Shown here piece after piece: positions 1-46,174 of a stretch of 46,174 nucleotides of DNA; position 1 is the stretch's first letter; the number at the start of each line of letters is the position of its first letter. Under the pieces are notes generated by a model. The model searched no databases and was not told the DNA's origin. It saw nothing but the letters and a program-made list of their open reading frames with translations. The stretch is from positions 1-46,174 of the forward strand of contig CASFHD010000007.1 in the NCBI GenBank assembly GCA_949294455.1. The letters run 5' to 3'. A program made the position numbers and the translations under genes. This DNA is from an uncultured Christensenella sp. Its GTDB lineage: Bacteria > Bacillota > Clostridia > Christensenellales > UBA1242.

Positions 1-23
1 CCCGTCATTGACGTTGCAAGGTA

Positions 24-52
24 ATATTACCACAAGAATAAATTTGTGTCAA
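24..52 (-). promoter_or_regulatory. Strong extended -10 promoter reading out of the left edge
   Basis: On the minus strand the -35 is TTGACA (47-52), the spacer is 17 nt, and the -10 is TAATAT (24-29) preceded by TGG, so it is an extended -10. This is close to a perfect sigma-A promoter. The gene it drives starts to the left of the window. A perfect inverted repeat CGTCA-T-TGACG (3-13) falls in the first transcribed bases and could be an operator or a 5' hairpin. Confidence 0.8.
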
Positions 53-692
53 CAGTTTTTAAAAAGTTTTTTTTAAATTTTGACAAATTTTTTTTAAAAG
101 ATTTTTCATTAGAATTTTAAGACTAAACCTAAATATTTGCCATTTGATAATCTTGTCAAGTCTATAAGCTATAAAGTTTAATCTTTGATAATCTTACTAA
201 GACAACATTATGCACACATTTAATGATCTTATAATAATATTATATGTAAAGATATATATACAAATATCATCTATATATATGTTGAATAAAATATATATTG
301 AAAACGACATACATATATTAACTTAAAGAAAAGCAATAGACGCCATAGAAATAGCAAATGGGTAATACAATTAGAGATTTATGTAACACATTAGATATCT
401 ATAATAATATCCAAATCAATAAAATCTAAAAGAACGAAGCAAATAGTAAACGATGTTATTTTTATAAAACAATTATATAGAGATAGAATATTCAGACTTA
501 AAAATATTATTAAAAAATAGTATTATTTTAAAATGTATATTGAAAATAGTATTTAAACTATCAAAACAAGAAAATATATTCAATTTTTTTAAATTAATAT
601 ATAGAATTTTATTTTAGTTATACAAAATAGTAAAAAATTTATGTCAATATGTCTTTAAATACAATTAAATATGCAATTTAATACATATTAAT
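53..692. other. AT-rich intergenic stretch without a recognisable gene
   Basis: I see no open frame with coding character on either strand, no tRNA-like cloverleaf and no GC-rich hairpin. The stretch lies between the left-edge promoter and the terminator of the lgt operon. It contains TA-alternating runs around 239-300. Confidence 0.6.
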
Positions 693-724
693 TAAAAAAA
701 TATCTCTACCTAAAAGGTAAAGAT
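693..724 (-). terminator. Rho-independent terminator of the lgt operon
   Basis: On the minus strand a 9-bp stem with one G-U wobble (arms 716-724 and 702-710, 5-nt loop) is followed by a run of T (694-700). It lies about 35 nt past the stop of the coiled-coil gene. Confidence 0.75.
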
Positions 725-758
725 TTTAAAAATGAAAAATTTAAAAAATATTTAACAA

Positions 759-1343
759 TTATATTTTTTTCTTTTTATCGCTTAAATCAAATGCTTTTAA
801 AATATCTTTTAGGTCATCAGTAGGGTGCAACGCTTCATTAAAGTCAAAACCTGAACTAGATTTTGGAATTTGCAAAACAGCACTCTCAACATTTCCAGAC
901 TTTACACTTTTTAGCATTTTCTTAAACTTTTTATTTCCCTGTTCATTAAAGTCAGTTTTATTGCTTGTATCTATAATAGAATTTTTAAATTCTGCTGACA
1001 AATCCTTAAATCTATCGTCTTTTAAAATTTCCGGATACTTTTTAGAAAGTTCATTATAAATTTTTTCAAGTTTTAAATATAACAACCTGGTTCTTTGAAT
1101 TTCTAACTGTAAAGCAGATTTGCTAGTGTCTTCTATTTGATTTGCCTTATCAACAGCTTCAACAATAGCACGAGAAATAATATCAGATTTGCCATTCAAT
1201 CTATTAATTTCATCTTTTAAGCTTTCGTTTTCAGACTTTAAATCTTCACAAGTTTTTTTGAGTCTTTCATTTTCAATATTCAATTGTTTGATTTGAGCAA
1301 TTTCAAAATCAAACATTTTATTACTATTTTTAATTTTAAACAT
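759..1343 (-). CDS. Coiled-coil protein, lgt operon
   Basis: A 194-residue soluble protein that I do not recognise. Residues about 15-50 are heptad-patterned (IKQLNIENERLKK, then ESLKDEINRL), and about 60-105 form a second long helix rich in Glu, Lys and Leu. No signal peptide or membrane segment is visible. The acidic/basic C-terminus ends in DKKKKI. The ATG overlaps the end of the preceding membrane-protein gene by 8 bp and has GGGTGG just upstream, so it is probably translationally coupled. A DivIVA/septum-type scaffold is possible from the coiled-coil architecture, but no diagnostic motif supports it. It is the last gene before the terminator at 693-724. Confidence 0.75.
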   Translation of the reverse strand: MFKIKNSNKMFDFEIAQIKQLNIENERLKKTCEDLKSENESLKDEINRLNGKSDIISRAIVEAVDKANQIEDTSKSALQLEIQRTRLLYLKLEKIYNELSKKYPEILKDDRFKDLSAEFKNSIIDTSNKTDFNEQGNKKFKKMLKSVKSGNVESAVLQIPKSSSGFDFNEALHPTDDLKDILKAFDLSDKKKKI

Positions 1344-1794
1344 TGATGCACCACCCTATGAAATAAAATAGACAAGCAATAGCCAGCAAAAGCAATAAGA
1401 CGCCCAAATTAAATAAGCCGATATTAAACAATAAACATAATACAAAAATAATAAATAAAAGTAAAGAAAATTTCTTTAATTTTATATCCTTAAAATAAAG
1501 TCCCGTTGCAAGAAATGCCAAAAATAAAGCAAAAAGTAAAAATGAAAACACTTTGTCAAAAGGAAAATAGAACAAAAGAATACAAATAGGCGATAAACTT
1601 AAAAGAAAAATACCAACTAAAAAATGATTATCAACCTTGTAATACAATCCAAAAAAAATGTTGTAAAATCCAATCAAAAAGGCGGATATGCATATAGACA
1701 ATGTTAAATAACTTTTAAACCAAATTGAGAATATACCAACAGAAAGCAAACAAATGTTATAAAGAATTATTTGAATTTTTACTTGATTTCCCAC
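1336..1794 (-). CDS. Small polytopic membrane protein, lgt operon
   Basis: 152 residues, nearly all hydrophobic, with about five predicted membrane helices separated by short Lys-containing turns (for example FKDIKLKKFS). No family recognised. The start given is GTG at 1794, which overlaps the end of lgt by 38 bp. No good Shine-Dalgarno lies before it, and a TTG about 14 codons in is an alternative, so the N-terminus is uncertain. Overlaps on both sides place it firmly in an operon with lgt and the coiled-coil gene; a role in envelope biology is inferred only from that context. Confidence 0.7.
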   Translation of the reverse strand: MGNQVKIQIILYNICLLSVGIFSIWFKSYLTLSICISAFLIGFYNIFFGLYYKVDNHFLVGIFLLSLSPICILLFYFPFDKVFSFLLFALFLAFLATGLYFKDIKLKKFSLLLFIIFVLCLLFNIGLFNLGVLLLLLAIACLFYFIGWCINV

Positions 1795-2596
1795 GAATAA
1801 TATTATAGACCAAAATTGAAATTCCTATAACAATTAAAACAAAAGATAAAATTTGACTAACTCTAAATATACCGAAATAAAGAGAATCCGTTCTCAACCC
1901 TTCAATAAAAGCACGAACAAAACCATAATAAATCAAATAAACTGCCGTGGTGGTTCCAATTTTTTTGGATTTATGAAAAACAACTAAAAGTAATATAAAT
2001 CCTAAAATATTCAAAAAACTTTCGTAGAAAAAAGTAGCTTGAAAATATGCGCCGTCAATTAAAGTTGTGCCATAGTATGATAAAACTTGTGAAAGAGCAC
2101 TTTCAGTAAAATTAGCATGTTCAATAAAAACTGCAAAAGGGAAAAATTGCAATGCATTGTTAGTTACTAAATTTCCATAAGCTTCTTGATTAAAAAAATT
2201 ACCCCATCTTCCCAATGCTTGTCCAAGAATTAAGCAAGGCACTAAAATATCACAAATAACGGGCAACATTTTAAAACTCTTTTTAATCAAACAAAAGATG
2301 ATAACGCCCAAAAGACCACCGATAACACCGCCATAGATTGCAAGACCACCATTATGAATTTGGAAAAAATTAGATAAGTCATACCCACCATAGAATAAGC
2401 AATAGTAAAGTCTAGCGCCGATTAAAGCAAGAGGCAAGACGATGCAAGCAAGAGTTATAATATCATCAGGATCCACATTTCTTTTTTTAGCAAGATAGCG
2501 AGCAAGAAAGACGCCAACAAGCATAGCAAAAGCGATAATAATCCCATAAAATTTAATTTCATAACCAAAAACAGAAAACCCACTAATAATTAGCAT
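1757..2596 (-). CDS. lgt: Prolipoprotein diacylglyceryl transferase
   Basis: Integral membrane enzyme that moves diacylglycerol from phosphatidylglycerol to the lipobox Cys of prolipoproteins. 279 residues, normal length. Family signatures are visible: GARLYY (60-65), HNGGLAIYGG (81-90), the hallmark GRWGNFFNQE (129-138, with R130, N133, N136 and E138), and a late segment with FVRAFIEGLRTD. About seven membrane helices fit. Lipobox lipoproteins elsewhere in the window (28178, 29311, 40334, minus strand) would be its substrates. The start has no Shine-Dalgarno: a TTGACT/17/TAAAAT promoter ends 6 nt before the ATG, so the mRNA is probably leaderless. It heads a three-gene overlapping operon. 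Confidence 0.96.
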   Translation of the reverse strand: MLIISGFSVFGYEIKFYGIIIAFAMLVGVFLARYLAKKRNVDPDDIITLACIVLPLALIGARLYYCLFYGGYDLSNFFQIHNGGLAIYGGVIGGLLGVIIFCLIKKSFKMLPVICDILVPCLILGQALGRWGNFFNQEAYGNLVTNNALQFFPFAVFIEHANFTESALSQVLSYYGTTLIDGAYFQATFFYESFLNILGFILLLVVFHKSKKIGTTTAVYLIYYGFVRAFIEGLRTDSLYFGIFRVSQILSFVLIVIGISILVYNIIRGKSSKNSNNSL

Positions 2597-2602
2597 AAAT
2601 TA

Positions 2603-2631
2603 ATTTTAAAAAACAAATAAAAAAAAGTCAA
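2603..2631 (-). promoter_or_regulatory. lgt promoter, leaderless arrangement
   Basis: TTGACT (2626-2631), a 17-nt spacer and TAAAAT (2603-2608) on the minus strand. Only 6 nt (TAATTT) separate the -10 from the lgt ATG, so transcription should start at or next to the A of the start codon. The -35 abuts the T-run of the upstream gene's terminator. Confidence 0.7.
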
Positions 2632-2660
2632 TAAAAAAACAATAGGCAGTGCCTATTGTT
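2631..2660 (-). terminator. Rho-independent terminator of the 735-aa protein gene
   Basis: Perfect 10-bp stem AACAATAGGC / GCCTATTGTT (2638-2647 and 2651-2660) with a 3-nt loop, followed on the minus strand by a T-run. It sits 8 nt past the stop codon at 2669. Confidence 0.9.
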
Positions 2661-2668
2661 ATAAATAT

Positions 2669-4876
2669 TTATAATTGTAAACCGTATGTAACATTTTTAA
2701 AGTCATTTTCAAGGCTATCTAAAACATAACCTATATTATCTGAAAAACCTTTACTATCATCAAATTTAAAGCCATCTAAATTTGTTTTTAATCTTAATTT
2801 AATTTTACTTCTTAAACATTTCAAATAGTCTACATATTTTTTAATTAACCCATTTGCTTGAGTATATGTTTGTTCTTTTTGACTTTCTACATAGTTTTGT
2901 TTTAGTTTAATTAATTCTTTCAATAAGTTAGTAGCGCCCGTTTTTCTTTTATTATAAGCTGATTCAGCTACCAACATTTCGTTATCTTGATCTTGTTCAG
3001 GTTTACTCTCCTGTCCTTGTTTTCTTCCAAAGAGAGTTGCAACCTTAAATTGATTTAAAATTTTTAGCAAGTTTTTATATTGAGCATCATCTTCTACTTC
3101 CAATTTTCTACCAATTGGTTGTTTTACTATTCCAGATGAACCACTTTTTATCTTTTCAGCTTCTAATTTATTATTTTCAGTTCCAACAGAATTATCAGTT
3201 TTCTCTTTGGAGCCTTCCACTTTATTATTATTAATAATTACTGTAGTATCACCTGTTTTTGCTGTAGTGTCACCTGTTATTACTGTTGTATCGCCTGTTT
3301 GAACACCTGTTAGAGATGTTTGTTCCTTTGACGTATTTGTAGTAATTGGATCTTGCTCTTGAGTTTTTTCTGTATATGGAGTTTTCTTTGGAGTTGGATC
3401 TGGAACTGTCTCTGGAACTTGTTCAGGTGATTTGACCTTGTTTGGTTGATCTTCCGCCCACCTTCTGTTTTGTTTTGTAATTTTGTCATACCATTCAGCT
3501 CCAGGCATTCCTAACTTTTCTGAGTTTTCAGGTCTTGGAGTTAGCTCAGGAGTTGGTTTAGGTGCTGGAGATGGATTAATATCACCTTTTCTAAACCTTA
3601 AAATATTTTCATCAACAAAGTTTCCACCTTTAATTATTGTTTCTTCTCCATTTTTATCATAACCTTCATAAGCTGCACCTATTGTTCCATCTAATTTATT
3701 TCCTTTAACTTGTACTCGTTTAGGAAGTGGCTTAGGAGTTGGTTCAGGTGTAACTAGCTCAGGAGTTGGTTCAGGTGTAGGTTCAGGTGTTAACTTATCT
3801 TCCTTTACTACTCCACGTTCTTTATATTGCATATGTTTTTTAACTTCATCTGTTAAAGCATCATTATAACGAGTTAAAAGATTGTTTAATTTGTTTGCCC
3901 TTTTTTTACTTATTAATCCATTTTCTGGATTTAACAATTCTTCATAGCCCTTATCACCATAGTAAACATTTTGAATACAATCAGCTATTTTAGCCATTTT
4001 CTTAACTCTTGATTTCCTAATTAATCCTGAGAAAAAACCTTTCTTTCTAATTTTTCTAGACAACTTAAGGTAACGCTTTAACAATGCATTTATATTAGTT
4101 AAGTTAACATTTCTTAATTTGTTTGCTTCTTCATCAGTTAAAGCGTTATCAACTGACTTATTATAACGATATTGTATATCATACGCGTTGTTTATAACTG
4201 AATTAGTAGGAACAAATTTCCTTGTCTTAAATAGCCTTTTCATTACAGTGGCATCAATAACCTTTAGTCCTGTACCAGCCAAAACAGAATATAATGCGCC
4301 ATTTAGCAAATAAGGAACAGTTCCTGCCCAGAATATTTGACCTATACCTGGGATTAAAGTTGTAGCTAATGCTAATCCCCCAATAATTCCTGAAATACCA
4401 GCAACATTTCCTATATTATTAAGGAGTCTATTTCTATGTTTATCCTTATTTATTGCACTACTTGCAGAACTTTTTTCCAAAATACTTAATTTTCTTTGTA
4501 AAAGATTTTGATGTTTTGGAACAGATGAATTATGTAAATTTCCTTTAATAATTGTAGATAAAGTTTTATTGCCAATTTTAAATTTATTAATTTCTTTCAT
4601 TAGTTCTTTCAAAAAAGATTTAAGTTGTCTTTTTTCCAACAAAATATTATCACCTATTTTATTAAACTTTTTTGTATACGCAAAAAATTGACTAAAATAT
4701 GCACCATTGTGTATTTTAGAAGATTTACCTAACTGTTCTAGCATTTTTTTCAAATCCAAATTGCCTGACAAATTTAATTTGTTAATAAATGATTGAATAT
4801 TAAATGAATATTTACCATCATCTTGAACTAAAATTTCTGAATTAATCAAAAATTTATATAAATCATTAGTGTTCAT
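2669..4876 (-). CDS. Large protein of unknown function with hydrophobic hairpin and Pro/Thr-rich linker
   Basis: 735 residues; I do not recognise the family. The start chosen is the ATG at 4876, with GGGAGG four bases upstream, rather than the in-frame ATG at 4954 that overlaps the promoter. Order: a helical N-terminus (1-150); a Gly-rich hydrophobic stretch at about 155-207 (GISGIIGGLALATTLIPGIG) that could span the membrane twice; a basic helical part to about 340 with two copies of a RYN-x-ALTDE motif; a linker with repeated TPEP units (about 360-390); three TGDTT units (about 525-545); and a charged helical C-terminus. No signal peptide. It is preceded by its own promoter and followed by a strong terminator, so it is monocistronic. 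Confidence 0.85.
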   Translation of the reverse strand: MNTNDLYKFLINSEILVQDDGKYSFNIQSFINKLNLSGNLDLKKMLEQLGKSSKIHNGAYFSQFFAYTKKFNKIGDNILLEKRQLKSFLKELMKEINKFKIGNKTLSTIIKGNLHNSSVPKHQNLLQRKLSILEKSSASSAINKDKHRNRLLNNIGNVAGISGIIGGLALATTLIPGIGQIFWAGTVPYLLNGALYSVLAGTGLKVIDATVMKRLFKTRKFVPTNSVINNAYDIQYRYNKSVDNALTDEEANKLRNVNLTNINALLKRYLKLSRKIRKKGFFSGLIRKSRVKKMAKIADCIQNVYYGDKGYEELLNPENGLISKKRANKLNNLLTRYNDALTDEVKKHMQYKERGVVKEDKLTPEPTPEPTPELVTPEPTPKPLPKRVQVKGNKLDGTIGAAYEGYDKNGEETIIKGGNFVDENILRFRKGDINPSPAPKPTPELTPRPENSEKLGMPGAEWYDKITKQNRRWAEDQPNKVKSPEQVPETVPDPTPKKTPYTEKTQEQDPITTNTSKEQTSLTGVQTGDTTVITGDTTAKTGDTTVIINNNKVEGSKEKTDNSVGTENNKLEAEKIKSGSSGIVKQPIGRKLEVEDDAQYKNLLKILNQFKVATLFGRKQGQESKPEQDQDNEMLVAESAYNKRKTGATNLLKELIKLKQNYVESQKEQTYTQANGLIKKYVDYLKCLRSKIKLRLKTNLDGFKFDDSKGFSDNIGYVLDSLENDFKNVTYGLQL

Positions 4877-4914
4877 ACACCCTCCCAAAAGAGATTTCCC
4901 CCTTACTTGCCCAT

Positions 4915-4942
4915 ATTCTATCACAAATAAAAAAAAAATCAA
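4915..4942 (-). promoter_or_regulatory. Promoter of the 735-aa protein gene
   Basis: TTGATT (4937-4942), a 16-nt spacer and TAGAAT (4915-4920) preceded by TGA (extended -10), on the minus strand, about 40 bp upstream of the ATG at 4876. Confidence 0.7.
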
Positions 4943-4954
4943 GGGGGTTTTCAA

Positions 4955-5402
4955 AAATTTTTATAAATTTGTTAAAATAGTATGATTTTTTAAAATATTA
5001 TGTTATAATAATTAATTTGATGACTTTTACATTGCTACTTAAAATACTCTAAAGTGTATAACTACTTTATATTATAAATAAGCAATTATACACCATTCTA
5101 TCACTATCCAATATATTATATGTTGTGAATGTTGGTATTATTATCTTTATACAGTTATCATAAATAAAAATGTTCATAAATACAGTTATCATAAATAAAA
5201 ATGTTCATAATTTAAATTTGAATTGATTTATAACAAAACATAACACAATCAAAATACTTAAACCATTGTAAATTTAATCATTATTTCAATAAAACATACT
5301 GGGATAGTATTCGACAATTTAATCAGTGGTAAAATTAAAACAGCTTTAGCTGCATCTTTTTACAAGTTTTCAATAGAATAATTAAATTCCTGAGTTGAAA
5401 AA
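4955..5402. other. Non-coding stretch with short repeats
   Basis: No gene seen. It contains an inverted repeat GTGTATAA (5054-5061) / TTATACAC (5086-5093), a 31-bp tandem duplication (5150-5210) and a palindrome CAGCTTTAGCTG near 5340. The rest is featureless AT-rich sequence. Confidence 0.6.
5150..5210. repeat. Two-copy tandem repeat, 31-bp period
   Basis: The unit beginning TACAGTTATC and ending ATGTTCATAA is present twice without mismatch (5150-5179 and 5181-5210), separated by one A. It lies between the two large unrecognised genes. Confidence 0.9.
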
Positions 5403-5451
5403 TTAAAAAAAATGGACTTGTACAAATGAATGACAATCAATGTCCATTTTT
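5403..5451 (-). terminator. Terminator of the 654-aa protein gene
   Basis: Stem AAAAATGGAC (5408-5417) / GTCCATTTTT (5442-5451) with a 24-nt loop that can itself pair (TTGT/ACAA). It is followed on the minus strand by a long T-rich run, and lies about 60 nt past the stop at 5513. Confidence 0.7.
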
Positions 5452-5512
5452 ATTAATTTTAATTTTTTATTTATAAATTAATTCTATAACAAATAAAACA
5501 ATATTAATTAAG

Positions 5513-7477
5513 TTATTTTGTTGTAGTATCCTCTTTTTTCAACATATAAAAGATATCTGAATTTAATAAAAAATCTAATTGTAACTCTTCTAGTGTTTTA
5601 GCATAGCTAGGATCTCGTTTTTTCATATTATCATAAAATTTTTTACTCGTCTCAAAAGCTCTTTCAAGAGCTTCCATTCGTTCTCTTTTTGTATCTTCAT
5701 CATAGTCTGTTGTTTCCAACCATTTTCTATAATCATCAAATCTTTGTTTTTTCAAAATCTTTACATCTACAGTATTTTTTATTGATGAAATTAATTCTGG
5801 AATTTTTTCAGTATTAACTTCTTTTAAAAGATCTTCTCCTTTTGAAATAGAGTCAACATATTTTTCATAAAGCTCTCGTTTCAAATCATTATAATTATCA
5901 TCATTCAATCTATTAGCGGACAAAATTTCTATTAATTTATTTTTATTCTCAACTGTTAAGCAATTTTTTAATTCTGATTTTTGGGATTGTAATACATTTT
6001 TTTGATCTTGAGTAAGATTTTCATTTTTTAATTCTGTATCAATACCTTTTATTCTTGAAGAAATAACATTATTTAAATCTTTTAAATAAATCTTTTCAAA
6101 AAGTTTATTAGATATTTCATCAACTGTACTTTGTTTTATTTCACCATCTTCTTTTGTCAAATCATAACCTAGTTCTAAAATATCTATAAACTGTGTTGCT
6201 GACAACGTAAAATCTTGACTCATTTTTAAAAATATTTTTTTCTTTAATTTATTAACATTTGAAATTTCGGATTCATTAGGTATACCAGCAGTACTAATAA
6301 TTTCACTAAATTTTTTTTCGACGCGATTAAACAAATTATTTATATCTTTCACTGAATAATTTTGGCTCTGTAAAATTTCAATAATATTTTTCATTCCTTG
6401 AATTTTATTTTCCAATAAACTTTTGTGCGACGAACCAGCCTCAATTCTCTCAGTAAATGATTGTATATGAGTGTTATATTTCTTGATTTTGCGAAGTATC
6501 AAATCATTAAATACTTTTTGTCTTTCTTCAAAAACAATTTTTCTTTTCTTTGTTTTTTCTTCTATTATATCTATTTTATATTGTTCATTTTCTGCTCTAT
6601 TGTTAGAATTTACAATCCTCTCCAACAAAGATACATTTTTAATCATAATACTTGACAATTTATCATATAGTTGCTTTGTTTTTCCACTACAAAATAGATT
6701 TTGACATTCACTTGCTGTTAAGTTTATCTTATTAATAATTTTGCCTTTTTTATCATAAAAGTTACCATTTTCATATATTGAACCTTTTGGTAACAAACTT
6801 AAAATTATTCCTGGTAAATTTTTTTCTAAATAAATATTTTTTTCAGAAAATTTTAATAAAGAAGAAATATCCAATTTCCTTAATTTGTAATCTATCACTT
6901 GCTTTCCTAGTTCATCATTTTCTAAAATAGTCTTTAAATTTTCTTTACACTCAGTAACTTTATCTTGATAATAACTATTATATTCTTTTGTTAATTTTTC
7001 AATAATTTGTGATTGTTCTTTATTATTTGTTTGCATTTTCTTATTATCATTATTCTCTTTTTTAAAATCGTTAATAAAATCGATAAATTTTTCATTTTTA
7101 GCGTTTAATCCAACTTTAAAAATTTTTTCACTTAATTTATTCACATTTTTAAATTCTATATAACCCAAATATGCCAATAATAATGAAAATATAGAGTTTT
7201 TAGAATTAGAGTAGAGTTCAGAATACAATTCATTTATAAAATTATTTCTAACCTTGGTAGTCTTAAATTTAATCTCTGAAAAATCATTAGAGAATGTAAT
7301 ATCTTTATAATTATAAATTTTCCTTTCAATTATTTCAACGCTTTTTTTGTTAACCTCAAGTGTACTAAAAACATTTTTTAGATTAATTTTATTCGTAGAT
7401 TCTTTATTATTACCGAATACTTCGAATAAATATTTACTAAAAACTTTTTTTAAATTCGATTTATCAATAACATCCAT
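5513..7477 (-). CDS. Large charged helical protein of unknown function
   Basis: 654 residues beginning MDVIDKSNLKK; not recognised. The ATG at 7477 is preferred to the one at 7492 because GGAGG lies 8 nt before it, inside the longer reading. Composition is dominated by Lys, Glu, Asn, Ile and Leu with long amphipathic helices. Coiled-coil-like parts are around 135-180 and 280-350. No signal peptide, membrane helix or catalytic motif is visible. It is comparable in size and style to the 735-aa neighbour (cytoplasmic, helical, Asn/Lys-rich), but I see no clear sequence similarity between them. It ends at its own terminator, so it is monocistronic. Confidence 0.85.
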   Translation of the reverse strand: MDVIDKSNLKKVFSKYLFEVFGNNKESTNKINLKNVFSTLEVNKKSVEIIERKIYNYKDITFSNDFSEIKFKTTKVRNNFINELYSELYSNSKNSIFSLLLAYLGYIEFKNVNKLSEKIFKVGLNAKNEKFIDFINDFKKENNDNKKMQTNNKEQSQIIEKLTKEYNSYYQDKVTECKENLKTILENDELGKQVIDYKLRKLDISSLLKFSEKNIYLEKNLPGIILSLLPKGSIYENGNFYDKKGKIINKINLTASECQNLFCSGKTKQLYDKLSSIMIKNVSLLERIVNSNNRAENEQYKIDIIEEKTKKRKIVFEERQKVFNDLILRKIKKYNTHIQSFTERIEAGSSHKSLLENKIQGMKNIIEILQSQNYSVKDINNLFNRVEKKFSEIISTAGIPNESEISNVNKLKKKIFLKMSQDFTLSATQFIDILELGYDLTKEDGEIKQSTVDEISNKLFEKIYLKDLNNVISSRIKGIDTELKNENLTQDQKNVLQSQKSELKNCLTVENKNKLIEILSANRLNDDNYNDLKRELYEKYVDSISKGEDLLKEVNTEKIPELISSIKNTVDVKILKKQRFDDYRKWLETTDYDEDTKRERMEALERAFETSKKFYDNMKKRDPSYAKTLEELQLDFLLNSDIFYMLKKEDTTTK

Positions 7478-7580
7478 AATTAATTCCTCCATTTTTCGTA
7501 GTTTAACACAATTTATAACATTTTAGAAACAAATAAATGAATTTTTTAAAAAATTGATAAAATTTTGACGAATGTGCGTA

Positions 7581-7609
7581 TTGACAAAAATTGTAAAATT
7601 TGTTAAAAT
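7581..7609 (+). promoter_or_regulatory. Promoter of the GNAT/mTERF-like island
   Basis: TTGACA (7581-7586), a 17-nt spacer and TAAAAT (7604-7609) preceded by TGT, so it is an extended -10. It lies about 33 bp upstream of the ATG at 7642 and drives the only plus-strand genes in the left quarter of the window. Confidence 0.85.
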
Positions 7610-7641
7610 TGTATAAAATTATATATATTTTAAGGAGCGTT

Positions 7642-8271
7642 ATGGAAAATTTAGTTTTTAGGAAAATTAAAAAAGAAGATTACATTGACATTAAAAATAA
7701 CATTTACACAGATATGGATTTAGAAGAAGTTAAAAACATCTGTATTGATTTTGAAAATCAAATGGAACAAGGTTCTAATTGGTATTATTTCTGCGTTGAA
7801 TTAGACGGTAAAGTTGAAGGAATAATAATTTTAGAACAAGATGAAAGAGAATCTATGCAACATTTAGGTAACATTTATACTATAGTAGTATCTGCTGAAA
7901 AAAGACAGCAACATTTAGCTCAATATATGCTTGAAAATGTTGATAAAATTGCAAAAGATTTAGGTATAAAAATATTAAAATGTGAGTGTATCAAGGACAC
8001 ACCTGCTGACAATTTGTTTAAAAATAACGATTTTAAAGTTTATGGCGAATTGAATAATGCACTTATTGAAGATGGAAGTTGTTATGATTTAGTTTTATAT
8101 GCAAAAACCATAGACGAAATTTTGCCAAACGCAAAAGAAAAATCAGATGAGCTAATCGATGATGATTATTTAGATACTGATGAAAATGAGGAAATAATTT
8201 TATCTGACGAAAATAATAACGAATCTGAAAATAATACTGAAGACTTAATAGATAAAATAAGTAATGCTTAG
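7642..8271 (+). CDS. GNAT-family N-acetyltransferase with acidic tail
   Basis: 209 residues; likely an acetyl-CoA-dependent acyltransferase of unknown substrate. The start is ATG 7642, with AAGGAG 4 nt upstream. Residues 1-150 follow the GNAT plan: the beta strand YFCVELDGKVEGIIIL, then IYTIVVSAEKRQQHLAQYML, which occupies the place of the acetyl-CoA loop and helix. The usual Arg-x-x-Gly-x-Gly/Ala loop is degenerate here (RQQHLA), so CoA binding may be altered. Residues about 160-209 form a very acidic Asp/Glu/Asn tail, perhaps for electrostatic interaction. It is transcribed from the 7581 promoter and lies 126 bp upstream of the mTERF-like genes with no terminator between, so co-transcription is plausible. 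Confidence 0.8.
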   Translation: MENLVFRKIKKEDYIDIKNNIYTDMDLEEVKNICIDFENQMEQGSNWYYFCVELDGKVEGIIILEQDERESMQHLGNIYTIVVSAEKRQQHLAQYMLENVDKIAKDLGIKILKCECIKDTPADNLFKNNDFKVYGELNNALIEDGSCYDLVLYAKTIDEILPNAKEKSDELIDDDYLDTDENEEIILSDENNNESENNTEDLIDKISNA

Positions 8272-8397
8272 ATTTATTTTGTTTGTTATATCGTTTATTA
8301 ACCACTAAACAAATTATATATTATGCGTAAACAAATTTTGGATATCAATATTAATCTAAAAAGGTTTTTGTTATATAAAATTAAATTATAAGGATAA

Positions 8398-9498
8398 ATG
8401 GAAAAAGAAATGATTAAAAAAATATCAGAAAATCCTACTGAAGAAAATGATATTATTAAAAAAGATTTTTATACAAAAACATTTGATTTGTCAGAAAATG
8501 AATATTATAAAATAAAAGAATCATACCCATATATTTTAGGATTAGTTGAAAAAACTATATTAGAAAAGATAGAATTTTATAAAAAAACATTAAATTTAAA
8601 TCAAAAAGAATTCAATAGATTATTCAAAATATTTCCGACAATATTGGGTTATAGCAATCAAGGCATTTTGAAAAAAATCAGTTTTTACAAATCAAAATTT
8701 AATTTAACTCAAGAAGATTTTAGTAATATTTTAAAAAGATTTCCTGCAATTATAAGTTATAGTACTCAAAATATTTTAGAAAAAAATAAATTTTTTAACA
8801 ATTATTTAAATTTATCACAAACCGATTTCAACAGAATTATTAAATTGTTGCCTTCATTTTACAGTTACAAAAATGAAAGCATTTTAGAAAAAATTAATTT
8901 TTATTCAACTACTTTTGAATTAACTAAAGAAGATGTTATAAAGATTATTAAAGTGTTTCCTTCTATATTAAGTTATAATTCTCAAAACATTATAGATAAA
9001 GTTCAATTTTATATGAATTTATTTAATTTATCAAAAAAAGAATTCAATGATATGTTCAAAAAACTACCATCACTTTTGGGTCTAAGCGAACAAAGCATAA
9101 AAAATAAATATGAATGCTTTTTAGATATAGGACTTCCAATTGAATGTATAATCAAAAATCCTAGAATTTTAGCAGCACCATTAAAAACGCTAAAATTAAA
9201 ATATATGTTATTTTCAATAGTCGATAATGATAAAAAGTTTTTATCAATAAACTGGGCAGTATCTTCATTTGAAAAATCTTGGGCTAGATATATATACCTA
9301 TCTGAACATTGTACAAAAATAAAACCTAGTTGGATAATTTTATCAGAAAGTGATTTTCAAAAAAAATATAAAATATCAAGTGATGAACTAATGAAAAAAC
9401 ATCCGATTGATAAAAGTGTTACAGATTTTATTATTAGTAAATTTAATTCTCTTGCCGATACGAATGGAAGTAAAGCATTAGATTTACACAATTTATAA
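8398..9498 (+). CDS. mTERF-like helical repeat protein
   Basis: 366 residues built from six consecutive 36-residue repeats (about 24-239) plus a seventh partial unit (about 240-270). A typical unit reads FYKxxxNLxxxEFxxIxKxFPxIL, then YSxQxILxKI. Each unit has a conserved Pro, a Leu/Ile 3 residues later and Ile/Leu another 7 later (P80, L83 and I90 in unit 2). This is the spacing described for mTERF motifs (Pro 8, Leu 11, Leu 18, Leu 25). mTERF proteins form a left-handed helical superhelix and bind nucleic acid in mitochondria and plastids, so a nucleic-acid-binding role is inferred. The C-terminal 100 residues (with KSWARYIYLSEH) are not repeats. Start ATG 8398 follows AAGGA. There is no signal peptide. 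The next gene carries the same motif. Confidence 0.75.
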   Translation: MEKEMIKKISENPTEENDIIKKDFYTKTFDLSENEYYKIKESYPYILGLVEKTILEKIEFYKKTLNLNQKEFNRLFKIFPTILGYSNQGILKKISFYKSKFNLTQEDFSNILKRFPAIISYSTQNILEKNKFFNNYLNLSQTDFNRIIKLLPSFYSYKNESILEKINFYSTTFELTKEDVIKIIKVFPSILSYNSQNIIDKVQFYMNLFNLSKKEFNDMFKKLPSLLGLSEQSIKNKYECFLDIGLPIECIIKNPRILAAPLKTLKLKYMLFSIVDNDKKFLSINWAVSSFEKSWARYIYLSEHCTKIKPSWIILSESDFQKKYKISSDELMKKHPIDKSVTDFIISKFNSLADTNGSKALDLHNL

Positions 9499-9516
9499 TA
9501 TAATAGGAAGTGATTA

Positions 9517-9810
9517 ATGGAAAAAGCATTAGAAAAATTTTTATTAAATTTGAATTTAACTAGCTATGAAATTGAAGATATAAAAAATATAACTCCTGCT
9601 TATGAATACTTGTCATTGTGTGATGTTAAATCAATTATTAAAGTGTTAGAAATTTATGGTTTTCCAAAAAGTGATATTCCAGAACTAATTTATTTAAATC
9701 CAAATATTTTAGTTTTAGATAAGCAAACTCTTATTGAAAAATTAAATACTTTAAAAGCAAATAATATTGATATTGAAAATTATTTAAAAAATAATCCTTT
9801 TGATATATAA
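9517..9810 (+). CDS. Small mTERF-like protein, partner of the upstream gene
   Basis: 97 residues. The second half (YGFPKSDIPELIYLNPNIL, then LIEKLNTLKANNID) has the exact mTERF pattern P62, L65, L72, L79. The N-terminal half is helical with a weaker copy. The ATG has AGGAAGTG upstream and lies 18 bp after the previous stop, so the two mTERF-like genes form an operon that closes at the terminator 9831-9856. It may be a partner or regulator of the long protein, or the remnant of a longer repeat protein. No stop-interrupted continuation was noticed. Confidence 0.7.
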   Translation: MEKALEKFLLNLNLTSYEIEDIKNITPAYEYLSLCDVKSIIKVLEIYGFPKSDIPELIYLNPNILVLDKQTLIEKLNTLKANNIDIENYLKNNPFDI

Positions 9811-9830
9811 ATCACTTAACCATGTTATAG

Positions 9831-9856
9831 AAAAAACAGCGAATGCTGTTTTTTTT
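9831..9856. terminator. Bidirectional terminator between the mTERF-like operon and cmk
   Basis: Perfect stem AAAAAACAGC (9831-9840) / GCTGTTTTTT (9845-9854) with loop GAAT. U-tracts form on both strands, so it can end the plus-strand island and the convergent cmk transcript. Confidence 0.9.
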
Positions 9857-9934
9857 GTTTTTAAAATTCAATACATTTTTTAGTTTGTTTTTACAAATTA
9901 TTCTTTATATTAAATAATTTATTTTTTTAATCAG

Positions 9935-10627
9935 TCAATTTCTATTGTTATTAATAGTTTCAATAATTTCGTTTATATTATTTATTTTTTCTAATATGAA
10001 ATCTAATGTTTCATCGACATTCATATTTTTACTATCAATATATAATGCCCCATTTGGTATAACTAAATTCGCTAGTTTTCTATTCTTGTCAATACTATCT
10101 CTTTTTACAACATCTTTATAGACTTTATTGAATTTAATTTTGTTGTCTTTTAACTTTAATTGTTCATATCGCCTTTCTGCTCTAATTTTTACATCACAAT
10201 CGAGATATATTTTTAATTCTGCGTTTTTAAACACAAATGAACCTAAACCTCTGCCTTCTAATACATAATTGCCTGACTTAACAGACTCTATTAGTTTTGA
10301 GTTTACAGCCAGATAAAAATTTTCAGTATTGCTATTCTTTGCTGTTAAAATTCCAATATCGTTTGTGTAACATAAATCGGTTATGTCTTTATTTTTCATA
10401 AAAACCACTTGATTATTATTTTTGTGTTTAATTACGATATTCGCTTCATTAAATGCTTTTTCAATATCTGATTTTGACATTGATAAAACATTATAATCTT
10501 TTAAAGCAAAAGTGTATGCTCTAAATAACATTCCAGAATTAAAAAATTTAAAATTCAATTTTTTAGCAAGCAATAAAGCAAGCGTACTTTTACCAGCACC
10601 TGCTGGACCATCTATTGTTATAATCAT
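9935..10627 (-). CDS. cmk: Cytidylate kinase
   Basis: Phosphorylates CMP/dCMP with ATP in pyrimidine nucleotide recycling. 230 residues from the ATG at 10627, chosen because GGGG lies 4 nt upstream; an in-frame ATG four codons earlier overlaps that site. P-loop GPAGAGKST (7-15), the NMP-binding segment with GMLFRAY, EGRGLGSFVF where the family has DGRDMGTVVF, and the lid/Arg region VVKRDSIDKNRK are all visible. The stop is TGA, consistent with the standard bacterial code. It is convergent with the mTERF-like genes and separated from the GGGtGRT gene by about 170 bp. Confidence 0.93.
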   Translation of the reverse strand: MIITIDGPAGAGKSTLALLLAKKLNFKFFNSGMLFRAYTFALKDYNVLSMSKSDIEKAFNEANIVIKHKNNNQVVFMKNKDITDLCYTNDIGILTAKNSNTENFYLAVNSKLIESVKSGNYVLEGRGLGSFVFKNAELKIYLDCDVKIRAERRYEQLKLKDNKIKFNKVYKDVVKRDSIDKNRKLANLVIPNGALYIDSKNMNVDETLDFILEKINNINEIIETINNNRN

Positions 10628-10801
10628 AATTCCCCACATTTTTATATAAATTGTTTTTTTATAATTATTAACTTTTAAATAAATTTTTTGTTTTACTTTA
10701 AACCTATATTATTTTACAGTTTCTAATTTTTAATTAATATTATTGTTATATTTTAGAATATTTTAAATTTATTAAACAAATTTTATAACTTAAAAATAGA
10801 C

Positions 10802-11797
10802 TTATTTACTATTAATTTTAGATAAACGAACTGACAGAGCAACAGTTGTCCCAACTATTGGATTGTTTCCCATACCTATAAAACCCATCATTGCAACATG
10901 AGCAGGCACTGATGAACTTCCTGCAAATTGTACATTACAATGCATTCTACCCATAGTATCAGTCAAACCATAAGAAGCAGGACCAGCTCCTACATTATCT
11001 GGGTGTAATGTTCTGCCCGTTCCACCACCTGATGCAACGCTATAATAATTAAAACCTATTTCATTACAGTATTTTTTATAAATGCCTGCAACTGGGTGAG
11101 AAAATCTAACCGGATTTGTGGAGTTTCCTGTTATAGAAATGTTTACTTTTTCCATTTTCATAATTGCGACACCTTCATCTACACTATCGCAACCATAAAC
11201 TAAAACCTTAGATAACTCGTTCGTCCCAAATTTAATTTTATCAACAACTTTTAGAGTATTCTTATTATAATCATAAGAGGTTTGCACATAAGTAAAACCA
11301 TTAATTCTTGCAATTATATAAGCGGGGTCTTTTCCTAAACCTACTAAAATTGTTTTTAAAGGTTTTTTACGCACAAGATTGGCATACTTTGCTATATTCA
11401 TAGCACCCTTTGCTGCTGCAAAACTTTCGTGTCCTGCTAAAAAAGCAAAGCAAGTTGATTTTTCATCTAACAACATACTAGCCAAATTTCCGTGTCCAAT
11501 ACCAACCAAACGCTTTTCGGCAACACTCCCTGGAACACAAAAAGACTGTAATGCTTTCCCTAAAATTTTAGCTATTTCTCGACTATCTTTTTCCCCTGAT
11601 TTTATAGCCATTGCACTACCCAATGTATATGCCCAGCAAGCACTGTCAAAGCAAGTGTTTTGTACCCCTTTAACTATTTCAAAAACATCTAAATCAAATT
11701 CATCACAAATTTTCTTTGCATCTTCCAATGACTTGATTTTATACTCTTTTAATAATTTAGATATATTAGAGCTTCTTTCTTTGTAGCCTTCAAACAT
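10802..11797 (-). CDS. GGGtGRT protein
   Basis: 331 residues. It carries the motif that names the family, ASGGGTGRTLHPDNVGAG, in the C-terminal third, followed by CNVQFAGSSSVPAHVAMMG. The family is conserved in anaerobes next to a NifU-like protein; its biochemical role is not established. The sequence also has FDSACWAY near residue 50 and GHESFAAAKGA near 125. The ATG overlaps the stop of the upstream NifU-like gene by one base (TAATG), so the two are translationally coupled and likely act together, probably in iron-sulfur or metal chemistry (inference). Confidence 0.92.
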   Translation of the reverse strand: MFEGYKERSSNISKLLKEYKIKSLEDAKKICDEFDLDVFEIVKGVQNTCFDSACWAYTLGSAMAIKSGEKDSREIAKILGKALQSFCVPGSVAEKRLVGIGHGNLASMLLDEKSTCFAFLAGHESFAAAKGAMNIAKYANLVRKKPLKTILVGLGKDPAYIIARINGFTYVQTSYDYNKNTLKVVDKIKFGTNELSKVLVYGCDSVDEGVAIMKMEKVNISITGNSTNPVRFSHPVAGIYKKYCNEIGFNYYSVASGGGTGRTLHPDNVGAGPASYGLTDTMGRMHCNVQFAGSSSVPAHVAMMGFIGMGNNPIVGTTVALSVRLSKINSK

Positions 11798-12462
11798 TAA
11801 TCCCTCCTAGGGTCAATAAATTTTACACCCTCATTGAATCTTCCATAACAAGATGTCGATTCTTTTAATGCAAGATTTGCGTCCATTCCATCTGATATAA
11901 GACTTAACATTTTTCCCGTGTTTATATATTCATAGCCTATAATTTCTGAATTTTTATCAAGAGCAAGTTTTGATACATATCCGTCACTTGTATGGAAATA
12001 TCTAACCCCTGTTTTAGTTGATGAATATTGTGTTCCAACTGCACTAACTTTGTTTTTCCCTAAATCTTCTAAACCTGCACCTACAGGCAATCCACCTTCT
12101 GAAAAAGCAGATTGACTTCTGCCATAAACTATTTGATTAAACAGATTTTTCATTGCAACATTAATTGCATCACACACCAAGTCTGTATTTAAAGCCTCTA
12201 ATAAAGTTTTTCCTGGTAAACTTTCGCAAGCGATACAAGCACTTTGAGTCATACCCGTACAGCCAATTGTTTCAATTAATGCTTCTTCAATAATTCCATT
12301 TTTTATATTTAGTGTAAGTTTGCAAGCACCCTGTTGTGGAGCACATGCACCAACTCCGTGAGTAAAGCCTGAAATATCTTTAATTTCTTTGATTGTTTCA
12401 AAATGACCTTCTTGTGGAATAGGGCTACTTTCGTGCCTTCTTACCATACTACAAAATTCCAT
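11797..12462 (-). CDS. NifU/IscU-like iron-sulfur scaffold protein
   Basis: 221 residues; a NifU/IscU-like fold associated with Fe-S cluster assembly. Cys-containing segments are GACAPQQGACKLTL and IGCTGMTQSACIACESLPGK in the first 85 residues. These are the candidate ligand sites, though their spacing differs from classical IscU. A second half of about 100 residues (with GVRYFHTSDGYVSKLAL) is specific to the version paired with GGGtGRT proteins. A clear Shine-Dalgarno (AAAGGGGGA) precedes the ATG. It is the first gene of the coupled pair, driven by an extended -10 promoter divergent from recX. Confidence 0.88.
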   Translation of the reverse strand: MEFCSMVRRHESSPIPQEGHFETIKEIKDISGFTHGVGACAPQQGACKLTLNIKNGIIEEALIETIGCTGMTQSACIACESLPGKTLLEALNTDLVCDAINVAMKNLFNQIVYGRSQSAFSEGGLPVGAGLEDLGKNKVSAVGTQYSSTKTGVRYFHTSDGYVSKLALDKNSEIIGYEYINTGKMLSLISDGMDANLALKESTSCYGRFNEGVKFIDPRRD

Positions 12463-12482
12463 TATATCCCCCTTTAAAAACT

Positions 12483-12488
12483 ATTATA
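12483..12488 (-). promoter_or_regulatory. Extended -10 promoter of the NifU-like/GGGtGRT operon
   Basis: A perfect TATAAT on the minus strand preceded by TGT (extended -10). No good -35 is seen about 17 nt upstream. It overlaps the recX promoter region head to head, so the two transcripts may interfere. Confidence 0.65.
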
Positions 12489-12497
12489 ACACTTTTG

Positions 12498-12526
12498 TTT
12501 ACTTTTAAAAAATCATTTGATAAAAT
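12498..12526 (+). promoter_or_regulatory. recX promoter, leaderless arrangement
   Basis: TTTACT (12498-12503), a 17-nt spacer and TAAAAT (12521-12526), with six bases AGTTTT before the ATG at 12533. There is no Shine-Dalgarno, so the transcript should begin at the start codon. Confidence 0.65.
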
Positions 12527-12532
12527 AGTTTT

Positions 12533-13153
12533 ATGAAAATTGAAAACATTAAATTAAAAACTAAGAACAACCCAAATATTTTTTTTGTATTTTTTGAAAA
12601 TCTAACTGAACCGCTAATTATCCACAGTGACACAATCGTAAAAAATCATTTATCTGTAGGCCTTGATTTAACAAACGAAGAAATTGATAAAATTACTTAT
12701 GAAAGTGATTGTTTAATAGCGTTTAATAAAGCAAATAAATACATTCAGACTGCCGTAAAATCAAAAAAACAAATCACTGATTATCTGTATAGATTGGGTT
12801 ATAAAAAGAACGTAATAGATGAAACAATCAAAAAATTAAATACATATCATATAGTCGATGACAAACTATATGCAGAATGTGTGGTTAAAAATAGTGAAAA
12901 CAATAAATCGAAAAAAATGGTAGAATTAAAATTGTTAAAAAATAACATAGACAAATCGACCATACAAGATATTTTGCAAGATTTCAATGAAATGGACACT
13001 GCCTTGATTGATGCAAATAAATTTATAAAATCAAAGCCAAAAGATAGAAAAACATTAGAAAAGTTATTTAGGCATTTAAGTTATAAAGGTTACCAATATG
13101 AAACAATTTTAAAAACAATGTCAAAACTAAATTTTACTGATGAAAATTTTTAA
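12533..13153 (+). CDS. recX: RecX-family regulator of recombination
   Basis: RecX binds RecA filaments and limits recombinase activity. 206 residues, a usual length for Firmicute RecX. The helical tandem pattern is clear: ANKYIQTAVKSKKQITDYLYRLGY, then VIDETIKKLNTYHIVDDKLYAE, and a second unit near 130-150. A third related unit lies at the C-terminus (KFIKSKPKDRKTLEKL, then RHLSYKGYQYETI). The N-terminal 50 residues form a beta-rich extension. It stands alone on the plus strand, divergent from the NifU-like operon and probably leaderless. No RecA gene is in view. Confidence 0.88.
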   Translation: MKIENIKLKTKNNPNIFFVFFENLTEPLIIHSDTIVKNHLSVGLDLTNEEIDKITYESDCLIAFNKANKYIQTAVKSKKQITDYLYRLGYKKNVIDETIKKLNTYHIVDDKLYAECVVKNSENNKSKKMVELKLLKNNIDKSTIQDILQDFNEMDTALIDANKFIKSKPKDRKTLEKLFRHLSYKGYQYETILKTMSKLNFTDENF

Positions 13154-13263
13154 AATATAAAATAAATTAATCCTTTTATATATCTTATTTTGTTTTTATA
13201 ATTTTTACATTTTATAATTTTTACATTTTAAATTTTATAACACCTTAAAATAATCAATTACAT

Positions 13264-13290
13264 TAAAAAAAACAAGGAGAATTTCTCCTT
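13264..13290. terminator. Terminator between recX and the giant surface-protein gene
   Basis: Stem AAGGAGA (13274-13280) / TCTCCTT (13284-13290) with loop ATT. On the minus strand it is followed by a run of T (13264-13272), ending the giant gene 4 nt past its stop. On the plus strand ATTTTTA follows, so it may also stop recX transcripts. Confidence 0.85.
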
Positions 13291-13294
13291 ATTT

Positions 13295-16200
13295 TTATAC
13301 TCGGTTTTTATAAGATGAATATCTCTTTTCACTCTTATCCTTACGCTTTTTAAAGATAATTATAATTATCAAAATAATTATTATGATTAACAAGATTATC
13401 AATAGTATTATCCACCACTGGAAGAAAGTTCTATTAATAACTATTGCTAGATATTGTAAATCTTGTAAATCTTCTGAAGATATAACTAGATACTGACCGC
13501 CGTCATAATTCTCGTAAGAATAGTCTAATTGAATTCCATCATTAGAACTATTTATAACATTAAACACGAATCTTACATCATCTTCAGGTCGTGGCAAATA
13601 AATTTTAAATCCATTTGTTCCTATTGAATCAAAAGATGTTATTTGTTCTCCCAAATTATTCAAGATGGCGATTGTATATGCTTTTTCAAACACAAGTCTG
13701 CCACTTATAACAGATGAAACTTTACCATAAACAATATTATAATTGTCATCAGTTGGCTGAAGTTCTTTTAACACCAAAGTTAGACCTGGATTGAAATACC
13801 CTCCATTAGTCGTTTTTATGAACAAACCAGAATCCTTATCATAAAGCGTATCTGTAAAAATCAACTGAGTTGGAATATTAGGATTTGCAAAACCCATAAA
13901 TTGAACATTCAAATCAAAATTTCCAATTTCTGTGTTGTCATTACCTTTAATCATAACGCCGTCTGTTGTGAATGACACTATCTTCCTATCTTGCAATGAA
14001 CTACTTAAAACATTTTCAGATGTTGCGAAATAGAAATTCATTTTGTCTAAATTAATATAGATTTTTTCTTGTAATCCATTTAAGATAAATTCTACCATCA
14101 TTCCTTTAAATTCAACACCATCAGTTAAAGTTATATTCTGCATAACCGCAGTTCCACTCAAATCAGTGTAAACATAAGAGCCAAAGAACAAGTTATTGTT
14201 TAATACACTTGCACTGCTGTCGTTAGGATTATAAATTTTATAGTTACTTAAAACATTATTTAAATATAAATTTAATTTTAATTTTGAAATATTTATACAC
14301 GACTTAACTACAATTTCACCATTTATGCCTGTGCTTTCAAGACCATTAGATAAGGTTTCAAAATCAATTCGATAATTATTGCTGTTTTCTCCGGTTAAAG
14401 CAACATTTGTAATCAACAAATCAAGATTTACACTTCCAACATTTTTGCCTGAAATTTTTGCAGTGGAAGTTGCAAAGTCAATGCTTACTTTACCTAAATC
14501 TTTAGAATATATTTCACCGTCATTTATGGCAATGAAATTCGATAATAAAACTTGCAAAGCGTTAGAATTTAAATTATCCGTTCCATCATAAGTTTTTGTG
14601 TATATATAGTTTAAATTTTTCAAACTTATTTTTTTAGGGACAATATTAAACTCTTTTGATAATTCAATATTTACCCCATTGATATAAACATCTATTCTGT
14701 AGTCTCCAACATCAATTACATTATCTATTTCAACAAATGTATTTTCTGAAGTCTTTTCATAATATTTATAACTTACGACTAAATTTGAAGTATCTATACC
14801 TAATTTTGATGTATCTACTCCTTGCATATCAGTGTTAATTTCACCTATATACTCAAATTCCACTAAATTGTTTGTAAAACTTATTTTGTCAGTCGCTATT
14901 TTTAAATATAGTTTAACTACTGAATTAGAAGTAATATTTTCAATAATTAGTGGCTCGTCTTTTATTAGACTTTGTTTTAAGCCATTGTTGAACACGAACG
15001 CGCTTATTTCAAAAGAAGAAGTATTTAATGTATTGATTGTAAGTTTATTTATTTTTCCGCTGTCATCTACATTTGATTCAATTAAATATACTCCATTTAT
15101 AAAATCAATATTTGTTACCTCTTGAGAATCATTCAAAGAATATGTTAAATGAATAATCTGACTGTTATGTAAAAATTCATTATAATCTTCAATTTCAACA
15201 GATATTGACACTGATCTTAATTTTAAATAGATATCAAAATGTATAACTGAATTATTTGTAGCAGAATCTAACTCAAAATATTCTTCTGTAATAGTTAAAG
15301 GGTTTAATATATTTTCTACTAAAATTAAATCATTTGAACTGCGCAACTGAATTTTGTCAATTTCATACTCAGATTTAATTACTTCAAATTGAATGTTTTG
15401 TAGAGTTTGTGACATTACATAACGCTCTAAAATAGGTATATTAGTTGTATTAATATAACTAGAAGTTAAATTATTTTCATTTAACCATACACCATTTACG
15501 TTTATTAATGTTTCATAATTTATTGAATCAATTCCGACTATTTGTCTTACATTTATATGTGTAACCAATTCAGATTTTGAAACTTTTACTAATAAATTTC
15601 TTACATCATCTAAGTTTGAAAGCGATAAATTAGATATAAATTCGCTGTCAATCAAAATTTCACTTTCAACTTGATATAAATTATTAATTAGTGTAGTGCT
15701 TTCATTATTTTGTGAAGATTTTACTGTTATATCACCAAATGAAATACCTTCAAATTTATAACCTTTTTCAAATAATGTATATAATTTAATTGTTTGATTA
15801 TTAAATACTGTAAAGGTCGCATTAGAACTTTGTATTGAACTATCCTTTATCGCATTTAAATAAATTATAGCATCATCATCTCCTGTTTGATTCGATGAAG
15901 TAAAGTTTAATGTATATGATTTATTTATAATATTTACAACAACATCTTGATTGTTTGTAATGTTATTTAATGTTAATGTATATTCAGTCTTATCCTGCGA
16001 CTGTGTATATGAAATAGGGGTTCCATTTACACTAACAGAATTTACAATTATACCTTGACAAGTGTTTATAACAATACTTGCATTACTGCCATATTCGGCT
16101 GTAAATGCCTCTGTTATCTCTGCTTTAGAAGGGTCAATGTCTGTAACTATCGCTAGAGCGTTGCTACTTTCACTTTTTAGACTAGTTGTAATATTGTATT

Positions 16201-19200
16201 TTATAATGTTTAAATCTAAATACAAATATACATTATTCAATCCATCTGCGTACTGAGAAATTAATAAATCAAAATTTTGACCTGAAAAATCAATAGTATA
16301 ATACTTATTTTCCAAATCTTGTGATGTGAATATATAAGTTTTATCAGTAAAATCAACTACATTTGAAATTAAAACTTCATTTATTTCATATCCATCATTC
16401 GCTAAAAATTTTAATGACTTATTATCTTGATATGATAATAACATACTATCTGAATTTGTATAAAATTCTCCGTTACTTTCAATGCTACCTACTGCTTCAT
16501 CATTAACCTCATCTATAACAAAATTTAAGGTATAAACTATAGGATCAAATACTAAAACATAAGTTGCATTAATATCTGTATAACTAAAATCTAGTGTATT
16601 ATTTAACAAATAATCTGAAGAAGTGTAAATGTTATTTTCTTTGTATTTTGCAATACCGACAAATCTAAATGCTTGTATATTTCCATTAACTACAAAGTTT
16701 ATTTTATCACCTATAGTAAATGCTTTAGTCAACTCTATAGTATTGGTTTCCCCGCTATAAAGTTTATTAATAGCAATATTTACGGTAAATTCGCTGATTT
16801 CTGTTATTGAAATTTCACCTAAAATATTTGTTGTAATATTGAAAATTCCTGTCAATGATTCAATTAATATATCATAATTCAATTGAAGACTGTTGTTAAA
16901 TTCAAAATTATAAGTGAACAAAACTTGGTCTTGATAATCAGTATCATTTGCTTTAATAGTGTAGATTGAACTGCCTATTCTTAATTTAATAGAATATGAT
17001 TGTGCTAAATCTAAATTATCAAATTTAACGTACAACGAATAACTTTCACCTAAAGTTGCAGTAAAGTTTGTACTATCAGTAAAATCAAAGTTTATACCGT
17101 CAAATCCAAATGTTGCTACTTTACTAGAGAACGCATCATTATCTACAAGTGTTGTAAATGTCAAATTATAATCTTTTAAACTAATTGTAGCAGTATATTC
17201 TATTTTATTAAATTCATCTGTTGAATCTTTTGGTAGATAAGTAAATGTCAATGTATAGTTATCTACTCGGTTAGAATTTACAATTTTAAAGTCATTTAAA
17301 ACAAATATTGTTCCATCAAATACAAATTCATCTAAAGTATATCCTTCAAACATATTGATAACTACGGTTATTTCATCTCCGATTTTTACACTAGAAGATG
17401 TTCCGCCATTTACAAATATTGAAATGTTATTTTCAGTTAAATTAGATAAATCATAATGATTTTTTTGTGAATTAGATTCATCAATTATTACACTTTCATC
17501 TAACTGCAAGTTATTTGAATTGTCTATAGAATAATTTATTTTTTCAAAAACGGCAACAAATACAATATTTTCATCATTTGGCACATAATCGCTTTCGTAA
17601 ACAAATGTATAAAATGCATTTGAACTTTCAATTATTCCGCTAGTTGCATTATATGAATATTTTACAAATCTGTACCCAACAGGAGTATTTAAAAGGGTCA
17701 AATTGACACTATCTCCTACTTTTATACTGCTAGAAGACAGGCTTATCACATCGTCTATTACAATATCATTTCCGTTATAGGAGATTAAATCATTACCCGC
17801 ATCATCTATTAATTCAACTGAAACATTGTAACCAATTTTTTCAAAATTTACTATGTATTCATTAGTGTCGTCAGTGTCTTTTGAAATGTTTTCTATTGTA
17901 TATATTTCATTATGCTCTTGCAAATCTACTAACGCACCTGCAAAATTTACAAAACGGTATATTTTCTTGCTATCCGAAGTTATAGACAAATTCAAACTTT
18001 CGCCATCTTTTACAAAAATTGAAGATTTCACTAAATTGAATTCGCCCAAAATGTCTGATTGCAAAATGTAATTTTCATTAGCATCTAATAAAGTATCTGA
18101 ATCTGCATCAACAAATTTAAAGTCAATTTTATGATATGTTGAAACTTCTAAATCAAGAACTATATTAGAATCTATTGTTATATTTTCTAATGTGTAAGTG
18201 TTTTGATAATAATTTTGTAATTGTTCGGTATTATAATCTTTTGTAAATGATATAATCTCATCTAATTTATATACATTATCTAGAGTTTTATAGCCTGTAA
18301 CATTATTTAACCTTATTGATATAACATCTGCGTAATGATATGTTTTTAAATCATTTATATAAGAAGAACTATCTTCAATATTCGAATTTAACTTGTATGA
18401 TATTTCAAAACTATTAGACAATTCACCATTTTCTAGTATTTCTACTGTATATTCAATGTACTTAAATATAACTTTTACAACAGTATCTTTAGAAATAGTA
18501 AAATTATAAATATTGTCTGAATAAATTGTTCCATCTATTTCATATCCATAGAAATACACTCGTTTGTTTGCATTTTCAAGTAAATTATATTCTATTGAAA
18601 CATTTGTCCCCACATATAAGTATTCAACAGATGTGTCAAAATTTACTTCTGTATTATTTGTAACATTTGTAATTTTTAAATCAATTTCATCTAAATGAGT
18701 ATCATTTTCAATATTTTCTATTGTCTTTATAACACTTAAACTATACATTCCACTATATTTAACATATAAGTTTAAATCATCTGTTGTATTATTATTCAAG
18801 TCATCAAATAGTTCAATCGCTATAGGATTTTGTGTATCTGAATTTTTATATAAATTTTCAAAATTTTCATCAGTGTACAATCCTAAATAATCAAATACAA
18901 CACCATCTATAGACAAATTAGTTTTTGTTACATTAGCTTCTACGCTTGAGCCTAAATTACTATTAATGAAAGTTACAAATCTTGCAATATTAGGATAAAT
19001 TTCTTTATTGTCAAAAGTATTCTCTAAGTATTCAATAGATACAAGATTTTCTTGCAAAGCGTTAGATAACTCTACTATTGATTTAGCTTCATCGTAATAA
19101 ATGTTTAAAATATATTCATTTTTTACGTAACTGATAATAATTGTAGAATCTGATTCAAGGGTAAATGTAAATTTAATATACTTTAATCCTTTTGAATCGG

Positions 19201-22200
19201 TATTAAACTCTATTACCTTATCAGAATTAATATCAATTGTTTCATTAGATATAGTTGACTTAATTTCAATACTACCAATGCTATTATAATTATCTGCAGT
19301 TATTATAACATTAATTTCACTTTGATAATCCAAATAATTGTCCGTACTAAAATCTAGTTCTACATTATCATAAATGTCGTTATTAACACTAATAAAACTA
19401 TTACCACTGCCGTTACCTAAACTATCTAGGGTTATTAAAAATCTTTCAACTTCATTTACATAAACTTGCAAACTGTAAATACCTTCTGAATTGTTTACGT
19501 AATTTAAAATTTCTTCACCTAAAGTTACTCTTAAAATTTTATTAGCAATATTTTCCAAAGCATTTTCATTACATAATTTATAGATATTTAAACTATCAAA
19601 CAAATAATAATTTACAAATCTAACAGTATCAAAATCATTTATTTGCTGTAATACAAATTCTTCACCAATATATACGACACTCTTATCTACTCGGTTTGCA
19701 AGCGTAGAACTAGCAGTATAATTTGAATTATTTGTAGATAACTCAATTGCTATTTTTTCTACCTCGAAATTGAATTCATCACCTAAACTAGAACTATAAC
19801 TATCTATTAAATAATTTGAATTATCATAATCTAAATTGTTAAATTTAGAAATTTTATAGCCTGGATTCAAAGATAATGAAATTTCAAGTTTATCATAAGG
19901 CAAAATATCTAATTCAAGCACCTTTTCGTAACCGTTTATAAGATATTCAAAATTGTAAATTGAATTATTTAATTTTATATTAATTTGAGCGTAATTATAG
20001 TCAGATGGTAATAAATTGTAAAATTCATTAGAAATCAAATTTGATGAAATATTGATTTTTGTACTAACACCCGTTAACTCAAAAATAACTTTAAAGTTTT
20101 CTCCAGAATACTCAATTAAATTGTAAATATCTTGAAGAGTAATTGATAAATTATTAGTATTCTCTGCCACTAAATTATAACTATCTCCACTACCTTTATA
20201 AACTCTAATATTAACAATAAAGTCTTGTAATTTAGATTGTTTTATAACATAATTAGCAGTCAATACATCACCAAAATAATATTGTCCTTCAACCCTTTGA
20301 CCATCAACATTTCCGTTTGAAATTTCGAAATTTATACTTTCAAATAATTCATTCAAAAGACTTCCATCATTATTTATAGTATCAATGTCTATTTCGCCTA
20401 AACTCGAATAAATAGTGTTTGTGAATCTAGCACTAAAATCAACATTATATGATTTTATATTTGCAACAGGTTGTATTCTTAAATAATCATCAATAAAACC
20501 ATCACTATCCGCATCAACATTTACACTTATAGAGACAGGAGAAGTAGCATTTAAAATAGTTTTATCTAAGTCAGGTGAATAATTTAAACCATCATTAGAG
20601 CCCAACACATTTATTTGAGTCTCAGTATTATTGTAAGCATCAGAAATAATAAAATCGTATTTTATATTAGAATTTTGACCTTTATAAAAATATTGAAGAT
20701 CATCTTTTATGAATCCATTAGTAATTGACTGATTAGTTACAGAATTTTGATACAATTCATCAAAGTCAACGATGACTGTTTTAGCAATATTTATAACAAT
20801 CGTTAACATTCTATCATCTTCAGAAACTGCTTTAATTCCATTCAAATATTCAGGCTTAGTTTCATAAATATAATTTAAAGCATTGTTGTCAATCGCAGTA
20901 AGTGATAGGTTTTGTTGTCCCGATAGTTTAATTCCATATTGAGTTAAATTATTAGTATCAGCAATTAAATTAGACCTATATATAGCCGAATTAGATTCAC
21001 CACCAAAATCATAAAAATTCCAATTTAATACCATATAATTATCAAAATCAGTGCCATTTCTTTTTGCCATCGTCAGCATAAAATACGGAGCATTATCAAC
21101 TTGAAAATGATTAGAATTTTCAAATACCTGATTCATATTTGATAGAAATGAAATCGTTAAAATATCATCAATTTTGATTAGATCATCTCCGTCCAACAAA
21201 TAAACTTCATATATTTTTAAATCTTCATTATAGACGGCGGAATAAATTTCGTTTGTATAACTATCTACAATTTTAAAATCAATTATAAAATCAATTTTAG
21301 AAATATTCGCTTTAATGCAACCCAAATAATCAGAGCTGTCTTCTTGAGTGTGTTCAACTACCTCGCCTATTAACCCCAAATAAAAGTAATCTAAGAAATA
21401 TTTGTTTACATTAATTACCAACTTGTAACCAGATGAGTAGTTTGAATTTTGATAAAGTTCAAATACCCTTTCGCCATTATAAGTTAAGAAATGTACAATA
21501 TCTTCTCCTACTACTTCTTGACCTTGAGAGAAATTATTCCAAACGACATCATCTACATCAATGCTTAAATCAGTGAACAATGTAATTAAATAATCTTTAA
21601 AATTATGTGAATAACTGTCAAGTTGATAACCAATTCGAATAATGTATTGTAATTCTAGTTTATCGCCTAACGACAAAAAGTTAGTATAATTCGATTGAAT
21701 AAGCCCATCATTAGAAATTGATAAATCATCTGAAAAATTATATGAATAGTAATTAATTATAAATTGCTCAGAAGCATTCAACCCCTCTAAAGACTCTAAA
21801 TCTACAGCGTATTCAATCAAACTATATACAATTTCATCAGTTGTATAATCAGATATAACTACATTTTCCCCACTATCTAAAACATCTATAACTTTTTCTG
21901 TTTCTAATTCAAAACCCAAATAATTTCTATAATCATTATAACCAAATGGATTTTGAACTGATTTTAATTCATCATAAATTTCATCTTGACTAAAAATTTG
22001 TATTTGATATTCGCTGTCAGACAACAGATTAATTTTAATATTATAACTAAAGCCTGCTAAATTTTCAGCACTTATACTAGGAGTTGAAGAAGTAATAAAT
22101 TCATCACTTCCAAAGGTCAAAGAAAACTTAATAAAATCAGCAAGACTTGCATTTGAATAAGGTATTGCTTGAAATTCAATTACATCAGGATTAGTGTATG

Positions 22201-25200
22201 AAACATTATAAGCATACATTAATTGACTTGATTCAAAATCATACCAAAAATAAATTGTATAAACACCCTGATTTATTCTAGTTTTTTCAGAATAATTAAT
22301 AACATCATTTGAATTAGCAAGGTACGAATTAGTATTAGTATTTACAACGATTTTTCCTGAAGTTTTATTTGCAATAGGCAGTGTCAAAGTGTATTCATTT
22401 CTCTGCCAAATAGCATACAATGAAATAGCATTTTCTCCATTATTAGAAAGCCCAAACAGCCATTCAAAGTACAATGGCAAATCAGTTTCTGTTGCAAATT
22501 CATTTCTATTTAAATCACTGTAATTATCATTAAACCCTAAGAAAGTGTAATAACTTTGACTTTGATTTTTCACGCTAAAAGCATTTGATTTCAAATAATC
22601 ATTTAGTTCTTCATTGTATCTAAAATAAGTAAAATAATTAAATGTATATTGAGAATTTTCTGCAAAATTTTCATTTCTAAACAATTGTTCTGTAATTTTT
22701 CTTTTGTCTAAAATTCCATCATTTACAGATTGCTTAACGCTGTAATAAAGCACCCCACTAACGAACTCGCTATCATTTGAATTGTAATTTTCATTATCAT
22801 AATAATTTGATATAAAGTTTTGATAACCCGTTCTATCTAAAGTTGCTTTTGCAAGTTTATAAACTACATCATATTCAGTTTTATCCGTAATTTTAAAATT
22901 GTTTACGCTTAAAAGGAAATTTTGATTATTCAAATCATTTAGTCTAGAAGTCAAATTAATACTATCAATATAAACCTTGAAAAAGTTTCCTAGGTATTGC
23001 ATATAAAGATTTTCTAAATCCCAATATGCACCATTTTCATAAGAAATATTATTAAAATTAGAATAATTGTAATTGCTAGTTGAATAGAAATAATTGACAT
23101 TTTCTTGACCGCTAACAGATTCATTTAAACTATTAAAATTTATGAAATAAGGACTATATCTGTAATTTTTAAAGTTGTAATTGTAAAGCGAAATAGCATT
23201 ATCGCCAACATTTAAAGTTTTTGATATAAATTTCCCATTGTTATCAATAGACAAATTGTCGCCATTTGCTAAATAATCATCAATATTTTTGTAATAATCA
23301 GAGTTATGCACTAAATATAGATTAATTTTAGCCTGATTTCTTTGCCAAGAAAGGTATAATTTGTCCACAACATTACCATTTAAGAACAATAAAGACGAAT
23401 TAAATTCACTTGACCAAGTATCAAACGAAAACTGATTTGAATCATAACAATTAATAACATTTTCCCCATTTTTCGTCTGTGAAAAACCAGTTTGAATAAA
23501 TGTGTAAACCGAATTTTCAACAGCGGTAAAATTATAAGCATAATTTGCACTACCAGTGTTTACCAATTCAAAATCTGAATTGTATTTAAATAAGAAATAA
23601 TAATTTCCATTAACATCTTGTTGAATATTGCCAAACTCATCTGAATGTGAATTAATAATATTATATTCGCCATTTTCATCACTTGACCAAGTCCAAACGC
23701 TAACGCCACTAGTCAAATCCGATAAATTTCCAACTGAAATGCTAGAGACTATTACTTGTCCACCATACACACTACTAGGTGTATTTGTGTCAATATTAAC
23801 TCTGTAAATATTTCCATAATAATGAGCAAATAAATAAACGCTTGAATTTACGACTCCATTTTGCAAAACTACATTACTTTGAAAATTCGTAACATCTTGT
23901 GTGCTGTCTATTAAATCACTACCCGTTGCATATTTATACGCATAAAAAGTGTAAAAGTCAGCACTAGGTTCACTTTGTCCACCTGTCAAATAATCAGACA
24001 AGCCGAAACTTCCAAAATTATCTCCTGCAAAGCCAATTAGATTAACATCTTCTTGATTTTCGCTTGTACCCCAATGCGCATTGAGGTTAGGATAATTAAT
24101 ATTTCCATTATTCAAGTTCAAAATTAAAGTTTGTTGTTCAATAGCCCATAATGCAATAATAGTCTTGTTCCCTGTTGTATTTCTCAAATCAAAATTGATT
24201 AAATTTCCTAAATTTGAAACAAGTTTTTGTTCGCCACTAAAATTAAAGCCTATATTATAATATCTGTTGTTGTTAAAATCTAAATATGATTTATCTTGAT
24301 AAGAACTAGTTTTTATACTAAAATTAACTAAATTTTCATCACTAATAGCCGAATAAGTCAAAACCTGAATGGTATTTCCGCCCAAAGCAAAAGATAACTC
24401 AATCAAATTACCATTTCCATATCCAGATACGCCATTTACACTAACAGAAGATACATCTTGACCAAGTTTTTGTAAACTAGCACTTGAAATTTCAATATTA
24501 TAATTTCTAGCACAAACAGCATAAAGTTTTATAGGAGAATTAGTCGTGTCAAAATAATTTGTATCTCCCAAATTTAAAGACGAGATAATATAAGACCCTA
24601 AATATAAATTAGATTTATCTTGAAAATAATAAAAATAATTATTACCCGTAGCGATACTTGAGTAGTTTTGATAATTATTATAAGTTATGTTGTTAGGATC
24701 TATATAACTGACAGACCAGAGTCCACCAAAAACATATTTCCCACTATAAGTATTAACAGAATTTCCACCAAACTGTGAAGATAATATTGAAAAATTGCTG
24801 TCAATAGTAATTTTTTGTCCTAAATATTTAAAATAATTGTTAGTATTTTCAGGGTCGTTGTAAAGATAAAGGTCAAACTCTAATAAATTCCAATGAGCAT
24901 AAAGGGTGATAGAATCCCTTTCTCCCAAATCCCAAATCCAAGTAGTGCTAGTATTAGTATCAAAAGTATCTCCACCTGTTGGGTCATTCCACCAACCCAA
25001 GAAATTATAACCAGTTCTGTAAGTGTAAGGATAAGGCTGCGTTGACACATTTCCCGCTATTATAGGATTATCTTCGCCAAAGGTAACTTCTAAAGATGAT
25101 GGTGTGGTAGCGACTCCACCATTAGAGTCAAAATAGATAGTATAAGTTTTAGCAACCCAGTGAGCATAAATAGTAAGCGTATTAGTAGTTTCATCTAAAA

Positions 25201-27112
25201 AATTATATATATCATTTGACCAAACAATTTCATCATTAAACTTGTCAATATTAAAAACTAAATTGCCAAAATGATCGCCCCAATAATCAAAATTATAACC
25301 CAATTTAGTAATATCAACAATATCTGAATCCTCAGGGAATAATGCTTGTTTAGATGAACTAGTAGGATTTAATTGCGATTCAAATGTAACAGTTTGATAA
25401 CTCAAATCCGATTCAGGATTACCATCTGTTACAAAGTGTCCTTCATCATCTGCCCCCGTAGTAGTAATATCAGTATAAATAACAACATTGACTAATTCAA
25501 TAAAATACTGATTTAAAGTATCCACTCTTATTACATTTTCTCCAGAATATGTATTTCCTGCCAAGACATGAGTAAATAAATCATCATACTCCAATATAAA
25601 GGTAAACCCATTTTCGCTAACATCAGTGATTTTTGCATTGGCCACCTTTGTTACATTTATGTTATAAGCCGTTCCCACGTCAATTTTTATAGTTTCATTT
25701 AGTTTTACTTTTGTTAAATCAACACCATAAGAATTTAATGCTGTCAATTCAAATGAAACAGTATGATTCCCCACTTGCCAATTTGAAGGGAAAATAGGTT
25801 GTTCAGAAGATTTGACAACGTTAAATATTCTAGAATTGTCTATAGAACAATTCCTAGCAAAAGTAGTCCTACCGCCAACTTCAATCATATTTACGGAACC
25901 AAAACTGCCCTGACTAACCCCAATACCAGCTTCATTTCTTTCATAATATGTAGTACGATTATTATTATCATAAAAACTATAAAATACATTAAATGTATAA
26001 CTACCCACAACTTGATTATGAAGCACATAACTATTATACACTTGTCCAACAGAACTTATTTCAGTAGTCGAATTAATTGTTGCTGGATTATTAGTATTAT
26101 CTATTGTTATTTCTGGTCTAGGAACATCTTGAGTCAAAAGAACAACATGAATATTAATATAAAATTTTACATCTATTACAAAATTATCATAAACACAATT
26201 TTCAACATGACCTACATTTGAACCATAAATACTTCCCACGTGTATTTCATCGTATGTTGAAATATAATAAACACCCCAATATGATAATACTTGCCAATTA
26301 CCACCATTATATATTTCATCGTCATTATAAAATGAATGACTATAAATCAAACTGCCTTTTACACTTGCATTTTTTATTGTTCCATTATTAAGACCAGCAA
26401 TTCCACCCGCATACGCCCCTGTACCAAAAATATAACTATTATTACCTACTTGTATATTACCAGAAAAAGTGCAATTTTCAATAATTCCATAATTTTGTCC
26501 CGCAATTCCACCTGCGTATATTAAAATATCTTCTGCTTTGTCGTATCCATATCTACTAAAAGAATGGTCATATACTTCTCCTGTTGCCCAATCTTTATAT
26601 ATAGGGTCCAAGATCATATTCCCTTCAACATTTAAATCATATACAGCGCCAGTTTCACCTATAAATCCAAATAAACCAGCCCAGTAATTTACTACTGAAT
26701 TATTATTTTCACCAGCATTATTATATTGCATTGCTGCATAATTAATATTTGTAAAAGATATAGTATGCCCATTTCCATAAAATCTTCCATTAAATGGTCT
26801 GTTAATATTTCTACCAATACTATGACAGCCTTCACCTGTAAAAGCATTGCCTAAATCAATATCATTTAACAATACAAAAGTAGCATTATTAAAATTATCA
26901 TATTGTAATAAATTATCTTTTAAATCATCAGCAGTAGCTATATAAATTATGTCAGTACCACTGTCTGGTCCCTCAAAATCTTCACCATACGCATTAACAT
27001 TATCAATTTTAACAAAAAAACTTATACTAGGCATTATTACTGCTAATACAATTATACCAACTAACAGCATTAATTTATTTATTAATTTTTTATTCTTTTC
27101 ATTAATATTCAT
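13295..27112 (-). CDS. Giant secreted surface protein with GLUG, InlB B-repeat and YDG-type domains
   Basis: 4605 residues. A signal peptide with basic start and hydrophobic core (14-34) is probably cut after VNA (39-41). About 50-255 has GLUG-like units (YAGGIAGQNYGIIENCTFSG, YAGGIAGLNNGTIKN). About 575-745 has InlB B-repeats ending IYAHW / LYAHW. Most of the middle is divergent InlB/Flg_new-type beta repeats, recognisable by phrases such as YRFVKY. About 4160-4260 has a YDG-type adhesin domain (YTKTYDGTD). A single membrane helix (about 4563-4587) and a basic tail of about 18 residues end the protein. I saw no LPXTG motif, so the anchor is probably the transmembrane helix itself. The ATG has AGGGG 7 nt upstream. 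The likely role is adhesion or matrix contact (inference). Asn, Ser, Ile and Asp are abundant. Confidence 0.9.
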   Translation of the reverse strand: MNINEKNKKLINKLMLLVGIIVLAVIMPSISFFVKIDNVNAYGEDFEGPDSGTDIIYIATADDLKDNLLQYDNFNNATFVLLNDIDLGNAFTGEGCHSIGRNINRPFNGRFYGNGHTISFTNINYAAMQYNNAGENNNSVVNYWAGLFGFIGETGAVYDLNVEGNMILDPIYKDWATGEVYDHSFSRYGYDKAEDILIYAGGIAGQNYGIIENCTFSGNIQVGNNSYIFGTGAYAGGIAGLNNGTIKNASVKGSLIYSHSFYNDDEIYNGGNWQVLSYWGVYYISTYDEIHVGSIYGSNVGHVENCVYDNFVIDVKFYINIHVVLLTQDVPRPEITIDNTNNPATINSTTEISSVGQVYNSYVLHNQVVGSYTFNVFYSFYDNNNRTTYYERNEAGIGVSQGSFGSVNMIEVGGRTTFARNCSIDNSRIFNVVKSSEQPIFPSNWQVGNHTVSFELTALNSYGVDLTKVKLNETIKIDVGTAYNINVTKVANAKITDVSENGFTFILEYDDLFTHVLAGNTYSGENVIRVDTLNQYFIELVNVVIYTDITTTGADDEGHFVTDGNPESDLSYQTVTFESQLNPTSSSKQALFPEDSDIVDITKLGYNFDYWGDHFGNLVFNIDKFNDEIVWSNDIYNFLDETTNTLTIYAHWVAKTYTIYFDSNGGVATTPSSLEVTFGEDNPIIAGNVSTQPYPYTYRTGYNFLGWWNDPTGGDTFDTNTSTTWIWDLGERDSITLYAHWNLLEFDLYLYNDPENTNNYFKYLGQKITIDSNFSILSSQFGGNSVNTYSGKYVFGGLWSVSYIDPNNITYNNYQNYSSIATGNNYFYYFQDKSNLYLGSYIISSLNLGDTNYFDTTNSPIKLYAVCARNYNIEISSASLQKLGQDVSSVSVNGVSGYGNGNLIELSFALGGNTIQVLTYSAISDENLVNFSIKTSSYQDKSYLDFNNNRYYNIGFNFSGEQKLVSNLGNLINFDLRNTTGNKTIIALWAIEQQTLILNLNNGNINYPNLNAHWGTSENQEDVNLIGFAGDNFGSFGLSDYLTGGQSEPSADFYTFYAYKYATGSDLIDSTQDVTNFQSNVVLQNGVVNSSVYLFAHYYGNIYRVNIDTNTPSSVYGGQVIVSSISVGNLSDLTSGVSVWTWSSDENGEYNIINSHSDEFGNIQQDVNGNYYFLFKYNSDFELVNTGSANYAYNFTAVENSVYTFIQTGFSQTKNGENVINCYDSNQFSFDTWSSEFNSSLLFLNGNVVDKLYLSWQRNQAKINLYLVHNSDYYKNIDDYLANGDNLSIDNNGKFISKTLNVGDNAISLYNYNFKNYRYSPYFINFNSLNESVSGQENVNYFYSTSNYNYSNFNNISYENGAYWDLENLYMQYLGNFFKVYIDSINLTSRLNDLNNQNFLLSVNNFKITDKTEYDVVYKLAKATLDRTGYQNFISNYYDNENYNSNDSEFVSGVLYYSVKQSVNDGILDKRKITEQLFRNENFAENSQYTFNYFTYFRYNEELNDYLKSNAFSVKNQSQSYYTFLGFNDNYSDLNRNEFATETDLPLYFEWLFGLSNNGENAISLYAIWQRNEYTLTLPIANKTSGKIVVNTNTNSYLANSNDVINYSEKTRINQGVYTIYFWYDFESSQLMYAYNVSYTNPDVIEFQAIPYSNASLADFIKFSLTFGSDEFITSSTPSISAENLAGFSYNIKINLLSDSEYQIQIFSQDEIYDELKSVQNPFGYNDYRNYLGFELETEKVIDVLDSGENVVISDYTTDEIVYSLIEYAVDLESLEGLNASEQFIINYYSYNFSDDLSISNDGLIQSNYTNFLSLGDKLELQYIIRIGYQLDSYSHNFKDYLITLFTDLSIDVDDVVWNNFSQGQEVVGEDIVHFLTYNGERVFELYQNSNYSSGYKLVINVNKYFLDYFYLGLIGEVVEHTQEDSSDYLGCIKANISKIDFIIDFKIVDSYTNEIYSAVYNEDLKIYEVYLLDGDDLIKIDDILTISFLSNMNQVFENSNHFQVDNAPYFMLTMAKRNGTDFDNYMVLNWNFYDFGGESNSAIYRSNLIADTNNLTQYGIKLSGQQNLSLTAIDNNALNYIYETKPEYLNGIKAVSEDDRMLTIVINIAKTVIVDFDELYQNSVTNQSITNGFIKDDLQYFYKGQNSNIKYDFIISDAYNNTETQINVLGSNDGLNYSPDLDKTILNATSPVSISVNVDADSDGFIDDYLRIQPVANIKSYNVDFSARFTNTIYSSLGEIDIDTINNDGSLLNELFESINFEISNGNVDGQRVEGQYYFGDVLTANYVIKQSKLQDFIVNIRVYKGSGDSYNLVAENTNNLSITLQDIYNLIEYSGENFKVIFELTGVSTKINISSNLISNEFYNLLPSDYNYAQINIKLNNSIYNFEYLINGYEKVLELDILPYDKLEISLSLNPGYKISKFNNLDYDNSNYLIDSYSSSLGDEFNFEVEKIAIELSTNNSNYTASSTLANRVDKSVVYIGEEFVLQQINDFDTVRFVNYYLFDSLNIYKLCNENALENIANKILRVTLGEEILNYVNNSEGIYSLQVYVNEVERFLITLDSLGNGSGNSFISVNNDIYDNVELDFSTDNYLDYQSEINVIITADNYNSIGSIEIKSTISNETIDINSDKVIEFNTDSKGLKYIKFTFTLESDSTIIISYVKNEYILNIYYDEAKSIVELSNALQENLVSIEYLENTFDNKEIYPNIARFVTFINSNLGSSVEANVTKTNLSIDGVVFDYLGLYTDENFENLYKNSDTQNPIAIELFDDLNNNTTDDLNLYVKYSGMYSLSVIKTIENIENDTHLDEIDLKITNVTNNTEVNFDTSVEYLYVGTNVSIEYNLLENANKRVYFYGYEIDGTIYSDNIYNFTISKDTVVKVIFKYIEYTVEILENGELSNSFEISYKLNSNIEDSSSYINDLKTYHYADVISIRLNNVTGYKTLDNVYKLDEIISFTKDYNTEQLQNYYQNTYTLENITIDSNIVLDLEVSTYHKIDFKFVDADSDTLLDANENYILQSDILGEFNLVKSSIFVKDGESLNLSITSDSKKIYRFVNFAGALVDLQEHNEIYTIENISKDTDDTNEYIVNFEKIGYNVSVELIDDAGNDLISYNGNDIVIDDVISLSSSSIKVGDSVNLTLLNTPVGYRFVKYSYNATSGIIESSNAFYTFVYESDYVPNDENIVFVAVFEKINYSIDNSNNLQLDESVIIDESNSQKNHYDLSNLTENNISIFVNGGTSSSVKIGDEITVVINMFEGYTLDEFVFDGTIFVLNDFKIVNSNRVDNYTLTFTYLPKDSTDEFNKIEYTATISLKDYNLTFTTLVDNDAFSSKVATFGFDGINFDFTDSTNFTATLGESYSLYVKFDNLDLAQSYSIKLRIGSSIYTIKANDTDYQDQVLFTYNFEFNNSLQLNYDILIESLTGIFNITTNILGEISITEISEFTVNIAINKLYSGETNTIELTKAFTIGDKINFVVNGNIQAFRFVGIAKYKENNIYTSSDYLLNNTLDFSYTDINATYVLVFDPIVYTLNFVIDEVNDEAVGSIESNGEFYTNSDSMLLSYQDNKSLKFLANDGYEINEVLISNVVDFTDKTYIFTSQDLENKYYTIDFSGQNFDLLISQYADGLNNVYLYLDLNIIKYNITTSLKSESSNALAIVTDIDPSKAEITEAFTAEYGSNASIVINTCQGIIVNSVSVNGTPISYTQSQDKTEYTLTLNNITNNQDVVVNIINKSYTLNFTSSNQTGDDDAIIYLNAIKDSSIQSSNATFTVFNNQTIKLYTLFEKGYKFEGISFGDITVKSSQNNESTTLINNLYQVESEILIDSEFISNLSLSNLDDVRNLLVKVSKSELVTHINVRQIVGIDSINYETLINVNGVWLNENNLTSSYINTTNIPILERYVMSQTLQNIQFEVIKSEYEIDKIQLRSSNDLILVENILNPLTITEEYFELDSATNNSVIHFDIYLKLRSVSISVEIEDYNEFLHNSQIIHLTYSLNDSQEVTNIDFINGVYLIESNVDDSGKINKLTINTLNTSSFEISAFVFNNGLKQSLIKDEPLIIENITSNSVVKLYLKIATDKISFTNNLVEFEYIGEINTDMQGVDTSKLGIDTSNLVVSYKYYEKTSENTFVEIDNVIDVGDYRIDVYINGVNIELSKEFNIVPKKISLKNLNYIYTKTYDGTDNLNSNALQVLLSNFIAINDGEIYSKDLGKVSIDFATSTAKISGKNVGSVNLDLLITNVALTGENSNNYRIDFETLSNGLESTGINGEIVVKSCINISKLKLNLYLNNVLSNYKIYNPNDSSASVLNNNLFFGSYVYTDLSGTAVMQNITLTDGVEFKGMMVEFILNGLQEKIYINLDKMNFYFATSENVLSSSLQDRKIVSFTTDGVMIKGNDNTEIGNFDLNVQFMGFANPNIPTQLIFTDTLYDKDSGLFIKTTNGGYFNPGLTLVLKELQPTDDNYNIVYGKVSSVISGRLVFEKAYTIAILNNLGEQITSFDSIGTNGFKIYLPRPEDDVRFVFNVINSSNDGIQLDYSYENYDGGQYLVISSEDLQDLQYLAIVINRTFFQWWIILLIILLIIIIILIIIIIFKKRKDKSEKRYSSYKNRV

Positions 27113-27156
27113 ACATGCCCCTATTTCATAAATACTGAATTAATTAAATTACTATT

Positions 27157-27186
27157 ATTATAACAAATATATACACTTTTAGACAA
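27157..27186 (-). promoter_or_regulatory. Promoter of the giant surface-protein gene
   Basis: TTGTCT (27181-27186), an 18-nt spacer and a perfect TATAAT (27157-27162) preceded by TGT, on the minus strand. The predicted leader is about 40 nt. Confidence 0.75.
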
Positions 27187-27228
27187 CTATTTGCAAATAT
27201 TTACAAAATTATATGTTGAAAAAGTGTT

Positions 27229-27263
27229 AAAAAAAGGCTTGAAATCTTATTTTCAAGCCTTTT
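27229..27263 (-). terminator. Strong terminator of the 297-aa lipoprotein gene
   Basis: Perfect 13-bp stem AAAAGGCTTGAAA (27232-27244) / TTTCAAGCCTTTT (27251-27263) with a 6-nt loop and a T-run on the minus strand. It separates the lipoprotein gene from the giant gene. Confidence 0.92.
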
Positions 27264-27284
27264 AAATTATGTAATTTAGATATC

Positions 27285-28178
27285 TTATTTTTCCAACACC
27301 CTTTCATCTTGTAATGCATCAAATAAAGGTTTAGTATGCTCACAATAATTAATTGAAATTCCTTCATTTGCTCCTTCTGTAATATATTGTGTTGATTTTG
27401 GTAAATCAAAAAAAGTCTTTCTAGGATATATATAACGATAACAACTTCCATCATCATTATAATAAGTTTCATTATCATGTTCTGTTCCACAACAAGAATA
27501 ATATGTTACATATTCAAGATCTTTCCCACCCACATCTCTAGTTTCAATAGATTTTGGCACTAAAAATTTAATATTGTATCCAACAACTTCCGTGGACATA
27601 CTATAATCTTCTTGAACGACTCTTTTAGACACTTTTTCAACTATTATAGAATACAACATATTATTAAAATCGGTCGATCCTATAGGTATTGACCCTGTTA
27701 CATATATTAGTTCTTCATCTTTGTTTTCTGGCAATGCTTGTTGTAATAACCCTACATTTTCATCATTTAATTTACCAAAACCATCTAACATATAATCTAA
27801 AGAATAAATCGCAGAAAGTATTGCAAGTGTATCACTATCTATCTTTTCAACATTTTCATTTACATAACTAGGATCTGCTGCCATTTTCAACATTTCTGGA
27901 AGATCTTGTATAGTTTTTTTAACTTTATTTGCGTTTGTCCTTACAACTTCACCATTTGGCCCTGTAACTGTTATAACATCGAAGCTATCTGCTATATTTT
28001 GAAAACCTTTTGACAATTCACAGCCTGTCATACCCACAGCCGAACTACCAGCCATAATTCCAGCGAATATTGCACTTAAAATTCTCTTTTTAGTTTTATC
28101 AGATAATTTTCCATTCCCTTTTCTTTGATCAGCAGTTTTCCTACTATTTCTTTTAAATAATCCTTCTAACAAATTCAT
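27285..28178 (-). CDS. Lipoprotein of unknown function with long N-region
   Basis: 297 residues. A basic N-region of about 32 residues (KRNSRKTADQRKGNGK) precedes a hydrophobic core and a lipobox MTGC, with the acylated Cys at 53; typical lipoproteins have it near 20. The start is supported by GGGGGTGTGTT before the ATG. The mature domain (about 54-297) has no family I recognise. It contains DVITVTGPNGEVVRTN, a SCCGTEHDNET segment with paired Cys, and another Cys near the C-terminus that could form disulfides. It has its own promoter and terminator, directly upstream of the giant surface-protein gene. Confidence 0.82.
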   Translation of the reverse strand: MNLLEGLFKRNSRKTADQRKGNGKLSDKTKKRILSAIFAGIMAGSSAVGMTGCELSKGFQNIADSFDVITVTGPNGEVVRTNANKVKKTIQDLPEMLKMAADPSYVNENVEKIDSDTLAILSAIYSLDYMLDGFGKLNDENVGLLQQALPENKDEELIYVTGSIPIGSTDFNNMLYSIIVEKVSKRVVQEDYSMSTEVVGYNIKFLVPKSIETRDVGGKDLEYVTYYSCCGTEHDNETYYNDDGSCYRYIYPRKTFFDLPKSTQYITEGANEGISINYCEHTKPLFDALQDERVLEK

Positions 28179-28209
28179 AACACACCCCCAAAGGTTTATT
28201 TATATGTAT

Positions 28210-28238
28210 ATGCTATCATTAAACTAAAGATTTGTCAA
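28210..28238 (-). promoter_or_regulatory. Promoter of the 297-aa lipoprotein gene
   Basis: TTGACA (28233-28238), a 17-nt spacer and TAGCAT (28210-28215) preceded by TGA, on the minus strand, about 32 bp upstream of the ATG. Confidence 0.78.
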
Positions 28239-28314
28239 TACCCCTAAAAATTATTTTTTAAAAAAAATAACAAAATCTAAAATATTTTAAAAAATTTACA
28301 ATCAAAGTACTAAT

Positions 28315-28900
28315 AAACTTCAAATCAACTCTCAATCAACTTAAATTACCCGTCCCTATTATAAATTTACAAAATATAACTTTAAAACCTTTTAAACTTA
28401 AATTCTTACAAAAATAACTATACTCAACTTTATACTATACCCACCACTTTTACAAAAATATCTCATTTTACCTAACATCTTACCCAATAGTATCACCTTA
28501 CAACTCTTACAAAAATTAACAAATTTGACCTTATTCTGATACAAAAGCAACTATATTCTACACAATATTTTAAATACTTTTAAAAAGTAATCACATTTAC
28601 CAAATGCAATTAATACTATTACAATATAAACACATTTAACCTAATACACTTACCTTACCACTATTACATAATAAATTTTAACTTATACTACTTAAAAAAT
28701 AATTCCATTTAACTTTGTTCTATTACAAAAATAACTAAATTCAATCCAATATTCTTAATACTTTTAAAAAAGCAATCACATTTGACCAAATACTATTAAT
28801 ACTATTACAAAAATAAACACACTTGAACTTATATTCTTACCTTTTCACTCTTACAAAAATTAATAAATTCTACTTATACTCTTACTATAATTGCAAAATT
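28315..28900. repeat. G-depleted degenerate repeat array
   Basis: Over 28321-28860 I count about 11 G against about 111 C on the plus strand. The sequence is made of diverged units around TTACAAAAATAAC, CACATTTNACC and TTAATACTATTAC. A longer unit is seen twice, near 28552-28640 and 28748-28830, both with TTTTAAAAA, a CAATCACATTT-like segment and TTAATACTATTACAA. Stops in all frames exclude coding. It lies between two lipoprotein genes. Confidence 0.65.
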
Positions 28901-28918
28901 CAAAAGCGGTTAAATATT

Positions 28919-28938
28919 AAAAAAAAAGGCTGTAGCCT
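28919..28938 (-). terminator. Weak terminator of the small lipoprotein gene
   Basis: A short hairpin AGGC-TGTA-GCCT (28927-28938) is followed on the minus strand by a run of T. It lies about 35 nt past the stop at 28973. Confidence 0.55.
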
Positions 28939-28972
28939 ATTTAATGATTATTTAATTCTGTTAAAAACAATT

Positions 28973-29311
28973 TTAAAGTTTTAAAGTATATTCACCAACT
29001 AATTCATATTGATTATTTAAGTCAGTTGCTGACAAAATGTATTCATCTTTTCCCTTTTTTAAATTTAACAAACTTTCATTTTCAATATTATTATCATCTA
29101 CATTTTGTTCATTATTTGCCGAACCATCAACAACTTCCTTATTATTTGAAGCCTCGCACGCAGGCATAAATAATAGCATCGAAGTCAAGATGCTTCTTGC
29201 TAATGCTAAACGAATTGATTTTTTTACAATTCTATATTTATGAAATTTTATTTCGCATAAAATTTTACTTAACAAATTGTGATTATATTGTAAATTTTCA
29301 CTATTTTCCAA
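28973..29311 (-). CDS. Small lipoprotein, TTG start
   Basis: 112 residues. The start is TTG at 29311 with an excellent AGGAGGG Shine-Dalgarno 3 nt away. A long N-region with many basic residues (KFHKYRIVKKSIR) precedes the core LALARSILTSMLLF and a lipobox MPAC with Cys at 52, much the same depth as in the 297-aa lipoprotein upstream of the giant gene. The mature part is only 60 residues, an Asn/Glu/Asp-rich linker then KDEYILSATDLNNQYELVG. No family recognised; it may be a small surface-anchored or regulatory lipoprotein. G-poor repeats flank it on both sides. Confidence 0.7.
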   Translation of the reverse strand: MENSENLQYNHNLLSKILCEIKFHKYRIVKKSIRLALARSILTSMLLFMPACEASNNKEVVDGSANNEQNVDDNNIENESLLNLKKGKDEYILSATDLNNQYELVGEYTLKL

Positions 29312-29744
29312 TATCCCTCCTGCATACTATAAATTTAATTATATAAAAATCGTTACAAATATGTCAAACATTTTAAAAAGATAAAAAATTTTAACACAAT
29401 TTACCTAAATTAATTATATTTTGCCATAATTAATCTAAAAAAGATTCAATATTTCATCATAAAAATTTAACATTTAATCATAAACTATTGATAAGAAACA
29501 CAATCATAACAATATCACTTTACAATGATACCACTACAACCATATCAATTTTACATTATTATAATATCAATAAACCAAAACAATATTACATCAAAAACAT
29601 ATCACCATAACAATCCCACTACAATCATAACAACATTACTTTACAATAATATCAAAACAACCATATCAATACATTAAATTGTATTGTGTTTACCATAATA
29701 TTAAATTTTAATATTTTGTTAAATTTAGTTAAAATTAAAATAAA
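29312..29744. repeat. Second G-poor degenerate repeat array
   Basis: About 29490-29680 is nearly free of G on the plus strand and is built from diverged copies of ACAATCATAACAA and ACAACCATATCAAT. A longer unit containing CTTTACAAT followed by ACAACCATATCAAT occurs twice, about 130 bp apart (near 29500-29555 and 29628-29680). No gene is seen in this interval. Confidence 0.6.
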
Positions 29745-30101
29745 TTAAAATAAAATAGCAACTGCTACTGACTTATCTTTTTCATGTGACAAAGAGACTT
29801 CTATTTTACCAACCCCCAGATTTTTAGAAAGGTTGTATAACTTATTATTTTTTTCATCAAGTAAATCAATTAAAGGTACATTATCTAAATGAGATACAAA
29901 CACATCTTTGTAAGACAAATTTTTAGATTTAAATGCTTTAATAACTGCCTCTTTACAACACCAAATTGCAGTCAAATGCATTAAATAATCTTTATATTTT
30001 TTAGCGTACAATATTTCATCGCTAAAAAAAACACGACCTAACTTTTCATCACTCCAATTTAAAAATCTTTTGTTATCCTCTATATCAATTCCAATAAACA
30101 T
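29745..30101 (-). CDS. acpS: Holo-[acyl-carrier-protein] synthase
   Basis: Transfers 4'-phosphopantetheine from CoA to acyl carrier protein, activating fatty-acid synthesis. 118 residues, the normal AcpS length. Motifs: GIDIEDNKRF at the N-terminus (D6, Mg binding), FSDEIL, and WCCKEAVIKAF (E51, Mg binding; K50), then VSLSHEKD near residue 105. The start ATG has GGTGGTG 5 nt upstream. It lies downstream of ung in the same direction, about 190 bp away, without an obvious terminator between them. Confidence 0.95.
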   Translation of the reverse strand: MFIGIDIEDNKRFLNWSDEKLGRVFFSDEILYAKKYKDYLMHLTAIWCCKEAVIKAFKSKNLSYKDVFVSHLDNVPLIDLLDEKNNKLYNLSKNLGVGKIEVSLSHEKDKSVAVAILF

Positions 30102-30290
30102 ATAAACACCACCAAATACTGATTAATCAAAAAAGCAAATATTAAATACAATTCAATTTTTAACACTAAAAAATAGCACTTTAACTAAACATATTTTACA
30201 AATACAAAAAATTTATAATTTACACAAAATGTTACAATTATATTGTATTATAGAACATTCTATTATTCTACAAGAAAATAAATACATCAT

Positions 30291-30956
30291 TTATAAAGAC
30301 CAATCTATAGGCGTTTCACCTTTTTTAAATAAAAATTCATTGCATTTAGAAAAATGTTTACAACCAAAAAAACCATTATACGCAGACAATGGACTAGGGT
30401 GTGCTGACTGTAAAATCAAGTGGTTAGGATTATTCAAAATTTTTAAAAATCTCTTAGCGTGTCCACCCCAAAGCAAAAATACAATAGGTCTATCTATTTG
30501 ATTAATTAATTCAATGATTTTAGTAGTAAATTCCTCCCAGCCGTGTTTTGCGTGTGACATAGGCTTGCCCTGTTCCACTGTTAATGTAGTGTTTAATAAC
30601 AAAACGCCCTGCCTTGCCCAAGGTCTTAAATCGGTTGACGGACTGCATTTAATATTCAAATCACTTTCAATTTCTTTTTTAATGTTAGTAAGACTTGGTT
30701 GTGGCGTTCCATTTGCACAAGAAAACGCAAGACCATCTGCTTGTCCAAAAGTATGGTATGGGTCTTGACCTATAATCACAACTTTAATTTTATCAATAGG
30801 CACCAAGTTTAATGCTGTAAAAATTTTTTCTTGTGGTGGGAAAATAGTCTTTGTTTTGTATTCATTATTTAAAAATGAAAATAAATTAATTTTATAGTTT
30901 TCATCAAATTTATTTTTTAAAATATCACTCCACGATTTATCTAAAACGTAACTCAT
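30291..30956 (-). CDS. ung: Uracil-DNA glycosylase
   Basis: Removes uracil from DNA as the first step of base-excision repair. 221 residues from the ATG at 30956 (MSYVLDKSW); longer in-frame readings add a non-homologous hydrophobic N-terminus. Family-1 UDG motifs are all present: GQDPYH (63-68, D65 activates water), WARQGVLLLNT, LLWGGHA and the DNA-intercalation loop HPSPLS, ending GETPIDW. The ATG is preceded by TATAAT plus exactly 6 nt with no Shine-Dalgarno, so the transcript is probably leaderless. Confidence 0.95.
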   Translation of the reverse strand: MSYVLDKSWSDILKNKFDENYKINLFSFLNNEYKTKTIFPPQEKIFTALNLVPIDKIKVVIIGQDPYHTFGQADGLAFSCANGTPQPSLTNIKKEIESDLNIKCSPSTDLRPWARQGVLLLNTTLTVEQGKPMSHAKHGWEEFTTKIIELINQIDRPIVFLLWGGHAKRFLKILNNPNHLILQSAHPSPLSAYNGFFGCKHFSKCNEFLFKKGETPIDWSL

Positions 30957-30962
30957 AAATTT

Positions 30963-30991
30963 ATTATAAAACATACAAAAAAATATTGCAA
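30963..30991 (-). promoter_or_regulatory. ung promoter, leaderless arrangement
   Basis: TTGCAA (30986-30991), a 17-nt spacer and a perfect TATAAT (30963-30968) on the minus strand, with AAATTT (6 nt) before the ATG at 30956. Confidence 0.7.
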
Positions 30992-31040
30992 ACATAGTTT
31001 TATAAAACATTACAATATATTTTAAAGATTTATTATTCAT

Positions 31041-31581
31041 TATTTTTTAAATTTTATATGTCAAATAAAAATTATTTTTTACTTTTTTATAGATAGACAC
31101 TGCAATATTAATCTCAAAATAAATAAAAATTTTAAAAGGTGATTATTATCAGTTTTTTAATACTACAAAAATCTACAACTTAAAGATTTATCAACCATTT
31201 ATTGAAATGCAAAATTACAACAAATTATTTGTTTTAATTTTTTTCTAAACAATTATACTATTATTTTGAATAATAATTGTTTTTTTTGATTAAATTTTAA
31301 ATTTTTATTAAAAAATTTCGAATTATATTTCAGTAACAATATTAAAACTCTAATATTAAAAATCATAATTATTTTTTTATTTTTAAAAATTTTAAAAACT
31401 TAAATTAATAATTTTAAATTTATTTATTTAAACAACTTATATCAAAACTTTAACATTAAAATCTTAAATGTTAAATGTTTATTTTTTGATTGTTATTTTA
31501 AATACAATCGTATTAAAAAAATATATTTTGATTATTCAGTATAAACTCAATGAACATCAATATTTTTTTAATTATTTAATT
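31041..31581. other. AT-rich intergenic stretch, no gene seen
   Basis: Between ung and the trxB terminator. No coding-like frame, RNA gene or GC-rich structure is visible; composition is almost wholly A and T. Confidence 0.6.
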
Positions 31582-31627
31582 AAAAAAAAGAATTTTTGAT
31601 AAAAATATTAACTTTTTATCAAAAATT
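31582..31627 (-). terminator. Terminator-like hairpin after trxB
   Basis: Perfect 15-bp stem (31591-31605 and 31613-31627) with a 7-nt loop, almost entirely A/T, followed on the minus strand by eight T (31582-31589). It lies about 35 nt past the trxB stop. Confidence 0.6.
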
Positions 31628-31662
31628 TAACAAAATATTAAAACTTTTATTGTTTTTTAATT

Positions 31663-32544
31663 TTAATCTTTACTTGCACTATCGCCAGCAATTGCCCCTT
31701 CTGCACAAGCAGTAATAATTTGTTTTAATCTATGGTCAGTTATATCACCGCAAGCATACACATTTTCAACACTTGTTTGCATATCTTTATCAACAATAAT
31801 ATAACCGCTTTGAGATTTCTTCACATCAATATTTAAAAAGTCCAAATCTGGAATTCTTCCAATCGCTATAAACACTGCATCTACATCTAAACCCAAACCG
31901 CTACAAAAGTCAATTCTTTCTACTTTATCTTTTCCCTTAATTTCTTTTGTACACTCATTCAAAACGAAAGTAACATTTTTTAATTTTTTAACTTTTTCTA
32001 TTACAATATTATCTGCCCTAAATCCCTCACGCCTATGCACCAAATAAATTTTTTTAGCAATTTTAGAAAGGTATAAAACATCTTCAAATGCAGTATTTCC
32101 GCCACCTATTACTGCTACAGTTTTATCTTTAAAAAAGAATCCATCGCAAGATGCACAATACGAAACACCTCTTCCTGTAAATTCTTTTTCACCCGTACAA
32201 TTTAACAATCTTTCTTTAGCCCCACTTGCTATTATTAACTTTTTAGCACAGTACTCATTATCTTTAGTTAGGACACAGATTTTTTCTTTTTCTTTCTTGA
32301 TTGAGATAATTTCTTCATTAATAATTTCTGCACCTAAATTTTTAACTTGTTCCACCATTTTTTCAGTCAATGAAAAACCATCAATACTTATAAAGCCAGG
32401 ATAATTTGCAATATCATAACTTAAAACCGCTTGTCCACCTGGTGCAAGTCTTTCAAAAATTTTAACACTGCAACCTGCTCGCCTTGCAAACAGTCCTGCG
32501 GTAAGTCCAGCAGGGCCTGCCCCAACAATTATAATGTCGTCCAT
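31663..32544 (-). CDS. trxB: Thioredoxin-disulfide reductase
   Basis: FAD-dependent reductase that passes electrons from NAD(P)H to thioredoxin. 293 residues, slightly shorter than the usual 305-320. N-terminal FAD-binding GAGPAGLTAG (8-17), redox-active CASC (C130 and C133), nucleotide-binding GGGNTAFED (147-155), and YACGDITD near the end with the FAD site. The HRREGF segment often linked to NADPH preference in TrxB is present. The ATG follows GGAGGG. No thioredoxin or glycine reductase gene is nearby. A palindrome 73 bp upstream (32617-32632) may be an operator. Confidence 0.93.
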   Translation of the reverse strand: MDDIIIVGAGPAGLTAGLFARRAGCSVKIFERLAPGGQAVLSYDIANYPGFISIDGFSLTEKMVEQVKNLGAEIINEEIISIKKEKEKICVLTKDNEYCAKKLIIASGAKERLLNCTGEKEFTGRGVSYCASCDGFFFKDKTVAVIGGGNTAFEDVLYLSKIAKKIYLVHRREGFRADNIVIEKVKKLKNVTFVLNECTKEIKGKDKVERIDFCSGLGLDVDAVFIAIGRIPDLDFLNIDVKKSQSGYIIVDKDMQTSVENVYACGDITDHRLKQIITACAEGAIAGDSASKD

Positions 32545-32616
32545 TTTCCCTCCAAATATTTTTAAATTTAAATTGAATTTATAGTTTTATAAATAGTTTT
32601 AAAATTTATTTTTGTT

Positions 32617-32632
32617 TTGTTTATCTAAACAA
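32617..32632. promoter_or_regulatory. Palindrome upstream of trxB, possible operator
   Basis: Perfect palindrome TTGTTTA-TC-TAAACAA about 73 bp before the trxB ATG. Its form recalls redox-sensor Rex sites (TTGTTAA...TTAACAA), but the spacing is shorter, and in such AT-rich DNA chance is possible. Confidence 0.3.
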
Positions 32633-32848
32633 TCATTTATTGCTATATTTAAAATTCAATTATTGATTATATTTTTATTTTATGAATTGATTAATTATTT
32701 ATATTCTAAAACATATAAATTTAATCAAAATTTTTATTTGTTTGCATATTTTTTATGTTTTTTTAAAAATTTCACAAAATTTTAATTATTTTTGTCAGTA
32801 TCGAATATTTTTATGTCGTTTTATTTTCTTTTTTGTTTTTCATAGTAT

Positions 32849-32871
32849 TTATTGCTTTTAGCAAGCAATAA
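32849..32871 (-). other. Hairpin downstream of aspS
   Basis: Perfect 9-bp stem TTATTGCTT / AAGCAATAA with a 5-nt loop, about 38 nt past the aspS stop. No U-tract follows on the minus strand, so it is either a weak terminator or a 3'-stabilising hairpin. The remainder of 32545-32908 shows no gene. Confidence 0.4.
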
Positions 32872-32908
32872 TTTTAAAATATTTAAGTTTATAAAAATTA
32901 AAACGATA

Positions 32909-34192
32909 TTAAGGTGTTATTCTTTCTGGACCACGGAAGATAAACATTGCTTCTTTTATAGATGGCAACTCTAATAAATTCATAGTAATTCTATCGAGCC
33001 CTAAACCAAATCCTCCGTGAGGCGGACAACCATATTTAAAGAACTGTAAATAAAATTCCACATCTTTATCAAGCCCCTTTTCCTTTGCTTGTTGTTGCAA
33101 AATCTCATATCTATGTTCACGCTGAGCACCAGTAGTAATTTCTACACCTTTCCAAATCAAATCATATCCTTGTGGAATGCCATCTTTTCTCAAGTGATAG
33201 AAAGCACGCTTTTTAGCACTATAATCTGTTACAAACAAAAATTCGTGTCCATATTTTTCTTTAGCAAATTCTCTACATAGTTTTTCTGCCTCAGTAGTCA
33301 AATCATCTTTTTCTTCATCTGACACTACCAAGTTATACCTTTTTTCCAACTCGCTATAAAGGTCTTTTAATTTTATTCTAGGAAAAGGCAAAGTAGGAAC
33401 AACTACTTCTACACCAAAATATTCTTTAATTAATTTTCCATACTTTTCTTTTACATTTTTTAAAGCAAACTCAAGCATTTCTTCTTCAAGTGTCATAATA
33501 TCTTCATAACTTGTTATATTAGATATTTCTAAATCAAATCCTGTGAATTCTGTAGTATGTTTCCTTGAATGAGATTTCTCTGCACGAAAAACCGGACCAC
33601 ATTCAAATATTCTACCTAATCCACCCGCCATTGCCATTTGTTTGTAAAATTGTGGACTTTGTGCAAGATAGGCATATTTGTCAAAATATTTAACTTGAAA
33701 AACTTCAGAACCACTTTCTGACGCTGTTGCAATTAATTTTGGTGTATGAATTTCAATAAAATCTTTATTTAACAAAAATTGTCTTAAGGCACAAGTAAAT
33801 TCAGTTTGCACTTTGAACATTAATAAATTTTTATCCTGTCTTAAATCCAACCATCTGTAGTCTAATCTTTGGTCTATAGAACTATCTTCACTTATAGGAT
33901 TAACATCAGCTCTACTTGTAATTTTTACAGAAGATGCTAAAACTTCTTTACCGCCAAGTTTTACATACTCGCTTAAAATTAATTCTCCTTCAACTTCCAC
34001 AGTTGCACCAGGAACTAATTGTAAAAATACATCCGCAATTTCTGGATGAACCGCCTTATCAACTGTCAACTGAATTTTCCCTGAAAAATCTTTTAAAACT
34101 ATAAATTGTATATTTTTTTTATCTCTTATAGTTTCAATCATTCCTTGAAATTTAACTTGTCCTTCTTTTAATTTTGAAATTTGTGTAACCAT
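32909..34192 (-). CDS. aspS: Aspartyl-tRNA synthetase, archaeal/eukaryal type
   Basis: Charges tRNA(Asp), and possibly tRNA(Asn), with aspartate. 427 residues: N-terminal OB-fold anticodon domain (1-100), then a class II catalytic domain with IHTPKLIATASESGSEVF, motif 2 around FRAEKSHSRKHTTEFTGFDLE, and motif 3 GFGLGLDRITMNLL. The C-terminus GPERITP is typical of the archaeal form. It lacks the GAD insertion and about 150 residues of bacterial AspRS. By eye, the Trp that marks discriminating archaeal AspRS is not conserved (the segment reads FQGMIETIRD), so it may be non-discriminating, which would require GatCAB amidotransferase. The ATG follows TTAGGAG. Confidence 0.94.
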   Translation of the reverse strand: MVTQISKLKEGQVKFQGMIETIRDKKNIQFIVLKDFSGKIQLTVDKAVHPEIADVFLQLVPGATVEVEGELILSEYVKLGGKEVLASSVKITSRADVNPISEDSSIDQRLDYRWLDLRQDKNLLMFKVQTEFTCALRQFLLNKDFIEIHTPKLIATASESGSEVFQVKYFDKYAYLAQSPQFYKQMAMAGGLGRIFECGPVFRAEKSHSRKHTTEFTGFDLEISNITSYEDIMTLEEEMLEFALKNVKEKYGKLIKEYFGVEVVVPTLPFPRIKLKDLYSELEKRYNLVVSDEEKDDLTTEAEKLCREFAKEKYGHEFLFVTDYSAKKRAFYHLRKDGIPQGYDLIWKGVEITTGAQREHRYEILQQQAKEKGLDKDVEFYLQFFKYGCPPHGGFGLGLDRITMNLLELPSIKEAMFIFRGPERITP

Positions 34193-34255
34193 ATATTCTC
34201 CTAATTTACAATCACAAATTATAAATGAATAATTATATAACTATGCTCAGTTGCG

Positions 34256-34284
34256 ATTATAACACAAAAAATTACTATTTTCAA
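34256..34284 (-). promoter_or_regulatory. aspS promoter
   Basis: TTGAAA (34279-34284), a 17-nt spacer and a perfect TATAAT (34256-34261) preceded by TGT, on the minus strand. The leader is about 55 nt; no T-box-like structure is recognisable in so short a leader. Confidence 0.8.
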
Positions 34285-34312
34285 GCAGAGAGATTGCAAA
34301 GATTAAAAAGTT

Positions 34313-34338
34313 TTAAAAAAAGCAAATGTTATTGCTTT
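34313..34338 (-). terminator. Terminator of the CmpB-like gene
   Basis: Stem AAAGCAA (34319-34325) / TTGCTTT (34332-34338) with a 6-nt loop and a T-run on the minus strand, touching the stop codon at 34339. Confidence 0.8.
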
Positions 34339-34974
34339 CTATTTTATGCTAATTGACCAATAATTTGGGAAACTACCTGTTGTTATTCCTGTTATAATCA
34401 AAACGAAATAATCAATTAATATTAATACTCCCAAAATCAATGCAATATAAAATCTAATTTTAGAATTAATTTTATTGATTGTTTTTACTGCGACAGGGAA
34501 AACGCATTCCATTAAAATTATAATTCCTAAAGTGAATGCAGTAGTAGTTGGGATACTTGTATATCTTGTAATATGTAAAGGTATATTGAGATAATTCCAC
34601 GCTTTGATTCCCAATGTTTTTTCAAACAAAAGCCCCACCGACATTTCGCCAACTAGTATTACTACGAATAGCGTTACAAAATACAATAAAACTCTCAAAG
34701 CCTTATTAATTTTAGTATCTTTTGGCAATATTTTATGCTTAAAAAATCGCATATTTGTTGGAGTTCCAAAAACCACAAATAAAACAAACACACCAATACC
34801 ATACGCACATAAAAAAGGTAAGAGTTGATGTCTGTCATCAAAAACCCCAATTCTAATCAATCTAAATAAATTTTCAACTAAAAAACCTAAAAACGCTCCT
34901 ATATAGCAAATGATAAGAAGTGTTGTAATTTCAACTCCAAAAATTTGTTTGTTTTTCTTTGTGTTTTCTTCCAT
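34339..34974 (-). CDS. CmpB-like integral membrane protein (putative ABC transporter type IV family)
   Basis: 211 residues from the ATG at 34974, with AGAGGAT 5 nt upstream; a longer reading would begin inside the promoter. About five membrane helices. The first carries IGAFLGFLVENLF, resembling the G-x-x-x-E pattern of the CmpB family; then FDDRHQLLPFLCAYGIG and GIKAWNYLNIP, matching the family's W-[DN]-Y...P element. The C-terminal third has two more helices. The family's function is not well established despite the ABC-permease label, and no ATPase gene is adjacent. It has its own promoter and terminator. Confidence 0.75.
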   Translation of the reverse strand: MEENTKKNKQIFGVEITTLLIICYIGAFLGFLVENLFRLIRIGVFDDRHQLLPFLCAYGIGVFVLFVVFGTPTNMRFFKHKILPKDTKINKALRVLLYFVTLFVVILVGEMSVGLLFEKTLGIKAWNYLNIPLHITRYTSIPTTTAFTLGIIILMECVFPVAVKTINKINSKIRFYIALILGVLILIDYFVLIITGITTGSFPNYWSISIK

Positions 34975-34990
34975 ATAATCCTCTATATGA

Positions 34991-35019
34991 ATGTTAACAA
35001 TTTTTTGTCGAAAAATCAA
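34991..35019 (-). promoter_or_regulatory. Promoter of the CmpB-like gene
   Basis: TTGATT (35014-35019), a 17-nt spacer and TAACAT (34991-34996) preceded by TGT, on the minus strand. The predicted leader is only about a dozen nt and holds the AGAGGA site. Confidence 0.65.
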
Positions 35020-35020
35020 G

Positions 35021-35046
35021 AAAAAAAATGGGCTAACTTGCCCATT
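35021..35046 (-). terminator. Terminator overlapping the end of the hydrolase gene
   Basis: Stem AATGGGC (35027-35033) / GCCCATT (35040-35046), loop TAACTT, then eight T on the minus strand. The TAG stop (35033-35035) lies within the hairpin, so the last codons form one arm. Confidence 0.85.
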
Positions 35047-36220
35047 CTTCCGGCATTATTCTAAAATCTTTAAACCACTCAGTATCCTTTAAAATAGTAT
35101 TATTATTTGAACAACTAACTGTTACTAAAATATCTTCATAGTTACAAGTTACCACTATATTTCCATTCATTGAAGTATATTGTCCATTTTTGTAATCCAC
35201 GCAAAGCGTAGTTACATAAACTTGATCAGTGTATGGCGCAATATTATCTATGAAAATTTGAGTTGGAAATTGATTTTCATTTTTGCTTGTGTATTCACTG
35301 CTTCCAGCACAACAACACACACAAACTACTTTTGGTCGTATTACACTCATTAATAATTCACTAGTACTTGTTTTTGAACCGTGATGACCTGCTTTATAAA
35401 CATCAACTTGCGGAAGATTGTTATTTTCAACTAAAGATTCTTCTCCATCTTCTTCCAAATCCCCTGTGAATAAATAGTGTTTTTCTTCTCCATTTATAGA
35501 AGTTTGATTAATCATAGCACACACAGAATAATCGTTCTCAGAACTTGCTTTTTCTTCATAAAATCTTTGATAAAGAATTTCTAATGTAACATATTCACTT
35601 AAGTTGTAAATTTTTTGCGCTCCATCAGTTTCATTATAGCACTCTAACGCTGTATAAACTGTAGTTGCATCACCATTTTCATTTTGAGCATTATCCCTTT
35701 CTCTAATATAATTTTTATACATTGCAGAAGAAGAATTATTAGTTTTTGCAAATTCTATTATAGTGTTTACTTTGTACAAATCAAATAAACTATCAACCTT
35801 TTCAGAAGTGGCAAAACCTGCATAATGGTCTTGGTGTGCGTGAGTTACTATAACATATTCTAACACTCCATCAGTGCAATAATTATTTATATAATTAGAA
35901 ATTGTAGATACACTGCTAGTTCTACTACCTGCATCAATCAACATATCAACATCTCCACATTTGATATAAGTAGAATCTCCAGTATACTTGTTTCCTAATT
36001 CCATAAAATGAATAGATAAATCATTGTTTTTTATAACTTCTACATCAAGTTCACCAACATTTGCACTCGCCCCGTTTGTCTGAATTTTTCCTGGAATCTC
36101 ATAACTAGAAGGCAAACTTAAAAAATACATTGTCCCAACAATTAGGACAAACCCTATAACAAATGATATTACAAAAACAAATATATAAAAAAGTGTAGAA
36201 TGTTTTTGTTTAGTCGCCAT
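35033..36220 (-). CDS. Membrane-anchored ComEC/Rec2-like metallo-beta-lactamase-fold hydrolase
   Basis: 395 residues. One N-terminal membrane helix (about 9-36) places the rest outside the cell. The catalytic domain has THAHQDHYAG (H127, H129, D131, H132, the HxHxDH metal site), then TGDLEEDGEE and KAGHHGSK, the arrangement of the ComEC C-terminal hydrolase. There is no competence channel domain, so it is a stand-alone secreted form. The substrate is unknown; a nuclease or phosphodiesterase is likely by analogy. The ATG follows AGGAGGTG and starts one base after the stop of the upstream Ig-like gene, so the two are coupled. Confidence 0.87.
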   Translation of the reverse strand: MATKQKHSTLFYIFVFVISFVIGFVLIVGTMYFLSLPSSYEIPGKIQTNGASANVGELDVEVIKNNDLSIHFMELGNKYTGDSTYIKCGDVDMLIDAGSRTSSVSTISNYINNYCTDGVLEYVIVTHAHQDHYAGFATSEKVDSLFDLYKVNTIIEFAKTNNSSSAMYKNYIRERDNAQNENGDATTVYTALECYNETDGAQKIYNLSEYVTLEILYQRFYEEKASSENDYSVCAMINQTSINGEEKHYLFTGDLEEDGEESLVENNNLPQVDVYKAGHHGSKTSTSELLMSVIRPKVVCVCCCAGSSEYTSKNENQFPTQIFIDNIAPYTDQVYVTTLCVDYKNGQYTSMNGNIVVTCNYEDILVTVSCSNNNTILKDTEWFKDFRIMPEEWAS

Positions 36221-36221
36221 A

Positions 36222-36755
36222 TTACACCTCCTGACCTAAAACAAAAATTGTACGAATTAATGTTACATTTTTAAATTTAATATTATCAATTTTATATATA
36301 GCATAATAAACTCCAGCAATAGAGCAATCAACACTATCAACTTCAACTGCGTCAAAAGTATTATCTAGCCTGTATTTATATATAATGTTAACCTTATTTG
36401 ATATGTCTTTCCCAAATGAAATACACTTTACACCCAATTCAGTGTAAGTATTTAAATTTTCATCTGGACCTATATAAACATTGATTTCATTGTTAGGATA
36501 CGCTATCATTTCAAAGCAGTCATTTTTACAAAAATAGTCATACGAAAAATAGCCCGCAATAGCGCCAATCACCAAAAATAAAACCACTCCAATTGTCAAT
36601 GCAGTATTTTTCTTAATTTTTCGTTTTATTTTTGAATTAATCTTAGTCGTAGCAGTATTAGTTTTTTTACTTTCTCTTTCTTTTCTTTTTAATTCATTCC
36701 AAGCATCCCAATTAGACTTTTTCTTTTTTGCCTTTAAATCATCATTACTTGCCAT
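36222..36755 (-). CDS. Membrane-anchored Ig-like (DUF5011-type) protein
   Basis: 177 residues from the ATG at 36755, with GGGGG 3 nt upstream; the longer in-frame reading overlaps the promoter. A very basic cytoplasmic N-terminus (KAKKKKSNWDAW, then KIKRKIKKN) is followed by one membrane helix (about 55-75) and an extracellular domain. Its pattern fits bacterial Ig-like DUF5011 domains: YTELGVKCISFGKDIS, then SIAGVYYAIYKIDN and a final TLIRTIFVLG. First gene of the operon with the exported hydrolase, for which it may be a partner or tether (inference). Confidence 0.72.
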   Translation of the reverse strand: MASNDDLKAKKKKSNWDAWNELKRKERESKKTNTATTKINSKIKRKIKKNTALTIGVVLFLVIGAIAGYFSYDYFCKNDCFEMIAYPNNEINVYIGPDENLNTYTELGVKCISFGKDISNKVNIIYKYRLDNTFDAVEVDSVDCSIAGVYYAIYKIDNIKFKNVTLIRTIFVLGQEV

Positions 36756-36773
36756 AATCCCCCACTTTTTACA

Positions 36774-36779
36774 ATTATA
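36774..36779 (-). promoter_or_regulatory. Extended -10 of the Ig-like/hydrolase operon
   Basis: A perfect TATAAT preceded by TGT on the minus strand, 19 bp before the ATG at 36755. The -35 is poor (TTTATT at 17 nt), so activity would depend on the extended -10. Confidence 0.55.
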
Positions 36780-36806
36780 ACAAAATAGAAAATAAAAATA
36801 AAACAA

Positions 36807-37190
36807 TTAATGTATTAAAAATTAAAATAAAAACTAAACAAAAAAAATGAAGATAGAAAAACTATATCTTTATTTTTCTTATAAAAATAATAAGAATGCT
36901 TTATAACAATTCAATTTATTTTGGGTGTTGATAAAATTATTAAACATTCAATAAAATTATTAAAATTCTGCTTTTTTGTGGTTTTTAATCATTTTTATTA
37001 TATTTTTTAAGTTTTTTTGTGTAATTTTGCTTAAATTAATTTTTTTAAAAATTATTAATGCAATATAAATTTATCTATAACTTTCTTAATATTTAGATAT
37101 ATATCATCTAATTTTTAATTTTAATCAAAAAATTTATCAACCTAATAGAACATACAAAAAGTTATAGTACACGACACCCAAATTAATTTG
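36807..37190. other. Divergent AT-rich intergenic stretch, no gene seen
   Basis: Lies between the minus-strand Ig-like/hydrolase operon and the plus-strand CrtO-like gene. No coding-like frame, RNA gene or clear hairpin is visible. Confidence 0.55.
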
Positions 37191-37219
37191 TTGAAAAAAA
37201 TAAATTTATGTGATATATT
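37191..37219 (+). promoter_or_regulatory. Promoter of the CrtO-like gene
   Basis: TTGAAA (37191-37196), a 17-nt spacer and TATATT (37214-37219) preceded by TGA. The leader is about 15 nt and contains AGAGGT. Confidence 0.75.
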
Positions 37220-37240
37220 GTAAAAATCATAGAGGTACAA

Positions 37241-37816
37241 ATGAAATTATATGGAATAATATTTTTAATAAGTTTTAGTTTAATAATAGGTCTTAATGTA
37301 GCATTCAATACAAGCACAAATAGTGAAATACTTCTAATGTTATTAATAAGCATCTTTATTAGTTTTTTAATAGATGCTGTTGTAGCATTTATAATACACA
37401 AATTGCCACGAAAATATTTTAATCCTTATAGTAAATTTTTTAAAGTATTTTCTTTTGAAAGAAAATTTCACGAATTTATTCAAATTAGAAAATGGAAAGA
37501 TTTAGTCCCAGAAACTGGGCAACTTTGCAACTTCAAAAAGAACAAAATATATAAACCAAACGACGCACTTTACTTATATAAATTTATGGAAGAAACTTGT
37601 TATGCAGAATTAATGCACTTTTTGTGCAGTATATTATCGTATGGAATTTTATTACTAGGATTTATAAACTTAAAATTAATGATTACAATTTGTTTACCAA
37701 TCGCCATAATAAATTCAATTACGCAACTTTTACCCGCATTAATTCAAAGATATTTAAGACCACGACTAAAACTTATGTATAATCGAGTAACGAGAAACAA
37801 TAAGCAAACTAATTAA
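37241..37816 (+). CDS. CrtO-like (glycosyl-4,4'-diaponeurosporenoate acyltransferase family) membrane protein
   Basis: 191 residues with two N-terminal helices and two C-terminal helices. The conserved middle reads FERKFHEFIQIRKWKDLVPE, then KFMEETCYAELMHFL, matching the W-K-D-x-x-P and E-x-x-x-A-E-x-x-H patterns of the CrtO-like family. The staphyloxanthin enzyme is the named member, but carotenoid genes are absent here, so the substrate is unknown and may be another lipid or glycolipid. The ATG follows AGAGGTACAA. It is 70 bp upstream of the HAD gene in the same direction. Confidence 0.72.
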   Translation: MKLYGIIFLISFSLIIGLNVAFNTSTNSEILLMLLISIFISFLIDAVVAFIIHKLPRKYFNPYSKFFKVFSFERKFHEFIQIRKWKDLVPETGQLCNFKKNKIYKPNDALYLYKFMEETCYAELMHFLCSILSYGILLLGFINLKLMITICLPIAIINSITQLLPALIQRYLRPRLKLMYNRVTRNNKQTN

Positions 37817-37886
37817 GTTTAATAAAATTAAATAGATTACAATTTTAGCAAATTTAAAAATAAATTTAATAAATAAAAAGGAAATT

Positions 37887-38462
37887 ATGAGAATTGGTAT
37901 AGATTTAGATGGTGTAGTTTTTGATAGCGAAACTACATTTAGAGTTTATGAAGAAATTTTTTCTATTGAAAATTTAAAAAACGATAATATCATAGATAGA
38001 CTTGAGCCAAAATATCAAAAAAGATACAACTGGTCAAATTCCGATCAAGAAATGTTTAATAAAAAATATCTTTTACAAGCAGCAAAAGAAAGCGACTTTA
38101 TGCCAGGCTTTAAAATTATTTATGAAAAACTTAAAAAACTAGGGCACGAAATTATAGTCATAACTGCACGAGGTGGATTAATAAAAGAAATGAAAAACAC
38201 TGCCATAGATTTCTTAAAAAAGAATAAAATAACTTTTGATAAATATTATTGGGAAGTTGATAATAAACTAGAAATTTGCAAAAAAGAGAATATTGATATA
38301 ATGATAGATGATGACTATAAAATAATTAAACAAATAAGTTCAGCAAATATTAAAACTTTATATTTTAGAGACACTAATTTAAAGAAATTAAAAGAAACAA
38401 AATACATTCATGAAGTAAACAACTGGGGTGATATATACAGGTATTTTAAAACAAATAAATAA
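37887..38462 (+). CDS. HAD-superfamily 5'-nucleotidase (NT5C-like)
   Basis: 191 residues. HAD motif I is GIDLDGVVFDSE (D6 nucleophile, D8 acid/base), motif II lies in IIVITARGG, and motif IV is IDIMIDDDYK. The cap insertion contains a Trp- and Tyr-rich stretch (QKRYNWSNSDQ). This arrangement is that of the cytosolic deoxy-nucleotidase (NT5C) group, which dephosphorylates (deoxy)nucleoside monophosphates; the exact substrate cannot be read from sequence. The ATG follows AAAAGGAAATT. No terminator between it and the CrtO-like gene was seen, so they may share a transcript. Confidence 0.82.
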   Translation: MRIGIDLDGVVFDSETTFRVYEEIFSIENLKNDNIIDRLEPKYQKRYNWSNSDQEMFNKKYLLQAAKESDFMPGFKIIYEKLKKLGHEIIVITARGGLIKEMKNTAIDFLKKNKITFDKYYWEVDNKLEICKKENIDIMIDDDYKIIKQISSANIKTLYFRDTNLKKLKETKYIHEVNNWGDIYRYFKTNK

Positions 38463-38960
38463 TTTGTTAACTCATCACATACCACACTTTTATATACATA
38501 TATCATTTATCATTAATACTAAAGCTTATAAATTCAATTATTTTAATAAAATTTGAAATTAAAATAATGATTAATGATTTTTAAATATCTAATTATTCAT
38601 AAATATAAAAGCTAAATAATTGCATTTTTATTTATAAGAATATATATTAAATTATAAATATTATAAAAATTTGTAAATGTCATAATCGTCTAATATTTTA
38701 TAAAAAGATCTACCAATAAAAATGATTTGATTATTAAAATACGGTTTTAATATTTCACTTGATTGTTTAAATTAGAAAATATAATTGTTTTAGTTTGAAT
38801 AAAATATGCTAAAAATAATTAAATTAAATAAATATTATGTCATATAATTAATATTTTTTAAGTTAAACTTATTTTTCATAAGTCTAAAAAAAACTAATTA
38901 GTTAATTTATTTATAAAATCCTTTAATACTTGATATTTTTCTTTAAATACAAAAGGTAAA
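38463..38960. other. AT-rich intergenic stretch, no gene seen
   Basis: About 500 bp without coding-like frames or hairpins, between the HAD gene and the toxin-tail fragment. An open frame in register with the toxin-like ORF begins only after a TAA at 38964-38966. Confidence 0.5.
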
Positions 38961-39002
38961 ATTTAATATCTATTAAAAAGTAAATTAGACTGGATAAAGT
39001 CT

Positions 39003-39248
39003 ATGGGTTATACAGAAAAAGAATTTGATGAATTTGTTAATGTTTTTCTGCAAAAAACAAAAGAGGCATATTTTTATGGGAATTATTATAAAGAAAACTA
39101 TAATAATTTTGGATTTAAAATTAATTTAAATCTAAGTATCCCAGGAAAGAATGAAAAAGTAGGTAAAGTTTATAATGTCACTACAAATTATATGATTTTC
39201 CCAAATAAAAAATTAAAAATGAATACACCACTAGGAGGATGGCAGTAA
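39003..39248 (+). CDS. Polymorphic-toxin-tail-like fragment, probably 5'-truncated
   Basis: 81 residues from ATG 39003, but the frame stays open upstream to 38967 and reads as protein (KSKLDWIKS before the Met), and the ATG has only a weak GGAT upstream. This suggests the C-terminal end of a longer, lost protein. The tail GKNEKVGKVYNVTTNYMIF then NTPLGGW resembles the small C-terminal domains (DUF6883 type) found at the ends of polymorphic toxins; similarity is by eye only. Its stop overlaps the next ATG (TAATG), the usual toxin-immunity linkage. No secretion or delivery domain is in view, so it may be an orphan module. Confidence 0.5.
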   Translation: MGYTEKEFDEFVNVFLQKTKEAYFYGNYYKENYNNFGFKINLNLSIPGKNEKVGKVYNVTTNYMIFPNKKLKMNTPLGGWQ

Positions 39249-39628
39249 TGAAATTGTTAGATGATGTTAAAGTTATAACAGATAGAGATGAATATAAAAA
39301 AGAGAATGTATTTGCAGGAATGATTGGCTCAATTATTGATGCTGAAATAAGATTTGGTGAATTCTTTGTTTGCTTTCAAGACCAAAGAATATTTGATAAG
39401 GAATTTATGAGCATCAAGGACAATATTTTTAAACTAATTAATGATATATGCATTCCAGTAAAAATTGAAGATTTAGAATTAGTACAAGATGGCGGTTGCA
39501 CTGATGAAATGATTAAAAATAGTTTACCTAAAAAACATCCGGATTGGTACTGTAAAGTAGAAAATGGATTTATAATAAACCTCGAAGGGAAAAAGAAAAA
39601 TAAAATTCCTTACGACTATAGTAGTTAA
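39248..39628 (+). CDS. Putative immunity-type protein
   Basis: 126 residues from the ATG at 39248, which has AGGAGG 9 nt upstream; an earlier in-frame ATG at 39239 directly abuts that site. The N-terminus MKLLDDVKVITDRDEYKKE, then VFAGMIGSII, is like DUF4926 and related immunity proteins. It has a small acidic beta fold and no signal peptide. Coupling to the toxin-tail-like ORF by a one-base stop/start overlap supports an antidote role, but the pairing is inferred. An alternative is an unrelated small hypothetical. Confidence 0.6.
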   Translation: MKLLDDVKVITDRDEYKKENVFAGMIGSIIDAEIRFGEFFVCFQDQRIFDKEFMSIKDNIFKLINDICIPVKIEDLELVQDGGCTDEMIKNSLPKKHPDWYCKVENGFIINLEGKKKNKIPYDYSS

Positions 39629-39710
39629 CTTTAATTTATTAAAATTTTTAAATGAAATCTACTATTATAAAATTGTGAAAAAATATCAGTTATAGAAAGT
39701 TTACGAAAAA

Positions 39711-39980
39711 ATTAAACTGATATAAAAATGTTTTTGTTATCGGTATGAACGCAAGACGACTGAAATGTCGTTTTATTTTTATACTCAAATTTGCTTTAAT
39801 AAACATTTGAAACAAATATTAGGTATATTTGCAATAGTAAAATAATAGATTTTTATTGTTTATAAATTTATATATTTATGTTTTGTCTTAAATATAAATC
39901 TCTATGACCTTATATACAAAGCAAAGCTTGCGCAAATTAAAGGAATATAGCGATTGCGAGATAAAAAATAAGAGCAAAAT
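39711..39980. repeat. Diverged intergenic repeat, copy A
   Basis: Aligns by eye with 42795-42999 in the same orientation. Shared blocks are TTGTTATCGGT, AGGTATATTTGCAA, GTAAAAT, a CTTAAATNTAAA segment, TATAGCGATT and GAGAGCAA/AAGAGCAA. Copy A has an extra segment near 39745-39785. It ends in the terminator hairpin of the Cys-rich lipoprotein gene. It may be an RNA or mobile remnant; its nature is not known. Confidence 0.65.
39756..39780 (+). terminator. Weak terminator after the immunity-type gene
   Basis: Stem ACGAC (39756-39760) / GTCGT (39767-39771), 6-nt loop, followed by TTTATTTTT on the plus strand. It is about 130 nt past the stop of the immunity-type gene, within copy A of the repeat but absent from copy B. 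Confidence 0.5.
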
Positions 39981-39988
39981 TTGCTCTT
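39963..39988 (-). terminator. Terminator of the Cys-rich lipoprotein gene
   Basis: Stem AAGAGCAA (39970-39977) / TTGCTCTT (39981-39988), loop AAT, then ATTTTTT on the minus strand, about 20 nt past the stop at 40008. Confidence 0.8.
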
Positions 39989-40007
39989 AATTTGCATAAT
40001 GCGGTTC

Positions 40008-40334
40008 TTACCTTTCAGCACAACATTCACGGCTGTAGGCGTACTCTTCTGGTTTATTTTGATAAAAAACCGCATTGTTTGCAGATATCCAAATATAATT
40101 ATTGCAACATTCTGTCCTAAATGTAGCAGACTCTGATTCAGAATCTGCCCAGGTTTTTATTCGGTGCAACACACTTTGGCCATTCTCTTCAATTGTAACG
40201 TATCTAAATGTATTAACACTATCTCCATATTCATCGAAAACGTTTCTATTGCCACAGCCGGTCAGTGTTGCCAAAGATAGTGTGATAGTAACAATCGTTA
40301 AAGATTTTAAAATTTTTTTTCTAATATTTTTCAT
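40008..40334 (-). CDS. Small Cys-rich lipoprotein
   Basis: 108 residues. Classic signal: MKNIRKKIL, core TIVTITLSLAT, lipobox LTGC with Cys at 27. The mature part (about 80 residues) contains two Cys pairs, TECCNN and SRECCAE, suited to disulfides. No family recognised. There is no strong Shine-Dalgarno before the ATG (GAAGAG is about 17 nt away). It has its own promoter and terminator. Paired Cys also occur in the 297-aa lipoprotein at 27285-28178, but I see no wider similarity. Confidence 0.8.
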   Translation of the reverse strand: MKNIRKKILKSLTIVTITLSLATLTGCGNRNVFDEYGDSVNTFRYVTIEENGQSVLHRIKTWADSESESATFRTECCNNYIWISANNAVFYQNKPEEYAYSRECCAER

Positions 40335-40361
40335 TTATGTATCGTCTCTTCTGTTTGGGAT

Positions 40362-40390
40362 ATTGCATCACATATAAAGGCAGATGTCAA
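40362..40390 (-). promoter_or_regulatory. Promoter of the Cys-rich lipoprotein gene
   Basis: TTGACA (40385-40390), a 17-nt spacer and TGCAAT (40362-40367) preceded by TGA, on the minus strand. Confidence 0.75.
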
Positions 40391-41050
40391 TACTGAATTT
40401 AATTTTAATAAAAAGAACTTAAATGGTTAATTTTTCTGTGTTGGAATAAATTAGAAGAAATTTTTGTATAAAAAAATGAAGTAATTTCATGTAGTATAAC
40501 AGAATAAAAGCTGTCAAACTAGAAAAAAGAATGCTCAGTATTTGTTTTTTAAAAACAATTATTTTTGCAATAATTTAAAAATAAATTTGTATCGAAGTTT
40601 CATTTTTCTATTAAGGTGTCATATTTTGCTAATATCAATAATATTTTTAACATTTAATTTTTAATACTTTAAAAGAAATTGTTTAAATTAATAGTTAATA
40701 GGCTTGAATTATATGCATGTTGTTGGTTTTTCTAAAAGATTTAGTTCTTTAACAACACCATTTATTTTGGTTAATAAAAATTCTCATTTTTTGTATCAAT
40801 TTACTTATTTTTTTTTATTTTTTCTCTCCTTTTAATTATAAATTATCTTGAATCAAAGCTATAATAATCTGAGCAATATAATTTTGTTTGCTTGTGTCAA
40901 AAATATGATTCTTTTAAATATGATGCGATTTGTGCAAACATTCTCTACATCATTTTGTATTAGTATGTTGTGATTTGAAAACAATATAATCGCTCAGGAT
41001 TTTTTGTTTCCCGTACTTTATTTTATGGGAGAGGAGCTGTAAAATTAAAT
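40391..41050. other. Intergenic stretch, possible gene remnant on the minus strand
   Basis: No intact gene. On the minus strand around 40720-40840 an AAGGAGAG site is followed by short coding-like pieces (for example LTKINGVVKELNLLEK) broken by stops, which could be a decayed gene or chance. The region just after the double-GNAT stop (41000-41050) has no convincing terminator. Confidence 0.35.
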
Positions 41051-42232
41051 TTATATTAGTCCATCTTTTTTTAATTTTTTTATGCTTTTTTTATGTAAGA
41101 TTTCATCAGATAAAAGATCAACAAATTTGTTGTTCCACTTGGTTATAGTCTTATCAAACAAACTTGTAGAAAATATCATTGGGATGCCATTTTCAATGGC
41201 ATATTGCCAATCATTCTTATTTTTGTAGTATTCACTTAATTGCATTGTTTTTTGATAAATCTTTTGTGCTTGATAATTCCAATTCTTATAAGTTACTAAT
41301 CTAAATTCTTTTCGATTGTATTTTCTTGCAATTTCTATTATTTTAAATAATGCATGTGTTCCGAACCCTCTATTTCTATATTCAGGCAAAATTCCAAACC
41401 AATTTAACCAAATAGTATTTTTGTAATTTTTCAATTCGTATAAACCAATAATTCCAATTGGTTTGTTTTTATATTTAATTAAATAAGTGATAGGCAACGA
41501 TTTGTTAGGGTGCTTTTGTCTATCTTCCACTTCTTTCAACAAATCACAGTATCCACACCAATTATTATTAAAAATTTCATATTGAATTAAACTTGTTACT
41601 TTTAAATTGTCGTTGTTAATCATTTCTAAATCTATCTCTGGTGGTTTATGTTTGTTATAAATGCTATAAGTATGATATATTTTTCCATGAAATGAGTCGC
41701 AAACATATTTCACTTCCATATTTTCAATTACATATTTAATACCATCAATACTAACGCAGTCAATAACAACTTCATCTATAGTTATTCCACGTTTTTTTAA
41801 AACATTTAAATGTTCATAAAAGCCCTCTTTAAGTTTTATAATAGCTGAAGAATCTCTATGACTTTTTGCAATAACAATTGAAGTAAGTAAACATTTATTT
41901 TTTTCGTTTTTAGAAAAAGGTAGGACATCTTGTGCTGTCAATTCAAAATCTTTCATTTTTCCTGCTAAAAATTTTTGAAAAGCTTCATCAGTTATTCTAA
42001 TAAAATTTACATAACCCACACACTTATTGTTATATAACAAAAAAGTATACATATCATTATTTTTTTTTAGCATTGCTTTGCAAGTTTCAAAATCTCCTAC
42101 ATCTCTTTTACTAAAAACAGTTTTATCAAGCTTTATTGCTTGTTTTAAAATGTCATCGGTTGCTTGAAAAGTGATTTCAAAATTTTTATTATCAAATGCT
42201 TTGCGTTTATAAATAAGTTCATTCTTCTGCAT
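41051..42232 (-). CDS. Two-domain GNAT-like acetyltransferase
   Basis: 393 residues. The C-terminal half (about 200-330) is a typical GNAT domain: YLIKYKNKPIGIIGLYEL, then WLNWFGILPEYRNRGFGTHAL, with the acetyl-CoA loop R-x-R-G-F-G. The N-terminal half (about 15-195) looks like a second, degenerate GNAT fold (FLLYNNKCVGYVNFI, then LTSIVIAKSHRDSSAI) whose CoA loop is poor. Such tandem GNATs modify small molecules or proteins; the substrate is unknown. The Shine-Dalgarno AAAGGAA is 13 nt from the ATG, which is long. It sits alone between the lipoprotein gene and the decayed PocR-like gene. Confidence 0.75.
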   Translation of the reverse strand: MQKNELIYKRKAFDNKNFEITFQATDDILKQAIKLDKTVFSKRDVGDFETCKAMLKKNNDMYTFLLYNNKCVGYVNFIRITDEAFQKFLAGKMKDFELTAQDVLPFSKNEKNKCLLTSIVIAKSHRDSSAIIKLKEGFYEHLNVLKKRGITIDEVVIDCVSIDGIKYVIENMEVKYVCDSFHGKIYHTYSIYNKHKPPEIDLEMINNDNLKVTSLIQYEIFNNNWCGYCDLLKEVEDRQKHPNKSLPITYLIKYKNKPIGIIGLYELKNYKNTIWLNWFGILPEYRNRGFGTHALFKIIEIARKYNRKEFRLVTYKNWNYQAQKIYQKTMQLSEYYKNKNDWQYAIENGIPMIFSTSLFDKTITKWNNKFVDLLSDEILHKKSIKKLKKDGLI

Positions 42233-42274
42233 TTTTAAATTTAATTCCTTTTATTAAATTTTATAATTAAATAT

Positions 42275-42302
42275 AATATAACATATTTTTTAACAAAATC
42301 AA
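42275..42302 (-). promoter_or_regulatory. Promoter of the double-GNAT gene
   Basis: TTGATT (42297-42302), a 16-nt spacer and TATATT (42275-42280) preceded by TGT, on the minus strand. Confidence 0.6.
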
Positions 42303-42339
42303 ATATAATCATTCTTAATTTTAAAAGGGTGAAGTTGCC

Positions 42340-42836
42340 ATGTTTAAGAATTTTATTAAAAATTCTGAATTATTATAGGATACGTTTGCTATAAGAAATT
42401 TATGGTAGTTGAACATTTGTTAGGAGAAGAAAACAATATATCTTACCAAACTTCAAAAAGGCCGAACTTTGTAATATATGTGTAGATGAAAAATATTGCA
42501 AACTAAGAATTGAAAAAGCACTTTATAAAGAATTTTGAAAATGCCATGCGGGATTTGGGATAATAGGCGTTATGGTAACTGTTTCTTTTAAAATGCAAGT
42601 GCAAAAACAATTTATAAAAAAATAAGGTTTACAGAGGTAAACACGAAATTTGTAAAGTTTTATGGTTAGTTTCTCTTTTAAAGACATAAATTTACTTGAT
42701 TATGCGTACAGGCAAAATTTTCCAAATTTAGAATTATAATTTACTGTGCAACATGTTGTAAACATATTGGCTTTAGATGTTTTAAATAAATTTAGGTTAA
42801 TAAAAAAATATCCTTGTTATCGGTCTATTTTTTAGC
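42340..42836 (+). pseudogene. Decayed gene with PocR-like sensory-domain remnant
   Basis: An AGGGTGAAG site precedes an ATG at 42340, but the frame breaks after 12 codons. Further on, in the frame of 42482, the reading ELCNICVDEKYCKLRIEKAL then KCHAGFGIIGVMVTVSF is interrupted by one TGA. The Cys spacing followed by CHAG and a hydrophobic strand resembles PocR ligand-binding domains. The same frame continues after stops with NLLDYAYRQNFPNLEL and QHVVNILALDVLNKF. Several stops and at least one frameshift make it non-functional. The family assignment is by eye and tentative. Confidence 0.45.
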
Positions 42837-42999
42837 CAATTTTAAGTAAAAAAAATTTAGGTATATTTGCAACTGTAAAATGAATAAATTTTTAATTTTA
42901 TAAATTAATATTTTAGTGTATTTATCTTAAATGTAAAACCGTTATAACCATTTATTTATAAGAGTTATAGCGATTTTTTATATAAAAAAATGAGAGCAA
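42795..42999. repeat. Diverged intergenic repeat, copy B
   Basis: Counterpart of 39711-39980 (see copy A for the shared blocks). It overlaps the end of the decayed gene. Similarity stops at the GAGAGCAA that corresponds to the first arm of copy A's terminator, just before the left end of the IS element, as if the rest had been displaced. Confidence 0.6.
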
Positions 43000-43020
43000 T
43001 TTTAACCCGTAGGGTTAAAA
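43000..43020. other. Perfect palindrome across the left IS boundary
   Basis: TTTTAACCC-GTA-GGGTTAAAA. Its right arm contains the first bases of the IS terminal repeat. It could act as a terminator stopping transcription into or out of the element; it lacks a U-tract. Confidence 0.6.
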
Positions 43021-43031
43021 CGGACTAATAA

Positions 43032-43841
43032 TTAAAAAGAGAGTGATGCAACAGCTTGTTTCCTAAATTGCATAGGGGCAAGTTCTTGTATTTTTTCTTG
43101 CAATCTTTCATTATTATAATACATTATGAAGTTTTTTACAACTTCTTCTATTTCTTCTTTTTGTAAATTTTGTTTTAGATATATACATTCTGACTTTAAT
43201 ATTGAGAAAAATGATTCAATTGGAACATTATCTACACAACTGCCTTTACTTGATATGCTTTGTTGTATATTGTTTTCTTTTAATAGTTTTACATATTGCC
43301 AATTTGTAAAATGCCAACCTTGGTCTGAATGAAGTATTAAATTTTTTCTTTGTTTATATGGTACATTTTTTAATGCTTGTTTAACTGTATCTAATACAAG
43401 TTTTAAATCTATGAAATTTGAAATATTGTAAGCAACTATTGATTTGTCATACAAATCTTTAATCGCGCAAAGATATTTTAACCCATTAACAGCAAATATG
43501 TAAGAGATATCTATTGACCATTTTTCATTAATATTAAAGCAATTAAAATTTCTTTTTACTAAATTTGGAATATTGTGGTGTTGCACTTTTGAATATCTAT
43601 GAGTTCTTTTTATTGTTATTGATTTGATATTATTTATCTTCATATATCTTTGAATTGTTGAGTTTTTAAGTGAAATACCATAGAATTCTTTAATTTTCAT
43701 TCTAACACTTCGTATACCCCAAGTATTATTTTTAGTATAAGTATCTAAAACTAATTGATTGTAACTTTCATTAAAAGCCTTGTATTTTGGTCTACCTAAA
43801 TTTACCCAATCGTAGTAACCGCTTTTAGAACACGACAACAT
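43032..43841 (-). CDS. IS3-family transposase OrfB (DDE integrase core)
   Basis: 269 residues from the first ATG, but the true product is probably an OrfAB fusion: the frame is open upstream to about 43934 and reads like an OrfB N-terminus (QRYLVIDEFKYKFSITKLCK). The catalytic triad is visible: D in KWSIDISY, D in LILHSDQG, and E in VPIESFFSILK exactly 35 residues later, the D(35)E spacing of IS3 elements. The HTH_21-like segment YTKNNTWGIRSVRMKI precedes it. The end (YYNNERLQEKIQELAPMQFR) is typical. It appears intact, but expression depends on the disrupted orfA. Confidence 0.92.
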   Translation of the reverse strand: MLSCSKSGYYDWVNLGRPKYKAFNESYNQLVLDTYTKNNTWGIRSVRMKIKEFYGISLKNSTIQRYMKINNIKSITIKRTHRYSKVQHHNIPNLVKRNFNCFNINEKWSIDISYIFAVNGLKYLCAIKDLYDKSIVAYNISNFIDLKLVLDTVKQALKNVPYKQRKNLILHSDQGWHFTNWQYVKLLKENNIQQSISSKGSCVDNVPIESFFSILKSECIYLKQNLQKEEIEEVVKNFIMYYNNERLQEKIQELAPMQFRKQAVASLSF

Positions 43842-43888
43842 TTTGCAAAGTTTAGTAATTGAGAATTTGTATTTAAATTCATCAATTA

Positions 43889-44236
43889 CTAAATATCTTT
43901 GTTTTGCTGATTTAGGTAGACAAGGAAATTTTTTAGTTCATCTCTAAACTCCAATTCTTTAATTAGTTCTTCTTTCGACATATCTTTGTAGGTTGTTTTA
44001 GAATTTCTGGGTCTGCCTTTGCTTGGATTGTCCAGATGGGTAGCTTTCCCACGATTATCTACACAAGTGCCAAACTTACGATATTGTTCAATCCATCTTT
44101 GAAGCATACCATCGCCAGGGATGTTAAAAGTTCTTAAAATTTCATTCCAACCCATATGTTAGTCAAGATAGAGTAAAACAATTTCATTTTTTTCTTGAAT
44201 AGTCCATCTTTTGTTTTTTCTTTTGCCTTGATACAT
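43889..44236 (-). pseudogene. IS3-family OrfA with in-frame stop
   Basis: Starts at ATG 44236 with AGGAGG upstream (MYQGKRKNKRWTIQEKNEI) and would give about 115 residues, but a TAA at 44159-44161 interrupts it after YLD; the frame then resumes at HMGWNEILRTFNI, part of the helix-turn-helix. The second half (GRPRNSKTTYKDMSKEEL, then ELEFRDELKNF) is intact. A heptamer A-AAA-AAT at 43928-43934 near the end fits the -1 slippery sites that join OrfA to OrfB. A restart at the ATG 44155 would produce a protein lacking the first DNA-binding helix. Confidence 0.85.
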
Positions 44237-44364
44237 AAATCCTCCTTTTAAAGATTATACAAGAAAAAGAACATATTAGACTACAAAATCTAACATGTTC
44301 TCTCTTTTTTATTTGTTGTCCGTTTTAATCAAACAACATCATTTGTACTAATATCTTTTTTTTA

Positions 44365-46174
44365 TTAAATAACTCCCCAATTTATTTGGATGGTTCCATT
44401 ATTAACTTGGCTCCATAAATCGTCCCATGTTGGTGGTTTTTGAGGAATTTGACAATTCACAATTATGTTTTTGTTAAAATTAAATATATAACCTTCAATA
44501 AATTCAACAGTTTGTGGAATTGTAATCTCTGCAATGTTACAACCTGCAAAAGCACTATCACATATTTTGGTTAAATTTACACAATTAGATGTATCAACAC
44601 TCGTTAAACTACCACAATAATAAAATGCTTTTTCACCAATTATTTGTAAATTTGCTGGAAGTACAACATTAGTAATTTTAAATCTTTCAAAGTTATTTTT
44701 ACCGATAAATTTTAAAGAACTAGGCAAAGTTAGTAATGTAACAGATGAAGAGTAAGAATATGCAAACAATTTTCCATCAATAATTCCAAGTGTACCTTCT
44801 TTAATTTCAATAGATTCAATGTTTGTTTCCTTAATATCAATAAGATAATTGCTTACATATAAATAATTACCTTCCCAATATGAACTCGTTGAACTTACAA
44901 TTTGTGTACCCAAAAATGCATCTTTTCCAATACCTATTAAGTTTTGAGGTAAATTTGCAGTTGAAAGTGTTGACATATACTTAAAAGCATCTTTTCCAAT
45001 ATACAATACGCTTTCTGGTATATTTATGGTTTTTAGTGTTTTGGTTGAAGGCATATAAAATGCACATTCGGCAATATCTATTGTGCCTTCTTTTACAGTG
45101 TATGATGTAGCGTTAAAATCTCTGCTTACTGTAATTAAATGTTTACCAATGTATAAAACTTCATTTTCCCAATTACTTTTTGTATTAAAATATTTCGTAT
45201 TATAAAATGATGAATAATATAAATCCAACTTAACATCTGGCAAAGTTATATCTTCAAGTAATAAACAATTACTAAAAACATTTTGACCAAAATCTTTTAA
45301 AGTTTCAGGAAGTTCAATTGCTGTTAAATTTGTACAATTTTGAAAAGCCATATCTCCGATATATTCAACCTTATTTAAATTAACAGTCGATAAATTTTCA
45401 CAAAATTCAAAAGTGTATTGCCATATGTCCGTTAAAGAATCCGGAAAGTCTATCGACTCTAACCCACTATTTCTAAAACAATCACTTCTTATTTCTATTA
45501 GTGTGTTTGGAAGTGTAATTGATTTTAGTGCTGTGCAATTTTTAAATGTATATTCATATAAAACGGTGATGTTTGCAGGAAGTTTTACGAAATTTAAGTT
45601 AGAACAATTTTGAAATGTTCCTAATCCAACATCCAAAATTGTGTCTGGAAGTTCTATGTGTTGTAAAGTTTTATTATTTTTAAATAAATAATTTTGTAAA
45701 CTTTTAACTGTTGTTCCATTAACTCGATTTGGGATTATAAGTTCAGTAATACCATCTATATTATTTACTCCTGTTATATTGCCATTTCCGTCAATTATGT
45801 ATTCAATTGCAACAACTTCGTCTTGTTCATAGTATGCATAAACTGTTTTATTTTCGTCTAGTTCTATGCTCTCATATGTGTTTGCTTCCAACTTTTGTGT
45901 CCATGTATTCTCGTCAAAGTACCAACCTTTAAAGGTATATCCTTGCTTTACTGGTGCCGTTGGCAGTGTTATGAGTTCATTCCCTGATGTTTTTATTGTT
46001 TCAATAACTTGTCCGTCTGCCATAAATGTTATGTTATATTTTGTAGCTACAACTTCGTCTTGTTCATAATATGCATAAACTGTTACATTATTTTTTAATT
46101 CAATATCTTTATATGTGGTTTCTTCTAACTTATTAGTCCAAGTGCCGTTGTCAAAATACCAACCTTTAAAGGTA
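44365..46174 (-). CDS. InlB-repeat/BspA-type leucine-rich-repeat surface protein, 5' end beyond the window
   Basis: The frame is open to the right edge; the Met at 46023 (MADGQV) is internal, because the codons before it (YYEQDEVVATKYNITF) belong to a preceding InlB B-repeat. At least two such repeats of about 79 residues (TFKGWYFD, then TVYAYYEQDEVVA) lead into about ten BspA-type LRR_5 units (for example LKSITLPNTLIEIRSDCF, then AFQNCTNLTAIELPETL). The C-terminus IQINWGVI shows no membrane anchor or LPXTG motif. Signal peptide and other domains would lie to the right. Likely a secreted adhesin (inference). The IS element lies 36 bp past the stop, and no terminator is visible between. Confidence 0.88.
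   Translation of the reverse strand, partial: TFKGWYFDNGTWTNKLEETTYKDIELKNNVTVYAYYEQDEVVATKYNITFMADGQVIETIKTSGNELITLPTAPVKQGYTFKGWYFDENTWTQKLEANTYESIELDENKTVYAYYEQDEVVAIEYIIDGNGNITGVNNIDGITELIIPNRVNGTTVKSLQNYLFKNNKTLQHIELPDTILDVGLGTFQNCSNLNFVKLPANITVLYEYTFKNCTALKSITLPNTLIEIRSDCFRNSGLESIDFPDSLTDIWQYTFEFCENLSTVNLNKVEYIGDMAFQNCTNLTAIELPETLKDFGQNVFSNCLLLEDITLPDVKLDLYYSSFYNTKYFNTKSNWENEVLYIGKHLITVSRDFNATSYTVKEGTIDIAECAFYMPSTKTLKTINIPESVLYIGKDAFKYMSTLSTANLPQNLIGIGKDAFLGTQIVSSTSSYWEGNYLYVSNYLIDIKETNIESIEIKEGTLGIIDGKLFAYSYSSSVTLLTLPSSLKFIGKNNFERFKITNVVLPANLQIIGEKAFYYCGSLTSVDTSNCVNLTKICDSAFAGCNIAEITIPQTVEFIEGYIFNFNKNIIVNCQIPQKPPTWDDLWSQVNNGTIQINWGVI

Follow-up and report, generated by a model that had tools for sequence, protein, structure and literature searches.

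A conserved pair of mTERF-type genes in small-genome gut Clostridia, encoding a putative modular DNA-binding protein and a small acidic partner

The window (the whole stretch of DNA that was analyzed, 46,174 nucleotides on contig C7) comes from a 1.13 Mb genome that is 98.8% complete. Among named genomes, its nearest relatives are MAGs that carry the labels uncultured Christensenella sp. and Clostridia bacterium. Two adjacent genes were found on the forward strand: 8398..9498 encodes a large protein of 366 aa (pI 9.2) and 9517..9810 encodes a small protein of 97 aa (pI 4.7), both open reading frames being present as the sequence-only reading had claimed. The 18 nt between the genes contain the motif aggaagt (9505..9511, +), which by direct reading of the sequence is the likely ribosome-binding site of the small gene. 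Behind the small gene, a hairpin with a T-run (9827..9858, +; fold -14.5 kcal/mol, z -4.3; absent from the consensus scan) is the likely intrinsic terminator closing the operon.

The pair had been described as standing in its own operon behind a GNAT gene. A GNAT acetyltransferase gene (7642..8271, +; PF00583, E=4.2e-7) does lie upstream in the same direction, and this order was kept in the congener (L045/L004) and not elsewhere. The best promoter-like site, however, precedes the GNAT gene (TTGACA-17-TAAAAT with TG, 7581..7609, +; 11/12 consensus matches), and it is weak because such sites were no more numerous in the region than in shuffled sequences. The upstream region could be aligned to that of the congener, and this alignment contained no clear conserved operator beyond drift. 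Downstream, on the opposite strand, is what we take from its sequence to be a cmk-like kinase gene. PADLOC found no defence system match for the pair or its two upstream neighbours, and PHROGs returned only a marginal match of unknown function (E=0.007).

Divergently oriented from the GNAT and mTERF genes is a gene (5513..7492, -) encoding a 659-aa protein that exceeded no Pfam or NCBIfam cut-off and had no PADLOC match; a shorter ORF of 527 aa occupied its place in the congener (L045, 2792-4375). Elsewhere in the window, an ORF of 4605 aa (13295..27112, -) begins with a signal-like stretch, shows on visual inspection many repeats resembling InlB/Listeria-Bacteroides types, and has a membrane segment at its C-terminus. 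It probably encodes a giant surface protein.

The large protein matched the Pfam mTERF profile PF02536 at E=5.3e-36 (124.6 bits, 101 bits above the 23.1 cut-off), well outside what chance would give. Its PDB matches in single-sequence phmmer searches belonged to the mTERF family only: MTERF1, MTERF3, Tetrahymena mS93 and, weakly, MTERF4. These matches bore out the mTERF identity proposed earlier, and a better match to HEAT or PPR repeats, which had been named as counting against it, did not occur in the sequence searches. No PPR or TALE family was present among the Pfam matches of the large protein to E=10, nor among the PDB sequence matches of the protein or of a profile of the C-terminal region. 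When ten relatives were scanned with PF02536, seven large proteins exceeded the cut-off, two small partners fell below it, and the divergent L089 was unmatched.

Six gap-free 36-residue mTERF repeats span residues 31-246 (8488..9135, +), as the earlier reading had counted them, according to the repeat alignment and the helices in the structure model. Each of the six units carries Pro at position 14, followed by hydrophobic residues at +3 (L/I/Y) and +10 (I in 6/6). The proposed Pro-Leu/Ile spacing thus held in outline; the residue at about +17 is mostly an aromatic Y/F rather than Leu/Ile. Following the repeats is a conserved C-terminal domain (9136..9495, +) containing R256 and K293, delimited by family alignment and by the profile match to MTERF1. 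When the bacterial C-terminal region was searched as a profile against the PDB, it matched MTERF1 (E=4.6e-16) and MTERF3 (E=2.4e-14), with MTERF4 at E 1e-6 or worse. The alignment to MTERF1 extended beyond the repeats into its non-repeat C-terminal domain, including the R387 position. By this alignment, R256 and K293 of the window protein correspond to the base-reading residues R350 and R387 of MTERF1. In the C-terminal family alignment K101, P119, and R161 were invariant and K157 (equivalent to K293 of the window protein) was near-invariant. Because the match runs on into the C-terminal domain of MTERF1, homology is indicated and convergence is argued against. Judged by these profiles, the large protein is an mTERF homologue and a true relative of the mitochondrial mTERFs, and an independent origin of the fold, one of the origins suggested for the pair, is disfavoured.

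The AlphaFold model of the large protein was only fair (pLDDT 69, pTM 0.49), so that its mTERF identity rested on sequence profiles. Most repeats were modelled as a helix, a short helix and a helix per 36 residues. The best Foldseek rows for this fair model were MTERF1 (probability 0.94) and MTERF3 (0.75), none of them at E<=0.001. A designed PPR topped a second structural comparison (Z 5.0), and this was not taken as membership of the PPR family, given the poor model and the lack of support in the sequence searches.

The small protein was identified as an acidic mTERF-fold partner from its family alignment, its model and its gene adjacency. Members of its family share a conserved C-terminal end, N/D-P-x-x-I/L. 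Against PF02536 it scored 21.9 bits (E=9e-5), just below the 23.1 cut-off. Its model had a pLDDT of 90.4 and contained eight helices over about 2.5-3 mTERF units; the protein is thus mTERF-like, as had been thought, and holds more than the one repeat first assigned to it. The top 18 PDB rows for this model were all mTERFs, with probabilities from 1.00 to 0.57 (row 19, 0.04), and the structural matches included MTERF4, MTERF3, and Tetrahymena mS93. With VIA-align, in the superposition proposed as a check, the model fitted MTERF1 (Z 11.8) and MTERF3 (Z 11.7; 1.9 A, 96 residues), followed by BurrH (Z 6.0). Comparison of the small-family and large-family profiles gave a probability of 94.8. The 97-aa protein is therefore modelled as a complete small mTERF fold. 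In total, the small protein was acidic in 28/28 pairs checked (pI 4.1-5.4, mean net charge -7), and its large partner was net positive in 22 of these pairs and not in the other six.

Among the fetched relatives, 33 of 35 distinct small genes lay directly behind a large mTERF gene, with a gap of -101 to +44 nt and often with overlap. Of the remaining two, one was cut by a contig end and one was unlinked in G238 (L088 and L062), where the small gene persists and the large gene has no adjacent partner. From the side of the large genes, 31 of 55 compared had an adjacent partner. Those without one included a clade located beside a glycerophosphodiester phosphodiesterase (GDPD)-like gene and a divergent group of 458-615 aa; fusion of the small domain to the C-terminus of the latter group was considered and set aside, profile support being weak (E 2e-6 to 1e-4). 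Within a single family of gut Clostridia with small genomes, the large and small mTERF genes are a conserved two-gene unit, and the small partner gene appears new to knowledge of bacterial mTERFs. The survey of related genomes that had been called for thus found the pair kept but the GNAT neighbour not shared across genera. No neighbour was shared by all mTERF loci compared across genera. Recurrent neighbours, presumably, from reading of their sequences, were lepA/GDPD and an amidase gene. Two loci (L092, 434-3337; L090, 5868-8546) encoded proteins of 892-967 aa with at least two mTERF C-terminal-domain matches per chain and a small gene behind each. Tandem duplicated large mTERF genes were observed at three loci: L072 (2393-5369), L050 (5314-8256), and L052 (1731-4060).

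The host family consists of uncultured Clostridia with genomes of about 1 Mb, in which mTERF presence was patchy. PF02536 was found in 59/309 genomes of the family (41/190 of high quality), which represent 16 of its 42 genera, and there were often multiple loci per genome; the host genome itself had no paralogue beyond the window locus. All nine PF02536 matches in an order sample of 396 genomes fell within the host family. A phylum sample of 398 genomes yielded five borderline matches, the best of which was rejected as an M3-type oligopeptidase by reading of its sequence. Across these two samples (396 and 398 genomes) no credible mTERF member occurred outside the host family, and searches of phages, plasmids and viral contigs yielded no relatives of the large protein. 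The narrow distribution of bacterial mTERFs appears new. Recurrent chromosomal sites common to several genera suggest that the copies are old and were passed on vertically, many having been lost.

The transcription terminator Rho was also highly divergent across the host family: only 1/309 genomes (G154, a lower-quality bin) exceeded the Rho cut-off, many others contained weak Rho-like ORFs of 360-490 aa, and the Rho-like ORF of the host genome (G000:C1:75093-76043) matched at E=1e-11. Replacement of Rho by mTERF was rejected, since Rho was divergent in genomes of the family with or without mTERF.

Repeat number and order differed between relatives. In the congener (G001) the flanking genes were kept and the large protein had two repeats, compared with six in the window protein. 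In three genomes of another genus (G088, G109, and G131) the first four repeats were near-identical and the later ones differed in number and order. Within nearly uniform arrays, variation was focused on a few repeat positions. The base-reading residues of human MTERF1 are R162, R202, R251, R350, and R387 (PMC4705650), and the PDB titles of deposited DNA complexes name substitutions of F243, Y288, and F322. Mapped by alignment onto the bacterial repeat unit, these residues fell at positions 12 (R162), 15 (R202, F243, R350), 18 (F322), and 23 (R251, Y288); R387 mapped to the near-invariant C-terminal Lys, K293 in the window protein. In 11 arrays, positions 12, 15, 18, and 23 varied more than random quartets drawn from all 36 positions (P=0.0025) and from polar positions only (P=0.0044), in a test whose positions were defined from MTERF1 and which was run on few arrays after the entropies had been seen. 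Other surface positions (4, 13, and 33) varied as much as the mapped contact positions. Three near-identical arrays (L080, L081, and L070) carried replacement differences and zero synonymous differences at positions 15, 18, and 19. Overall pN/pS within arrays was 0.3-0.6, which argues against general positive selection on the arrays. By alignment, the most variable repeat residues appear to coincide with the DNA-reading positions of MTERF1, a link that appears new. The pattern of variation supports a modular code while falling short of proof. A separate array at L082 (2521-4005) consisted of almost identical mTERF repeats of about 41 aa with an inserted loop, SENETSV; differences between these repeats clustered just before the Pro, just after the Pro, and at the pair of residues that follows P-x-L-L.

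The reading that we consider probable makes the large protein a sequence-specific DNA-binding regulator of modular build and the acidic mTERF-fold protein its cofactor. Like MTERF1, the large protein would wrap a specific DNA site by following its major groove. Each repeat would contact DNA through residues near the conserved Pro, at positions 12, 15, 18, and 23, and the conserved C-terminal Lys would act like R387 of MTERF1. Gain, loss and shuffling of repeats would retarget the protein, which may act on transcription at a few sites as a repressor or as a roadblock or terminator. From the gene pairing, the likeliest role of the acidic small protein is that of a cofactor docked on its large neighbour, where it could extend the superhelix or control access of DNA to the groove rather than bind DNA itself. 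A bolder form of this proposal, which we put forward tentatively and hold to be clearly less probable, is that bacterial mTERF arrays are code-like modular DNA readers in which Pro-adjacent residues set base preference and repeat turnover retargets the protein, the acidic mini-mTERF acting as a switch or cap.

The partner may instead be an antagonist that would obstruct the large protein's groove or imitate DNA and so make the pair self-limiting; this is a variant of the best explanation that differs in the sign of the partner. The consistent acidity of the small protein (28/28) beside a mostly basic large one, the tight and often overlapping coupling of the genes, and the persistence of the unlinked small gene in G238, whose large gene lacks an adjacent partner, all suit it. 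A positive cofactor fits these data equally, however, and we treat antagonism, with its conjectural groove docking, as possible and rather doubtful. An RNA-directed role, with binding of rRNA or mRNA in ribosome assembly or RNA stability (as for MTERF4 and mS93) and the small protein as a subunit, is in our judgement unlikely. It draws on the small partner's structural matches to MTERF4, MTERF3, and mS93 and the large protein's sequence match to mS93, and on relatives located beside genes read from their sequences as rplT/SpoU methyltransferase (L047), lepA (13 loci), and aspS. Against it, published relatives bind DNA with a Kd in the nanomolar range (PMC11417379), the profile prefers MTERF1 and MTERF3 (E~1e-15) over MTERF4 (1e-6 or worse), and patchy presence (59/309 genomes) is ill-suited to a core ribosome factor.

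mTERFs are broadly eukaryotic, and in the samples of the order (396 genomes) and phylum (398 genomes) they were confined to one bacterial family, which would suit genes without a settled role that had recently been acquired from a eukaryotic host or protist. Such a recent acquisition seems very unlikely to us, because the mTERF family is deep and diverse in the host family (16/42 genera), has recurrent chromosomal sites common to several genera, and has its own partner family. For the same reasons any transfer would be old, and the genes maintained since.

mTERFs were long regarded as organelle proteins of eukaryotes. The sequence-only reading likewise treated them as mainly organellar, a view that needs qualification because bacterial mTERFs have already been described as pTERF; the core discovery, that bacterial mTERFs bind specific DNA, is that of Hu et al. 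(2024; PMC11417379). There, pTERF1, from a ruminant-gut Clostridia MAG, is reported to bind ACTNNNAGTC sequence-specifically with a Kd of 1.87 nM. The paper also describes pTERF2, which enriches another motif, and lists more homologues: five in the same cluster, 14 from NCBI, and 27 from MGnify (PMC11417379). Its main text contains no mention of an operon, an adjacent gene, a downstream gene or genomic context (PMC11417379). Compared by published description, the window large protein is of pTERF type: both are built of tandem mTERF-like units (3-11 in pTERFs, six here), are encoded in MAGs of gut Clostridia/Bacillota and fall under Pfam mTERF. pTERF1 was judged in that paper to lack the classical Pro/Leu heptad spacing and, at 9-18% identity, to have no obvious similarity to eukaryotic mTERFs (PMC11417379), whereas the window protein has the Pro spacing and a strong mTERF profile match. 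It therefore strengthens the case for bacterial-eukaryotic homology, and the canonical spacing and common C-terminal domain tie the two groups beyond fold alone. Possibly the lack of the spacing in pTERF1 reflects repeats of about 41 aa in which an insert breaks it, as in some family members (L082).

Human MTERF1 (3MVA, 3N7Q) shares with the window protein the mTERF motifs, the C-terminal domain, and the correspondence of R350/R387 to R256/K293, but its units are interspersed and divergent whereas the window units are gap-free and nearly uniform. To our knowledge, MTERF1 has no encoded mini-mTERF partner. MTERF3 (3M66), the second-best profile match and a protein on which the small partner superposes, differs as a single-chain eukaryotic protein. 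MTERF4-NSUN4 is alike in that an mTERF protein works with a protein partner; NSUN4, however, is an RNA methyltransferase whereas the window partner has an mTERF fold, and the sequence match to MTERF4 is weaker. Such a conserved partner offers a concrete new handle on regulation. TALE/BurrH and PPR proteins resemble the bacterial arrays in outline, with modular repeats, a few variable positions and change in repeat number, but they are other repeat families without a sequence match, BurrH being a weak structural row (Z 6.0). As with TALEs, the way in which mTERF repeats read DNA could be studied more cleanly in the near-perfect bacterial repeats than in the human proteins.
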